Notes: generated from the letters alone by a model not told the origin. A stretch of 33,704 nucleotides of DNA from a virus (IMGVR_UViG_3300043099_000469:1-33704), one strand, 5' to 3'; shown: positions 1 through 33,704, counted from the first letter of the stretch. Translations and numbers: made by a program.

Positions 1-107
1 TCTCGGTTCTCTGTTCGCGGCTTAGGCTGCGCGCCGCCGCCTTGCTTGTCGACGGGTCGCTCGAGCGGGCGTTTGCCGCAGCCGCAGCCGCGAACAGAGA
101 ACCGAGA
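1..107. repeat. 22-bp inverted repeat at the contig edge (probable assembly fold-back)
   Basis: Bases 1-22 are the exact reverse complement of bases 86-107. The right-hand copy of the terminal repeat (33579-33704) is not preceded by this sequence, so bases 1-23 do not fit the circular map. This is best explained as a chimeric or folded-back read end rather than a biological inverted repeat. Confidence 0.7.
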
Positions 108-149
108 GCCGTTGGAACAGCGGGCGCTGACATCAGCGGGTCGTGGGAG
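24..149. repeat. Left copy of 126-bp terminal direct repeat (contig overlap)
   Basis: Bases 24-149 are identical to 33579-33704. The copy contains the first 110 bases of the winged-helix gene that is complete at the right end (start codon at 131-133 here, 33686-33688 there). An exact repeat of this size at both contig ends is the usual sign of a circular or circularly permuted genome assembled from short reads. A true short terminal repeat cannot be excluded. Confidence 0.9.
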
Positions 150-494
150 TAGCGATTCACATGAACCTCCCGGCGGCGTAGCCGAGCGAGAGGAGGATGA
201 GGGCGACTCCCGCCCCGATGAGCGCGTAGTGGATGCGGTCGAGGCTTCGGAGGAAGCGTCGCTCCTCGTCTTCGCGGTCGCGGTTTCGTTCGACTCTGTA
301 GGCTTGCATGGCTGTTCCTTCTTTCCGCCGTCGATCCTGACGGCCTTGGTAAATGCGAAATGTAACCGAGGCTTGCTGCCGACGCGAGCGACGGTCAGCG
401 TGCCGATGATCTCTTCCCCGATCCTGAACTGGATGCTTTCGTCCTGCTTGAAGCTGCGGACGAAGCCGCCTGTGCCTGGGCCTGTGGTGGCCAT
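24..494 (-). CDS. CsrA-like small regulator candidate, nested in the rusA 3' end
   Basis: ATG at 494-492 is preceded by GGAG five bases upstream. The first about 60 residues read as a plausible protein with GC-rich third codon positions, better than the competing rusA tail in the same stretch. Residues 17-53 (KQDESIQFRIGEE, then GTLTVARVGSKPRL, then HFAFTKAVRI) resemble the five-strand CsrA pattern: ESI.I..EI..TV..V.G...RL.......V.I. CsrA proteins bind GGA motifs in mRNA leaders. The frame has no stop before the contig edge. On the circular map it closes with TGA just past base 24, giving about 157 residues, but the part after about residue 62 overlaps other genes and has low-complexity composition. 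Family assignment is by pattern only. The C-terminal extent is uncertain. Confidence 0.45.
157..309 (-). CDS. Small single-pass membrane protein, 50 aa
   Basis: ATG at 309-307 with AAGGAA about five bases upstream, stop TGA at 157-159. The first 27 residues are very charged (many R, E and D). Residues 29-45 (ALIGAGVALILLSLGYA) form one membrane span, and the protein ends GRFM. This gives an inner-membrane protein with a cytoplasmic charged N-terminus. Third codon positions are strongly GC-rich, as in neighbouring genes. It follows rusA and the CsrA-like gene and, on the circular map, precedes the winged-helix gene. Function is unknown. Membrane-associated host takeover or superinfection exclusion is possible but not shown. 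Confidence 0.6.
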   Translation of the reverse strand: MQAYRVERNRDREDEERRFLRSLDRIHYALIGAGVALILLSLGYAAGRFM

Positions 495-838
495 GTGATC
501 TCCATTTCTAGCCGGGGATTCTCCTTGTCGACCTCGAACCGCACGGGGCCGAGCGTGATGCCGCTGTCGTTCTTGACCAACCCCGCGTCCGCAAGCCCGT
601 CGAAGTAGGACTTGCACGCGGATATCAGATTGTCCCTGTCGCGGCGGCGCGCGATCTTGTGGAATGCGGTGATGTCGATGCGGCACTCTGCAAGGAACAG
701 ATCGCCGCCGTGCGCAAGCGCGATCTCGCGCCGCGCGTAGTCGCGGTGGAAGCGCACCGCGCGGTACTTCGCGCCCCAATGGCCGCGCGAGTTTGGCGAG
801 AGGATCGCGTCGGGCAGCGGGAGCGTGATGCGGATCAC
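395..838 (-). CDS. rusA: RusA-like Holliday junction resolvase
   Basis: RusA family endonucleases cut four-way DNA junctions during phage recombination and before packaging. GTG at 838-836 overlaps the upstream stop (GTGA), giving 147 residues. The family signature is residues 65-91: R-D67-R-D69-N70-L followed by a helix and K-N-D91. The spacing matches the catalytic acids D70, D72 and D91 of E. coli RusA. The N-terminus has the usual TLPLP...SPNSRGHW segment (residues 5-21). The RusA fold ends near residue 116. The last about 30 residues (PQAQAQAASSAASS...) are low-complexity, have poor third-position GC, and overlap the nested CsrA-like gene by 100 bases, so they are probably read-through with little function. 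With the RecT-like and Gp157 proteins it forms the recombination set. Confidence 0.85.
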   Translation of the reverse strand: MIRITLPLPDAILSPNSRGHWGAKYRAVRFHRDYARREIALAHGGDLFLAECRIDITAFHKIARRRDRDNLISACKSYFDGLADAGLVKNDSGITLGPVRFEVDKENPRLEMEITWPPQAQAQAASSAASSRTKASSSGSGKRSSAR

Positions 839-1053
839 GCGTCCTCCTTCGCAATGGTCGCCAGCGCGCGCAGCATCCACATCGTCTCGGCCTCGTTGCA
901 GAGGACGGCCTTCGTGAGCGTCTCCGACCGCGTGTCATCGAGGAACTCGACCGTTGCCGCCATGTCCTCGGGGTCGACGCGGATCGAGCTGACCCGGTCG
1001 AGGGGAATGGCGGTCGGCCACTCGTCGCTGTTGAGTCCGACGAGGAAGTTCAC
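835..1053 (-). CDS. Hypothetical protein, 72 aa
   Basis: GTG at 1053-1051 forms GTGA with the upstream stop and has AGGTGA just upstream, so this start is preferred to an ATG 30 bases earlier. Residues 1-50 (NFLVGLNSDEWPTAIPLDRV, RVDPEDMAATVEFL) look beta-rich; the end (ETMWMLRALATIAKE) looks helical. No known family was recognised. It sits directly upstream of rusA and is translationally coupled to it. Confidence 0.65.
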   Translation of the reverse strand: MNFLVGLNSDEWPTAIPLDRVSSIRVDPEDMAATVEFLDDTRSETLTKAVLCNEAETMWMLRALATIAKEDA

Positions 1054-1325
1054 GGCTTCACCTCCTTGTACCAGTCCCACCATCCGCGCCGCAATAGTTC
1101 GCGGCGCAGTCCTGCGGTGGTGTACATTTCCTTCAGCCCCTCGATGATCTCCCAGCGTGCCACATCGCGTTCGGCTATGGCGTTTCCGAAATCGGCGGTG
1201 CGCTGCGCGAGTTCGCGCTCCAGTTCCTCGGCCACCTTCAGCGGCACGACAAACACGGAGCGGAGCATGTCCCCCTCGATGAAGCCCATGCGCGCCGCCT
1301 CTTTCGTCCTCGGTGTGTCGCTCAT
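1050..1325 (-). CDS. Hypothetical coiled-coil protein, 91 aa
   Basis: ATG at 1325-1323 overlaps the upstream stop by four bases. The middle (VAEELERELAQRTADFGNAI, then AERDVARWEIIEGLKEMY) is one long amphipathic helix, and the end carries a Trp/Arg-rich patch (RRGWWDWYKEVKP). Small coiled-coil proteins of this kind are common in phage early operons. No family was recognised. Confidence 0.65.
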   Translation of the reverse strand: MSDTPRTKEAARMGFIEGDMLRSVFVVPLKVAEELERELAQRTADFGNAIAERDVARWEIIEGLKEMYTTAGLRRELLRRGWWDWYKEVKP

Positions 1326-1657
1326 TGCTCCCCCTCCTTCGCCTTGATCCACGCCGAGATCGTCGTGGGTTTCGATGGGTATCGTGACGGCTGGGAATCC
1401 CGCTGACTGCCGAGATTCATGCGAACCGCTGTCGCAAAGCGGATCGCGTCGATGAGCAGATAGCAGTCGGCAACTGTCCTAACGACTGCCTGATGCACAA
1501 TCACGGCGTTGCGGCTTGCTGAAATTTCAAAGGGACCATAGGCTTCGTGCTCAGTGCCGATCATTCCGCCAACAGCCTTGAAGCCAATCGCGATTGTCAC
1601 GACCTCGCCGTCCATGATGGTTCGTCGGCTCGCGATCTGAAGGGTGTCGTCGCTCAT
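1322..1657 (-). CDS. Hypothetical protein, 111 aa
   Basis: ATG at 1657-1655 overlaps the upstream stop (ATGA). The first 60 residues alternate hydrophobic and polar residues (GEVVTIAIGF, EAYGPFEISASRNAVIVHQA), suggesting a beta sheet. A helix follows (DCYLLIDAIRFATAVRM), then a disordered Ser/Pro-rich stretch. No domain was recognised. It belongs to the chain of small overlapping genes between the Tad1-like gene and rusA. Confidence 0.65.
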   Translation of the reverse strand: MSDDTLQIASRRTIMDGEVVTIAIGFKAVGGMIGTEHEAYGPFEISASRNAVIVHQAVVRTVADCYLLIDAIRFATAVRMNLGSQRDSQPSRYPSKPTTISAWIKAKEGEQ

Positions 1658-2121
1658 CGCTGCCCCTCCTTCGCCCGCCGGATCGCGGCGATGGCGTCCG
1701 TTGCCGAGCTATGCTCCGCTTCCCGCACCGCATACGACGCAGACCACGCCGCTTCCCGCGACGCTTTCCGTGCAGCACCCGCCGCATTACAAGCCGCCGC
1801 ATGTGTCCGCTCCTCGCACATCCGCGCCCACGACTCCCCATGCCCATCGCGGTCGGCTTGCGGCTGGTACTCGCTCAACTCGCGCCACATCTCCGCGAGC
1901 GGGTCGGCCCTGCGGCCATCGGCCCTCAGCGCCGCGTTGATCGCGCTTTTGAACGCCTCGTCCCGCTGCGCCGTGAGGGAAACCACCTCCGCCTCAAGCC
2001 ACCGCAGCCGCTCAAGCGCCCGTTCGAGCGTCGGCAGCGCGGCGAGCATGATGAACTGGTTCATCTCGCGCTCGGTCAGCGGCGGGGGTTCGGTTGTGTC
2101 GGTTTTTTCAAGACCCTGCAT
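1654..2121 (-). CDS. Hypothetical protein, 155 aa, paralogue of the 3107-3706 product
   Basis: ATG at 2121-2119 with GGAGGGG upstream. Residues 1-70 contain a Leu/Glu-rich helix (TLERALERLRWLEAEVVSL). From residue 74 on it matches the C-terminus of the 3107-3706 product: DPLAEMWREL, a Tyr, then QADRDGHGESW.RMC.ERT, an Ala-rich helix, and a final AIRRAKEG.R. DNA identity between the two genes is locally perfect (31 bases at 1876-1906 and 3317-3347), which shows recent duplication. The module's function is unknown. Conserved Asp, His, Glu, Trp and Cys suggest a binding or catalytic site, which is inference. Confidence 0.7.
   Translation of the reverse strand: MQGLEKTDTTEPPPLTEREMNQFIMLAALPTLERALERLRWLEAEVVSLTAQRDEAFKSAINAALRADGRRADPLAEMWRELSEYQPQADRDGHGESWARMCEERTHAAACNAAGAARKASREAAWSASYAVREAEHSSATDAIAAIRRAKEGQR
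1876..1906. repeat. 31-bp direct repeat, copy 1 (inside duplicated domain)
   Basis: Identical to 3317-3347. It encodes the DPLAEMWREL segment of the two paralogous early proteins. Similarity continues on both sides at lower identity. Confidence 0.9.
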
Positions 2122-2470
2122 GCGTCCCCTCCGTTCCCTGCGCCTCGCGGCGATTCGTGCGGGCCTTGAGCCAATGCAGCGCCTCCTCCAGTTTGGTGAT
2201 CGCGAGAGCGTTCTCGCGGCACTTGAACTGGAGCGTCTGGTAGTACTCGATGCGCTGGATTGCGGCAGCGATGACGGTCTCGACGAACGCGCCGTTCGGC
2301 AAGACGCGCTCCTCGCCGCGACCGAGTGGCCCGTCCTGCCAGTTGATGTAAAGACCGATTCCCGTGACCGATCCGCCCGCCGGGCGACCGCTCTCGTTGG
2401 TGTGATTGAGGCAAGTGATGGTCTGATCCTGCATTCGTGTCTCCTTCGTTGGTTGGTTGGTCTCGGTCAC
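2108..2470 (-). CDS. Tad1/Acb2-like protein: candidate anti-CBASS/anti-Thoeris nucleotide sponge
   Basis: Tad1 and Acb2 are small phage proteins that bind and sequester signalling nucleotides (gcADPR isomers, cyclic oligonucleotides) made by Thoeris and CBASS immunity. The 120 residues show the pattern I associate with Tad1-type proteins: a strand with GP turn (residues 38-48, GIGLYINWQDG), a helix (VETVIAAAIQRIEYYQ, 63-78), then a hairpin C84-RENALAITKLEEALHWL followed by RTNRRE and a terminal GTEGTH (112-117). The GTG start at 2470 gives the four-base overlap typical of this operon. An internal ATG at 2434 has a better GGAG and would give 108 residues. It lies in the early operon, as expected for an anti-defence gene. 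Assignment is from memory of the family pattern. The ligand is unknown. Confidence 0.65.
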   Translation of the reverse strand: MTETNQPTKETRMQDQTITCLNHTNESGRPAGGSVTGIGLYINWQDGPLGRGEERVLPNGAFVETVIAAAIQRIEYYQTLQFKCRENALAITKLEEALHWLKARTNRREAQGTEGTHAGS

Positions 2471-2739
2471 TGTTCACACTCCCTCCCGCACCGTTCGCAG
2501 CGCGGCTTCAAGTTCTGTTCGGTCTGATCGTCGGCGAACGCGATCCACCCCGCGTGTAGGTTGCGGACGAGCGCGGCGCGTTGCCGCCACACCCATCCGA
2601 TCTGCTGCTTCGTGGTCATGTCGTACAGCGGCCTCGGCCACCACCACGGGACATGGCCGACCCACCACGCGCGGCCATGCCTGAACGGCGACCACGGGAG
2701 GCACGGGAGCGGGCCTGATCGGAAGCGGGATTCGCTCAT
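2467..2739 (-). CDS. Hypothetical Trp-rich protein with C-terminal Cys motif, 90 aa
   Basis: ATG at 2739-2737 overlaps the upstream stop by four bases. Nine of 90 residues are Trp, including AWW (residues 24-26) and PWWW (residues 31-34). The C-terminus carries C-x2-C-x3-C (CERCGREC, residues 81-88), possibly half of a metal site. The middle (TTKQQIGWVWRQRAALV) is probably helical. It sits immediately upstream of the Tad1-like gene. No known family was recognised. It could be a small adaptor or an inhibitor of a host protein, which is inference. Confidence 0.6.
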   Translation of the reverse strand: MSESRFRSGPLPCLPWSPFRHGRAWWVGHVPWWWPRPLYDMTTKQQIGWVWRQRAALVRNLHAGWIAFADDQTEQNLKPRCERCGRECEQ

Positions 2740-3110
2740 GCGCCCCCCCAGATCAGGTACGCGATCAGCGGTACGGAGAAGCAGACCACGGCCATAACCG
2801 TCAGCACCATCGCTGCCGCCGTGAGGCGCTTCACATCGGCTTGCAGGGCATCTCGGTCCTTGGTCACAAAGTCCAATTCGCCTCGAAGGCTCAATACCCG
2901 CGCATCCATATCAACGGAGCCGCACAGGTGTCGTTTGACCTCCATCATCGCGGCGCGGAAGTCGGCGTCCGACTCGACCTCGCGGCCCTTCCACAGGACG
3001 GTGCCGTCTGGCTTTATCTGAAGGATCACCTGATTGATGTCCGTCCCGTGGAACTTGATTGAATGCGCGCACGGGTCAACGCATCCGAAGGTGTGGCCGA
3101 TGTCTTTCAT
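2736..3110 (-). CDS. Hypothetical membrane-anchored protein, 124 aa
   Basis: ATG at 3110-3108 overlaps the upstream stop (ATGA). The N-terminal part (residues 1-60) includes DGTVLWKGREVESDADF, a short segment seen in many small phage proteins of unknown role. A coiled-coil helix follows (LRGELDFVTKDRDALQADV), then one C-terminal membrane span (MVLTVMAVVCFSVPLIAYLIW). This predicts a tail-anchored protein facing the cytoplasm. Four Cys lie in the N-terminal part. Function is unknown. Confidence 0.65.
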   Translation of the reverse strand: MKDIGHTFGCVDPCAHSIKFHGTDINQVILQIKPDGTVLWKGREVESDADFRAAMMEVKRHLCGSVDMDARVLSLRGELDFVTKDRDALQADVKRLTAAAMVLTVMAVVCFSVPLIAYLIWGGA

Positions 3111-3706
3111 CGCGTCCCCTCCTTCGCGCGGCGGATCTCTGCCACCGCACACGCCGCGTCCCGCGCAAACGAACGCGCCGCATACCCCGCAGCCCGCGCC
3201 GCAACCCATGTCGCAACCCGCGACGCAGCCAACGCCGCCGCCTCCGTGCGCTCGCTGCACATCCGCCGCCACGACTCCCCGTGTCCATCGCGGTCGGCTT
3301 GCTCGTGATACGCCTCCAACTCGCGCCACATCTCCGCGAGCGGGTCGTGCGCCTTGAGCGCGCACCGCAGCATCGACGCTATCTCCGTCGCGGCCTGTCT
3401 GGCCCTGTACTCGGCGTGACTGTTGCCAGCCTGCCATTCAGGAGTCACATCCTCTCGGGCAAAGCGCATCGCGGCGTAGACAATCGAGGCGACCTGTTCC
3501 TGCACCTGAGCATCGGTCTGCGGGTCGGCCTGAGCCTTCAGCGCGGCGACCTCGGCTGCGAGAGCGTCGCGCTCGGCGGTGCGCGTGGCGAGGTCGGCGC
3601 GGAGCCTCTCCACCTCCGCGTGGAAGGTCATGCTCTTCGACTTTTCTTCGCACCACAGCGCGCGCAGCTCGTTGATGTCGGGGTGCTCTTCGTCGTTCGT
3701 CTTCAT
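3107..3706 (-). CDS. Hypothetical protein, 199 aa: coiled coil plus duplicated early-region domain
   Basis: ATG at 3706-3704 overlaps the upstream stop (ATGA). Residues 20-65 are a heptad-like coiled coil (FHAEVERLRADLATRTAERD, then ALAAEVAALKAQ). A helical middle follows. The C-terminal about 80 residues (HDPLAEMWRELEAY, QADRDGHGESWRRMC, ERTEAAAL, AEIRRAKEGTR) match the C-terminus of the 1654-2121 product. Ala-rich helices fill the end. Function is unknown. The two genes probably come from one duplication with different N-terminal helices. Confidence 0.7.
   Translation of the reverse strand: MKTNDEEHPDINELRALWCEEKSKSMTFHAEVERLRADLATRTAERDALAAEVAALKAQADPQTDAQVQEQVASIVYAAMRFAREDVTPEWQAGNSHAEYRARQAATEIASMLRCALKAHDPLAEMWRELEAYHEQADRDGHGESWRRMCSERTEAAALAASRVATWVAARAAGYAARSFARDAACAVAEIRRAKEGTR
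3317..3347. repeat. 31-bp direct repeat, copy 2 (inside duplicated domain)
   Basis: Identical to 1876-1906. See the two paralogous genes at 1654-2121 and 3107-3706. Confidence 0.9.
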
Positions 3707-3939
3707 GCTGTCGCTCCTTCCGGGCGCTTCTTGCGCCGCTTGTGCTCCGCGTGTGCGTAGGGCTGAATGACGCGCGTGTGCCATGTGTGCATCTCTACGA
3801 TCCACTGGAGCGCGCGCCGCTCCTCGTCGCTCGTCGCCGTCGTGCGCGCGGCGATCATCGACAAGCCGTTCCGCACGACCTGCGAGTAGGTTGGGCGGTA
3901 GAGCCGCTTGCCAATCGGTTTGTTTCGGTAGTGGGTCAT
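3703..3939 (-). CDS. Hypothetical protein, 78 aa, tandem paralogue of the next gene upstream
   Basis: ATG at 3939-3937 has a full AGGAGGT five bases upstream and overlaps the previous stop by four bases. Residues 18-60 (QVVRNGLSMI, ERRALQWIVEMHTWH) share the pattern VR.GL...I..R....E..A..WIV.M..W with the product of 3936-4187, so the two are likely tandem duplicates. The C-terminus is basic (EHKRRKKRPE), consistent with nucleic-acid binding. No family was recognised. Confidence 0.65.
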   Translation of the reverse strand: MTHYRNKPIGKRLYRPTYSQVVRNGLSMIAARTTATSDEERRALQWIVEMHTWHTRVIQPYAHAEHKRRKKRPEGATA

Positions 3940-4187
3940 TGCGCACCTCCTTGGGTTCCTCCGCGCGGCGGGAGGGGCTTGCGCCCCTCCTCGCCACACG
4001 GCGCGACGGGGGAAGGAGTGACCCCGCTCTCGCCATCCTGGCGCTGTCGCTGTCTCGCATCGTACCACGCGGCCATGCCGACGATCCACGCGTGCGCCTC
4101 CCATTCGGGGAGGCTGCGCGGCTCGACGCGGACGATGAGGCCGCGTAGGCCATCGCGGACGGTTGAGTCGAAGTAGGGCTTTCTCAT
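3936..4187 (-). CDS. Hypothetical protein, 83 aa, tandem paralogue of the 3703-3939 product
   Basis: ATG at 4187-4185 overlaps the Gp157 gene's stop (ATGA). Residues 8-45 (STVRDGLRGLIVR, EWEAHAWIVGMAAWYDA) carry the same pattern as the following gene. The last 30 residues are Gly/Pro-rich and look disordered. Function is unknown. Confidence 0.6.
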   Translation of the reverse strand: MRKPYFDSTVRDGLRGLIVRVEPRSLPEWEAHAWIVGMAAWYDARQRQRQDGESGVTPSPVAPCGEEGRKPLPPRGGTQGGAQ

Positions 4188-4705
4188 CGGATGCTGATCC
4201 TCGTCCCGCGCTCCATGAGCGAGGCGAAGTCGAGCGCCTCGCCCGCCTCCAACCGCTTGCGGATTGCGTCCGTATTCGCCTTGGCCACGACTTCGGTCAC
4301 CACAGCCCAAGCGGGGAGGTCTTCCACGCCCGCGCGGAGGTCGAGCTTCTGCGCGCCGCCGACCTTCGCGAGGCTGACGGTGTAGCGCGCGGTCTGCACC
4401 TTCCCCAGGCTCTTCGCCTCCCAGTGCCAGCGCAGACGCTCACGCAGCGCGGCGGCGGCGTTCTCGTCGACCTTGGCGCGCTCGGCGAGGCGCTTGGCCT
4501 CGGCCTTGCGCACCTCGGCGCGCGCCTCCATCTCGCTGATGAGTCGGCAGTAGGCATCGACCTTGTCGGCGAGCGCGGCCTCGTTCTCGGCGAACCACTG
4601 GTCAATGGTCGCTTCCGTCTCGGGGGTGATCTCGCCGCCCGCCGCCGCGAGGAGCGCGTCGAGCGACTCCATGTCTGCCGTGATGTCGAGCAGGGTCTGC
4701 TTCAC
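4184..4705 (-). CDS. Siphovirus Gp157 family protein
   Basis: Gp157 proteins are small phage proteins first noted in Streptococcus thermophilus phage Sfi11, usually encoded beside single-strand annealing proteins and recombination genes. GTG at 4705-4703 (GTGA overlap) gives 173 residues, the normal length. The order is typical: an N-terminal LLDITADMESLDALL segment, GEITPETEATIDQWF, a long charged coiled coil (residues 45-95), then the beta segment KVQTARYTVSLAKV and a C-terminal AIRKRLEAGEALDFASL....RISIR. The molecular role is not established for the family. A part in DNA recombination or replication fits the context. Confidence 0.85.
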   Translation of the reverse strand: MKQTLLDITADMESLDALLAAAGGEITPETEATIDQWFAENEAALADKVDAYCRLISEMEARAEVRKAEAKRLAERAKVDENAAAALRERLRWHWEAKSLGKVQTARYTVSLAKVGGAQKLDLRAGVEDLPAWAVVTEVVAKANTDAIRKRLEAGEALDFASLMERGTRISIR

Positions 4706-5229
4706 TTCGCACCTTCCTTTGCGGCGATCGCCGCGTTGTGTCCGAACACATCGAAATCAAAGTCAATGAAGCCGTCGCGGTAGTCCTCGGGGAGCATCGC
4801 CTCGACCGTGCCGTCGTCGAAGATCCGAACGGGGCGAAGCCTGTAGTCCTCGATCTCGCGCTCCGTGCCCTCGAGCACGAACTCGAGAATCCACTTGCCC
4901 GACTTCTCGTCCCACTCGGCGCACGGCCAGCGGTCTGTCCAGTCCGCGCCCTCGAGGCTGTCGAGCGGCATTCCCTCGCACACTTGGTGCGCGCAGTCGT
5001 GCGACATGGGGAGGATGCCATCGGTGTACTGACGCTCGATCTGCTCACGCGCCTCGGTCAGGCCGTCGCGGATCTCGCTCCATCGCTCCGCCATGTGCGG
5101 GCGCGTGGTGACCTCGATGCGACCGTCGACGCGTTCGATCGCGGCGGTAATGGCCGCGTGCAGCTCGCCGAGCGCGGCGGGGATGCACGACAGTTCCATT
5201 GGTTCGCGGTGATTGCTGGTGCTGCTCAC
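4702..5229 (-). CDS. Hypothetical protein, 175 aa
   Basis: GTG at 5229-5227 with GAAGGA upstream. An ATG ten codons later has no ribosome site. The N-terminal half is helical (ALGELHAAITAAIERV, RDGLTEAREQIERQY). The C-terminal half is acidic and beta-rich (WDEKSGKWILEFVLEGTERE, PEDYRDGFIDFDFDVFGHN). Two Cys flank DCAHQVCEG at about residue 78. No family was recognised. It follows the palindrome-bearing gap 5230-5421 and heads the Gp157 group. Confidence 0.65.
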   Translation of the reverse strand: MSSTSNHREPMELSCIPAALGELHAAITAAIERVDGRIEVTTRPHMAERWSEIRDGLTEAREQIERQYTDGILPMSHDCAHQVCEGMPLDSLEGADWTDRWPCAEWDEKSGKWILEFVLEGTEREIEDYRLRPVRIFDDGTVEAMLPEDYRDGFIDFDFDVFGHNAAIAAKEGAK

Positions 5230-5285
5230 GGGTTCCTTCTTTCTGCGGCTTCGTGCCGCTGATGGATGTTACTCCGAGTTTCGGC

Positions 5286-5302
5286 GCAATGCGTGGCATT
5301 GC
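5286..5302. promoter_or_regulatory. Operator-like palindrome upstream of the 5229 gene
   Basis: Perfect inverted repeat GCAATGC-GTG-GCATTGC, about 60 bases upstream of the GTG at 5229. A nearby motif, TCCCGCAAATCG at 5321-5332, differs at one base from TCTCGCAAATCG at 7934-7945, upstream of early operon 1. Both lie about 100 bases before their first gene. This suggests binding sites for a shared regulator. No convincing -35/-10 pair was identified here. Confidence 0.45.
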
Positions 5303-5421
5303 TGCAATATTTCTCGCATTTCCCGCAAATCGCATTTATCGGAGCCGACCCGCGCGGGAATCGCCTGTGAGCCGCCGCAGCGCCAGACCCTCCCGACACC
5401 CTGCCGCGCGGCGCGGACGGC

Positions 5422-5952
5422 TCAGGCGCGATCCTCGGCGGGTTTCTGCGGGCCTGACGGGCAAGCCGACCGCAGCACCTCGGGGATCGGGTCGCCGTCG
5501 AGGATCGCGCCGACGAGCCACACGGTCGCGAGCGACCATGTCGACGGGTCGCGCGACAGCGGCGCGCGGGTGCGGGCGAGTAGGCCGCTGATCTGCTCGA
5601 TCTGCTCGGGCGCGAGGCGCTCGCACCGCGCGCGGGCGCGCCGCCACTCCTCGGCCAGCGCCGCCCGCTCGGCATCGCGGGCGGCGATCCGCTCGCGCTC
5701 CTCGATGGCCGTGCGCGACATCTCCGCGCGCTCGGGGGTCTCGCCGTACATCCGCATGAACTTCCCGGCGATGAACCGCCGCTTTGGCCCGCCGTCGAGC
5801 AGCGCGTAGCGGCTCAGAGCCAGGTCGGCGCGCTGGTGGTCGAGCTGCGCGGCCTCGCGGATCCAGAGACAAGCGATCTCCTCGTCCTCATGGCCAGCGC
5901 CGAAGAGCGCGGCCACGCGCAGCCGCAGTTTCGCGAGTTCGTCCTTTGTCAT
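5422..5952 (-). CDS. Hypothetical coiled-coil protein, 176 aa
   Basis: ATG at 5952-5950 with AGGGAG seven bases upstream. Longer upstream starts run through the hairpin at 6008-6052 and are less likely. Residues 1-60 are helical (KDELAKLRLRVAALFGAG, CLWIREAAQLDHQRADLALS). Residues 85-125 are a charged Arg/Glu coiled coil (IEERERIAARDAERAALAEE). The C-terminus is compact (TWSLATVWLVGAILDGDPIP). No domain was recognised. First gene of early operon 2, downstream of two hairpins and separated from the next gene by 192 bases. Confidence 0.65.
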   Translation of the reverse strand: MTKDELAKLRLRVAALFGAGHEDEEIACLWIREAAQLDHQRADLALSRYALLDGGPKRRFIAGKFMRMYGETPERAEMSRTAIEERERIAARDAERAALAEEWRRARARCERLAPEQIEQISGLLARTRAPLSRDPSTWSLATVWLVGAILDGDPIPEVLRSACPSGPQKPAEDRA

Positions 5953-6007
5953 GTCGTGCTCCCTCAGCGGCGCTTCATGCGCCACCAACTGCGATACGCA
6001 TCCGTAT

Positions 6008-6052
6008 CGACTCCAAAAACAAACACACACGAAGTGTGTGTGTCTGGAGTCG
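6008..6052 (-). terminator. Long hairpin with U-rich 3' arm in the 5953-6240 gap
   Basis: Outer 8-bp stem 6008-6015/6045-6052 and inner perfect 8-bp stem 6023-6030/6034-6041 with loop GAA (TTC on the transcript). Read leftward, the inner stem is followed by TTGTTTTTGG, so it can act as a terminator of early operon 1 read-through. It also lies about 55-100 bases before the 5952 start, so it could be a leader element of operon 2. The 5953-6240 gap otherwise holds only the terminator at 6190-6224 and a small stem at 6093-6107. Confidence 0.55.
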
Positions 6053-6189
6053 CTGTGCGGTGTCACCGAATGGACACGCGTTCAGCGACATCACCACTTG
6101 TTGTGGTTGGGGGGTTTTAGGGGGGAAGGGCCACGCTTGTCAAGGGGGGAAAGCCGCCCGATTTCCAAAAATCGCGCAGATTCCCAAAA

Positions 6190-6224
6190 CGGAAACGGGC
6201 GCGTCGACCGAAGCCGACGCGCCC
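6190..6224 (-). terminator. Intrinsic terminator of early operon 1
   Basis: Perfect 10-bp GC-rich stem (6197-6206/6215-6224) with an 8-base loop, just after the stop of the 6241-6603 gene. Downstream on the transcript comes GTTTCCGTTTTGGG, a discontinuous U-rich tract. Placement and stem strength support rho-independent termination. Confidence 0.7.
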
Positions 6225-6240
6225 GCAAAGAAGAAGTCCG

Positions 6241-6603
6241 TCACATGATCGCGGCGCGCAGGGCGATCACCAGTCGACTCGCGCGGTGGACGAGGACGAA
6301 GCGCACGCGGCGGTCGATCCCCTCCCACGCAAGCTCCTTGCGCCTGACCGTCTTCACGGTGCAGCCGAGCCGCCGAGCGAGAACATCGCGGCGCGGCGTG
6401 AGGTGGTCGGGCATGAGGTCGAGCACGATGCCGACCTCGACCATTCGACGCACCGCGACGGGCAGCGCGTCATCGTCGCGGATGATCCGCGCCACGGCGA
6501 CGGACTCCTCGAGGGAGTTGGCGCGGAAGATCACTGGGTCTTCCTGCGCGATGCCGAGCCTGACGCGGAGCGCCTCGGCCCCTGGCTCAATGACTCGCTC
6601 CAT
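6241..6603 (-). CDS. Small helix-turn-helix protein, 120 aa
   Basis: ATG at 6603-6601, overlapping the upstream gene by 17 bases. Residues 71-92 (RDVLARRLGCTVKTVRRKEL) have the length and pattern of a helix-turn-helix: LA..LG.T..TVRR. The N-terminus (VRLGIAQEDPVIF, EESVAVARIIRDDDALP) and the hydrophobic end (RFVLVHRASRLVIALRAA) flank it. Last gene of early operon 1, directly before the terminator. A DNA-binding regulator or recombination accessory role is inferred. No close family was recognised. Confidence 0.65.
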   Translation of the reverse strand: MERVIEPGAEALRVRLGIAQEDPVIFRANSLEESVAVARIIRDDDALPVAVRRMVEVGIVLDLMPDHLTPRRDVLARRLGCTVKTVRRKELAWEGIDRRVRFVLVHRASRLVIALRAAIM

Positions 6604-6871
6604 TCAGCACCTCCAATGCGACTGACGGGCCGTACTCAGAGCAGATGTCAGCCGCATCCGTGCGGCCTCGGAGTCTCAGGATCTCCGCGATGGCATCGCG
6701 GATGATCGTCCTCTCGACGCGGCAGTCCTCGGCGGTCGACCTGATCCCCGCCGTCTGCGCGCCGAAGTCGCGCATCAGCCACTCGTCGTACAGCCGCTGT
6801 AACACATCGCGGCGCGCGTAGTCGCCGTTCGGCTTGCGCGGCTTCTGCGGGATTCCCTTGGGCTTAGGCAT
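6587..6871 (-). CDS. Hypothetical protein, 94 aa, possible DNA-binding
   Basis: ATG at 6871-6869, overlapping the RecT-like gene by eight bases. The N-terminus is basic and Pro-rich (PKPKGIPQKPRKPNGDYAR). Residues 40-72 (TAGIRSTAEDCRVERTIIRD, then AIAEILRLR) could form a helix-turn-helix. The end is acidic. Co-transcribed with the annealing protein. No family was recognised. Confidence 0.65.
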   Translation of the reverse strand: MPKPKGIPQKPRKPNGDYARRDVLQRLYDEWLMRDFGAQTAGIRSTAEDCRVERTIIRDAIAEILRLRGRTDAADICSEYGPSVALEVLNGASH

Positions 6872-7742
6872 CGGCCACCCCCGTGATCACGCGCTTCCCC
6901 TCCGCTGTGAGCTTCCACCGCACCTCGATGGTCTGTCCAAATGCCGACTCGGCCTCGAGGCTGTGCATCAGGTCGCAATCGAGCACGGCGAACGGAGCGT
7001 CGCAACCGTCGACATCGACGCGGAAGATGGTCGTGCCGTTGGGGCGCTTCACCGCCGAGGCTTGCCACCCGCGCGCGACGAGGGTCAGCGTGCCGCCGCC
7101 ATGCGGCTCTGGCGCGCGCTCGGCCTGTGGCACTGGCGACAGCAGCGCCTCCGTGTCCGCGCGGCGTTCCTCGCGGGTCGGCGCGGCGGGCGCGGGAAGC
7201 GCCTTGCGCGCCGGCGGCGGCGGTGCGTCCTCGACGATCTCCGTCTCGCCGTGCGCCTCGACATAGACAGGGGCCGCGCCGAGCGCGTCGGGGCAGTGCT
7301 GCTTGTAGCCCGCCGAGATGCACCGCGCGAAGAGCATGGCACGCGGGTACTTGCGCCAGTTGTCGCCGCCGAGGCCCGCGCGCTTCGCGTCCTCGAGCGT
7401 GAACGAGGTGTCGCCGATCGGCTCCCACTTCCCGCCGTCGCGCCCGAGGAACTGCACGCGACACTCGGTATCCGTGCAAGTCGCGCGGTAGTCGTACTTG
7501 CCGCTCCGCTTGATCGCCGCCGCCATCAGGTTCGCCGCGAGTACGGCCTTCCCCTTGATGATGTGCAGCCCGCTCATCGCGTCGTAGTCGGCAAGGCCCA
7601 GGCCGCGCCCGATGATGAGCTTGGCGCACGCCGCCGCCTCGCTCTGGATGTCTGGGAACATCCCCGAGGCGCGGAAGACCTTGGCGACCGTCATCGGGTC
7701 TAGCTGCGCGTTCTGCGCGGGTGTGTGAACGAGATCACTCAT
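6864..7742 (-). CDS. RecT-like single-strand DNA annealing protein
   Basis: RecT-type proteins coat and anneal complementary single strands in phage recombination. The 292 residues (ATG at 7742-7740) show the core seen in RecT-like phage proteins: residues 45-85 (GRGLGLADYDAMSGLHIIKG, then LAANLMAAAIKRSGKYDYR), residues 110-123 (GDTSFTLEDAKRAGL), and NWRKYPRAMLFARCISAG at 128-145 followed by CPDAL. A Pro/Ala-rich linker at about 173-190 leads to a C-terminal beta-rich extension (GTLTLVARGWQASAV, TIFRVDVDGCDAPFAVLDCD) of unknown role. It starts inside the 3' end of the 32-residue peptide gene and probably works with RusA and Gp157. No partner 5'-3' exonuclease was recognised. Confidence 0.75.
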   Translation of the reverse strand: MSDLVHTPAQNAQLDPMTVAKVFRASGMFPDIQSEAAACAKLIIGRGLGLADYDAMSGLHIIKGKAVLAANLMAAAIKRSGKYDYRATCTDTECRVQFLGRDGGKWEPIGDTSFTLEDAKRAGLGGDNWRKYPRAMLFARCISAGYKQHCPDALGAAPVYVEAHGETEIVEDAPPPPARKALPAPAAPTREERRADTEALLSPVPQAERAPEPHGGGTLTLVARGWQASAVKRPNGTTIFRVDVDGCDAPFAVLDCDLMHSLEAESAFGQTIEVRWKLTAEGKRVITGVADA

Positions 7743-7833
7743 CGCGCGCCCCCTTCCCGAACAGGGTTGCGACGAGGACAGGGCCGAACACGACAGCGGC
7801 CACGACGAGTGGGGTGAGATCCCATTCAGGCAT
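7735..7833 (-). CDS. Very small membrane peptide, 32 aa
   Basis: ATG at 7833-7831 with GGAG six bases upstream. The stop overlaps the RecT-like gene's start by eight bases, so translation is coupled. The sequence is a short acidic start (MPEWD), one hydrophobic span (LTPLVVAAVVFGPVLVATLF) and a charged tail (GKGARDE). It is the first gene after the early promoter. Good ribosome site and coupling support expression. Function is unknown. Confidence 0.65.
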   Translation of the reverse strand: MPEWDLTPLVVAAVVFGPVLVATLFGKGARDE

Positions 7834-7849
7834 TGCAGACTCCTTCGTT

Positions 7850-7870
7850 GCTGCCACGACCTGTGGCAGC
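7850..7870. promoter_or_regulatory. 8-bp inverted repeat in the early leader
   Basis: Perfect stem GCTGCCAC/GTGGCAGC (7850-7857, 7863-7870) with loop GACCT, lying between the probable transcription start and the ribosome site of the 7833 gene. It could be an operator or an RNA hairpin. There is no U-tract, so it is not a standard terminator. Confidence 0.5.
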
Positions 7871-7884
7871 GGACATTTTGTCCG
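7870..7884. promoter_or_regulatory. Operator-like palindrome at the early promoter start site
   Basis: CGGAC-ATTTT-GTCCG, a perfect 5-bp inverted repeat lying 6-20 bases downstream of the -10 box, where a bound repressor would block transcription. A third half-site (GTCCG, 7896-7900) lies in the promoter spacer, 16 bases from the previous one, so two helical turns of binding are possible. Confidence 0.5.
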
Positions 7885-7889
7885 ATGCA

Positions 7890-7917
7890 AGTATCGTCCG
7901 AATCGCGCCCGAGTCAA
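7890..7917 (-). promoter_or_regulatory. Sigma70-type promoter of early operon 1
   Basis: Read on the minus strand: TTGACT (7917-7912, five of six to TTGACA), 16-base spacer, GATACT (7895-7890, four of six to TATAAT). The expected start is near 7883, inside the palindrome 7870-7884, and the first gene starts at 7833 with a good ribosome site. This is the best promoter-like sequence noticed in the window. Confidence 0.65.
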
Positions 7918-7964
7918 CACACTTTCCGCGCAATCTCGCAAATCGACGCGATATCCTGCCCGTC

Positions 7965-8216
7965 ATGCGCGAGCCTACCGTACACATCCCGACCAAGTTG
8001 AAGGCGCGGCGCGTCCGCGACCATGTCGCCACCACGCTCTCATACATCCAGCGCGTGAATATGCAGCGCGACGCACGGCGCGTCCGCGTGATCGATGAGG
8101 TTTCGTGGGAGTCGCACGACCTCTACACGCTGGCGCTCGACATCTGCGAGGACGCGGAACTGCGCTCGCTCGTCCTACAGGCTCGCGGCGCGATCCTGAC
8201 GGCGCTCACGCGATGA
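7965..8216 (+). CDS. Lone rightward gene, hypothetical basic protein, 83 aa
   Basis: This is the only gene supported on the plus strand. ATG at 7965, stop TGA at 8214-8216, overlapping the 3' end of the leftward late operon by 11 bases. No Shine-Dalgarno is seen. A TATCCT box at 7952-7957 would put the transcript start at or near the ATG, so it may be leaderless. The product has a basic N-terminal half (HIPTKLKARRVRDHVATTLS, then QRVNMQRDARRVRVIDEV) and a helical acidic-hydrophobic C-terminus (LYTLALDICEDAELRSLVLQ). The position, divergent from the early promoter, is that of a phage repressor, but no clear helix-turn-helix is visible. Function is unknown. Confidence 0.6.
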   Translation: MREPTVHIPTKLKARRVRDHVATTLSYIQRVNMQRDARRVRVIDEVSWESHDLYTLALDICEDAELRSLVLQARGAILTALTR

Positions 8217-9585
8217 GCGAGTCGGCGATATTCTCCGTGCCGAGGTAGTTCTGCGGAAGGCTCAAGCCCTTGCCGTACATGTCGAACAGCCGATCAAACG
8301 CGCGAACGAACGCGCCCTCGTCGTTGTTCGTGAAGGTGAAGCGCCCGTTGTCGTCCGCGCGCCAATCGGTCGACCCGGCAAGTAGCCCAACGGCCTGACC
8401 GCCCTGCGCGATCGGCACAAGCTCCGCGAGGATCACCTCGTCGATGTACGCCGCCGCCGTCGTGAGCGAGGTCGTGCTCTCGATGTGAAGGTAGGTTTCC
8501 TGCGGGATGTTGCGCGGCGACCTAATCGTGATGGAGGAAATCGTCCACGATGTCGAACCGCTCGTCAGCGTGAGACTGCTCGCGAACGCGCCCGAGTCGA
8601 TGATGTTCCCCGACCCGTCCTTGACGCTGATTCGGATCACGCCAGTGCAGCCTGTGTCGATCTTGTACGCGACCGCGATCACATACGGCCTGTCTGGCGT
8701 GAGTCGCCCGAGCGTGCCGCCTGACGCGCCGAGCTGCTGTCGGATGTTGAACGCGCCGCTGCCCGCGTTCAGCTTGATCGACCGCGCGCCACGGTAGAAA
8801 GTGCCCGTCTCCGTCTGGAACTGCGTGCCCGCCGTGCCCGTGACGAGCGACCACTGGTCGGGGAGGTTGCTCGTCTGGTCTTCGAAATCCGAGTTCGTGA
8901 GTTGGTTCTCGTAGATGCCGCCAGCGTCGACTGCGGCGCTGACCGTAGCCACGCGCGTCATAGTGCCCGACCCCGCAGGGAAGCGGTAGTCGAGCGGCGC
9001 GTACGCGGGCTGACCGCGAATCTCGAACACCTCCGCGCCGCGCGAGATCGCGCCGTTCGCCGCGTCCTGCACGCACCGCGCCTCGAGCGTCTCCGTGCGC
9101 ACATTCGGCCAGTCGTTGGTCGATCCGAGCAGGATGTTCGGCGCGTCGAAGTTGTAGACGAACTGACCGTTACCCACATTGCTTCCGCCGTAGGTCGCGC
9201 TCGACTTGGTGACGGTCGTGCCGTCGATCGTCTTCGAGTCCGCGTCCATCTGGCGAATGAGCCAGACGAGCGCGTCGGTGATCTGCCTCGACCGCATCGT
9301 GTTCGCCGCGCCCGAGGTGTTCGCCTCGGTGAAGCACATCTCGATGATCGTGCGCTCGGCGGCGGCGCGCACATCGTTGAGCACGCCGCCCGCCTCGGCG
9401 ATGCGGCGCTCGATGTTGCCCGCAAGCACCTCGATCATGTACGCGTCGGTCGACGAGTACTCGAGCTGCACATTGGCGAGGAGCGTCTTCAGGTTCAGCT
9501 GGTGCGTGCGCACCGCGTCCATCATGAAGACGAGCGCGCCGAGCCGCGAGAAGAGTCCGTTCGAGCCGTCGTAGGTGAGCGCCAT
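8206..9585 (-). CDS. Structural/adhesin protein with carbohydrate-binding-like domain, 459 aa
   Basis: ATG at 9585-9583 with AGAGGA about seven bases upstream. Last gene of the leftward late operon. Residues 1-115 are largely helical (GLFSRLGALVFMMDAVRTHQ, ERRIAEAGGVLNDVRAAAER). Residues about 225-390 resemble a jelly-roll carbohydrate-binding module: NSDFEDQ...LPDQWSLVTGTAG, FYRGARSIKLNAG, RPYVIAVAYKIDTGC, then TYLHIESTTS...AAAYIDEVILAEL. The end returns to helices (GAFVRAFDRLFDMYGKG). Probably a distal tail or virion-surface protein that touches host glycans, inferred from the domain and from position after the tail genes. A CBM4/9-type fold is a pattern-level guess. Confidence 0.6.
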   Translation of the reverse strand: MALTYDGSNGLFSRLGALVFMMDAVRTHQLNLKTLLANVQLEYSSTDAYMIEVLAGNIERRIAEAGGVLNDVRAAAERTIIEMCFTEANTSGAANTMRSRQITDALVWLIRQMDADSKTIDGTTVTKSSATYGGSNVGNGQFVYNFDAPNILLGSTNDWPNVRTETLEARCVQDAANGAISRGAEVFEIRGQPAYAPLDYRFPAGSGTMTRVATVSAAVDAGGIYENQLTNSDFEDQTSNLPDQWSLVTGTAGTQFQTETGTFYRGARSIKLNAGSGAFNIRQQLGASGGTLGRLTPDRPYVIAVAYKIDTGCTGVIRISVKDGSGNIIDSGAFASSLTLTSGSTSWTISSITIRSPRNIPQETYLHIESTTSLTTAAAYIDEVILAELVPIAQGGQAVGLLAGSTDWRADDNGRFTFTNNDEGAFVRAFDRLFDMYGKGLSLPQNYLGTENIADSLIA

Positions 9586-9588
9586 AGG

Positions 9589-9837
9589 TCAGTCCTCTGT
9601 GTGTGTATCGGGCATCGGGAGGAGCCTGTTCAGCGCGGCGCGTCTGCCCGCGCAGCCTCCGCAGTCGCCGAGAAGCTGCTTGAGCCGCAGCGCGGTCGTC
9701 GCAGCGTCGATCATGTCTCCGAGTCCGCGCATCGGCCCCGCGTAGCGGTCGCATGAGAAGCACACCCCAGGCGAAGGCGCGCCGCCGTGAAGGCCGAGCA
9801 GACACCGCCCTTCGTGTAGATAGTGGCACTCGGTCAT
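9589..9837 (-). CDS. Small Cys-rich tail-region protein, 82 aa
   Basis: ATG at 9837-9835 overlaps the upstream stop (ATGA). Cys residues cluster as C-x-Y-L-H-x3-C near residue 4-11, CFSCD at about 26-30 and CGGC at about 59-62. The C-terminus, GDCGGCAGRRAALNRLLP, matches a short motif (CGGC..RR..LN) that recurs in small proteins beside phage tail genes. Metal binding is likely from the Cys/His spacing. No role is established. Confidence 0.65.
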   Translation of the reverse strand: MTECHYLHEGRCLLGLHGGAPSPGVCFSCDRYAGPMRGLGDMIDAATTALRLKQLLGDCGGCAGRRAALNRLLPMPDTHTED

Positions 9838-10532
9838 GTGACGCTCGCCGACAAGGACACGGACGGCCACGGACGAAACCATTCGGAAGAAGGGCTTGTG
9901 GCCATGTAGCCCCACGAATCCCCCAGTGGGATCGGCCTCGCGCATCCGCGATAGGCGTTGCTGCTTGCCGAGTTGCCGTCGCCGTAGCTCAGTCCGTTCG
10001 GGCATCCGCTGCTCGGGTACTGCGCGATCGCGCCGACAGCCAAGCCTCCGACCTCAAGGCCGATCTCGTAGTGCCATGTGCCCGCGTTGAACCTGAACGG
10101 GCAGACCCAGTAGTAGGCGCGGTACAGTCCAAACACCAATTGAGCGCCGCCTCCATATTGCTGAAGGATCGCACCGTTGCTTGCCAGCACCCTGAAAATG
10201 AATCCATTTGAGTTTGTACCAACGACACGCCATCCACCAAATGGCCCCGTAGATTGCAAGGTGAACCTGTACCCGCAACGGCTCTGCGGCGCGTTCGACC
10301 TTTGCATCGTCCGCGTTGTCAAAAGCGAAGGAAAAATTTCAATCGCACCCGGGATTATCTGGGTTCCAGAAAAGTTCAGCCTTCCCGTCTGGAGATATGT
10401 CCCGTCGCCCATGTCCAACGCGTTGACCGACAGCGGCGCGAAGGATGCATACGCGCCGAGCACGCTTGTGAACGCGCAGCACTCGATCTCTGGCGGCGTG
10501 CAGCAGCACGCGATGACGGATTCCAGAGTCAA
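9834..10532 (-). CDS. Hypothetical tail protein with Cys-rich N-terminus, 232 aa
   Basis: The best start is TTG at 10532-10530, forming TTGA with the previous stop. The upstream frame has no other supported start. The ribosome site is very close and weak, so translation probably depends on coupling. Residues 7-21 carry CCC and CC groups (ACCCTPPEIECCAF). The rest is Gly/Ser/aromatic and beta-rich (GWRVVGTNSNGFIFRVL, WHYEIGLEVGGLAVGAI), like a LamG/jelly-roll-type adhesin body. Probably a distal tail component. No family is certain. Confidence 0.6.
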   Translation of the reverse strand: MTLESVIACCCTPPEIECCAFTSVLGAYASFAPLSVNALDMGDGTYLQTGRLNFSGTQIIPGAIEIFPSLLTTRTMQRSNAPQSRCGYRFTLQSTGPFGGWRVVGTNSNGFIFRVLASNGAILQQYGGGAQLVFGLYRAYYWVCPFRFNAGTWHYEIGLEVGGLAVGAIAQYPSSGCPNGLSYGDGNSASSNAYRGCARPIPLGDSWGYMATSPSSEWFRPWPSVSLSASVT

Positions 10533-10993
10533 CCCTCGACCCCGTACAGCGTTACCGTGATGCGGTCTGAGTTCGCGGCGCTGCACCAGATGCGGTCGCC
10601 GCTAGTCATGTAGATCGGCCCCTCGTAGCGCGTGGTCGTCTTCCCGTTCGTCGTCACATCGTAGAAGATGGCGTTTGCCGTGGTCGGCGCTTCGCCTGGG
10701 CGAGTGTGGTGCAGACGAAAGTCGGTGTTGTTCGATGTGATCGACGACACATAGAGCACCTCGACGACCGCGCTCGACTCGTTCGGGACTTCGTAGATCT
10801 GCTGAATGGCAGTCTTTGCGACCGTGCCCGACAGCTTGCGGCGCGGGAAAGACCGCCATGTGCGCGTGTTGTAGCCGCTTGGCAGCGTCGATGTCCGCGA
10901 GTCGATTCCGCCGCCGCCTGCGGAAGTCGCCGAAACGGAAGGCAGCGGAAGAGCCGCGTCGGAAAGGCTTGGTGATGTCTGACCGATTTCCAT
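10529..10993 (-). CDS. Hypothetical tail/virion protein, 154 aa
   Basis: ATG at 10993-10991 with GGAG six bases upstream. The N-terminal about 45 residues are Ser/Gly/Pro-rich (LPLPSVSATSAGGGGIDSR). The remainder is beta-rich (SAVVEVLYVSSITSNNTDFR, TTTRYEGPIYMTSGDRIWCS, DRITVTLYGVEG), like a small jelly-roll virion protein. It lies among distal tail genes. No known family was recognised. Confidence 0.6.
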   Translation of the reverse strand: MEIGQTSPSLSDAALPLPSVSATSAGGGGIDSRTSTLPSGYNTRTWRSFPRRKLSGTVAKTAIQQIYEVPNESSAVVEVLYVSSITSNNTDFRLHHTRPGEAPTTANAIFYDVTTNGKTTTRYEGPIYMTSGDRIWCSAANSDRITVTLYGVEG

Positions 10994-10995
10994 GT

Positions 10996-11754
10996 TCAGC
11001 TCCCGCAGTTGATGGCGTATCCGTTCGGCATCGAGAAGACGAGCGTGTTGCCGCCAGTGTCGGTGCAAAGCACGCGCGCGCCGACCTTGATGGGCTGACG
11101 GGTGAACCCCGTCACCGATGGCGGAAGCGCCGTGCCGAGCCCGATGTTCGTCGCCGTGTCGATCACCGTCTCGGCTGCGTTCAGGGCGATGGTGACATCC
11201 TCGTCCTGCGCCGCGATGTCCGTCCACTGGTACAGGTTCGTCGCGGGGTCGAATGACACCTCGCTGCGAATCACATCGTACTTCCACGCGGGGCTTCCAG
11301 CCGGAAGCCCGGGTATCGGAGTCGACGCGGTGATCTTGAACACCCTGACGCGCGATCCTGCGGGGCGCACGATCGCCATGTACGCGCGCCCGTCGCTCTT
11401 GCGGGCCGGCAGCAAGAACACGATGTCTCCGACCTGATAGACGGAGTCGTCCACCGCCACCGCCTCGGTGGCGTACAGATCGGAGCCGACAGTCGACCTA
11501 AGCCCTCCGCTCATCGTCGGGAAACTCAGGTTGTTCGTGGCGGCTGCAACCTCAGTCCACGCATAGCGGTTGTTGATGCCGCGCACGCCAAGGCGCGCGA
11601 CGATCATGTCCTTGAAGTCCGTCTCGCGCGGGTTGCGCGGCGCTGGCTGCGCGATCCCCTCGAGCGCCTCGATGCGGGAAAACATCTCGTTGAGTATGTC
11701 GAACGACAGCTCGCCGATTTGTCCCGCAGTGAATCGCTTGAATGGTGGGGGCAT
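10996..11754 (-). CDS. Hypothetical tail protein, 252 aa
   Basis: ATG at 11754-11752, one base after the upstream stop, with no strong ribosome site, so it is likely coupled. Residues 1-45 start basic and contain an amphipathic helix (GQIGELSFDILNEMFSRIEA). The rest is beta-rich (YQVGDIVFLLPARKSDGRAY, VGARVLCTDTGGNTLVFSMP). Length, composition and position between tape measure and fibre-like genes suggest a baseplate or tail-tip structural protein. No family was recognised. Confidence 0.6.
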   Translation of the reverse strand: MPPPFKRFTAGQIGELSFDILNEMFSRIEALEGIAQPAPRNPRETDFKDMIVARLGVRGINNRYAWTEVAAATNNLSFPTMSGGLRSTVGSDLYATEAVAVDDSVYQVGDIVFLLPARKSDGRAYMAIVRPAGSRVRVFKITASTPIPGLPAGSPAWKYDVIRSEVSFDPATNLYQWTDIAAQDEDVTIALNAAETVIDTATNIGLGTALPPSVTGFTRQPIKVGARVLCTDTGGNTLVFSMPNGYAINCGS

Positions 11755-11755
11755 T

Positions 11756-12118
11756 TCAGTCAGCCAGAATGTAGTACTGGAGGTTCACCGCCGCCGTGTT
11801 TGCCCGCGCGGTCGGGGCAGTCGTGCCGAGCCGCATGATCGCGGCCTCGCCCACCTTGAGCCGCGCGAACGCGACAAAGGTCGTCGTGCCCGTTCCAAGG
11901 TCGACATAGTTCGTCGGCCCAAGGTTGCGGAAGTACGCGTACCCGGGCGTCGAGACATCGGTGACGCTCAAGGCTTCGCCGCTCGTACCGATGGCCTGAA
12001 CGCCGCCCGTCGCGTTGCTTCCCGTCATGTCGACGCGGAATGTCCCGGGGTCTTCCCTGTGGTCGAGGAAGTCCTTCTGCACGCGGAGACGGAGGTTGAT
12101 GGTGATTTCGCTCGACAT
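11756..12118 (-). CDS. Hypothetical tail protein, 120 aa
   Basis: ATG at 12118-12116 shares one base with the upstream stop (TGATG). The product is beta-rich throughout: SSEITINLRLRVQKDFLDHR, TGSNATGGVQAIGTSGEALS, YFRNLGPTNYVDLGTG, TFVAFARLKVGEAAIMRLGT. It reads like a small tail-tip or decoration protein. Similar short beta proteins follow tape measure genes in many siphoviruses. No family name can be given. Confidence 0.6.
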   Translation of the reverse strand: MSSEITINLRLRVQKDFLDHREDPGTFRVDMTGSNATGGVQAIGTSGEALSVTDVSTPGYAYFRNLGPTNYVDLGTGTTTFVAFARLKVGEAAIMRLGTTAPTARANTAAVNLQYYILAD

Positions 12119-12918
12119 CAGAAGTTCTCGCTGAGGTTGTTGAAGTTGGCAAGCGACTCGAACGGCTGAATCCATCGCACCCAGCCCGCATACGACCCGT
12201 TGGCCGTCACCTCGAGTTCGACGCGTCCCTGCGGATTCATGCGCGGGACTTGCTGCATGTGGTAGTAGCGGTCATAGAGGAATTCGTGACGGATGCTGTA
12301 GAGCGACACGGAAGTCCTGCTGCTCTGCGCACCGATGTACAGGAGCTTGCCAGTTTCCGCTCCGTAGAACGGTCGGTCGTTCCTTGCGCCGACCGCATCG
12401 AAGAAACGCTCTGCCCGCGTCTCCATCGAGGACGCGGAAACCGTCTCCTCGAGAACGAGCTTTGCGCGCTTCACCGCAACGCTGAGAGGATTGCCTCCCG
12501 CGTCGATCGACTTTCCGCCGATGTCCGCGTCGGTCGGTGCGCCGTCGAAGAGAAGAAGGCCAGGGGGCACGCGGTAGAACAGCGCGAACTCGGCGATCCA
12601 ATCGACATGGACACCGAGGTATCCCTCCTCGCTTGGAAGCAGTCCGACGAACTCGCCAGACTGATAGCCCCATGTGACGCGCCAAGCGTTGTTCGACGCG
12701 GGAATCGGCTCGTAGCTGAGGGTCTGCGCAAAGACATTGTTTTCGCCCGGGAACGCATCGCCAGCCTGTGGCATTCCGTTCGCGCCGAGCTCGATCTGGA
12801 TCGGCTCGGTGATCGCGGACGCGTCGTCCCAAACGACGAACACCCTTGTTCCTGTCAGCCTTCCGCCGTTGGTCGCAAGCGATCGCGAATCAAGTTGTTC
12901 GTGGACTTCCTGCGCCAT
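12118..12918 (-). CDS. Probable distal tail / tail-tip protein, 266 aa
   Basis: ATG at 12918-12916 shares one base with the tape measure stop (TAATG). The gene directly after the tape measure normally encodes the distal tail or first tail-tip protein. The product is beta-rich with many aromatics (WRVTWGYQSGEFVGLLPSEE, HVDWIAEFALFYRVPPGLL, VSLYSIRHEFLYDRYYHM) and ends with GYAGWVRWIQPF-like hydrophobic turns. Role is inferred from position. No diagnostic motif was recognised. Confidence 0.6.
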   Translation of the reverse strand: MAQEVHEQLDSRSLATNGGRLTGTRVFVVWDDASAITEPIQIELGANGMPQAGDAFPGENNVFAQTLSYEPIPASNNAWRVTWGYQSGEFVGLLPSEEGYLGVHVDWIAEFALFYRVPPGLLLFDGAPTDADIGGKSIDAGGNPLSVAVKRAKLVLEETVSASSMETRAERFFDAVGARNDRPFYGAETGKLLYIGAQSSRTSVSLYSIRHEFLYDRYYHMQQVPRMNPQGRVELEVTANGSYAGWVRWIQPFESLANFNNLSENF

Positions 12919-13895
12919 TAGATGAACCCTCCAAGCGCGGCGGCTTTTGCGTTGATCTGCCTCACTTGGCTCAGAAGGTCTTTGTCGTTCTGCTTCTTCT
13001 CGTTGTCCGAGTACGCTGCGAACCTGAATTCTCCGATGGCAGTCGAGACAGAACCGACCGCGCCCCGCATCGTCTCGCGCTGCGACTCGACCTCTGCCAG
13101 TTCCTGCTTGAGGAGATCGAGCTGCTTCTCACGCCGAGCCTCGTCCTCGCGCGCCAGCTTCTCGGATTCAGCGCGGATTCGTTCCTCGTCGGCGCGAGCC
13201 TGTTTTTCCGCCGCATCGTCTATCGCCTTGATGCGCTCGGCTGCGGACTGCTGTATCAGCTTGCGCTCGGCCTGAAAGATTTCCGCAAGGAACTTCCTTT
13301 CGTTGTCGCGCGTCGCCGCGAGGCTTTCCTCCTTGAATTGCTTCTCGAGCGCGGCGAGCTTCTCCTGAGCCTCAAGGTCGATCGCGAGACGCTCGTCCCC
13401 CGCCTCGCGCGCCGCGTTGCGGCGCAGTTCGAACTCGGCGGCTACGAGGCGCTTGGCGCGGCCCTCCGCGACGGCAAGCGATTTCTGTGCCTCGGCCTCC
13501 ATTGCGCGGGACGCTTCGCGCGCTGCCTCGGCGGTCGATGTGCCGATCGCATAGTCCATCCCCGCTTCGATGAGGCTTGCAAAAGCGCCGATGACAGGCA
13601 CGGACTTGATCCCTGCGGCGACCGCGTCCGCAAAGTTCGCGCCGCGCGCGCCCTCCTCGATCGCGACCTTCATCGCCTGGGAGATTGCGCCGACCGCGAT
13701 GGCTCCGCGTATCGAGTTCTGCAGCTGCTTGCCGTAGTCGGCCCCGAGTCCGCTGCCCTGCTTGTCGAACGAGTCCTTGAACGCCTTGCCCGCCTCGCCG
13801 CCCTTAGTCGCGGCGGTCGTCTTCACGGCGGTCATCGACTCGTTGAAGCGAGTCATGGTCGCCGCCACGGAGATATTGATCGCGCCCGCGTTCAT
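12918..13895 (-). CDS. Tail tape measure protein (short), 325 aa
   Basis: The tape measure sets tail length and is ejected with the DNA. ATG at 13895-13893 has GGAGG upstream and overlaps the T-frame stop (ATGA). Order: N-terminal NISVAATMTRFNESMTAV typical of tape measure starts, a hydrophobic segment at residues about 65-120 (AIAVGAISQAMKVAIEEGA, VPVIGAFASLIEAGMDYAIG), then long Lys/Glu/Ala coiled coils at 120-290 (AREASRAMEAEAQKSLAVAE, EAQEKLAALEKQFKEESL, EKQLDLLKQELAEVESQRE). Position after the G/GT chaperone pair is diagnostic. At about 0.15 nm per residue, the usual relation, the tail would be roughly 50 nm, short for a siphovirus. Confidence 0.85.
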   Translation of the reverse strand: MNAGAINISVAATMTRFNESMTAVKTTAATKGGEAGKAFKDSFDKQGSGLGADYGKQLQNSIRGAIAVGAISQAMKVAIEEGARGANFADAVAAGIKSVPVIGAFASLIEAGMDYAIGTSTAEAAREASRAMEAEAQKSLAVAEGRAKRLVAAEFELRRNAAREAGDERLAIDLEAQEKLAALEKQFKEESLAATRDNERKFLAEIFQAERKLIQQSAAERIKAIDDAAEKQARADEERIRAESEKLAREDEARREKQLDLLKQELAEVESQRETMRGAVGSVSTAIGEFRFAAYSDNEKKQNDKDLLSQVRQINAKAAALGGFI

Positions 13896-14475
13896 CGTCC
13901 CTCCACATATCGTCTCATCCAATCGGGATCATCCGTGCGCTCGCCGCTGCCCTTCGCGGCCATGACGAGGTGCGCCTCGAACTCGCCGCAGACGAGGTCG
14001 AGCGGGTTGCCGAGTCCCGGGCACGCCCGCGCCACCAGATGCGCGTGCGCGAGCCAGTCGCGCGGCGGCTCTGGCGACAGCGGGCCTACGGATTTCCCGA
14101 CGCGGCCCGCCGTTCGTGCTCCTCGAGGTCGATGCCGAGCGCGCCAAGCGCAAGCGCCGTGGCGACCTGTGGCTCGACGAGCGCGACGAGTTCGCCGCTC
14201 TCCTCGCACGCGCGGTCAAGGACGCGCAGCGCCCCCGAGAGCGAGAAGCACGACATGACCAGCGCGCTCGCGCGCCGCGCCTCGTCGCGGGCCGTGCGGG
14301 CCTCCGCGACCGCCTCCTTCGGGGTCATGCCCGCCGCGCGCGCGTCACGCGCCGCGTCCGCAGCCATCGCGTCCGCGAGGCTCTCGCCGAGCGCGATCCT
14401 CTCCCGAACCGTCAGCGGGCGCAGCGAGAACGCGCGCCCCTCCACTTCATGTGTCCATGCAGACAGCCTGATCAT
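13892..14475 (-). CDS. Tail assembly chaperone GT fusion by -1 frameshift, about 194 aa
   Basis: In lambda, G and the frameshift product G-T help assemble the tail tube around the tape measure. Here the G frame stops at 14086-14088, while the -1 frame continues to a stop at 13892, directly overlapping the tape measure start. Twelve bases before the G stop lies GGGAAAT, in register as G GGA AAT, a canonical X XXY YYZ slippery site; lambda uses GGGAAAG. Slippage joins 128 G codons to 66 T codons. The T part (SVGPLSPEPPRDWLAHAHLV... and PDWMRRYVEGR) has the Trp-rich acidic look of T domains. Expression of the fusion is inferred. Confidence 0.75.
14086..14475 (-). CDS. Tail assembly chaperone G, 129 aa
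   Basis: ATG at 14475-14473 overlaps the previous stop by four bases. The product is mostly helical (RPLTVRERIALGESLADAMA, KEAVAEARTARDEARRASAL, VLDRACEESGELVALVEPQV, ALGIDLEEHERR). It sits between the tail tube region and the tape measure, the universal place of this chaperone. It ends SGNP just after the slippery heptamer at 14092-14098; most ribosomes should stop here and a minority should make GT. Confidence 0.75.
   Translation of the reverse strand: MIRLSAWTHEVEGRAFSLRPLTVRERIALGESLADAMAADAARDARAAGMTPKEAVAEARTARDEARRASALVMSCFSLSGALRVLDRACEESGELVALVEPQVATALALGALGIDLEEHERRAASGNP
14092..14098 (-). promoter_or_regulatory. Programmed -1 ribosomal frameshift site (GGGAAAT)
   Basis: On the transcript the zero frame reads TCG GGA AAT CCG TAG. 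The heptamer G GGA AAT allows both tRNAs to re-pair as GGG AAA, and reading continues TCC GTA GGC into the T frame. Four bases separate the heptamer from the zero-frame stop. GC-rich sequence downstream could fold and stimulate slipping. Confidence 0.75.
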
Positions 14476-14729
14476 CGCATCCTCCTTCGCAAAAGCTCCG
14501 CGAACGCATCGTCAGGCGCGGCAACGCGCTTGTCTCCGACACGGCGGATGCTCCAACCGTCGATCCCCTTGAGGTCGACCCGCTCCGACATCACCGCGCA
14601 TCGAACCGCGTGCTCCTCGCTGACAGTCCCTGGCGAGACGCGGCGCGTCCGCGCCGTGCCGTCGCGCAGTACGAGCGTGACGATCCAGTCGCTTTCGCTT
14701 GGGCCGAAGAGTCCGACCGCTTGGTGCAT
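14472..14729 (-). CDS. Hypothetical tail-region protein, 85 aa
   Basis: ATG at 14729-14727 shares one base with the tail tube stop. The product has a beta N-terminus (SDWIVTLVLRDGTARTRRVS), a middle SEEHAVRCAVMSERVDLKG and a basic end (FAELLRRRMR). It lies between the tail tube and the chaperone gene, so a tail assembly role is likely. No family was recognised. Confidence 0.6.
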   Translation of the reverse strand: MHQAVGLFGPSESDWIVTLVLRDGTARTRRVSPGTVSEEHAVRCAVMSERVDLKGIDGWSIRRVGDKRVAAPDDAFAELLRRRMR

Positions 14730-15151
14730 CAGACAAGCCAGGTGACAACGGGCGCAGCGCCGTCCGCGTTGCCGAAGTTCGCGGTGATCGTGACATCGCC
14801 CGTCTTGTCGGACGCGAAGGCGTAGTTGTTCAAGATGCAGTTCGCAGCGATTCGCGCGTCGGTTGTTGCCGTGCCGTCGAACAGGCCGAGCGTGATCAGC
14901 GTGGTTCCGGTCTGGTTGAACATCACGGCGACCGAGGTAGTGCCCGTGTCGTTCACTTCGAGCGACCCCGTCAGCGATCCCGTCAGGTCGAGCATTCCGA
15001 GGCGGCGGCGGCGACCCGTGTCGCCGAAGCCCGTCAGGTCGCTTTCGGTGCGCGCGAGCGTCGCCGCAAAGGTGCGAACCTTGATCTTGTTCGTGATGCC
15101 CGTGCCGAGCGAGACATCGCCGTCGTTTCCAATGATGTAGGTGGTTGGCAT
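14729..15151 (-). CDS. Major tail tube protein, 140 aa
   Basis: Tail tube proteins stack as hexamers to form the tail lumen. ATG at 15151-15149 with GAGGA about seven bases upstream. The fold signs are a beta-rich small protein with loop and strand repeats: GNDGDVSLGTGITNKIKVRT, LARTESDLTGFGDTGRRRRL, DLTGSLTGSLEVNDTGTTSV, KTGDVTITANFGNADGAAP. Length and position (after the tail terminator, before G/GT and tape measure) fit the lambda gpV / phi-like tube family. The name is by position plus fold impression. Confidence 0.75.
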   Translation of the reverse strand: MPTTYIIGNDGDVSLGTGITNKIKVRTFAATLARTESDLTGFGDTGRRRRLGMLDLTGSLTGSLEVNDTGTTSVAVMFNQTGTTLITLGLFDGTATTDARIAANCILNNYAFASDKTGDVTITANFGNADGAAPVVTWLV

Positions 15152-15161
15152 GGTCGATTCC

Positions 15162-15563
15162 TCAGATGTCCCAAGCGGTGAGCCTGTACCGTTCCGTCAT
15201 CGTCCAAGCGTCGTCATCGAATGACGGCACGCCCCCCGCGACCTTGACGGCGGTCACGCGGTCGATGCCAGAACCCGACACCGCCGCGATCGGAGTCGAC
15301 AGCGCCGTCTCGAGTTCCTGAGCGATCGTCCAGATCGCGGTGTTGCCCGCGTTCGTGTACACGATCAGGAAGTCGACATCGAGCGTGTACCGCTTCTGTC
15401 CGCCGAAGTGCGGCTCGACCGTCGCCGAGACTGACGAGTACACGACGAGCGGAGTCGGCGAGTTCGCGGGAGCCTCGTCGAGGTAGATGCGGGAGCCGCA
15501 CGCCGTCAGGAGCGCGGTGCTCGCGTTGATACGCCCGCGCAGGGTGTCGAAGATGCCCTTCAT
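15162..15563 (-). CDS. Tail terminator / tail completion protein, 133 aa
   Basis: This protein caps the tail tube at the head end. ATG at 15563-15561 overlaps the previous stop (ATGA). The pattern is that of the gp17/DUF3168-like group: GIFDTLRGRINASTALLTAC (helix), RIYLDEAPANSPTPLVVYSS, then a strand pair (TVEPHFGGQKRYTLDVDFLI), a helix (AIWTIAQELETALSTP), and a final AWTMTERYRLTAW. Position between the HK97 gp10-like protein and the tail tube is as expected. Confidence 0.75.
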   Translation of the reverse strand: MKGIFDTLRGRINASTALLTACGSRIYLDEAPANSPTPLVVYSSVSATVEPHFGGQKRYTLDVDFLIVYTNAGNTAIWTIAQELETALSTPIAAVSGSGIDRVTAVKVAGGVPSFDDDAWTMTERYRLTAWDI

Positions 15564-16081
15564 GGCTTGTCGATCTCCTCCTGTGCGGCTGTCCCGATGA
15601 TGCGCTCGGCGCGCTTTGATACGGCGTTGAAAACAGGCCGCACATACGGGCGCGGCCTGATGCGCCGCGTGCCGAACTCAAGGAAGCGCGCGTACTTCAG
15701 GTTCGAGCCGTAGGAGAACCCGACGCGGTCGCCCGTGTCCTCGACCTCGATCGCCGCGAGGGTCTGCGTCGTCTTGCTGCCCTTGCGCCCGAATGTTCGG
15801 TCGGCGTTGCCCGCCAGCGCCCACGACTGCCGCAATCGGCCCGTGTCGACGGCGGGAGGAGCGCCCGCCGCCGAGGCGACATGGATGCCCTGTGCGCGGA
15901 GGTTGCGCCCGTTCTTGCGTCCGCGCGCCACGCGGTAGCGGCGACCGCTGCCAGGGCGCGAAAGTTCCGACCGCAGCAGCCGCGAGATGACGAGCTGCAC
16001 AGAAAGAAGCCCGTTCACGATCCCGCGCTTCACGCGTCTGCGGATCGACTCGTCGTCGATGTCGACCGTTACATCGCTCAC
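15560..16081 (-). CDS. HK97 gp10-like head-tail (tail completion) protein, 173 aa
   Basis: HK97 gp10-like proteins join the connector to the tail. GTG at 16081-16079 overlaps the previous stop (GTGA). Features: VDIDDESIRRRVKRGIVNGL (N-terminal helix), basic stretch GRRYRVARGRKNGRNLRAQG, the signature AVDTGRLRQSWAL, then GSNLKYARFLEFGTRRIRPR and PYVRPVFNAVSKRAERI, which is the typical Y..FLEFGT...RP..RP end of this family. Length is usual. Confidence 0.8.
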   Translation of the reverse strand: MSDVTVDIDDESIRRRVKRGIVNGLLSVQLVISRLLRSELSRPGSGRRYRVARGRKNGRNLRAQGIHVASAAGAPPAVDTGRLRQSWALAGNADRTFGRKGSKTTQTLAAIEVEDTGDRVGFSYGSNLKYARFLEFGTRRIRPRPYVRPVFNAVSKRAERIIGTAAQEEIDKP

Positions 16082-16446
16082 GACAGCACCTCGACCGCTT
16101 CGACGGAGGTCATGCTGAGGTGCGGCGCGGCCTGAGTCAGCCCGAGTTCGCCGGGGTTCACCGACCCGATCACGCGGTAGTTCCGCGCCGTCGTCGCGAG
16201 GCTGTCGCGCACCTCGTCGTCGATGCGGATGTCGACCGCGCCCTCGAGGTAGATCGTGCAGGATGTGCGCCCGTCCATGCGGCCTTGCGCGACATCGCTG
16301 GACTGCGTGGTCGGCTGCACGAAACCCTTGACGCAGCACACCGCCGCGTAGGTGCGCGTGACCTCGCCATCGGACGCAACGCCCACCGTGGGCCTGTAGA
16401 CCCACAGCTTGCGCCCGAACCGCGTGACGAGCGAGCCGATGCTCAA
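16078..16446 (-). CDS. Head closure protein (head-tail joining family), 122 aa
   Basis: Head closure proteins (SPP1 gp16 type) seal the connector after packaging. The start is TTG at 16446-16444, forming TTGA with the connector stop, with GGAGG five bases upstream; no ATG fits. The product runs SIGSLVTRFGRKLWVYRPTV, SDGEVTRTYAAVCCVKGFVQ, MDGRTSCTIYLEGAVDIRID, DEVRDSLATTARNYRVIGSV and ends SMTSVEAVEV. The W..Y......DGE..RT and IRIDDEVR patterns are typical of the small beta-barrel joining proteins. Confidence 0.75.
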   Translation of the reverse strand: MSIGSLVTRFGRKLWVYRPTVGVASDGEVTRTYAAVCCVKGFVQPTTQSSDVAQGRMDGRTSCTIYLEGAVDIRIDDEVRDSLATTARNYRVIGSVNPGELGLTQAAPHLSMTSVEAVEVLS

Positions 16447-17249
16447 CGAATCCTCCGATACGGGCCGAGAAGCCCGTCGATCTCGCGGCTCATGTCCTCG
16501 CCCGACTTGATCGAGTACGAGTAGCCGCCGAGCGACTCGCTGGCTACAGCCGAGTCGCGCGTCCTGTCGCGGAAAAAGTTGCCGCACATCGACAGCGTGG
16601 CGTGCACGACATCGGGCGGAAGCGTCGTGTAGCCGCCCTGATAGTCCACCATCACCGATTGCCAGCGGTCGAGGCTCTTTCCGTAGACGATGCCGCGCTC
16701 CTCGTCCAGCTGCCACTCGGAGACTGCCGAGTAACCAAGCATGACCGCGCCGCCGCCCTTGCAGTCTCGGCCCGCCGCGCGCGCGAGGTAGCGGCTCGGC
16801 GCGGACACGCCGACCGTCGCGGCAAAGCCCGCCGTGAGGTTCACCTGTGCCGCGAGAGCCGCCGTGGTCGGGTAGGTGTCGAGCGCAAGGTCGGTGGCCG
16901 TCGCCGTGCCGACGCTGTCCATGCGGCGAAGCGCGAGCTTGCCGTCGAACGCAGACACGGTCGCGGCGATGTCCGAGGCCGTCGTGCTCGTCACTGTCAG
17001 GAAAACATCCGTCGAAGTTCCGACGAAGTTGACCGCCGAGACGGGCTGATGACGCAGGACGAGCCGCTCCCCGCCGCCCTCCTTGACCTCGTAGTGGCGC
17101 TGCGAGACGAACACCCGACCGCAGTAGCGGTCGACCCACGCCGACGCGCGGTCGAGGCACGCGTCAAGGATCGTGTCGTAGTCCTGCGTGGTGAGGCCAA
17201 GGAACTCCTTGGCCTCTGCGAGCGTGGCGTGTGCGAGTGCTGAAGACAT
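16443..17249 (-). CDS. Head-tail connector (gp6-like adaptor), 268 aa
   Basis: The adaptor binds below the portal. ATG at 17249-17247 shares one base with the upstream stop (TGATG). The N-terminus is typical: LAEAKEFLGLTTQDYDTILD, ACLDRASAWVDRYCGRVFV, then YEVKEGGGERLVLRHQPVSA. A beta-rich insert (residues 75-170) enlarges it beyond the usual about 100-200 residues. The C-terminus MVDYQGGYTTLPPDVVHATL, then FFRDRTRDSAVASESLGGYS and YSI matches gp6-like adaptors (Y.GGY..LP.D......L....R). Confidence 0.8.
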   Translation of the reverse strand: MSSALAHATLAEAKEFLGLTTQDYDTILDACLDRASAWVDRYCGRVFVSQRHYEVKEGGGERLVLRHQPVSAVNFVGTSTDVFLTVTSTTASDIAATVSAFDGKLALRRMDSVGTATATDLALDTYPTTAALAAQVNLTAGFAATVGVSAPSRYLARAAGRDCKGGGAVMLGYSAVSEWQLDEERGIVYGKSLDRWQSVMVDYQGGYTTLPPDVVHATLSMCGNFFRDRTRDSAVASESLGGYSYSIKSGEDMSREIDGLLGPYRRIR

Positions 17250-17467
17250 CAGGCTTTCCTCTGCCTTCTCTTCGGCACGGCGGCGAGTTGGGCCGCGTCC
17301 TCGAACAGCGGCGCGGGCTTCACCAGCCGCTCCGCGCTTCCGCTTGCGACGAGCTTCTCGGCGATGCGCTCGTCAACCTCCACGATGCACCCTGGCCTCA
17401 GATCACGCCGCCCGTGCAGCGCCTCCCAGACGGCGCAGTTGCGGCGGATGACTAGTAGGTCGCGCAT
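17249..17467 (-). CDS. Small head-region protein, 72 aa
   Basis: ATG at 17467-17465 overlaps the glycosyltransferase-like gene by 16 bases. The product (DLLVIRRNCAVWEALHGRRD, PGCIVEVDERIAEKLVASGS, AERLVKP) has the pattern PG..VEVDE..A..LVA.G.AE found in tiny phage proteins beside connectors. The C-terminus is basic (PKRRQRKA). The exact role is unknown. Confidence 0.65.
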   Translation of the reverse strand: MRDLLVIRRNCAVWEALHGRRDLRPGCIVEVDERIAEKLVASGSAERLVKPAPLFEDAAQLAAVPKRRQRKA

Positions 17468-18468
17468 TCGCTGGGCCTCCCCTCGTCCGTGTGCTTGGTG
17501 CTGTACTGGTGGATCGCCTTCAGGTCTTCGCCCGGCCATGTGATGACAAGTTGGAGATGCCCGATGCGGACGCGCGGCGTGGCGCAGATGCGGCCCGTCT
17601 TCGCGAACGCCTTCCAGAAGAAGATGTCATCGTCGACGCGCCCGTCGCCCCACTCGCCGGCCGCGTTCGGCTGCGAGACGAACCACGGCTTCTCCATCCG
17701 CTTGAGCGCGTCGACGCGGATCAGCGACAGGCCGAAGTGCCCCGTCTCGCAGTCGACCACCTCGCGGTGGAACATCTCGGCGGGGACATGGGTGATGCGC
17801 TCGCCCTTGTCGTTCTTGATCGACAGAAGCACCGTGTCGCGGTCGCGCCCGATCTGAAGCGGGAACAGCGCGTCCACATCGGGGTTCGACTCCATGATCT
17901 GCCACAGGCGGATGATGTCCTGCTCGTCGAAGATCGAGTCGAAGTCGATCGTCAGGATGTACTTGCGCTCGCCCGAGTTCACGATGCCTTCCATCATGCG
18001 CTGGAGGCACTGGCCCCAGAACACGCCCGTTGCCTTCGTGAAGTCGATGCCGAGGCGTGCGCAAGCCATGTGAGTCGCGCCCATCGTCTCAGTCCACGCG
18101 ATGCGCGGGAGCGACATGATCGCGGCCACCTCTTTCATGGGGAGCGTCGGCCTCGGGCGCTTGCATCGGCGCGCAATCACCGAGAGCCAGCCGTCGCCGT
18201 CCGACCACGACACGCCCGTCGAGCCTCCGAGGATGTCCCACCCTGCGAGGCTCAACACCTTCGACAGCTTCTCGCGGTTCCAGATCGACTTGTACTCGCC
18301 GCGCGCGAGGACGGCCTCCTCGACGCTGCCCGTGCCGTCCGTGTACATCCGTATCGCCGCGTCGAAATCGGGCACATCGAAGCGCGCCTCGTCGCCCTGC
18401 ACGCCCTTGGCCACATCGAGTTCCGTACCGCTCGCCGCGCGGGCAAGCACATCGTTTCGCTCTGGCAT
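17452..18468 (-). CDS. Glycosyltransferase-like protein (GT-A fold), 338 aa
   Basis: ATG at 18468-18466 with GGAGGT four bases upstream. After about 110 residues of leader, the core resembles GT-A enzymes: RPTLPMKEVAAIMSLPRIAW (residues 105-124), RKYILTIDFDSIFDEQDIIR (168-187, with the acidic DxD-like D175-F-D177 and D181), then FPLQIGRDRDTVLLS (202-216), FGLSLIRVDALKRM (245-258) and GDGRVDDDIFFWKAFAKTG (274-292), a D-rich site like acceptor/metal loops. It is unusual to find this between capsid and connector genes. It may modify virion or host sugars. The substrate is unknown. The N-terminal 100 residues matched nothing I know. Confidence 0.65.
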   Translation of the reverse strand: MPERNDVLARAASGTELDVAKGVQGDEARFDVPDFDAAIRMYTDGTGSVEEAVLARGEYKSIWNREKLSKVLSLAGWDILGGSTGVSWSDGDGWLSVIARRCKRPRPTLPMKEVAAIMSLPRIAWTETMGATHMACARLGIDFTKATGVFWGQCLQRMMEGIVNSGERKYILTIDFDSIFDEQDIIRLWQIMESNPDVDALFPLQIGRDRDTVLLSIKNDKGERITHVPAEMFHREVVDCETGHFGLSLIRVDALKRMEKPWFVSQPNAAGEWGDGRVDDDIFFWKAFAKTGRICATPRVRIGHLQLVITWPGEDLKAIHQYSTKHTDEGRPSECATY

Positions 18469-18627
18469 TCGCACCTCCAGTGTGTCGCCGCCGCGTAACA
18501 CGCCGTCGCATCTGAACAGCCTCGATGTTCGCGTGCGGCACAGGTTTCATCGGCAGGATAGCCGCGCAAACGCACAGCGGCCCGACCCCGTGAAGGGGCC
18601 GAGCCGCCGATGCGAAAGGCGAGTGCC
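18469..18627. other. Gap between decoration and glycosyltransferase genes
   Basis: The 159-base gap holds a GC-rich hairpin at about 18578-18606 (CGGC...CCCC GTGAA GGGG...GCCG, with an alternative pairing GGCCC/GGGCC). There is no U-tract after it on the minus strand, so it is at best a weak terminator or an RNA 3' end. Nothing else recognisable lies here apart from the ribosome site of the next gene. Confidence 0.35.
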
Positions 18628-19050
18628 TCAGATGTCGGCGAGGTGCGCCGCGCCGTTCTGCGCGGCGGTCACGGGCGCATCCGCCGCGAGGCCAAGCTCG
18701 ACGGCGATGATGGGCTGCGTGGTCGCGTGCAGGGTGAAGGTCGGCTTGAGGTAACGCTTGCGGCCACGGAGGTCGACCTCGTAGATGAGGCGCGCCTCGG
18801 TCGTGGCGACCGTCGCGCTGGAGGGCGTGTACGCCGTGCCAGCCGCAGCGGCCGCGATGGCCGACCAGGTGCTGTTGTTGTCCGAGTCCTCGAGGGTGTT
18901 GTTCGAGACAACGGTCGAGAGGCCCGGGTTGCCCGTGGAGATGCACAGGATGCGCGCGAAGCTGAAGCCACGGCAGTCAATGCTGGCCGTGAGCTGCGAG
19001 ACATTCGTCGCGCCGATTGCGGCGATCTGGAACTTGGTGTTCGGCTTCAT
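18628..19050 (-). CDS. Probable capsid decoration protein, 140 aa
   Basis: ATG at 19050-19048 with AGGA about eight bases upstream. It follows the major capsid gene after the hairpin at 19072-19098. The product is beta-rich with Ser/Thr/Ala (NTKFQIAAIGATNVSQLTAS, NPGLSTVVSNNTLEDSDNNS, TEARLIYEVDLRGRKRYLKP, TFTLHATTQPIIAVELGL), like small capsid-stabilising proteins. Position beside the capsid gene and lack of a signal peptide support a decoration role. No family name is certain. Confidence 0.6.
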   Translation of the reverse strand: MKPNTKFQIAAIGATNVSQLTASIDCRGFSFARILCISTGNPGLSTVVSNNTLEDSDNNSTWSAIAAAAAGTAYTPSSATVATTEARLIYEVDLRGRKRYLKPTFTLHATTQPIIAVELGLAADAPVTAAQNGAAHLADI

Positions 19051-19071
19051 GGAATTTTTCCTTCCTGCTCA

Positions 19072-19098
19072 GGGGCGGCGGGGGTCGCCCGCCGCCCC
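19072..19098 (-). promoter_or_regulatory. Very stable hairpin after the major capsid gene
   Basis: Perfect 11-bp G/C-only stem (19072-19082/19088-19098) with 5-base loop GGTCG, 11 bases past the capsid stop codon and 21 bases before the next start. There is no U-tract downstream on the transcript, so it is unlikely to be a strong intrinsic terminator. It is more likely to stall 3'-to-5' decay and raise capsid mRNA level relative to downstream genes. Confidence 0.75.
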
Positions 19099-19109
19099 GT
19101 CGCGGTGAA

Positions 19110-20492
19110 TCAGAGGGTGAGCTTGATGACTGCGCCGCTGGCGGACGCGGAGCCGACATTGGCGTTGACGATGTCGAGGCGCTCGGTCGCGCGGACTGCG
19201 ATGAGATCGTTGGCCCACGCGTCGCCGCCCGTGTTCGAGAAGTCGATGGCCGTCTGGCGGCGATCGCCGAAGTACGAGGACAGGCGAAGGTCGCCGATGA
19301 AGGCGAAGGTCGCGCCGCCCGACTCCGTCACGGGGATGACCTGAGTCCAGACCACGGGGTAGCCGAGGAACTGCGGGGTGCGCAGTCCGTCCGCCAGCGT
19401 CTGCATGGTGTTGCCGCCAGCGGTCGCCGCGAGACGCTCGAAGATGCCGTGCCAAGCCGACTTGGAGCAGAAGATCTTCACATTGTTGCGCGAAGCGGCC
19501 CACGCGGGAAGCTTGCGGAACGCCGCGACGAGGTCGGCAAGGGCAACGCCAGAGTAGGCGGTGACCGATCCCATGTCGGCTTGCTGGAAGGTCGCGTCAG
19601 AGAGGATCGTTTCGAGTCCGACGATGCCGCCAAACGCGGAAGTGCCGTCGCCGAGGAAGCCCGCGCGGTCTTCCGCGAATGCAAGCGCCTGAGCGATCTC
19701 GTCAGCGGCCTCGTCGCCGAGGTTGACCAGCGAGTCCTCGTTGAGTTCGCTGGAGATCTCCGTGAGAACGCCGAGCTTCTTGGCGACGAGCTTGTTCGAG
19801 CCGAACACCTGATCGCTCTTGGTGATCGGTGCGCCCTCGCCGATCCAGTACGCGGTCAGTCCCGTGGTGCGCTTGTTCACGACGCGCGTGTCGCTCGACA
19901 TCGGGATCGTGCGAGACTCGCGACGGAACACGCCGTACTCCTCGCGGAGCGTGACGAGCTCGCTGTCCATCTCCTCGGGGACGAGGAAGCCACCCGCCGA
20001 GTTGATGCCCTCGACATGGGCCTTCTCGCGAACGAGAGACACGCCGTTCGTCTTGCACCACTCGAGCGACTTGGTGTGTCCCATCGCGGCGGCGCAGAAG
20101 CGACCGAAGCGGTAGGCGGAGTCGATGCCCTCGCGGGTGTTCTTGAACGACTTGAGCTTGCCGTATGCGCGGGGAGCCTCGACGCGCGGCTGCGCGGCGA
20201 CGGCCTTGGTGCTGACGATGTCGGCGAGCGCGGCCTTGACGGCGCTCGCGATCTTCTCTTCGGTCATGGGATCCTCCTGCTTGGCCGCGTCCGTCTCGGG
20301 AGCGGCGGGAGCTGCGTTGCTTGGGGTGATGACGATGTCGAGCGTCTCGGGGTCGACGGCCATTCCGCTCTCATCGACGATCATGTAGCCGTCGAGGATG
20401 AGAGACTTCTGGGCCATCACGCCGGGTTCGCCCTTGATGCGACCCGCGCGCTCGAGTGCGCTGCGGAAGTCGCTGAGATTCATGGTCTTCAT
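19110..20492 (-). CDS. HK97-type major capsid protein, 460 aa
   Basis: ATG at 20492-20490 with AAAGG upstream. Residues 1-105 are a likely scaffold-like delta domain removed by the prohead protease (helical, Ala/Glu-rich: EEKIASAVKAALADIV). The mature fold begins near residue 110. Family marks include NSAGGFLVPEEMDSELV (164-180), FRRESRTIPM, RTTGLTAYWIGEGAPITKSD, then KKLGVLTEISSELNEDS and NLGDEAADEIAQALAFAEDR, the usual spine helix region, and the end FAFIGDLRLSSYFGDRRQTA and DWANDL-like AVRATERLDIV. Order TerL, portal, protease, capsid is the HK97 arrangement. Confidence 0.9.
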   Translation of the reverse strand: MKTMNLSDFRSALERAGRIKGEPGVMAQKSLILDGYMIVDESGMAVDPETLDIVITPSNAAPAAPETDAAKQEDPMTEEKIASAVKAALADIVSTKAVAAQPRVEAPRAYGKLKSFKNTREGIDSAYRFGRFCAAAMGHTKSLEWCKTNGVSLVREKAHVEGINSAGGFLVPEEMDSELVTLREEYGVFRRESRTIPMSSDTRVVNKRTTGLTAYWIGEGAPITKSDQVFGSNKLVAKKLGVLTEISSELNEDSLVNLGDEAADEIAQALAFAEDRAGFLGDGTSAFGGIVGLETILSDATFQQADMGSVTAYSGVALADLVAAFRKLPAWAASRNNVKIFCSKSAWHGIFERLAATAGGNTMQTLADGLRTPQFLGYPVVWTQVIPVTESGGATFAFIGDLRLSSYFGDRRQTAIDFSNTGGDAWANDLIAVRATERLDIVNANVGSASASGAVIKLTL

Positions 20493-20564
20493 GGGACAAC
20501 CTTTGTCTTTCCGTACCCGCTTGAGGCTTTCCTGAAGGCGACACGCCGTGAGACAAGCCGAGCG

Positions 20565-21248
20565 TCAGTCGAGGTAGATCGCGCCGCGGGCCTTTGCGAC
20601 CTCGCGACGAACCACGCTCTCAATGGAGATCGGCGCGGCCTTCGCTTCGATTGAGGGCGCGGCGCAAGGCAGCGCGACTGTCACCGCGACGCGGCGCGGA
20701 ACCTCGATGCCGAAGAACCGCTTTGCAGCCACGCGCGACACGAGTCCCTTCTTGACGGCCATGATGAGCGCGTCGGGGTTCGACTGAAGCGGCGCGAGGG
20801 ACACCTCGAGCAGCTTCCACCGCGAGTAGACCGTGTGCACGCGGTCGCCGTACTTCTTGCGATCGACCTCGCTGGCGCGGCGCGTGCCGCCGTCCTCTGG
20901 CACATAGCCGACCGACACGCCCTTGATGATCCCTTGCCCGACGAGCGCCGCCGCGACCTCGGGGAAGAACTCGCCCGCGTATCCGTCAGGCCGCTGCGCG
21001 AACTGGAAGTCCCCGACGATGGTGCTGTCCTTTCGCTTCAGCCCCAGGCACTTGCCGACAGGCTGCGCGTAGTCGTGGTTCCAGAAGAGGATCGGGTTGC
21101 GCTCGAACTCCGACGAGTTCATGCCCTGCGGGATAAGCACCTCGCCGTCGCGGTCGAGCGTCTCTGCGGTGATTACTGCGGTGAATCCCCTGGGTGTCGT
21201 GCGAATCTCTGCGGGGAGAGCCTTGCGGACGATCTGAATCGTGTTCAT
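20565..21248 (-). CDS. Prohead protease (HK97 gp4-like, family S78), 227 aa
   Basis: The protease cleaves scaffold regions of the capsid protein in the prohead. ATG at 21248-21246 overlaps the portal-fusion stop. Motifs: GFTAVITAETLDRDGEVLIP (residues 21-40), NPILFWNHDYAQPVGK (51-66, catalytic His58), and IIKGVSVGYVPED (107-119, catalytic Ser112). These match the S78 pattern WNHD...VSVG. A C-terminal extension from about residue 170 (KKGLVSRVAAKRFFG, then EVPRRVAVTVALP) probably binds the prohead or is self-cleaved. The gap 20493-20564 before the capsid gene shows nothing else. Confidence 0.88.
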   Translation of the reverse strand: MNTIQIVRKALPAEIRTTPRGFTAVITAETLDRDGEVLIPQGMNSSEFERNPILFWNHDYAQPVGKCLGLKRKDSTIVGDFQFAQRPDGYAGEFFPEVAAALVGQGIIKGVSVGYVPEDGGTRRASEVDRKKYGDRVHTVYSRWKLLEVSLAPLQSNPDALIMAVKKGLVSRVAAKRFFGIEVPRRVAVTVALPCAAPSIEAKAAPISIESVVRREVAKARGAIYLD

Positions 21249-24238
21249 TGGATTCCTGCCTCAAGGTTGATGCGGCGGCGCTCGGCCTCCATGTCCCCCG
21301 ACTCCTCGATTTCGCGGATCTCGCGCTCGAGCGCATCGCTTAGAACGGGCTGCATCGAGCAGCGACAGTTCGGATGGAGCGGTGGCCCCTTGATGTCCTC
21401 GTAGTCGAGCACCATCTCTCGCGTCTTTCCGTTCGCATCAGGAACCCCGAACAGAAGGTCGCCCTTCTGGTAGAACGAATCGTTCAGGCCGATCGACTTC
21501 TCCCCGTACCGCTTCGATGCGGCCTCGCAGAACTCACACGGGTCGGGAGCGAGTAGCCAAGTCTTCCCCTGCACCAGTCCCGTCGCCGTCCACGCGTCGA
21601 CCTCGGCGGTGCGGGCGGCGCGCTGCGCCTCCGTCCTCGCGACCGTTCGCGCGCGCGACCACGACCCGTCCTGATCCTTCTGTGAGTCGGCCCATGTCTG
21701 CACCCGGGTCGCAAGCTCGTCGACCGTCTCGCCCTTCTCGAGTCCCTCGCCGAGCACCTCGCGCACGCGGACGGATGTCTGCTCGGTCACCCCAGACGCG
21801 GTGCGGCGCGCCAGGCGCACGGACTCCGTCTCGGCGTACGCGCGAAGGTCGGCGCGCTCGACATCGAAGTCGACGGTGGTGGCAACCTTGGCGACCGTGT
21901 CGATGCCGAGGTCGACACCGACCGAGATCGCGTCACGAAGGTACGGCGCGAGCGCGTCGACAAGCGCGCGCTGATACTGGCGCGACCGAAGCAGCGCCTC
22001 GGCGCGGACGATCAGCTCGCGGGACGGCGCGCCCGCCTTCGCCAGTTCGTTCAGCACGGCCTTGACCTGATCGTCGAACACAGCCGAGACGCTCGCGGAC
22101 ATCTTGCGCTCGGCCTCGTTGATCTCGCGGCCCTCGCTCTCGGCGCTCTTGCGGTGTATCCCAGTGGATACAGCCGACTCCCACATCGCCTTCTGCGAGA
22201 TGCGCTTTGGCTCGGCGCAGCCGCAGCCGCAGGACTTCGCGGCGGGCGCGGGCGGCGGCGGCGTTCCCGTGTCTGACTTCTCGCGCGCGCTGTCGAACTC
22301 CTCGACCTTGCGCCGCGCCCACGCATAGCCCTCGTCGCCTCCCCAACCGTGCCACGCTTGCCACCCCTTGCCTTGGTCGTCCCAGGTCTCGCCGTCCTTG
22401 TCGGACTGATGGCGATCGAAGTACGCCACCATGCGGCGGATGGTGTCTTCCGACAGTTCGCGGCGGTTCGCCAGGTCGCGCGCTCGCGCGAGGCCAACGG
22501 CAGTCATGCCGCGCTGGCTCTCGGGCTTTGTCTCGCGCACCTCGAGCGCGCGCCGCGCGTTCTCCGCGACGGCGGCGGGCGGCGTGGTGTCGATGTCGCC
22601 GAGCGCCTTCGCCTTCGCAAGTTCGTCGCGCTCCATAGCCGCGATGACCTCGTCCGCGCTCTTGCCCTCGCGGCACATCGAGTACGCGATCGCCACCGCC
22701 TGATCCTGCGGGTAGCCCTCGGCGAGAAGCGTCTGAATCTTGCCGCTCACGCAGTCGCCGAGCGCGTCCTTTGTCTCCACGGCCTTCGCGGTCACGGTCG
22801 GCTCCTCGGCCTCTGGCGGCGCGTCGAGCGGGCCGACGAGGCCGTCAGGCTGCGCGGCGGGCGCGGGCGCGGACGCGCCGAACAGCCCGCCGAAAGGCGC
22901 GGGCGCTGCGGGCGCGGGCGGGCCACCTAGCGGCTGACCGTTGATGAGCGGGCGATCGGCCATCGGATCGGGCAGCGGCTCAAGTCCCTCCTGCTGCCGC
23001 GCCTCGTTGATCGTGAGGATGCCGCCCGCGACATAGGTCGTGCGCTTGGTAGTCTCGAGCTGCTCGTCCGCGCGCACGGGGTTGTCGTATGCGAGGAACG
23101 CGTCTTCCTCGATGCCGAACAGCGGCAGAAGGTTCTGATTGAGCACCTCCTCGTCCATGCGGAGCATGGGGAGGATCGTGGTTTCCTTCCATGTCGCAAA
23201 GCCGACCGTCGCGCTCGCGAGGTTCGGGTCGTTGGCGCGAAGCATCGACACGGGCACGCCAAAGACGGCGGCGATCTCCTCGACGATCTCGTCGCGGCCC
23301 TGCAAGTCCTTCGGCGGGAACTGCAGCGGCTTGAGGTCGACCTGTCCCGTGATCGCGAGGAAGCGGCCCGTCTTGTTCGTGCCGCGCAGCTTCGTCTCGA
23401 CCTGTGCGGTGAACCGCTCTAGCTCCTCGTCGCTCGCGTTTCCCTGTGCAACCAACAGGTAATCAGGCCGCGACTTGTTCGCGAAGAAGTGGTAGTCCAT
23501 CTCGTGCAACGCTTGGTTGCTCGTCACGGCTCCCCACGCGGCCTCGACCTTGCCCAGCCCGTAGTACAGGTCGCGCGGGTTCGGATTCTTGAAGTGGATC
23601 ACCTCGTCAGGCGTGAAGTCCTGGCGCTGCGCGTCGTTCCGCCCGTACTCGTAGCCCGTGATCCACGGCTCCCCGCGCTGCGGGTTGCCCGGCACGATCC
23701 TCATCCACTGGGGCGGCATCGTCCACAGCTCGACGGGCACGCCGAGCGCGGGGTCGATCACGGGGTGCAAGTACGCATTGCCCGTCAGTTCGGTGTACAG
23801 CACGCGCAGGACGGCGGCATCGAAGCCGTTCTGGTACGGGTTGACCTTCGCGAGGAGTGTCAGGAGCGGGTGAGCATCGGTGACGATCTCGTAATCGTCG
23901 CCGTACTCCGCCGACTTCTGCATCGCGTAGCGCGACGGGAGCTGCGCGAGGTCGCCAGACAGGTACGCCTTGGTGCGCCGACCCGTCCTGCGCGTGTTCC
24001 AGAGTTTCGTCCCTGCGCTGCGGTTCTTGACATACAGGCGCAGCGGAGCGGAAGCGACCGCGACCGCGTTCAGCCGCGCGGCGGCGTAGACCCACGAACG
24101 GCACTCGACCACCGCAGCGTGGTAGTTGAACGGCGGCGGCACATAGTCGCGCCCGATGAGCGTCGCGCTCGACGCGGCCTCGTAGCGGCTCGGCTTGTCG
24201 GTGGTGAATGCCGCCTTGATGCGCTCGAGTATTTTCAT
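21245..24238 (-). CDS. Fusion: HK97-type portal + two small domains + Mu F-like head protein, 997 aa
   Basis: The portal is the DNA gate of the head; Mu F-like proteins are minor head proteins for capsid maturation. They are usually separate genes. ATG at 24238-24236 overlaps the terL stop. Residues 1-440 are a portal: FNYHAAVVECRSWVYAAARL (37-56), GNAYLHP, TPDEVIHFKNPNP, GLGKVEAAW, EIAAVFGVPVSML (321-333), EEVLNQNLLPLF. Residues 437-485 are a Pro/Ala linker. Residues 494-535 carry CVSGKIQTLLAEGYPQDQAV....YSMC. Residues 600-645 carry MVAYFDRHQSDKDGE...W..WGGDEGYAWAR, another recurrent phage module. A Cys knot SCGCGC is at 669-674. Residues 690-965 are Mu F-like: ARTEAQRAARTAEV (867-880), C901-EFC904, HPNCRC (955-960). 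No frame break was seen. Confidence 0.85.
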   Translation of the reverse strand: MKILERIKAAFTTDKPSRYEAASSATLIGRDYVPPPFNYHAAVVECRSWVYAAARLNAVAVASAPLRLYVKNRSAGTKLWNTRRTGRRTKAYLSGDLAQLPSRYAMQKSAEYGDDYEIVTDAHPLLTLLAKVNPYQNGFDAAVLRVLYTELTGNAYLHPVIDPALGVPVELWTMPPQWMRIVPGNPQRGEPWITGYEYGRNDAQRQDFTPDEVIHFKNPNPRDLYYGLGKVEAAWGAVTSNQALHEMDYHFFANKSRPDYLLVAQGNASDEELERFTAQVETKLRGTNKTGRFLAITGQVDLKPLQFPPKDLQGRDEIVEEIAAVFGVPVSMLRANDPNLASATVGFATWKETTILPMLRMDEEVLNQNLLPLFGIEEDAFLAYDNPVRADEQLETTKRTTYVAGGILTINEARQQEGLEPLPDPMADRPLINGQPLGGPPAPAAPAPFGGLFGASAPAPAAQPDGLVGPLDAPPEAEEPTVTAKAVETKDALGDCVSGKIQTLLAEGYPQDQAVAIAYSMCREGKSADEVIAAMERDELAKAKALGDIDTTPPAAVAENARRALEVRETKPESQRGMTAVGLARARDLANRRELSEDTIRRMVAYFDRHQSDKDGETWDDQGKGWQAWHGWGGDEGYAWARRKVEEFDSAREKSDTGTPPPPAPAAKSCGCGCAEPKRISQKAMWESAVSTGIHRKSAESEGREINEAERKMSASVSAVFDDQVKAVLNELAKAGAPSRELIVRAEALLRSRQYQRALVDALAPYLRDAISVGVDLGIDTVAKVATTVDFDVERADLRAYAETESVRLARRTASGVTEQTSVRVREVLGEGLEKGETVDELATRVQTWADSQKDQDGSWSRARTVARTEAQRAARTAEVDAWTATGLVQGKTWLLAPDPCEFCEAASKRYGEKSIGLNDSFYQKGDLLFGVPDANGKTREMVLDYEDIKGPPLHPNCRCSMQPVLSDALEREIREIEESGDMEAERRRINLEAGIQ

Positions 24239-25413
24239 ATCACTCTCATCGTCATCGGTCGCCGCGTGCGGCGGGAATGCACCGCGAGCGCAAGGGCGCA
24301 CACGCCGTCATCGTGCCCCGCAGTCGCCTCGTACGAGACGCTTCTTCCCGAATATCGGTAGCCGAACGACTCCAGTTCCGCGCGCAGCCAGCCATCGGGG
24401 AAGCGGATTTCCCGCGTCTGGACGGCGAGTTGCAGCCCCTCCATGATCTGTTGCTTGCTCTGCGAGGTGAACTTGAAGCCCTCTGCGGCGCGGCACACGC
24501 GCGCGAGGTCTTCCACGATCGGATCGCCCACGCCCGTCGAGTCGATCAGCGCGGGCGTTCCGCCGATCATCTTCGCAAGCCGCTCGCGCGTCACGCCCCA
24601 CGGAGACTGCCACCGCTCGAGGCGGCAGACCGCGCCGTCGCGGTCGATGCCCACGGCAACGGTGAAGTCCTGGCTCTTCGCAAGGTCAACGCCCCAGTGC
24701 TCGACCTTCGCAACCGACATCGGCCCGATGCACTCGCGGATCGCGTCGAGGCCGAACGGGTTGCCGCCGTCCTCGGCGGGGATTCCCTCGTACTCCTGCG
24801 CGAAGACCTCGGCGGGCAGCGACCGCCGCGCGGCCTCGACCTCGTCCGCGTCGATGTGCGGATTGTGGCGCGTTCCGATGCGGAAGGCCCGCATCGTGCC
24901 AGTTGTGTCACCTTCCGCCTCGGTGAACAGGCGATGAAAGTCGCCCGTGCCTTTCGGCGTGCCAAGGAATAGCGCCGTCCCCTTGCGGTCGGACAGCGTC
25001 GGGCGCGCCGCGTTGCGCCACCACTCGAGCAGCTTGGGCACGAAGCCCGCCTCGTCCACGACGATCAGGTCGTAGTCGCGGCCTCGGCCCGCGTCGACAT
25101 CCTCGAGCGACCAGAAGTCGATCACGCCGTGCGTGACGAGCTCGAGCCGCTTCTCGACGCGATCCATGCGCGCGGTCACGGGCGCAAGCGCGCGCTCGAT
25201 GTCGCGCATCGGGTCGGCAAGGTACTTGTAGGTCGGCGCGAACCACCCGACCTTGCCGCGCCTGATCGCCCGGCGCATCGCCTTGACGCGTCCGTAGGTG
25301 GTCTTCCCCCATCGCCTACCGATCTCCAGCACGGAGAACCGCGCGAGCTGCGCGTCGACGCTCAACTGGCTCGGGTGCAAGACACTGGTTAGCGGCTTCA
25401 GCTGGACTTTCAC
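24235..25413 (-). CDS. terL: Terminase large subunit, 392 aa
   Basis: The ATP-driven motor and nuclease that packages DNA. GTG at 25413-25411 overlaps the small subunit stop (GTGA). Walker A variant GRRWGKTT (residues 32-39), Walker B LIVVDEAGF (116-124, D120, E121), coupling motif FLGTPKGTGDFH (149-160). RNase H-like nuclease acids: D243 in HWGVDLAKSQDFT, D291 in LIDSTGVGDP, D368/D369 in HDDGV. The length is near the minimum for the family but all motifs are present. The compact type resembles the terminase group found with short headful or cos systems; the packaging mode cannot be read from the sequence. Confidence 0.92.
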   Translation of the reverse strand: MKVQLKPLTSVLHPSQLSVDAQLARFSVLEIGRRWGKTTYGRVKAMRRAIRRGKVGWFAPTYKYLADPMRDIERALAPVTARMDRVEKRLELVTHGVIDFWSLEDVDAGRGRDYDLIVVDEAGFVPKLLEWWRNAARPTLSDRKGTALFLGTPKGTGDFHRLFTEAEGDTTGTMRAFRIGTRHNPHIDADEVEAARRSLPAEVFAQEYEGIPAEDGGNPFGLDAIRECIGPMSVAKVEHWGVDLAKSQDFTVAVGIDRDGAVCRLERWQSPWGVTRERLAKMIGGTPALIDSTGVGDPIVEDLARVCRAAEGFKFTSQSKQQIMEGLQLAVQTREIRFPDGWLRAELESFGYRYSGRSVSYEATAGHDDGVCALALAVHSRRTRRPMTMRVI

Positions 25414-25760
25414 GCATCGCTCGGCGGCTTCGGCGGAAGTTCCTCGATGGTCACGACCTCCTCGCGAATGGTCTGCTCGGCCTTGTCGCGCTGCCCGAGG
25501 TACTGCTTGCCGAGCCAGATCAGGAGCGGGACGCTGCCGTTCATGGCGATGTCGATCTGACGCTCGCGAAGCTTCTTGGCGAGCCGCATCCTTCCGAGGG
25601 CGACCTGTTCCGCAAAATTCCTGTCGATCGTGTCTCGCGAACAGCCCAAAACTCCCGCGATTTCCTCGGGATTGCAGCCGAGCGCCGCAAGCTCCTCGAC
25701 TGATTTTGCGGAAATCGCAAGAGGAGGACGGCCCCGCTTTGGCCGTGACTTCTTCTTCAC
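25410..25760 (-). CDS. terS: Terminase small subunit candidate, 116 aa
   Basis: GTG at 25760-25758 forms GTGA with the methyltransferase stop. Basic N-terminus [13 protein letters not shown], then a helix-turn-helix at residues 20-50 ([30 protein letters not shown]), then helices [38 protein letters not shown]. This is the usual plan: DNA-recognition HTH, oligomerisation helices, and acidic tail ([14 protein letters not shown]) that can contact TerL. Position directly before terL supports it. Confidence 0.8.
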
Positions 25761-26221
25761 GCGAACGCCTCCATGTTCAGGCTGCACCAGTGGTGCGAGC
25801 AGTTCCACGAAGCGCCCTGCTTGCCGACCTCCGCGATGCGCTGGAATCCCGCCATCTCAAGGAGATTGCGGAGCTTGCCATAGTTGAAGATCGCGCAGTG
25901 AAAGTCGTGCGCGTCGGTCTGCCCACCCATGATGTACGCCTCCATGTTCGGGTCTGGGAGGTTCTGCTCCATGGCACAGACGACCTTGTCGAAGTCGGGC
26001 ACGGCGACGAACAGCCGCCCCCCTGGCTTCAGGACTCGCCGCCACTCCTTGAGCGTCGGCAGCGTCTCGGCGCGCGGGATGTGCTCGAGCACATGGCTCG
26101 CGCGAATCTCATCGACGGACGCGTCGGGCAGCGTGATGCGCTGCGCGAGGTTCCCGTCCGCGATGTCCCATGCCGTCCACCCTTCCTCGGTGTCGGCTCC
26201 TGCCCCGATGTTCAGTCTCAT
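25757..26221 (-). CDS. SAM-dependent methyltransferase (class I), 154 aa
   Basis: ATG at 26221-26219 with GGAG upstream. SAM site: RLNIGAG (residues 2-8), acidic D19 at strand 2, [16 protein letters not shown] (39-54), then [19 protein letters not shown] (59-77), the typical methyltransferase type 11 pattern. The C-terminus has [20 protein letters not shown] and the Cys/Trp/His group SWNCSHHWC. It is shorter than free-standing enzymes (about 200 residues). It lies between fibre genes and terminase. The target may be glycan, DNA or a small molecule; unknown. Confidence 0.75.
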
Positions 26222-26269
26222 TTCGCATCTCCTCGTTGTGCTCAGTTCACGGGTTGCCGTGGATCACGA

Positions 26270-26908
26270 TCAGACAGGAACCTCTTCCCACTGGAACGAA
26301 CCGATCCAAGTCGCGCTCGTCAGCGCAGCGGAGCCGCCGAGAGCCATGTACGAGCCAGGCGGGATGATGATCGCGCCGTCGAGGTCGGTCACTGCCGGAG
26401 TCACATTCGCCGCGCCCGCGCCTGTCGCCCAGTAGTACGAGGCGAGGGCGACGAGATTGGCGGCAGCCGTTCCGCTCGTCAGGGCGACATTGCGGAATCC
26501 CGTCATCACCGAACCCGACTGCTGCAAGGTGGCCATGTTCCACGGTGCGACTGTCGTAGCCTGGGTGATCGTGGCGGTCGTGCCAAAGTAGAGCGCGAAT
26601 GCGACCGTACCCGCTGCGCTTGCGGCAACGACATTGCCGACCGAAATCTTGTTCACCACGGCGTTGCGGCCCGATCCGATCGGGTTGAAGATCGCGAGCA
26701 TGGGAGTTCCAGCCGCGCCGCCCGTGTAGGCCGTCACTGCGGCAGCCGTCGAGACGGACAGAAGGAACGAATTGCCGCGATAGGTCGTCTCGTAGTACCG
26801 ACCGTGCAGCTCGCTGACGATCGAGTCTCCGAGCTGGCCAGATCGACCGTTGAGGATGGCGTTTGGTGCGCCCGCTGCGGGCGCTCCGACGATGTTCTGA
26901 ATGATCAT
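26270..26908 (-). CDS. Virion structural protein, fibre/surface type, 212 aa
   Basis: ATG at 26908-26906, weak ribosome site, ten bases after the upstream stop. The product is Ala/Gly/Thr-rich and beta (GRSGQLGDSIVSELHGRYYE, RGNSFLLSVSTAAAVTAYTG, NKISVGNVVAASAAGTVAFA, ALYFGTTATITQATTVAP, then PPGSYMALGGSAALTSATWI). No Cys and no charged clusters. It resembles virion surface proteins common in environmental siphovirus genomes. It follows the fibre genes. The exact location on the particle is unknown. Confidence 0.6.
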   Translation of the reverse strand: MIIQNIVGAPAAGAPNAILNGRSGQLGDSIVSELHGRYYETTYRGNSFLLSVSTAAAVTAYTGGAAGTPMLAIFNPIGSGRNAVVNKISVGNVVAASAAGTVAFALYFGTTATITQATTVAPWNMATLQQSGSVMTGFRNVALTSGTAAANLVALASYYWATGAGAANVTPAVTDLDGAIIIPPGSYMALGGSAALTSATWIGSFQWEEVPV

Positions 26909-26918
26909 GGCGTGTGTC

Positions 26919-28157
26919 TCAGTAGGAGTTGAAGCCTGTCACGGTGAGCAGGATGTTCGATCCTGTCGTTCCTGCGGTGTAGTTGAGCGCGGCGTTGGCC
27001 GACCCGCGCAGCGGGGTGGGGAAGTCGAGCTGAACGGGAAGCGTCATGCTCGCGGGGACGCTGAAGGTGACGAGCGTCGCGCTCGCGTCTTGGATCGTCA
27101 GCGTGGTGGCCGTGGCGCTCGTGTTCTGGAATGTGACCGATGTCACGCTCTGGCGGATGTCTGCGCCCTGCGCTGCGCGGATCGCCGTCTGCGTGGCCGT
27201 GGTCACGGTCGTCGAGACGGCGAAGTCGAGGTCGCCCGGCGCGAACTGCTTGAGGACGAGTTGACCGCTGCGCGAGAAGGTCGCGCGCACCGCGTCGCCA
27301 GCAACCACCGTCGCGGCGGGGAGCGCGGTTCGCACCACGCCTCCGACGATCAGCGGGTTGGCCGTCGATGCCGTGTCCTCGGCGACGATCGCGCCCGCGC
27401 CGATCTGGCCGATGTTCACCGACGAGTTGGCGGCGATGTTCGGAGACGATGTCGGGAAGAAGGCGGGTTGGTTCTTCAGGACGAGGTTCACCACCGCATT
27501 GCCGCTTGTGTAAGTCGAGAAGCGCACGCGGAAGAACCGACCCGCGCACGGGAAGATCCAGTGCCCAGAGGCCGTGACGCTTGTAACGGGAGTCGCCGCG
27601 TTCGCGACGATCCATCCCGCGACAGCCGACCACGAAGAGCCGTCGTTCGATACCTCGAAAGACTGCGTGCCCGCCCATGTGCCCGTCAACTGGACGACGA
27701 TCGAGTTGTAGCCCGTCGTATCGACGGAGGCCACGGAGCCGACGCGGTCGAGTCTCCTGGTCACGATCTCCTGATCGCTCGGCACGACATGGCCGCGCGC
27801 GTTGACGCTCAGCCCCATGGGGTAGCCGTTGGGGTCGATTCCGCCGACGCGCGTGTATTGATCGCCGTCTTCCTCGAGATCGAGATAGATCAGCAGCTCG
27901 TCGGTCGAGTTCATCGCTCCCGTGTCGGCGGCGAGCGTCAGTTCAAAGTTCCCGCTGGTCAGGGCAATGAAGCCCGCCGATCCCGTGGCCGCGTCCGCGA
28001 AGTTGTAGATGATCGTGTTGTTTGCCGTGACATTCACGATCAGGAGAATCTGGCTGAGTTTCAGCGAGATTCGGCTGAATGTGATGGTTCCAGCGCCAGG
28101 GCCATCTGGGCTAAACGAGTACAAGCCAGGGACATCGACGCCGAGGAGTTTCTTCAT
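26919..28157 (-). CDS. Tail fibre / adhesin-type protein, 412 aa
   Basis: ATG at 28157-28155 overlaps the previous stop (ATGA). The product is almost entirely beta: GAGTITFSRISLKLSQILLI, TGNSTDEL-like DTGAMNSTDELLIYLDLEED, VQLTGTWAGTQSFEVSNDGS, RFFRVRFSTYTSGNAVVNLV, SGQLVLKQFAPGDLDFAVST, ending NYTAGTTGSNILLTVTGFNS. Repeated N/S/T-rich turns are typical of tail fibre and decoration shafts. Probably part of the host-contact apparatus with the 596-residue protein before it. Confidence 0.65.
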   Translation of the reverse strand: MKKLLGVDVPGLYSFSPDGPGAGTITFSRISLKLSQILLIVNVTANNTIIYNFADAATGSAGFIALTSGNFELTLAADTGAMNSTDELLIYLDLEEDGDQYTRVGGIDPNGYPMGLSVNARGHVVPSDQEIVTRRLDRVGSVASVDTTGYNSIVVQLTGTWAGTQSFEVSNDGSSWSAVAGWIVANAATPVTSVTASGHWIFPCAGRFFRVRFSTYTSGNAVVNLVLKNQPAFFPTSSPNIAANSSVNIGQIGAGAIVAEDTASTANPLIVGGVVRTALPAATVVAGDAVRATFSRSGQLVLKQFAPGDLDFAVSTTVTTATQTAIRAAQGADIRQSVTSVTFQNTSATATTLTIQDASATLVTFSVPASMTLPVQLDFPTPLRGSANAALNYTAGTTGSNILLTVTGFNSY

Positions 28158-29944
28158 AGGGCCACCGCCATCGCGATTACGAATGCTTGACTCACGCCAC
28201 CGCCGCTTGCGGTCTGCCACGATGCATTCGATCCGTCAGTCGTGAGAACCTGTCCGCTGCTTCCTGCCGTCGCGGGGAGATCGAACCCGCCGCTCGGGCC
28301 TTCGATGCGCACGACCGACGCCGCCTTCGCGACGAGCTTGCCGCGCCCCGACTCGAGCGTGGCGTTCGTCGTGTCGTGGGACAGGCGGACGAAGTCGTTG
28401 GCGTTGGCCGAGCCGTTGCCGTAGAGGTAGAGCGTCGGGTGCGCGTGCGCGGTGGCGGGGATGCGGTTCGCCGCGCTGATCTGGTTGCCTTGGCAGATCG
28501 CAAGCGCGCCCGTGCTGCCCGCGCTGTTGACGAGCAGTCCGCACGCGAGGCCGTCGCGCGCGCCGCTGACATGGCTCAGGAAGTAGTTCTGCGACGAGCC
28601 GAACGCGAACCGTGTGTCGTTGTTCAGAACGACGGGAACTAGGAAGTTCAGGCTTGACGATGTGTTTAAAGTGTCGGTGCGCGTGTTGCGCGTGCCGATG
28701 CGAACGCCGAAACCCCACGATTGACCGTCGACGGTGAGCGCGTAGTAGTCCTGCGATGGCTGCGAGGGGTGCGTGCCGTTCGGGCCGATGTCAATGCGGC
28801 CGTCTGAAGCGTTCGACAGGAACTCGCCGCTCGCGAGGCTGATCCCCGCGAATTGCGGCGTGTCGGTCGTACCCAGTCCGAGCGTATTCCGCACCGTCGC
28901 CGCGTCCGCGTCGTCGAGGACGCCCCGAGCGAACGGCGTGCAGACGATCTCCTCGACATCGCCAGCGCCCGCCGTCGAGCGCCCGAGGAGGCGGTCGGTG
29001 GCCGAGACATTTTGCATCTTGGCGTAGGTCACCGCGTCGTTCGCGATGGTCGCCGCAAACGAACCCGTGCCGCTGCCCGTGACATCGCCAGTGAGGGTGA
29101 TCGTCTGTGGGTCTAGGCGCGAGTCGTTCCGCGCGAGCGTGTGGCGCGCGACCATCGAGTTGACGCGAACCTTTGCGCCGAACGCCGATGTGCCAGCGCG
29201 GTCCTGAAGCATGCAGCCGAGGTACGCAATGGTCGCGTAGAACGAATCCTCAAGTGCGCCCGAGTAGCGGTACACGGGCGAGCCGTCGATGTAGAACAGC
29301 GCGCCAGACTGACCAGGGAACGCGACCACGCGGAGGAGCCTGTCCACCGAGGTGCTCACGCCCGTGTCGTGGTTCACCACGCCCGCGTTGTCGCACTGGT
29401 TCATCCCGTCAGAGATGTAGACCCCGACCCACCATGTGCCGTTCTTCGGGTAGAAGCCGACCAGCGTCTCCGCTCCGATCGTCACGAGATCGGGGCAAGT
29501 GTGCAGCCTGTGGATTCCGACCATGAACTGATGCGTCGCGGTGTCGTAGTCCACGACACGGATGCTCGCCTCCACCTCGACTCCCGCGTGCTGGCCGAGT
29601 TGCCATGTCGGAGTGCCAGGAAGAGTCGCGCCGTTGTGGCGGATCGCGCAGCGGGAGCGGAAGACCCCCTGCTGCGTCGTCATCTCCGCGTAGGTCGAGA
29701 AGGCCACGGCTCCGCTGTCCGAGGTCGGCGCGAGGAAGTCGCCCACGCTCGTCCCGTCCATCAGATACTGGGTGGTGAACGCGATGCGTCCGCGCGTCTC
29801 GACCGCAGGATTCGGGTACGACCCCGACAGGTCGCCGCCCGCAGGGCCAGTCGGGGTCGACGCGTTCCGCTCAATCGTCAGCGTCCTGACGGTCGGGCTG
29901 ATCGTCAGCGTGCGAACGATTGGCGTGACCGTGAGCGTGCTCAC
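28154..29944 (-). CDS. Tail fibre / receptor-binding protein, 596 aa
   Basis: GTG at 29944-29942 overlaps the previous stop (GTGA). Residues 3-28 are three 9-residue repeats (TLTVTPIVR, TLTISPTVR, TLTIERNA), likely a docking shaft. Then the fibre motif GPAGGDLSGSYPNPAV, a LamG-like jelly-roll region at about 60-260 (TTQQGVFRSRCAIRHNGATL, SGALFYIDGSPVYRYSGA), ITLTGDVTGSGTGSFAATIA, the shaft GVLDDADAATVRNTLGLGTT and end GSSGQVLTTDGSNASWQTAS, typical of tail fibre C-termini. It is the main candidate for host recognition. Confidence 0.75.
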   Translation of the reverse strand: MSTLTVTPIVRTLTISPTVRTLTIERNASTPTGPAGGDLSGSYPNPAVETRGRIAFTTQYLMDGTSVGDFLAPTSDSGAVAFSTYAEMTTQQGVFRSRCAIRHNGATLPGTPTWQLGQHAGVEVEASIRVVDYDTATHQFMVGIHRLHTCPDLVTIGAETLVGFYPKNGTWWVGVYISDGMNQCDNAGVVNHDTGVSTSVDRLLRVVAFPGQSGALFYIDGSPVYRYSGALEDSFYATIAYLGCMLQDRAGTSAFGAKVRVNSMVARHTLARNDSRLDPQTITLTGDVTGSGTGSFAATIANDAVTYAKMQNVSATDRLLGRSTAGAGDVEEIVCTPFARGVLDDADAATVRNTLGLGTTDTPQFAGISLASGEFLSNASDGRIDIGPNGTHPSQPSQDYYALTVDGQSWGFGVRIGTRNTRTDTLNTSSSLNFLVPVVLNNDTRFAFGSSQNYFLSHVSGARDGLACGLLVNSAGSTGALAICQGNQISAANRIPATAHAHPTLYLYGNGSANANDFVRLSHDTTNATLESGRGKLVAKAASVVRIEGPSGGFDLPATAGSSGQVLTTDGSNASWQTASGGGVSQAFVIAMAVAL

Positions 29945-30318
29945 TTCGTCACCTCGGGCACGAAGATGTAACCACCGCGCACGGGCGAAATCGTCGCGCT
30001 CGCGTCGAGCGGATCGAACAGCTCGAGATCCCACACGCCGCGCATCTGCTGCGCCGTAAGCGCCGTCGACGCGGTCGCGCTGATCGTCATCACCACCGTA
30101 GCCACCGTCGCCGCCGTGGCAATCGTGAGGCCCGCGCTGGGGCTAGTCAGGCTCAACACGGTCGCCGTCGAGTCGAACGACTGTCGGAACTGCGCGCGGC
30201 CCGAGTAGCCGCTCAGGCTGCCCTCGTAGACGATGGTGAGCACCTCCCGCGCGCCCTGCTTAAGCGTCAGGTCGTACTGGACGAACGATGCGTCAGATGT
30301 GCCGTCGCAGCAACTCAT
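29941..30318 (-). CDS. Small tail protein, 125 aa
   Basis: ATG at 30318-30316 with GGAGGT four bases upstream. The pattern VQYDLTLKQGAREVLTIVYE, then GYSGRAQFRQSFDST, SLTSPSAGLTIATAATVATV, QMRGVWDLELFDPLDA is that of the small beta proteins encoded before tail fibres in many phages (YDL.L.QG.......Y.......GY..R.Q.R). Two Cys occur at the N-terminus (SCCDGTSD). Likely a baseplate or fibre-attachment protein. Confidence 0.65.
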   Translation of the reverse strand: MSCCDGTSDASFVQYDLTLKQGAREVLTIVYEGSLSGYSGRAQFRQSFDSTATVLSLTSPSAGLTIATAATVATVVMTISATASTALTAQQMRGVWDLELFDPLDASATISPVRGGYIFVPEVTK

Positions 30319-30319
30319 G

Positions 30320-30484
30320 TCAACCTCCTAGCGCGAACCACAGGCACGCGAGCGCGAACAGGGCGGCGAGCGCCGCGCGCGCCACGCACCACACCACATC
30401 GGTCGGCGCGTACTCCGCGAGCGGCTCGGGCGCGACCACGACCCGTGCGCTGCGCCTCGCCATCGTCACGCTAAGACGCGTCAT
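30320..30484 (-). CDS. Small membrane protein, 54 aa
   Basis: ATG at 30484-30482 with AGGAGA six bases upstream, overlapping the upstream gene by 14 bases. Basic N-terminus (TRLSVTMARRSARVVV), then a C-terminal membrane span (VVWCVARAALAALFALACLW). A holin-like or other small lysis protein is possible by position, but a single span with few other marks does not prove it. Confidence 0.55.
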   Translation of the reverse strand: MTRLSVTMARRSARVVVAPEPLAEYAPTDVVWCVARAALAALFALACLWFALGG

Positions 30485-30689
30485 TGGTCTTCTCCTCGAG
30501 CAACCGCCGCAGACGGCGAATCTCTGCCGCGCCCTCCGCAAGCGCCGCCTGTGTGTCCTTCCACACGGAGTAGACGGGGAACTGACTGAGCAGCTCCATG
30601 CGGCCCGCCGCGTCCGTCTCGCGCATCATGCGCTGAGTGTACGCGGCGCTCGCGTCCATCCACCCGAACGGCTCCTGTGGCGCGGTCAT
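30471..30689 (-). CDS. Hypothetical protein, 72 aa
   Basis: ATG at 30689-30687 overlaps the previous stop (ATGA). Helical, amphipathic: PFGWMDASAAYTQRMMRETD, AAGRMELLSQFPVYSVWKDT, QAALAEGAAEIRRLRRLLEE. Residues 40-68 may be a coiled coil. It is in the lysis-like group. Function is unknown. Confidence 0.6.
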   Translation of the reverse strand: MTAPQEPFGWMDASAAYTQRMMRETDAAGRMELLSQFPVYSVWKDTQAALAEGAAEIRRLRRLLEEKTNDAS

Positions 30690-31195
30690 GCCTTCGGCTC
30701 CTCGGGCTTGTCGCCCTTGATCGCGGCCATGATGAGCCGCTTGCCTTCCTCGAGGCCCGCGTTGTAGGAGTCTTCCTTCTCCTTGGCCGTGCGCTTGTCC
30801 TCGCTTGGGCGCTTCAGGAAGAGGCCCGTGAGGAGCGACAGACCGCCGACGAGGAACGCGCCGCCAGGAATCTGCGCCGCACCCTCGTTTGCAGCCGCGA
30901 GGCCAAGGTCGAGAAGCGCCTCGATCCGCGCGGCGCGGTCTTCCGCGTCTCCGACCGCGCTCTGGTACTGCTTGCTGCGCGACTGCACCCACGCCGTCCA
31001 GTCCTCCCACACCCGGCCAGCCTCGTCGAGCGTCAGCGGCTCGTCGACATCGACCGTCGCAAGGAGGTCGGGGGGAGCCTTCACGACGATGCGGCTGCGG
31101 AGGTCGCAGCCCTGAAGCGTGCCGAGCACGACGAACACCCCGACCGTGAGCACGGCGAGCCATGCGGCGGCGGGGTTCTCCTTGATCCAGTTCAT
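30686..31195 (-). CDS. Membrane protein with lipobox-like Cys, possible lysis protein, 169 aa
   Basis: ATG at 31195-31193 overlaps the previous stop (ATGA). Residues 10-28 are a membrane span ending in LGTLQGC, a lipobox-like site (Cys30), though Gln at -2 is unusual. Then KAPPDLLATVDVDEPLTLDE, a helical region, and a second hydrophobic segment (GGAFLVGGLSLLTGLFLKR, about 112-130) followed by a charged tail (SEDKRTAKEKEDSY). Two spans and a possible lipidation site would suit a holin or spanin-like protein. Not proven. Confidence 0.6.
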   Translation of the reverse strand: MNWIKENPAAAWLAVLTVGVFVVLGTLQGCDLRSRIVVKAPPDLLATVDVDEPLTLDEAGRVWEDWTAWVQSRSKQYQSAVGDAEDRAARIEALLDLGLAAANEGAAQIPGGAFLVGGLSLLTGLFLKRPSEDKRTAKEKEDSYNAGLEEGKRLIMAAIKGDKPEEPKA

Positions 31196-31488
31196 CTTTC
31201 GCTCCGTTCAATGCGGCGCTCGATCGCGTCGAGCCGCCTTTGGATGTCTTCGAGCGCCTTCGTCTTCGCCGCGTCCTCGCGGGCAAGAAGCTCGACGGTC
31301 GCCGTTACCTTCTCCATCGCGCGGCGCGCAGCCTCCAGCTGTTCGCCGCGCTGGCCGAGCGCGAACACGACCGAACCGAATCCGAGCACCATCGTGGCGA
31401 GCTGGAACCAGTTGGCGAAGAGCGCGACCTGTTGCCGACCTCGTTCCGTCATGCGCCTTTCATCGGCGCGGTCGGCATTTCTGCGCAC
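31192..31488 (-). CDS. Membrane plus coiled-coil protein, possible holin/lysis accessory, 98 aa
   Basis: GTG at 31488-31486 (GGGGG upstream) or ATG at 31452-31450 can start it; the ATG gives 86 residues. One span (FANWFQLATMVLGFGSVVFA), then a long coiled coil (RGEQLEAARRAMEKVTATVE, AREDAAKTKALEDIQRRLDA, IERRIERSER). The layout recalls phage lysis-zone proteins of the XhlA type, although there the coil precedes the span. It is coupled to the lipobox-like gene downstream. Confidence 0.6.
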   Translation of the reverse strand: MRRNADRADERRMTERGRQQVALFANWFQLATMVLGFGSVVFALGQRGEQLEAARRAMEKVTATVELLAREDAAKTKALEDIQRRLDAIERRIERSER

Positions 31489-31512
31489 CGCGCCCCCTTT
31501 ACTGGTGACGCA

Positions 31513-31818
31513 TTATTCGTCGGCATCGTCCTCGCCATCGTCAGCCTCGTCCTCCTCTTCCTCCTCCTCGACCTTGGCGGAGATCCACTGCATGAGGCCG
31601 CGCACGGTCAGCGCGTTGCCGAGCGCGGTCATGTTCACGCTCGTCCTGCGCCGCCGTTGCGATGTCCACACGACGAGCACCGCGTCGGCCCCGATGGATT
31701 CGATGACCTCGCGCGCGAGCTGCGCGACCACCTCGGCCTCGATGCGGCGAGGGTCGGGGGCCGACCGCTTCGGCTTCGGCTTCGGCTCGGGCTTCTGCTC
31801 GGGCGCTTCGTCGCTCAC
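31513..31818 (-). CDS. Hypothetical protein with polyacidic tail, 101 aa
   Basis: GTG at 31818-31816 overlaps the phosphoesterase stop (GTGA). N-terminus is Pro/Lys/Glu-repeats (EQKPEPKPKPKR), the middle is helical (RRIEAEVVAQLAREVIESIG, ADAVLVVWTSQRRRR), and the end is a run of acids (KVEEEEEEDEADDGEDDADE). The acidic tail resembles DNA-mimic or Ca/metal-binding tails; function is unknown. Confidence 0.6.
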   Translation of the reverse strand: MSDEAPEQKPEPKPKPKRSAPDPRRIEAEVVAQLAREVIESIGADAVLVVWTSQRRRRTSVNMTALGNALTVRGLMQWISAKVEEEEEEDEADDGEDDADE

Positions 31819-32681
31819 TTCGCGGCCTCCAGAGAATAACGGACGATGTAGTTTCGGCCCTCGCATTCGATCCAGACCTTGAGCCACCACGCGCCGAGCG
31901 ACTGCGGCATGAAGCCCTTTTCGACGGCCCACCCGCTGCCGTGCGAGGTGTCTTCCTTATAGCCAGGGCTTCGGATGTGAATCTGCTCGTCGCGCTTGAC
32001 CGCGTCCTGAATGAGCCGCAAGCGCGCGATCGACAGATAGAACTCGGTGTGGGTGTGGCCCGACCACACGATGTCCGCGTCGGGATACGAGATCGCCATC
32101 CGGTTGGACTGGATCACGCCGCGCGTGACGGGCGCGGAGCCGCCGAAGCCGTGGTGATAGGCGATCGTCGCGGAGCCGCAGCGCACCGTGCGGTTGACGC
32201 GCGTGCAGTGGATGCGCAGGAACCCTTGGTACTTGCCGAGGTTCAGGAGCGGCGCGTGGGGCTTGAGCCGCGAATAGAGCTGCTGCGTCAGGTCGAAGTC
32301 GTTGTGCTTCGCGACCGCCGTCTCATGGTTGCCAGGGGACATGAGCAGCCACCTGTCGGCGTAGGGCCGATACCGCTCGTAGGCGACATCGACGAGGCGG
32401 TTCATGTATGGCCCGTGCTGATACTCGGGGCGAAGATGCTCGCGGTCGGCGCGCTTGTCGTACCGCCCGTTCATGCAGTCGAACAGGTCGCCGATGTCGC
32501 AGATGAGCGCGTCTCGCGCGACGGCTTCCTTCAGGTGACGCTCCTCCATCGCCTGATCCGCCGAGGTGCTGTCGTGGTGCGCGTCCGAGCGAAGGAGGAA
32601 TTGCTGGCACTCGTTCGCCTTGAGGTCGATCTCGACGACCGTCACGCCCGCCGTAGCCTTGGCTCCGAGTCTCGCGTTCAT
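31815..32681 (-). CDS. Calcineurin-like metallophosphoesterase, 288 aa
   Basis: ATG at 32681-32679 with no strong ribosome site; first gene after the terminator at 32725-32756. Metal-site motifs in order: SDAHHDS (32-38; D33, H35), GDLFD (64-68; D65), GNHE (117-120), AYHHG (175-178) and GHTHT (208-212). This is the full five-motif metallophosphoesterase set, so the enzyme is probably active on phosphodiesters or phosphate esters. Possible roles are cleavage of nucleotides, including immune signals, or DNA/RNA ends; unknown. Confidence 0.85.
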   Translation of the reverse strand: MNARLGAKATAGVTVVEIDLKANECQQFLLRSDAHHDSTSADQAMEERHLKEAVARDALICDIGDLFDCMNGRYDKRADREHLRPEYQHGPYMNRLVDVAYERYRPYADRWLLMSPGNHETAVAKHNDFDLTQQLYSRLKPHAPLLNLGKYQGFLRIHCTRVNRTVRCGSATIAYHHGFGGSAPVTRGVIQSNRMAISYPDADIVWSGHTHTEFYLSIARLRLIQDAVKRDEQIHIRSPGYKEDTSHGSGWAVEKGFMPQSLGAWWLKVWIECEGRNYIVRYSLEAAK

Positions 32682-32776
32682 GCCGTAGGCATCGGCTCAT
32701 TGCGCGTCCCGATCCCGTCTGCACAAAAAGCGAACCGCCCCGCATGCACGGGGCGGCGCGCCGAAAGGGAATAGCG
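32682..32776. other. Gap with early terminator, before the late genes
   Basis: The gap separates the end of early operon 2 (32777) from the phosphoesterase (32681). It contains the hairpin at 32735-32756. A late promoter is expected in or near here, but no convincing -35/-10 pair was recognised. Confidence 0.4.
32725..32756 (-). terminator. Intrinsic terminator of early operon 2
   Basis: Perfect 8-bp stem CCGCCCCG/CGGGGCGG (32735-32742/32749-32756) with loop CATGCA. On the leftward transcript it is followed after five bases by TTTTT. It lies about 21 bases after the stop of the 54-residue membrane protein gene. Confidence 0.7.
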
Positions 32777-32941
32777 TCAGAAGAGCCTATCGACTGCGAG
32801 GATGGCGCGCAAGCCTCCGAACGAGAATGCGCCGAGCAAGCACCCAGCGACCGCGTCGGGCTTGAGGACGATGGCGAGGACAGCCGCCACGACGAAGACG
32901 AGGCAGAACCCACCACAGACAATCTTCAGGAACGGCTTCAT
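32777..32941 (-). CDS. Small two-span membrane protein, 54 aa
   Basis: ATG at 32941-32939 overlaps the upstream stop (ATGA); stop TGA at 32777-32779. Two hydrophobic segments: residues 6-26 (KIVCGGFCLVFVVAAVLAIV) and 29-50 (DAVAGCLLGAFSFGGLRAIL). It has three Cys and a short basic start (MKPFLK). It is the last gene of early operon 2. A small membrane effector is plausible; function is unknown. Confidence 0.6.
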   Translation of the reverse strand: MKPFLKIVCGGFCLVFVVAAVLAIVLKPDAVAGCLLGAFSFGGLRAILAVDRLF

Positions 32942-33198
32942 AGCAGCGGCTTCTTTCCCGCGATGATCTCGTCGCGTTCGTCGAGTAACTTCTGGGCGAC
33001 GGACACGGTGTCCGTCAGCGCCTTGTTCTGCTCGGCCTCCTCGACCGCATCGTCCATCACGACCGCGCAGAGGTCGAGTATGGCGCGCACCTTTCCGGCG
33101 GGGAGACGGATCGTCTCGTCATCGGGGAGACGGGCGGTCATGGCCATGAGTTCGTCCATCTCCTCGCGGAGCGTCTCGTAGGGTTCCTGCTCGGTCAC
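32938..33198 (-). CDS. Hypothetical acidic helical protein, 86 aa
   Basis: GTG at 33198-33196 overlaps the ribbon-helix-helix stop (GTGA). Acidic helices: YETLREEMDELMAMTARLPD, LPAGKVRAILDLCAVVMDDA, VEEAEQNKALTDTVSVAQKL, then LDERDEIIAGKK. Likely a compact helical or coiled-coil protein. It could partner the DNA-binding protein upstream. No family was recognised. Confidence 0.65.
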   Translation of the reverse strand: MTEQEPYETLREEMDELMAMTARLPDDETIRLPAGKVRAILDLCAVVMDDAVEEAEQNKALTDTVSVAQKLLDERDEIIAGKKPLL

Positions 33199-33362
33199 GG
33201 CTGCACCTCCTGCGGCTGCGCCGCCTTGGCCTTCTCGCGCTTCTTGCGCTGGCGCTCGAGCGCCAGCCGCACCACCGCCGCGCGCGACACCTTGCGCTCT
33301 CGCGCGATGTCGGTGATGAGGTCGTGCAGCTCCTTGCCGATGTTGATCGTGTAGGTCTTCAT
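33195..33362 (-). CDS. Ribbon-helix-helix DNA-binding protein, 55 aa
   Basis: ATG at 33362-33360 overlaps the previous stop (ATGA). MKTYTINIG forms the ribbon strand, residues 10-22 (KELHDLITDIARE) helix A, and SRAAVVRLALERQRKK (26-41) helix B, the Arc/MetJ-type pattern. A basic C-terminal tail follows. It probably binds DNA as a dimer and regulates phage or host genes. Confidence 0.75.
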   Translation of the reverse strand: MKTYTINIGKELHDLITDIARERKVSRAAVVRLALERQRKKREKAKAAQPQEVQP

Positions 33363-33688
33363 GCGTCCACCTTCCACCGACACACGATCCCTTCGCGCCC
33401 GCTCGACCCCGTGCGCGTCTCGCCCGTGGCCGCGATAAACCCGAGCCGACGCAGATCGCTGCACCGCTTCCACGCGGACGCAAGGCCCGTGGTCAGCGCC
33501 GCCTCCTCGTCCGTCATGCCGCGCGGCCCCGCCGCCGCGTAGGCGCGCGACAGGATGCCAAGCTGTCCGCGCGGCTCAAGGCTGCGCGCCGCCGCCTTGC
33601 TTGTCGACGGGTCGCTCGAGCGGGCGTTTGCCGCAGCCGCAGCCGCGAACAGAGAACCGAGAGCCGTTGGAACAGCGGGCGCTGACAT
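33359..33688 (-). CDS. Winged helix-turn-helix protein, 109 aa
   Basis: ATG at 33688-33686 (equal to 133-131 at the left end). The first 30 residues are Ala-rich. The domain runs SDPSTSKAAARSLEPRGQLG, ILSRAYAAAGPRGMTDEEAA, LTTGLASAWKRCSDLRRLGF, IAATGETRTGSSGREGIVCR, with the recognition helix near residues 69-84 and the wing with TGSSGR. This is a frequent phage wHTH type (TDEE....GL.....R...L...G.I...G..R.T.SGR.A.VW). Its N-terminal codons lie in the terminal repeat. Confidence 0.8.
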   Translation of the reverse strand: MSAPAVPTALGSLFAAAAAANARSSDPSTSKAAARSLEPRGQLGILSRAYAAAGPRGMTDEEAALTTGLASAWKRCSDLRRLGFIAATGETRTGSSGREGIVCRWKVDA

Positions 33689-33704
33689 CAGCGGGTCGTG
33701 GGAG
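33579..33704. repeat. Right copy of 126-bp terminal direct repeat
   Basis: Identical to 24-149. Joining the two copies continues early operon 2 without a break: the 50-residue membrane protein gene stops at 157 and, 23 bases further on, the winged-helix gene starts at 133 (equal to 33688). This continuity supports circular closure. Confidence 0.9.

Follow-up and report, generated by a model that had tools for sequence, protein, structure and literature searches.

The window analyzed here, a 33.7 kb virus record from IMG/VR (33,704 nt), carries a gene in which an HK97-type portal and a Mu F-like (MuF) head protein are joined in one frame through a linker region with small modules, and we confirmed that this fusion is real and intact. 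Portal-MuF fusion as such is already on record (phrog_2662, Microbacterium phage clusters, and Halorubrum tailed virus 28, HRTV-28). The fusion is thus not new; less expected are the exchangeable linker and the widespread module that we call YFDRH, and what matters rests mostly on these two rather than on the fusion itself.

A sequence-only reading of the window had given a single frame of 997 residues followed by a prohead protease gene; its coordinates were exact, with the gene on the minus strand, and the protease was confirmed (PF04586, phrog_80). A plus-strand reading of the same interval was rejected, as its translation contains stops. The ATG of the fusion gene overlaps the stop of the large terminase gene (TerL) and its stop overlaps the ATG of the protease gene, both junctions being of the ATGA type, as in a tightly coupled late operon. 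The gene order is large terminase, fusion, protease, and capsid, followed by connector and tail-completion genes, which places the portal between the large terminase and the protease and capsid genes, the order expected of an HK97-type portal. The features are as follows.

24235-25413, minus strand: large terminase (context), upstream of the fusion gene; PF03237/PF17289, phrog_2
21245-24238, minus strand: portal-MuF fusion gene, 997 aa; ATG 24238-24236, stop 21247-21245
22985-23962, minus strand: HK97-type portal domain, residues 93-418; PF04860, E 5.7e-51
22757-22933, minus strand: Pro/Ala-rich linker of low confidence, residues 436-494; pLDDT mostly under 50
22664-22771, minus strand: CVS...GYPQDQA..YSMC module (CVS module), a helical hairpin, residues about 490-525; phrog_2423 at residues 497-527, E 2e-6
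22274-22606, minus strand: YFDRH/WGGD module (YFDRH module), five helices, residues about 545-655; phrog_2859, E 1.6e-16
22130-22270, minus strand: linker with SCGCGC cluster (about 669-674), residues 657-703; pLDDT under 50
21344-22126, minus strand: MuF region, residues 705-965, with the Pfam core at 825-962; PF04233, E 1.6e-7
21527-21538, minus strand: C-EF-C, residues 901-904; C901 and C904 invariant in 33 relatives
21359-21376, minus strand: HPNCRC, residues 955-960; H955, P956, C958, R959, and C960 invariant in 33 relatives
20565-21248, minus strand: prohead protease of the S78/HK97 type (context); PF04586, E 3e-4, slightly over its cut-off; phrog_80; TIGR01543 under its cut-off
19110-20492, minus strand: HK97-fold major capsid protein (context); PF05065, E 2e-36; TIGR01554

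Three other minus-strand genes of the window were recorded in passing. A gene for 349 aa (17452-18501) that lies between those for capsid and connector looks glycosyltransferase-like by eye, has no Pfam match, and matches only phrog_1574, weakly and with no function annotated. Upstream of the terminase genes, 25757-26221 encodes a short methyltransferase-domain protein (PF08241, E 1e-8), and 31815-32681 matches the DNA repair exonuclease family phrog_7339 (4.5e-16).

The domain content proposed from sequence held throughout. In the N-terminal part, the Pfam search placed PF04860 at 174 bits against a curated cut-off of 39.1, while TIGR01537 (portal_HK97) scored 107.2 bits, slightly short of its cut-off of 112. 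The nearest solved relative by profile was the Rhodobacter GTA portal Rcc01684 (5e-24), and the best Foldseek matches for this region were portals throughout. The AlphaFold model of the whole protein was poor in the portal part and usable for the modules and MuF only. All three elements proposed between the two halves, namely the CVS module, the YFDRH/WGGD module, and the SCGCGC cluster, were found. The model gives the CVS module helices at 492-506 and 511-523, the YFDRH module fits the family pattern RG.T.VG.ARAR...RH..DK...W.GWGGD, and C672 and C674 of the cluster are invariant in 33 relatives. Both phrog_2423 and phrog_2859 are PHROG families carrying no function annotation.

The C-terminal Mu F-like domain, proposed with its C-EF-C and HPNCRC motifs, scored 32.5 bits for PF04233 against a cut-off of 29.6, matched TIGR01641 (SPP1 gp7 family) at 1.3e-6, under the cut-off of that model, and had pLDDT values mostly of 80 or more. 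The conserved CxxC and HPxCxC residues of the MuF family are present, and we infer that the residues of the two motifs are likely metal ligands. VIA matches of the MuF helices were to generic helical bundles and were set aside. The MuF domain directly follows the portal but in the same frame, whereas the typical order, not required of the family, is a separate gene after the portal; that the two are usually separate, as proposed earlier, agrees with the literature (PMC5576092). The family search found no toxin domain C-terminal to MuF, as a MuF polymorphic toxin would have, the protein ending 35 residues past the MuF domain. We also observed that phrog_595, named head maturation protease, matches the MuF domain of the window protein as well as the ADP-ribosyltransferase domain of one relative (L065, 3650-4858), and it may be a misnamed MuF-ADP-ribosyltransferase family.

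Scanning IMG/VR with the window protein yielded 183 relatives, and scanning it with an alignment yielded 391. Among the IMG/VR and MAG loci fetched, portal and MuF shared one frame in 130 ORFs, 83 of them distinct, forming 50 clusters at 90% identity. In bacterial genomes, the fusion occurred in two MAG contigs only, from Rhodobacteraceae and Coriobacteriia, and there was no full-length homologue among the isolated phages of the collection, with no record covering 80% of the query. In five pairwise comparisons, dN/dS was 0.02-0.48, with portal, linker, YFDRH module, and MuF region alike. Since dN/dS stayed below 1 in all segments, the frame must be in use through each junction, also near 22900, the site of a suspected frameshift or read error; together with the 83 distinct ORFs that share the join, this purifying selection rules out chance or a read error.

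Of the known systems, HRTV-28 (genus Pormufvirus, Suolaviridae) is similar in architecture to the window. Its gp9 (1139 aa), annotated as 'portal protein, C-terminal region contains Mu gpF-like domain', runs from a PF04860 portal through YFDRH (phrog_2859) to MuF, with the terminase before it and the protease and capsid after it, but it differs in its archaeal host, its remote sequence, and the lack of a clear CVS module or SCGCGC cluster. The PHROG 2662 portal family is a single profile of 717 positions that takes in both portal and MuF (residues 117-968 of the window protein), although it is shorter and does not describe the inserted modules. Microbacterium phages of clusters EA3/EA5/EA8 and EB have portal and MuF-like functions in one gene, a likeness taken from the published description, and the EA3/EA5/EA8 phages have no recognized maturation protease (PMC7302621). 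In phage SPP1, a few copies of the MuF protein gp7 reach the procapsid interior by binding to the portal gp6, so that portal and MuF work together there as they may in the window; phages still assemble when gp7 is missing, but infectivity is then limited to about 25% of them (PMC6316719). SPP1 differs in its separate genes, in having one or two gp7 per capsid (PMC5576092), and in that no YFDRH or CVS module is described for it.

The linker varied widely among fused relatives, both in content and in length, with 122-469 residues from portal end to MuF start. Modules added in relatives include ALNGAQ, near the position of linker 436-494, a CGxGxGGFxxGNxC motif (CGF), a small NPRR domain, and DUF5824. 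Near-identical loci differed in modules or in the MuF part: L017 and L068 show 98% DNA identity ahead of the linker and 94% beyond it, with L068 lacking CVS and YFDRH; L053 and L037 differ by a CGF-NPRR insert between flanks that are 94% and 96% identical; and L093 and L094 share 93% identity up to the point at which the MuF of one gives way to different sequence in the other. Modules have thus been recurrently gained and lost in the linker. Searches of isolated phages with the CVS and CGF-NPRR modules on their own gave no match, probably because these modules are too short or too divergent.

In some relatives, portal and MuF are split, and the SCGCGC linker (657-703) is the point of separation in L056-59, L065-67, and L092. 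The first of these groups has a complete portal, CVS, and YFDRH ORF with a coiled-coil-like end, followed by a separate MuF gene whose start codon, an ATG overlapping the stop of the portal ORF, has a strong ribosome site; a programmed frameshift, considered for these split forms, is not needed. In L065-67, an ADP-ribosyltransferase domain ends the portal ORF and MuF is separate (ADPrib_exo_Tox E 7e-17, tested on L065); in L065, a single ORF (1466-4861) comprises portal, ALNGAQ, CVS, YFDRH, and ADP-ribosyltransferase. L091 and L092 are arranged similarly, and their effector is tentative. Neither L091 nor L094 had a Pfam match to an ADP-ribosyltransferase, and comparison with the L065 effector was weak for L094 (8e-5) and not significant for L091, so we assign these two effectors only tentatively. 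Effectors fused to MuF or portal proteins have been described before (PMC5576092, PMC5512222, PMC9503650), and both the MuF polymorphic toxins and the MuF- or portal-ADP-ribosyltransferase fusions (PMC5576092, PMC9503650) are, like the forms in L065-67, effectors tethered to a head protein. The window protein differs from MuF toxins in having no toxin domain, and in L065-67 the effector sits on the portal rather than on MuF. A separate gene downstream of a portal ending in YFDRH (L079, 4722-5573) starts with the CGxGxGGFxxGNxC motif and has at its C-terminal end a weak match to an RNA polymerase ADP-ribosylase (phrog_832, 4.5e-4); this motif could be a marker of head-cargo proteins.

In the tree of portal domains, forms without MuF were scattered among fused forms, although several of these rows are cut contigs, the complete portal ORFs without MuF being those of L056, L065, L091/L092, and L076/L097. 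The simplest reading of these sequences is that fusion is the common state of the family and that splitting occurred several times, with distant outgroups leaving the root loosely fixed.

Modeled alone with 53 relatives, the YFDRH module folded in AlphaFold2 into five helices with a mean pLDDT of 93. No Pfam family was found for it in the window protein and 41 scanned ORFs, and no confident match to a solved structure was found by sequence, by Foldseek (no match below E 3), or by VIA (Z at most 4.7). The 41 diverse ORFs included 23 lambda-type, 4 Mu-type, and 2 HK97-type portals, 3 Mu-like proteases, and 1 capsid domain, proportions that are biased because the query came from portals. Among viral predicted structures, the fold appeared on portals, prohead proteases, XkdF-type proteins, a Dps-like protein, and others. 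In isolated phages, the module lies at the N-terminus of the annotated capsid protein of Synechococcus phage S-CBS1 and Roseobacter phage CRP-811, and in a Nodularia phage minor head protein. Pseudomonas phage PaBG encodes a stand-alone YFDRH protein of 110 aa (L087, 2465-2797), annotated as 'putative DNA-binding protein', whose gene lies apart from the head genes, next to those for an RNA 2'-phosphotransferase and topoisomerase. With PaBG as the exception, the theme that appears common to the carriers is that they are head proteins with parts inside the procapsid. We did not find the exchangeable linker or the spread of YFDRH described in a literature search restricted to open-access sources, which is hence not proof of novelty.

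In solved portals, the C-termini face the capsid interior, so the linkers, CVS, YFDRH, and MuF would surround the portal within the head. The intact frame, domain identities, conservation, and gene context observed here are as a whole best explained, with reasonable though not high confidence, by a functional single-product fusion with 12 interior MuF tails and a linker that serves as an exchange site. Stoichiometry, cleavage state, and interior location of the tail are what we infer from sequence: all 12 portal subunits would carry the same C-terminal tail, and the low-confidence linkers 436-494 and 657-703 could leave the modules and MuF suspended beneath the ring with the 12-fold symmetry undisturbed. 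The covalent join would replace the non-covalent portal-gp7 interaction of SPP1, with no affinity step, and would fix the MuF ratio at up to 12 per head, an unusual number given the one or two gp7 per capsid of SPP1 (PMC5576092). MuF would do its usual job in the head, helping the start of infection and perhaps exiting with the DNA, while YFDRH would be an accessory head-interior module outside the portal ring proper. The linker would act as a recombination site for small modules and, in relatives, for effectors of the ADP-ribosyltransferase type; an insert with its own stop that enters the linker would turn MuF into a separate gene.

The main rival is possible but considerably less probable: the fusion protein would be a precursor cut during maturation by the downstream S78 protease in linker 436-494 or 657-703, yielding a normal portal ring and free MuF in the head. 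The protease gene lies directly downstream, its product could trim the tail within two linkers of very low confidence, and MuF need not be attached, as relatives with a separate MuF gene show. However, we identified no cleavage motif in the fusion protein, the linker varies widely among relatives, and the published EA3/EA5/EA8 fusions occur in phages without a recognized maturation protease, which argues that such fusions do not in general have to be cut by a dedicated protease (PMC7302621). Far less probable is a mixed ring in which internal initiation, a stop, or a frameshift leaves MuF on some portal subunits only. The sole support for it is that SPP1 has so few copies of gp7 (PMC5576092), while ahead of MuF the frame contains neither a stop nor a frameshift, and no internal start there is convincing; in split relatives, MuF starts from an ATG and a ribosome site of its own. 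The best candidate starts, GTG 482 (AGGAG) and ATG 713 (GAGG, inside the MuF region), would not yield a portal lacking MuF, and an internal start yielding free MuF in the window was likewise rejected, as no site was convincing. The least probable alternative, that an assembly or frameshift error joined two genes, is already refuted by the relatives, given the same join in many metagenomes, the same architecture in the isolated archaeal virus HRTV-28, and dN/dS below 1 in all segments. The earlier proposal that 12-fold assembly needs cleavage or a mixed ring is therefore not established, as no sequence feature makes two products and the EA3/EA5/EA8 fusions do without a recognized protease.

A broader version of the single-product fusion is tentative and, in our estimate, unlikely. 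Here, the portal C-terminal tail would be a general exchangeable cargo dock, and YFDRH a head-interior targeting or assembly domain of unrelated portals, proteases, and capsid fusions in bacterial and archaeal viruses; MuF, ADP-ribosyltransferases, and other effectors would be swapped beside it and reach about 12 copies per virion via covalent attachment to the portal.

If the tail of the single-product fusion stays attached, this arrangement would provide fixed, countable loading of internal proteins per virion, and it would test whether tethered MuF can act at 12 copies. The near-identical portals that differ only in modules or effector record naturally how domains have been shuffled. Although head proteins of tailed viruses of bacteria and archaea commonly carry the YFDRH module, it belongs to no Pfam family, lacks a confident match to a solved fold, and has been assigned no function, which makes it a clear target for structural work.
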